Of a DNA stretch of 5,616 bases, positions 1 to 5,616 are shown piece by piece. Source of the DNA: Acidobacteriaceae bacterium. Its GTDB lineage: Bacteria; Acidobacteriota; Terriglobia; Terriglobales; Acidobacteriaceae. The notes beneath the pieces are model-generated. The model ran no database searches. It saw only the letters and a program-made list of their open reading frames with translations, and had not been told where the DNA came from. Within the stretch, counting starts at the first letter, position 1; each line of letters opens with the position of its first letter. The stretch lies in the NCBI GenBank assembly GCA_003152795.1, contig PMBA01000428.1, positions 1-5,616 of the forward strand. Reading direction: 5' to 3'. The translations under genes and the position numbers were made by a program.

Positions 1-2234
1 TTATTCCGGTTGGACGGCGTGAAGGGCAGAATCTCCACGAACTCCTCGCCCGTTTCGCCCGGCAGTTTCATGAGCACGAAGTTCGGCTGCATCGCCTGCG
101 TTACTTGCTGACCTCCCTCGCTCATTCCGACTTCGGTGGCGACCGTCCACAGATCCTCGCGGTTGTAGAACGCTTCCGCATCCGTCATGTGATACAGGCC
201 ATACGCTTCCGCCTGCAGCTTGAGCAGCAATTCGGGGTAGCGCACATGTTTGCGCAGCCCGGACGGCATCATGGCCGCATCCTTGAACAGGCTGGGAAAG
301 ATGCGCCGGTAGGCTGCGATGATCGGATCCTCCGGATCGAACACGTAAAACGTGGTCGTGCCATCGTAGGCGTCGACGACCACCTTAACGCTGTTCCGCA
401 TGTAGTTAATGAGATTCTGGTCGAGACGGTAATGGGTCGAGTAGGGATAGCTGTCTGAAACCGTGAACGCATCCATGATCCACGACAGCCGGCCATCGTC
501 GCCGAGCACAATGTAAGGATCTGGATCATAAGTAAGGAACGGCGCTAATGCCGATACGCGATCGTGCAGGTTGCGGCGCATCAGCAGCCGGCTATCCTGT
601 CTTACGTCATCGCTGAACGGCAGCTTGGCGAGGTCGTCGCGGTCGAGCGCGATAACGATGCGGCGCAGAAAACCGCCGAGCACGATGCCGCCGTTGCCTT
701 CGTACGACGTGAGGCTGTTGCTCGCGCCTTGCGGGTAATTGAATTCCTTCTGCCGCGTTTTCACGTAGACGTCGGTATTGGTCATCTCGCCAAAATAAAT
801 CTCCGGGCGCGTCACCGTCAGACTATGCACCGTGCTCTGGACCGGCATGTTGCTCAGCATCAGCGTGGGCAACCCTTCCGCCGTGAACCCATTGACCGGG
901 TTCATGGTAATGCCGTAGCCGTGTGTATAGATCAGCTTGTCGTTAATCCAGTTGCGGCTGCTCTCCGGGAGCTTGTCGACGTTTAGTTCGCGCGCCGCGA
1001 GCATCACCTCGCGAGTGGTGCCGTCAATGTCATAACGATCGATATCGATGTCGGGAAAGTCGTAGTAGGTGCGGATTTCCTGAATCTGGCGCAGCGTGTC
1101 CTGGAGCGCGCGCCAGTCCCACAGGCGGATGTTCTGAAGCGTCGCCTGATTGTTCGCCGGTTCGGCCGCGTCGACCGTCGTCTCGGCCGGAAACTCGCGC
1201 TGCGTGACCTGGTTCAATCCGTAGGCGCGCCGCGTCAACTCGGTGTTATAGACAATGTAGGGCTTCTCGCGAACCAGTTCGTTCGGTTTGACGATAAAGC
1301 TGCTGACGTACCAGGCGACTCCTTGAACGGCGATATAACAGACGGCGGCCGGAAGGATCGCCGCGACAAGCCAGCGCCCGCGTGGCACTCGGACTGCGTT
1401 GACGGCTGCGATCGCCGCGCCCAGAACCAGCGCCGCGCAGACGACGAGCATCCCGGTGAGCGTGACGTGCGCGTCCGTGTAGGTCACGCCTCCGAAAATC
1501 GTATGATCCTCGAGCAATAATTCAAACCGGCCGATATAAGCGCGTATCGCGACGATCAGCAACAGGAACGCTAGCGTGATCGAGAGCCCGCGCCACGGTA
1601 ACGCGGCGTATCGGCTGAGATGCCCGGAGAGCACGCGCGTTCCGCCCGTGATGAGGATGAAGAATACTGCCAGTAAGCAGGTGATCACGGCTAGCGTCAG
1701 CAGCCAGCCGGCGATGAGTTGCCACGCCGGCAGGGCGAACAGAAAAAAGTTCAGCGGCATGCCAAAAATCGGGTCGACAACGCCGCCGGTGGCGCGCGGG
1801 GCGTACCAGAAGAGCGCAAGCGTCGGCCATTCCACCATCATCCCGGCGCCGGTGGCGCCAGCGATGACCAGCGAAACACCGACCGCGATGAGGCGCAGGA
1901 CTGGTTCGACCGGGAGCTTCAACGGCTGTCCGCCGATAAAAATCGTATGGCCGCTTGGCAAGTCCGGGAGATGGGCCCGCTTCAACGCCAGGAATGATCC
2001 ATAGAGAATGACGAATGTGGCCGCCGCAAAAGCTGCGAAGATTCCCCATTGCAGGCTCAGTGTTTTCCAGAATACATCCCCGTAGCTGAGCGACCCAAAC
2101 CAGAGCACGTCCACGTAATACGACAGCGCGGTCCGACCGCCGAAAAAGATTCCGGCAAGGATGGCAAAAATGAGAAGAAAACGTCGGCGCCGCCGCGGCG
2201 GATGCGTCGGCGGCCAGTCAATGGACTCGGGCAT
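1..2234 (-). CDS. UPF0182 (COG1615) large integral membrane protein, 3' end cut by window edge
   Basis: A single open frame runs from an ATG at 2234 to the left edge: 744 complete codons with no stop. Family members are typically about 900-1000 residues, so roughly the last 150-250 are missing. The N-terminus is polybasic (five Arg at residues 14-18) and is followed by about seven predicted membrane segments, near residues 19-36, 60-83, 112-134, 162-197, 215-233, 258-280 and 288-311. A large, mostly polar domain follows. Family hallmarks are KPNELVREKPYIVYNTEL near 316, IQEIRTYYDFPDIDIDRY near 382-400, YTHGYGITMNPVN near 435 and RPEIYFGE near 476. An in-frame TAA six codons upstream and a GGAGT ribosome site fix the start. 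The biochemical function of UPF0182 is unknown to me, and the topology suggests a cell-membrane protein with a large extracytoplasmic domain. It is transcribed away from the redox operon, so no functional link is implied. Family assignment is confident; no function is claimed. Confidence 0.93.
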   Translation of the reverse strand, partial: MPESIDWPPTHPPRRRRRFLLIFAILAGIFFGGRTALSYYVDVLWFGSLSYGDVFWKTLSLQWGIFAAFAAATFVILYGSFLALKRAHLPDLPSGHTIFIGGQPLKLPVEPVLRLIAVGVSLVIAGATGAGMMVEWPTLALFWYAPRATGGVVDPIFGMPLNFFLFALPAWQLIAGWLLTLAVITCLLAVFFILITGGTRVLSGHLSRYAALPWRGLSITLAFLLLIVAIRAYIGRFELLLEDHTIFGGVTYTDAHVTLTGMLVVCAALVLGAAIAAVNAVRVPRGRWLVAAILPAAVCYIAVQGVAWYVSSFIVKPNELVREKPYIVYNTELTRRAYGLNQVTQREFPAETTVDAAEPANNQATLQNIRLWDWRALQDTLRQIQEIRTYYDFPDIDIDRYDIDGTTREVMLAARELNVDKLPESSRNWINDKLIYTHGYGITMNPVNGFTAEGLPTLMLSNMPVQSTVHSLTVTRPEIYFGEMTNTDVYVKTRQKEFNYPQGASNSLTSYEGNGGIVLGGFLRRIVIALDRDDLAKLPFSDDVRQDSRLLMRRNLHDRVSALAPFLTYDPDPYIVLGDDGRLSWIMDAFTVSDSYPYSTHYRLDQNLINYMRNSVKVVVDAYDGTTTFYVFDPEDPIIAAYRRIFPSLFKDAAMMPSGLRKHVRYPELLLKLQAEAYGLYHMTDAEAFYNREDLWTVATEVGMSEGGQQVTQAMQPNFVLMKLPGETGEEFVEILPFTPSNRN

Positions 2235-2240
2235 TTCGCT

Positions 2241-2245
2241 ACTCC
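2241..2245 (-). promoter_or_regulatory. Ribosome binding site of the UPF0182 gene
   Basis: On the minus strand GGAGT lies six bases before the ATG at 2234. Together with the in-frame TAA just upstream, it settles the start. A TAGAAT hexamer further upstream (2256-2261, minus strand) resembles a -10 box, but I see no convincing -35 partner, so no promoter is called. Confidence 0.7.
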
Positions 2246-2340
2246 GTTCTTACTGATTCTATTAGTTGTCCGCATGATACTCCCCCGCTCTGCAAGTTTA
2301 GCTCATGGCTTGACCCCACCGCGCCACTACACGGCGAGAG

Positions 2341-2432
2341 CATTCTCGACGTCACAGAATTTCGCGGTCACCAGGAATGCGCTTACGCCGGAGCTGCTAG
2401 CTCAGGACACTGGTTCTTGCCATTCGTCACAG
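2341..2432. repeat. Gapped direct repeat pair CATTC...CGTCACAG
   Basis: CGTCACAG occurs at 2350-2357 and again at 2425-2432, exactly 75 bp apart. Both copies are preceded by CATTC: at 2341-2345 in the first copy, and at 2421-2425 in the second, where its last C is also the first base of CGTCACAG. The first copy therefore carries five extra bases. The pair may be two sites for one regulator, but an 8-base match with partial extension could also arise by chance. Confidence 0.3.
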
Positions 2433-2448
2433 GCTTAGGTGCGCTGTG

Positions 2449-2481
2449 CACTATCGCAATGTTGATCATTTGTGCATAGTG
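2449..2481. promoter_or_regulatory. Imperfect dyad upstream of the redox operon (possible operator or leader hairpin)
   Basis: Two nested inverted pairs share almost the same centre: CACTAT (2449-2454) with ATAGTG (2476-2481), and AATG (2458-2461) with CATT (2467-2470), around TTGAT. The internal loops are unequal (three and five bases). TGTGCA is also repeated directly at 2445-2450 and 2471-2476. The element ends 14 bases before the ATG at 2496, so it could be an operator overlapping the transcription start or a hairpin in the leader. TTGAT is an FNR-type half-site, but the matching ATCAA half is absent, so FNR control is not claimed. Confidence 0.4.
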
Positions 2482-2486
2482 GACTT

Positions 2487-2492
2487 GAGTGG
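2487..2492 (+). promoter_or_regulatory. Weak ribosome binding site for the FDH-like gene
   Basis: GAGTGG lies just before the ATG at 2496, with six bases between GAG and the ATG. An in-frame GTG at 2472 would add eight residues, but it has no purine-rich site upstream and lies inside the dyad. The ATG start also puts the first cluster cysteine at residue 8, as in FdhF-type proteins. Confidence 0.5.
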
Positions 2493-2495
2493 ACC

Positions 2496-4538
2496 ATGGC
2501 TCATCAGCTCACCACCTGCACGTTCTGTGGAGTTGGATGTGGGCTTTATCTGGAGACCTCCGGCAACCAGATCGTGGGGGCCTATCCCAGTGTCTCCCAC
2601 CCCAGCAATCAAGGACGGATTTGCGTCCGCGGCTGGTACGTTCACGAGGTCGCCAGTTCGCCCGACCGTCTGAAACATCCTTTACTTCGCAAGAACGGCG
2701 AGTTGCAGGAAGTGAGCTGGGACGAGGCGCTGGGCTTCATTGCCGGGAAAATGAAGACGATCCGGGACGAGCACGGCCCGGATGCGATCGGCTTCTTGAA
2801 CTCGCCGCGCTGCTCCAACGAAGAATCGTATCTGCTGCAGAAATTTGCCCGCGCCGTTATCGGCACGAACAATGTGCATCACGGGACGGGCGTTTACTCC
2901 AACAACTCCATCAACGTCCTGCTGGACATGATCGGCATCCCGGCGAGCACGAACTCGATTGCGGAACTGGCACAGAGCCAGGTGATCGTGGTCGATGGCG
3001 TGGATCTTGCCAAACGCATGCCGACGATCGGCGGCGCCGTCATTCGCGCCAAGCTCAACGGCGCCCGCCTCATTGTGGTCGGTACCAGGCGTCACCGCGT
3101 CGCCGAAAGTGCCGACCTCTTTCTCCAAATCAAGCCAGGAACTGAAGCACTGCTCTACGGCGCGATCGCCAAGATCATTGTCGATCGCGGCCTCATGGAT
3201 CTGGGTTTCATCAAAGCACGTTGCCGCGACTACGAGGCTTTTCTCGCCACCATTTATGAATACGATCTGCTCCGCGTTGCCGAGAGCTGCGGCGTAGCAC
3301 CGCGCCTGATCGAAGCGGCTGCCATGGCTTACGGAGGCGCAAGTTCCGCCACGCTCATGTTTTCCGCCAGCATGGAAGAACGCAGCCGCGACAGTATCCG
3401 CGCCGTCGTGAATCTGGCGCTGTTGTCCGGCAATCTCGGCAAGCCCGGCGCTGGACTGTTCGCTCTCACCGAGCAAAATAACCTGCAGGGTGTGTGCGAC
3501 ATGGGGATGTTGCCGGATCGTCTGCCCGGCTACAGGCCCGTGACCGACGACCAGGCGCGCTCCGCCCTCGATGTCCTCTGGGGGGCCAGAATCCCTCCCG
3601 CGCCGGGGCTTGGATCTCGCGCCTTGCTGGCTCATCGCGGACAAGGCAAGGTCAAGGCGCTCTGGCTGTCGCGTTACGATCCCACCAATGCCGCGCTGCT
3701 CGGTGACGTAGCCAGCCAGCTTCGGCAGCTCGACTTGCTGGTCGTCCAGCACCTCTTCATGACGGAGTGCGGCAACTACGCCCATGTAGTCCTGCCGACG
3801 ACCGCTTTTGGCGAAGAGGAAGTCACGTTCACGAGCACGGACCGTCGGATTCAATTGGCGGAACGCGTGGTCAATCCGCCCTCGGGGCTGACCCCCGCGT
3901 GGGAACAGATCGCGCAGCTTGCCCGGCTGATGGGTGCAGATTGGAAATACACCTCAGCGCGCGACGTGATGGATGAGATCGGCCAGGTTGTCCCCTTCTA
4001 CAGCGGCGCAGACTACGAGAACCTGGCGCGCGACTACGGACGCCAATGGCCTTGTACCAAGGACCGCCCGCTGGGCACAAAATTCCTGTTCGCCGAGAAC
4101 CATTTTGCGGAGAAGCCGGAAGAACGGCCATTCAAGTTCGTCGCCGTTCCCAGGCCGCTTGCCCCGAAGGAAAATCCGAAAGAGTTTCCGCTCACGCTGG
4201 TGTTCGGAAACTCGCTTTACTACTGGAACCAGAATGTGCTGGTGCGGCACAGCGAGACCCTGAAACGCGAGTATCGCCAGTTGATGATCGACTATCCCGA
4301 CGGCTTCGTTGAGATTAATCCGGAAGATGCCAAGCAGTTCGGCATTCGCGACGGCAAGCGGATGCGGCTTTGCGCCGCGGCCGCGTCGGCGGCGGCAACG
4401 GCACGCATCACTTCCGAGGTCAGGACCGGAACCATCTTCGTCCCCCACTTCATGCGCGCAGTGGAACAGCAGATCCTCGGGTCCTCTGGCGACAGTCTCC
4501 GGCTGGTTCCGGTTCGGGTGGAGAAGGGAACGGCATGA
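2496..4538 (+). CDS. Formate dehydrogenase alpha-like molybdopterin oxidoreductase family protein lacking the FDH catalytic residues
   Basis: The product has 680 residues, close to E. coli FdhF (715), and no Tat or Sec signal, so it is likely cytoplasmic. The N-terminus has a [4Fe-4S] motif (C8, C11, C15, C43). FDH-family landmarks follow in order: VSWDEAL (73-79), QKFARAVIGTNNV (115-127), LQIKPGTEALL (210-220), GNLGKPGAG (312-320), QNNLQGVCDMG (327-337), VVLPTTAFGEEE (431-442) and a C-terminal beta-barrel-type domain from about 565. Compared with FdhF recalled from memory, the Sec/Cys ligand position is Tyr134, the adjacent His is Ser135, the active-site Arg is Thr325 and the Lys beside the cluster is Arg45. 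The usual DPR motif reads GTR (196-198). It is therefore unlikely to oxidise formate by the known mechanism. It may have a different substrate, or serve as a NuoG-like electron-transfer subunit. Its stop overlaps the next gene's ATG, suggesting a shared complex. Family membership is confident; function is unknown. Confidence 0.88.
   Translation: MAHQLTTCTFCGVGCGLYLETSGNQIVGAYPSVSHPSNQGRICVRGWYVHEVASSPDRLKHPLLRKNGELQEVSWDEALGFIAGKMKTIRDEHGPDAIGFLNSPRCSNEESYLLQKFARAVIGTNNVHHGTGVYSNNSINVLLDMIGIPASTNSIAELAQSQVIVVDGVDLAKRMPTIGGAVIRAKLNGARLIVVGTRRHRVAESADLFLQIKPGTEALLYGAIAKIIVDRGLMDLGFIKARCRDYEAFLATIYEYDLLRVAESCGVAPRLIEAAAMAYGGASSATLMFSASMEERSRDSIRAVVNLALLSGNLGKPGAGLFALTEQNNLQGVCDMGMLPDRLPGYRPVTDDQARSALDVLWGARIPPAPGLGSRALLAHRGQGKVKALWLSRYDPTNAALLGDVASQLRQLDLLVVQHLFMTECGNYAHVVLPTTAFGEEEVTFTSTDRRIQLAERVVNPPSGLTPAWEQIAQLARLMGADWKYTSARDVMDEIGQVVPFYSGADYENLARDYGRQWPCTKDRPLGTKFLFAENHFAEKPEERPFKFVAVPRPLAPKENPKEFPLTLVFGNSLYYWNQNVLVRHSETLKREYRQLMIDYPDGFVEINPEDAKQFGIRDGKRMRLCAAAASAAATARITSEVRTGTIFVPHFMRAVEQQILGSSGDSLRLVPVRVEKGTA
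4520..4538 (+). promoter_or_regulatory. Ribosome binding site and ATGA start/stop overlap joining the two operon genes
   Basis: GGAGAAGGGA (4520-4529) is a strong purine-rich site five bases before the ATG at 4535. That ATG overlaps the TGA (4536-4538) of the upstream gene. This arrangement supports translational coupling and fixes the start of the second gene. Confidence 0.85.
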
Positions 4539-5616
4539 AGGCTCGCATCCTGGACCGCAATGACGTGCTGAAGATCGTGGACCTGCTGCGGCAGCAGGGC
4601 TATGAGGTGATCGCTCCATTCCGCGAGCGCGGGCGGGACACCTTCTTCGATCCCGTGACCGACCAGAACCGCGATCGGATTCAGATTCATCTACCCAATC
4701 CCTATTACCCGCCGAAGCGTTATGTATTTCCGCCGATTGAGCGCTTGCTGAAGATCGAGCGTTTGAATGGCGATCTGCGCATTGAGCCCACGTACGACGT
4801 TCAGAAGCGCGCAATCTTCGGCATTCGTTCGTGCGACGTGGCCGGTATCTACCACCTTGACCGCTTCTACCTGGGCCGCGAATTTCCCGACATCTACTAT
4901 CGGAACCATCGCAACAACCTTTTTCTCGTGAACGTGGCCTGCACCGATCCCGACCTGGACATCGGCGAAGAGTGTTTCTGCATGTGCACGGATACCGGGC
5001 CCGCGGCCCGCGACCATTTCGACTTGCAGCTCTTCGATTTGCAACGCTTGGGTCTTGGGAATGGCCTCGGGGATGAATTCATGGCGGTAGCCGGCACGCC
5101 CGCCGGCGAAGCTCTGTTTGTCAGTCCAATTTTCCGGCAAGCTTCTGCGGCGCATGTGGCCCGGCGGCGCGGCATCTTGGAAGAAGTTCGAAAACGCTTC
5201 AAGCCGAACACCACCAGCTGGTTTTCTGCCGCTATTCAGGCCGTATCGCGCGGAGAGATTCCGGAAGAAACCTGGGACGCGATCGGCAACCGCTGTCTGG
5301 AGTGCGGGGGCTGTACTTACGTTTGTCCGGCCTGCACCTGCTTCACGGTGACAGATCGGCCCGTCGAACCAACGGGTGTCGAACGCCTCCGTATCTGGGA
5401 TTCTTGCGCATTAAGCGGCTTCACGCGCATGGCCGGCGGGTTCAATCCGCGGCGCGCGGTGCACGATCGCCGCAACCGGCGTTTCTTTCGCAAACTCGCG
5501 CACTACTTTATCGAGCGGGAACTCTCAATGGCGTGCGTCGGCTGCGGCCGCTGCGCGGCAGTATGTCATGGCGACATCGGCATGCCGAGCGTGGTGGAGA
5601 TAATCCGCCATTCGGC
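4535..5616 (+). CDS. HydB/AsrA-type 4Fe-4S dicluster electron-transfer subunit, 3' end cut by window edge
   Basis: 360 complete codons are visible and the frame is still open at the right edge. HydB of Pyrococcus sulfhydrogenase is of similar size, so probably only a short tail is missing. The first ~240 residues form the family's N-terminal domain, with FGIRSCDVAGIYHLDRFYL (95-113) and CFC (147-149) preceding TGP. A ferredoxin-type domain follows with two cluster motifs: C254-x2-C257-x2-C260-x3-C264, continuing as CPACTCF with C267 and C269, and C334-x2-C337-x2-C340-x3-C344. Between them lies WDSCALSGFTRMAGGFNPR (288-306), typical of HydB/AsrA. There is no signal peptide or membrane segment, so it is cytoplasmic. 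In known complexes this subunit relays electrons between a catalytic subunit and an FAD/NAD(P)-binding partner (HydG or AsrB). Here it is translationally coupled to an FDH-like gene, so it probably passes electrons to or from that protein. The choice between HydB and AsrA cannot be made without the downstream genes. Confidence 0.88.
   Translation, partial: MKARILDRNDVLKIVDLLRQQGYEVIAPFRERGRDTFFDPVTDQNRDRIQIHLPNPYYPPKRYVFPPIERLLKIERLNGDLRIEPTYDVQKRAIFGIRSCDVAGIYHLDRFYLGREFPDIYYRNHRNNLFLVNVACTDPDLDIGEECFCMCTDTGPAARDHFDLQLFDLQRLGLGNGLGDEFMAVAGTPAGEALFVSPIFRQASAAHVARRRGILEEVRKRFKPNTTSWFSAAIQAVSRGEIPEETWDAIGNRCLECGGCTYVCPACTCFTVTDRPVEPTGVERLRIWDSCALSGFTRMAGGFNPRRAVHDRRNRRFFRKLAHYFIERELSMACVGCGRCAAVCHGDIGMPSVVEIIRHS

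What the first reader, a model, noticed from the sequence alone, without database searches (positions are those of the whole stretch)
2868..3470. FDH-family subunit with all hallmark catalytic residues replaced
The sequence around VIGTNNV aligns without gaps to the FdhF active-site segment. The position of the Sec/Cys molybdenum ligand is Tyr134 (TAC at 2895-2897, not TGA), and the conserved His after it is Ser135. In the QNN.QG.CDMG segment the conserved active-site Arg is Thr325 (3468-3470). These are the Sec140, His141 and Arg333 equivalents of E. coli FdhF. The surrounding fold motifs are well kept and the frame is intact over 680 codons, so this looks like a maintained protein with a new role rather than a decaying gene. 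A shift of one residue could make Ser135 a molybdenum ligand, which would imply chemistry unlike formate oxidation.
Basis: partly seen in the sequence, partly recalled or inferred. Interest (0 to 1): 0.72.

Follow-up and report, generated by a model that had tools for sequence, protein, structure and literature searches.

The report
Molybdenum-free formate dehydrogenase cousin in hydrogenase
This gene encodes a formate-dehydrogenase look-alike in which the residues that hold and run the molybdenum site are replaced, in this copy and in its relatives; the relatives' genes sit in a conserved gene cluster for a membrane hydrogenase, where the protein likely serves as a molybdenum-free electron-relay and docking part, and if so these clusters would not make hydrogen from formate.

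Summary
The 680-codon gene (2496-4538) belongs to the formate dehydrogenase (FDH) family, but the Sec/Cys ligand is Tyr134, the next His is Ser135 and the active-site Arg is Thr325. It is not one odd gene: 154 of 154 clade rows lack Cys/Sec at the ligand site (151 Tyr, 3 Phe), and FdhF Lys44, Cys136, Arg138 and Gly334 are replaced in all. The four Fe-S cysteines are kept in 34 of 34 genome copies. dN/dS is 0.06-0.12, so it is maintained.
In relatives it is gene 1 of a nine-gene cluster with conserved order (Acidobacteria, Verrucomicrobia, Methylomirabilota, Omnitrophota): FDH-like, AsrA/HydB-like, HydG/AsrB-like flavoprotein, protease, and a group 4 [NiFe]-hydrogenase with intact nickel motifs. 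In 14 of 34 clade genomes MoaC and MoeA were not found, and the only other MopB genes found are NuoG-like (14) or ActB/Qrc-like (2); 12 of the 14 have hypD. So the protein probably carries no molybdenum cofactor.
Best reading: a cofactor-free Fe-S/docking subunit linking an NAD(P)H flavoprotein to an ion-pumping hydrogenase, in a NuoG-like role. Donor and role are inferred. A similar unclassified cluster was reported in 2019. Ser135 as a new ligand is not supported.

The parts
2496..4538 (+). mopB*: FDH-alpha-like protein, 680 aa, predicted to lack the molybdenum cofactor
2517..2540 (+). Cys8, Cys11, Cys15: three of the four [4Fe-4S] ligands
   Evidence: aligned to FdhF C8/C11/C15; kept in 34 of 34 genome copies
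2622..2624 (+). Cys43: fourth [4Fe-4S] ligand
   Evidence: FdhF C42 column; kept in 34 of 34 genome copies
2628..2630 (+). Arg45 in place of FdhF Lys44
   Evidence: Arg in 154 of 154 clade rows
2895..2897 (+). Tyr134 (TAC) at the Sec/Cys molybdenum-ligand position
2898..2900 (+). Ser135 at the FdhF His141 position; variable in the clade
3003..3005 (+). Asp170 at the FdhF Asn176 position, as in both NuoGs compared
   Evidence: Asp in 34 of 34 genome copies and 118 of 120 proteins
3468..3473 (+). Thr325-Glu326 at the FdhF Arg333-Gly334 positions
4535..4538 (+). ATGA overlap of the mopB* stop and the beta start
   Evidence: sequence; junction printed
4535..5616 (+). beta: AsrA/HydB-like iron-sulfur subunit, cut by the contig end
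   Evidence: NF040833 142.7 bits (cut-off 750), TIGR02910 119.3 bits (cut-off 323.15), PF17179 97.4 bits (cut-off 27)

Best explanation
The protein is an FDH-derived Fe-S subunit that has lost the molybdenum-site residues, is encoded in its relatives as the first gene of a conserved nine-gene [NiFe]-hydrogenase cluster, and likely works without molybdenum cofactor as an electron-relay and docking piece between a predicted NAD(P)H flavoprotein and a predicted ion-pumping hydrogenase. Shown: loss of the site residues clade-wide, four Fe-S cysteines kept, purifying selection, gene order in relatives, intact nickel motifs, and clade genomes in which molybdenum-cofactor genes were not found. Inferred: that the nine products form one complex; that electrons pass NAD(P)H <-> gamma (flavin, Fe-S) <-> beta clusters <-> HyfH-like and HycG-like clusters <-> NiFe site, with MopB* holding the peripheral arm and perhaps relaying through its one cluster; and that the HyfB/HycD-like membrane part couples this to ion movement. 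The direction in the cell is open.
For: Site loss in 154 of 154 rows (the 120 proteins are the best-scoring of 3197, and some rows are the same gene twice). 25 of 59 FDH-conserved columns not kept, while the 4 cluster Cys are. The window keeps 37 of 59, against 27 and 35 for two NuoGs and 45 and 50 for NapA and FdnG. Gene order unbroken in the 35 of 37 clade loci with two or more of the genes, all nine genes in 27 of 37; RICGICGCVH in 32 of 32 hycE hits, DPCFSCTDR in 31 of 32. Gamma of L009 has NAD-binding and Fe-S domains and HydG/ShyC/AsrB relatives. MoaC not found in 16 of 34, MoeA in 15 of 34, both in 14 of 34; HypD found in 12 of those 14. All 16 other PF00384 genes found in the 14 look like NuoG (14) or ActB/Qrc-like proteins (2). 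dN/dS 0.059-0.118 in 6 pairs.
Against: The window's own genome has MoaC, MoeA and a MobA-like match, and 18 of 34 clade genomes have MoaC, so for this species absence of the cofactor rests on its relatives. The window contig ends in beta; the hydrogenase genes of this genome lie on other contigs, in two copies, and cannot be joined to it. K44R alone still gave 7.1% activity in E. coli FdhF (PMC12176258, passages including the abstract). Some bis-MGD enzymes need no protein ligand (IdrA and its clade; PMC10100899, passages), so Tyr alone proves nothing. No biochemical data exist. The 14 genomes are metagenome assemblies (33 of the 34 have no completeness told).
Confidence: 0.77

Rival explanations
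1. MopB* keeps a bis-MGD cofactor without a cysteine ligand and does new chemistry, with Tyr134 or Ser135 near the metal.
For: The fold is kept. IdrA lacks a protein ligand. Tyr is nearly invariant (151 of 154). 18 of 34 clade genomes have MoaC.
Against: In 14 of 34 genomes neither MoaC nor MoeA was found, and no other MopB gene except NuoG- and ActB/Qrc-like ones. The position after Tyr takes Ala, Gly, Val and Arg, and three rows have Phe for Tyr. Arg138, Asn176, His181, Asp478, Arg581 and Asn662 of FdhF are mostly not kept. Asp179 and Ser180, drawn with Lys44 in a hydrogen-bond network to one pterin in FdhF (figure legend), also differ, though I did not test how conserved those two are in FDHs.
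Confidence: 0.1
2. A working formate hydrogenlyase in which another residue or subunit oxidises formate.
For: The hydrogenase large subunit is closest to E. coli HycE among solved structures and 39-40% identical to it; TIGR01591 is the best NCBIfam model for the window protein.
Against: Ligand, Arg333 and Gly334 are replaced clade-wide. None of 9 clade genomes tested has a protein over the FDH-alpha cut-off, although one of them, G341, has a 653-bit match with an in-frame TGA just under it, likely a true selenocysteine FDH elsewhere in that genome. E. coli HycB gave no match (E <= 1e-3) in 40 sequences.
Confidence: 0.06
3. The same Moco-free complex, but the donor is ferredoxin (Mbh/Ech-like), or ferredoxin together with NAD(P)H, and MopB* mainly makes a docking surface.
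For: HdrC/HdrB-like genes lie just upstream in L011, L012, L013 and L020; an Mbh-like role was proposed for a similar cluster (PMC6349859, passages).
Against: A gamma gene was matched in 35 of 37 loci, with an NAD-binding domain in the one scanned, L009. Hdr genes were matched in 4 of 37 loci, though several loci hold little upstream DNA.
Confidence: 0.2
4. The clade is a branch of NuoG/Nqo3 rather than a separate loss of the cofactor.
For: The first tree sets the clade and two NuoGs apart from 41 other rows (SH-aLRT 96, long branches). The AU test does not reject clade plus NuoG (p 0.166). PMC10100899 counts ligand-less hits in its cytoplasmic FDH set as Nqo3 (passages).
Against: With the trait columns left out the clade falls among FDHs and NapA and not with NuoG (fork support 81). 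TIGR01591 560.8 bits against NuoG 124.7. No NuoG-type N-terminal domains were matched by Pfam.
Confidence: 0.2

Closest known systems
NuoG/Nqo3 of respiratory complex I
   Same: FDH-like fold with the Mo site lost, in a complex with NuoB/D/H/I-like subunits; Asp at the FdhF Asn176 site in both NuoGs compared
   Different: No NuoG-type N-terminal domains matched; partners are AsrA/HydB- and HydG/AsrB-like instead of NuoEF; the NuoD counterpart keeps the nickel motifs
E. coli formate hydrogenlyase (FdhF-HycBCDEFG)
   Same: FDH-fold subunit plus group 4 hydrogenase; large subunit 39-40% identical to HycE
   Different: Active-site residues lost; AsrA/HydB- and HydG/AsrB-like subunits present; no HycB match
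Thermococcus onnurineus Fdh3, an NADP-dependent FDH
   Same: FDH large subunit clustered with Fe-S and NAD(P)-binding proteins (PMC8965080, passages)
   Different: Fdh3 is active, contains tungsten and keeps Cys-His-Arg; no hydrogenase gene in its cluster as listed in the passage
Saganbacteria RX5A 'enigmatic' group 4 hydrogenase cluster
   Same: [quoted passage not shown] closest hydrogenases in Zixibacteria and Omnitrophica (PMC6349859, passages)
   Different: The passages seen do not report the lost site or missing cofactor genes, and suggest an Mbh-like function; cooF also listed; its sequence was not compared here
Group 4 / Hyf complexes of Acidithiobacillus and Nitrospira
   Same: Group 4 hydrogenase-type gene clusters (PMC7735108; PMC12542776; passages)
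   Different: Those are reported as non-hydrogenase by HydDB, or as lacking the nickel motif; here both nickel motifs are kept
ActB of alternative complex III, and FhcB
   Same: MopB-superfamily proteins without Mo/W cofactor (PMC10100899; PMC5928083 for ActB; passages)
   Different: Other branches of the superfamily and other partners

Membership tests
Formate dehydrogenase alpha (TIGR01591) | score at or above the curated cut-off | tested here: not met
   560.8 against 666.25 bits
Formate dehydrogenase alpha (TIGR01591) | Cys/Sec ligand and active-site Arg | tested here: not met
   Tyr and Thr; clade-wide
Formate dehydrogenase alpha (TIGR01591) | FDH fold | tested here: met
   [not shown]
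MopB superfamily | Molybdopterin (PF00384) domain | tested here: met
   171.6 bits, cut-off 24
Moco-free MopB proteins | no Mo/W cofactor bound | not testable with these tools
   indirect only: ligand loss and cofactor genes not found in 14 of 34 genomes
NuoG/Nqo3 | N-terminal Fe-S domains before the MopB part | tested here: not met
   only three Pfam domains, the first from residue 3; that NuoG has them is recalled and fits the matches
NuoG/Nqo3 | groups with NuoG in a tree | tested here: inconclusive
   AU p 0.166
Group 4 [NiFe]-hydrogenase (hycE of relatives) | both CxxC nickel motifs | tested here: met
   32 of 32 and 31 of 32 hycE hits in 37 clade loci, the one miss being a cut match; own-genome copy on C201 has both
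Group 4 [NiFe]-hydrogenase (hycE of relatives) | subgroup by HydDB | not tested
   HydDB not available
Formate hydrogenlyase | formate oxidation | not testable with these tools
   site residues lost; no assay

The most novel reading that the evidence does not exclude
A second, separately invented 'NuoG': a formate dehydrogenase stripped of molybdenum and turned into the arm of an NAD(P)H-linked, ion-pumping hydrogenase. This would be a hydrogen-reacting counterpart of complex I, alive in soil, bog, lake and groundwater bacteria, many of which appear to make no molybdenum cofactor at all.
Probability: 0.45. Interest if true: 0.8.

Novelty: new variant of a known kind. Interest (0 to 1): 0.62.

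Why it matters
Proteins of this clade carry database names such as 'formate dehydrogenase major subunit' and 'formate dehydrogenase (coenzyme F420) alpha subunit'. If the reading holds, their bacteria would make or use hydrogen with NAD(P)H (or ferredoxin), not formate; a paper on peatland Acidobacteria does postulate formate as a donor for group 4 hydrogenases (PMC6018796, passages; not shown to be these genes). It would also show the step thought to have given complex I its NuoG, a formate dehydrogenase losing its metal while the arm stays, in a complex that still reacts with hydrogen. PMC10100899 ties its cofactor-free families Nqo3, ActB and FhcB to aerobic metabolism (passages); this one sits with a hydrogenase.

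Tried and rejected
Decay or pseudogene: rejected, open frame and dN/dS 0.059-0.118 in the 6 pairs tested (the two window pairs have dS about 1.5, near saturation). Ser135 as ligand: rejected. Sulfurimonas/Sulfurovum and related hits (23 of 60 loci, 24-28% identity): 8 of the 23 were aligned and all 8 are Cys/His/Arg FDHs, so they were used as comparison. MobA (TIGR02665) as a marker: weak, since no genome of 34 passed the cut-off and all 14 controls gave matches; I rely on MoaC and MoeA. In the first conserved-column run 7 of 30 comparison FDHs were read on the wrong strand; fixed before the counts. Column 662 differs between two alignments (mostly Gln, mostly Arg), so its exact residue is unsure. 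In one search two reference proteins were cut in the wrong frame; replaced before the counts. The structural model cannot show the pocket; its low-confidence loops are not evidence either way. Of the ten literature searches, 41 led to PMC12176258 and PMC8965080 and 80 to PMC6349859, PMC10100899 and PMC5928083; others found no paper, and in the listings of the others I saw none on this protein. All papers were seen as passages only. The held library lacks most subscription papers, so absence from print is not claimed.

Full report
WHAT IS THERE. The window is contig C467 of a 475-contig genome of 4.72 Mb, 82% complete. It holds a UPF0182 gene on the minus strand (772 bits), then on the plus strand an FDH-alpha-like gene (2496-4538) and the start of an AsrA/HydB-like iron-sulfur gene (4535-5616, cut by the contig end). 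The two plus-strand genes overlap by ATGA.

THE OBSERVATION. Aligned to solved FDHs and to E. coli FdhF, the Sec/Cys ligand is Tyr134, His141 is Ser135 and Arg333 is Thr325. Among 59 columns at least 95% conserved in 39 Cys/Sec FDHs (30 from the window's phylum, the best-scoring; 8 campylobacterial; FdhF), the clade of 34 genome copies (window and 33 loci) keeps 34 and does not keep 25 (kept means the FDH residue in at least 90% of copies, and 10 of the 25 are kept in part). Kept: the four Fe-S cysteines. Not kept: Lys44 (Arg in 34 of 34), Cys136 and Arg138 (Gly in 34 of 34), Sec/Cys140 (Tyr 32, Phe 2), Asn176 (Asp 34 of 34), His181, Thr300 (Glu 34 of 34), Arg333, Gly334 (Glu 34 of 34), Asp478, Arg581, Asn662 and others. 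By the same count the window keeps 37 of 59, E. coli NuoG 27, the own-genome NuoG 35, NapA 45 and FdnG 50. In the 120 best-scoring database proteins (of 3197 matches) plus the 34 genome copies (154 rows; some are the same gene twice) none has Cys at 140; the Fe-S cysteines are there in 114 or 115 of the 120, the rest being rows without that part. FdhF Lys44, Asp179 and Ser180 are drawn in a hydrogen-bond network with the Fe-S cluster and one pterin; K44R alone left 7.1% activity in FdhF (PMC12176258, passages).

NOT DECAY. dN/dS is 0.059-0.118 in six pairs; the two pairs with the window have dS near 1.5, so their ratios are rough. The clade is monophyletic (SH-aLRT 100) on a long stem.

THE CLUSTER. 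The search for related loci gave 60 loci, of which 37 belong to the clade: Acidobacteria/Terriglobia, Verrucomicrobia, Methylomirabilota, Omnitrophota, one labelled Chthonomonadales and a few labelled only 'bacterium'. In the 35 with two or more of the genes the order is always mopB*, beta, gamma, protease, hyfB, hycE, hycD, hyfH, hycG. All nine are found in 27 of 37; by gene: beta 35, gamma 35, protease 34, hyfB 35, hycE 32, hycD 32, hyfH 31, hycG 28 of 37; most of the ten incomplete loci end at a contig edge. NCBIfam places gamma near HydG/ShyC/AsrB, the small gene with hydrogenase maturation proteases (TIGR00072, 89 bits, cut-off 47), and the rest with Hyf/Hyc/Nuo subunits, mostly below the cut-offs (on L009). 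Gamma of L009 has NAD-binding and Fe-S domains. hycE has both nickel motifs (32 of 32; 31 of 32) and a tail after the second (seen in L009 and the own-genome copy), which fits the protease. Among solved structures its best match is formate hydrogenlyase HycE, 425 bits, against 245 for complex I C/D and 235 for Mbh. In the window's genome the hydrogenase genes lie on C201 (part of hyfB to hycG) and C436 (part of hycE to hycG); which of them continues the window is not known.

NO MOLYBDENUM COFACTOR. I searched 34 genomes (the window's own plus those of 33 loci with complete or nearly complete copies; the four clade loci with partial copies, L037, L039, L047 and L064, were left out) for MoaC, MobA, MoeA, HypD and PF00384. 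MoaC: 18 of 34. MoeA: 19 of 34. Neither: 14 of 34. HypD: 30 of 34, and 12 of those 14, so gaps in the assemblies do not easily explain the pattern. In the 14, PF00384 finds MopB* and 16 other genes; all 16 were scanned. Fourteen match NuoG (TIGR01973: one over the cut-off, twelve at 419-447 bits under it, one fragment at 57 bits). Two match Qrc-type proteins and are called ActB-like here: that name is my inference from the fused Fe-S half, and for L141 from TIGR04519. Nqo3/NuoG and ActB are families recorded as lacking the cofactor (PMC10100899, passages; ActB structure: PMC5928083, passages). MobA matches in the 14 are at most 32.8 bits, but this model is a poor marker here. Two further genomes lack MoaC but have MoeA, and one lacks MoeA but has MoaC. 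Against this: 18 of 34, with the window's own genome among them, have MoaC, and the own genome also has MoeA and a 100-bit MobA match, so for it the conclusion is by orthology.

HOW IT LIKELY WORKS. Inference from homology: gamma takes electrons from or gives them to NAD(P), beta carries them by Fe-S clusters, HyfH- and HycG-like proteins lead to the NiFe site, and HyfB/HycD-like membrane proteins move ions. MopB* stands where FdhF or NuoG stands in related complexes. Ferredoxin as donor is a live alternative.

RELATION TO WHAT IS KNOWN. PMC6349859 (passages) describes an 'enigmatic' group 4 hydrogenase of Saganbacteria RX5A with asrA, asrB and a molybdopterin oxidoreductase that HMMs call FDH but phylogeny does not; [quoted passage not shown] This is very likely the same kind of cluster, though I did not compare its sequence. 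The passages do not mention the lost site. PMC10100899 lists Nqo3, ActB and FhcB as families without cofactor, and notes ligand-less sequences in its cytoplasmic FDH set, which it counts as Nqo3. Whether this clade is a separate loss is unsettled: one tree sets it with NuoG on the other side of a branch from the molybdenum enzymes; with the trait columns left out it falls among FDHs; the AU test rejects neither clade+NuoG (0.166) nor clade+FDH (0.207).

VERDICT. Observation confirmed; 'maintained protein with a new role' supported; 'new molybdenum chemistry through Ser135' not supported. New variant of a known kind: a MopB-fold subunit that probably carries no molybdenum cofactor, here encoded with a hydrogenase.

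Noticed in passing
window 3-2234, minus strand: UPF0182 gene (PF03699, 772 bits), divergent from mopB*; its 3' end runs off the contig.
   Followed up: no
L011, L012, L013, L020 upstream of mopB*: HdrC- and HdrB-like genes just upstream, possibly an extra electron-carrying module (families scanned for L013 only).
   Followed up: partly
L012, L013, L020, L025 between hyfB and hycE: About 2 kb gap; in L012 and L020 it holds an open frame of about 640 codons that looks like a second antiporter-like subunit (by eye, not scanned); less clear in L013 and L025.
   Followed up: partly
L022 about 13095-13583: Only 158 of 281 residues of gamma are matched in one piece and no protease is found: a lesion, a fusion or an assembly error.
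   Followed up: no
G000:C201 (L073) and G000:C436 (L074): The window's genome has two copies of the hydrogenase cluster but only one mopB* was found.
   Followed up: partly
G341 C13 (L124): A clade genome (that of L009) also has a separate FDH with an in-frame TGA, a likely selenocysteine enzyme (653 bits).
   Followed up: no
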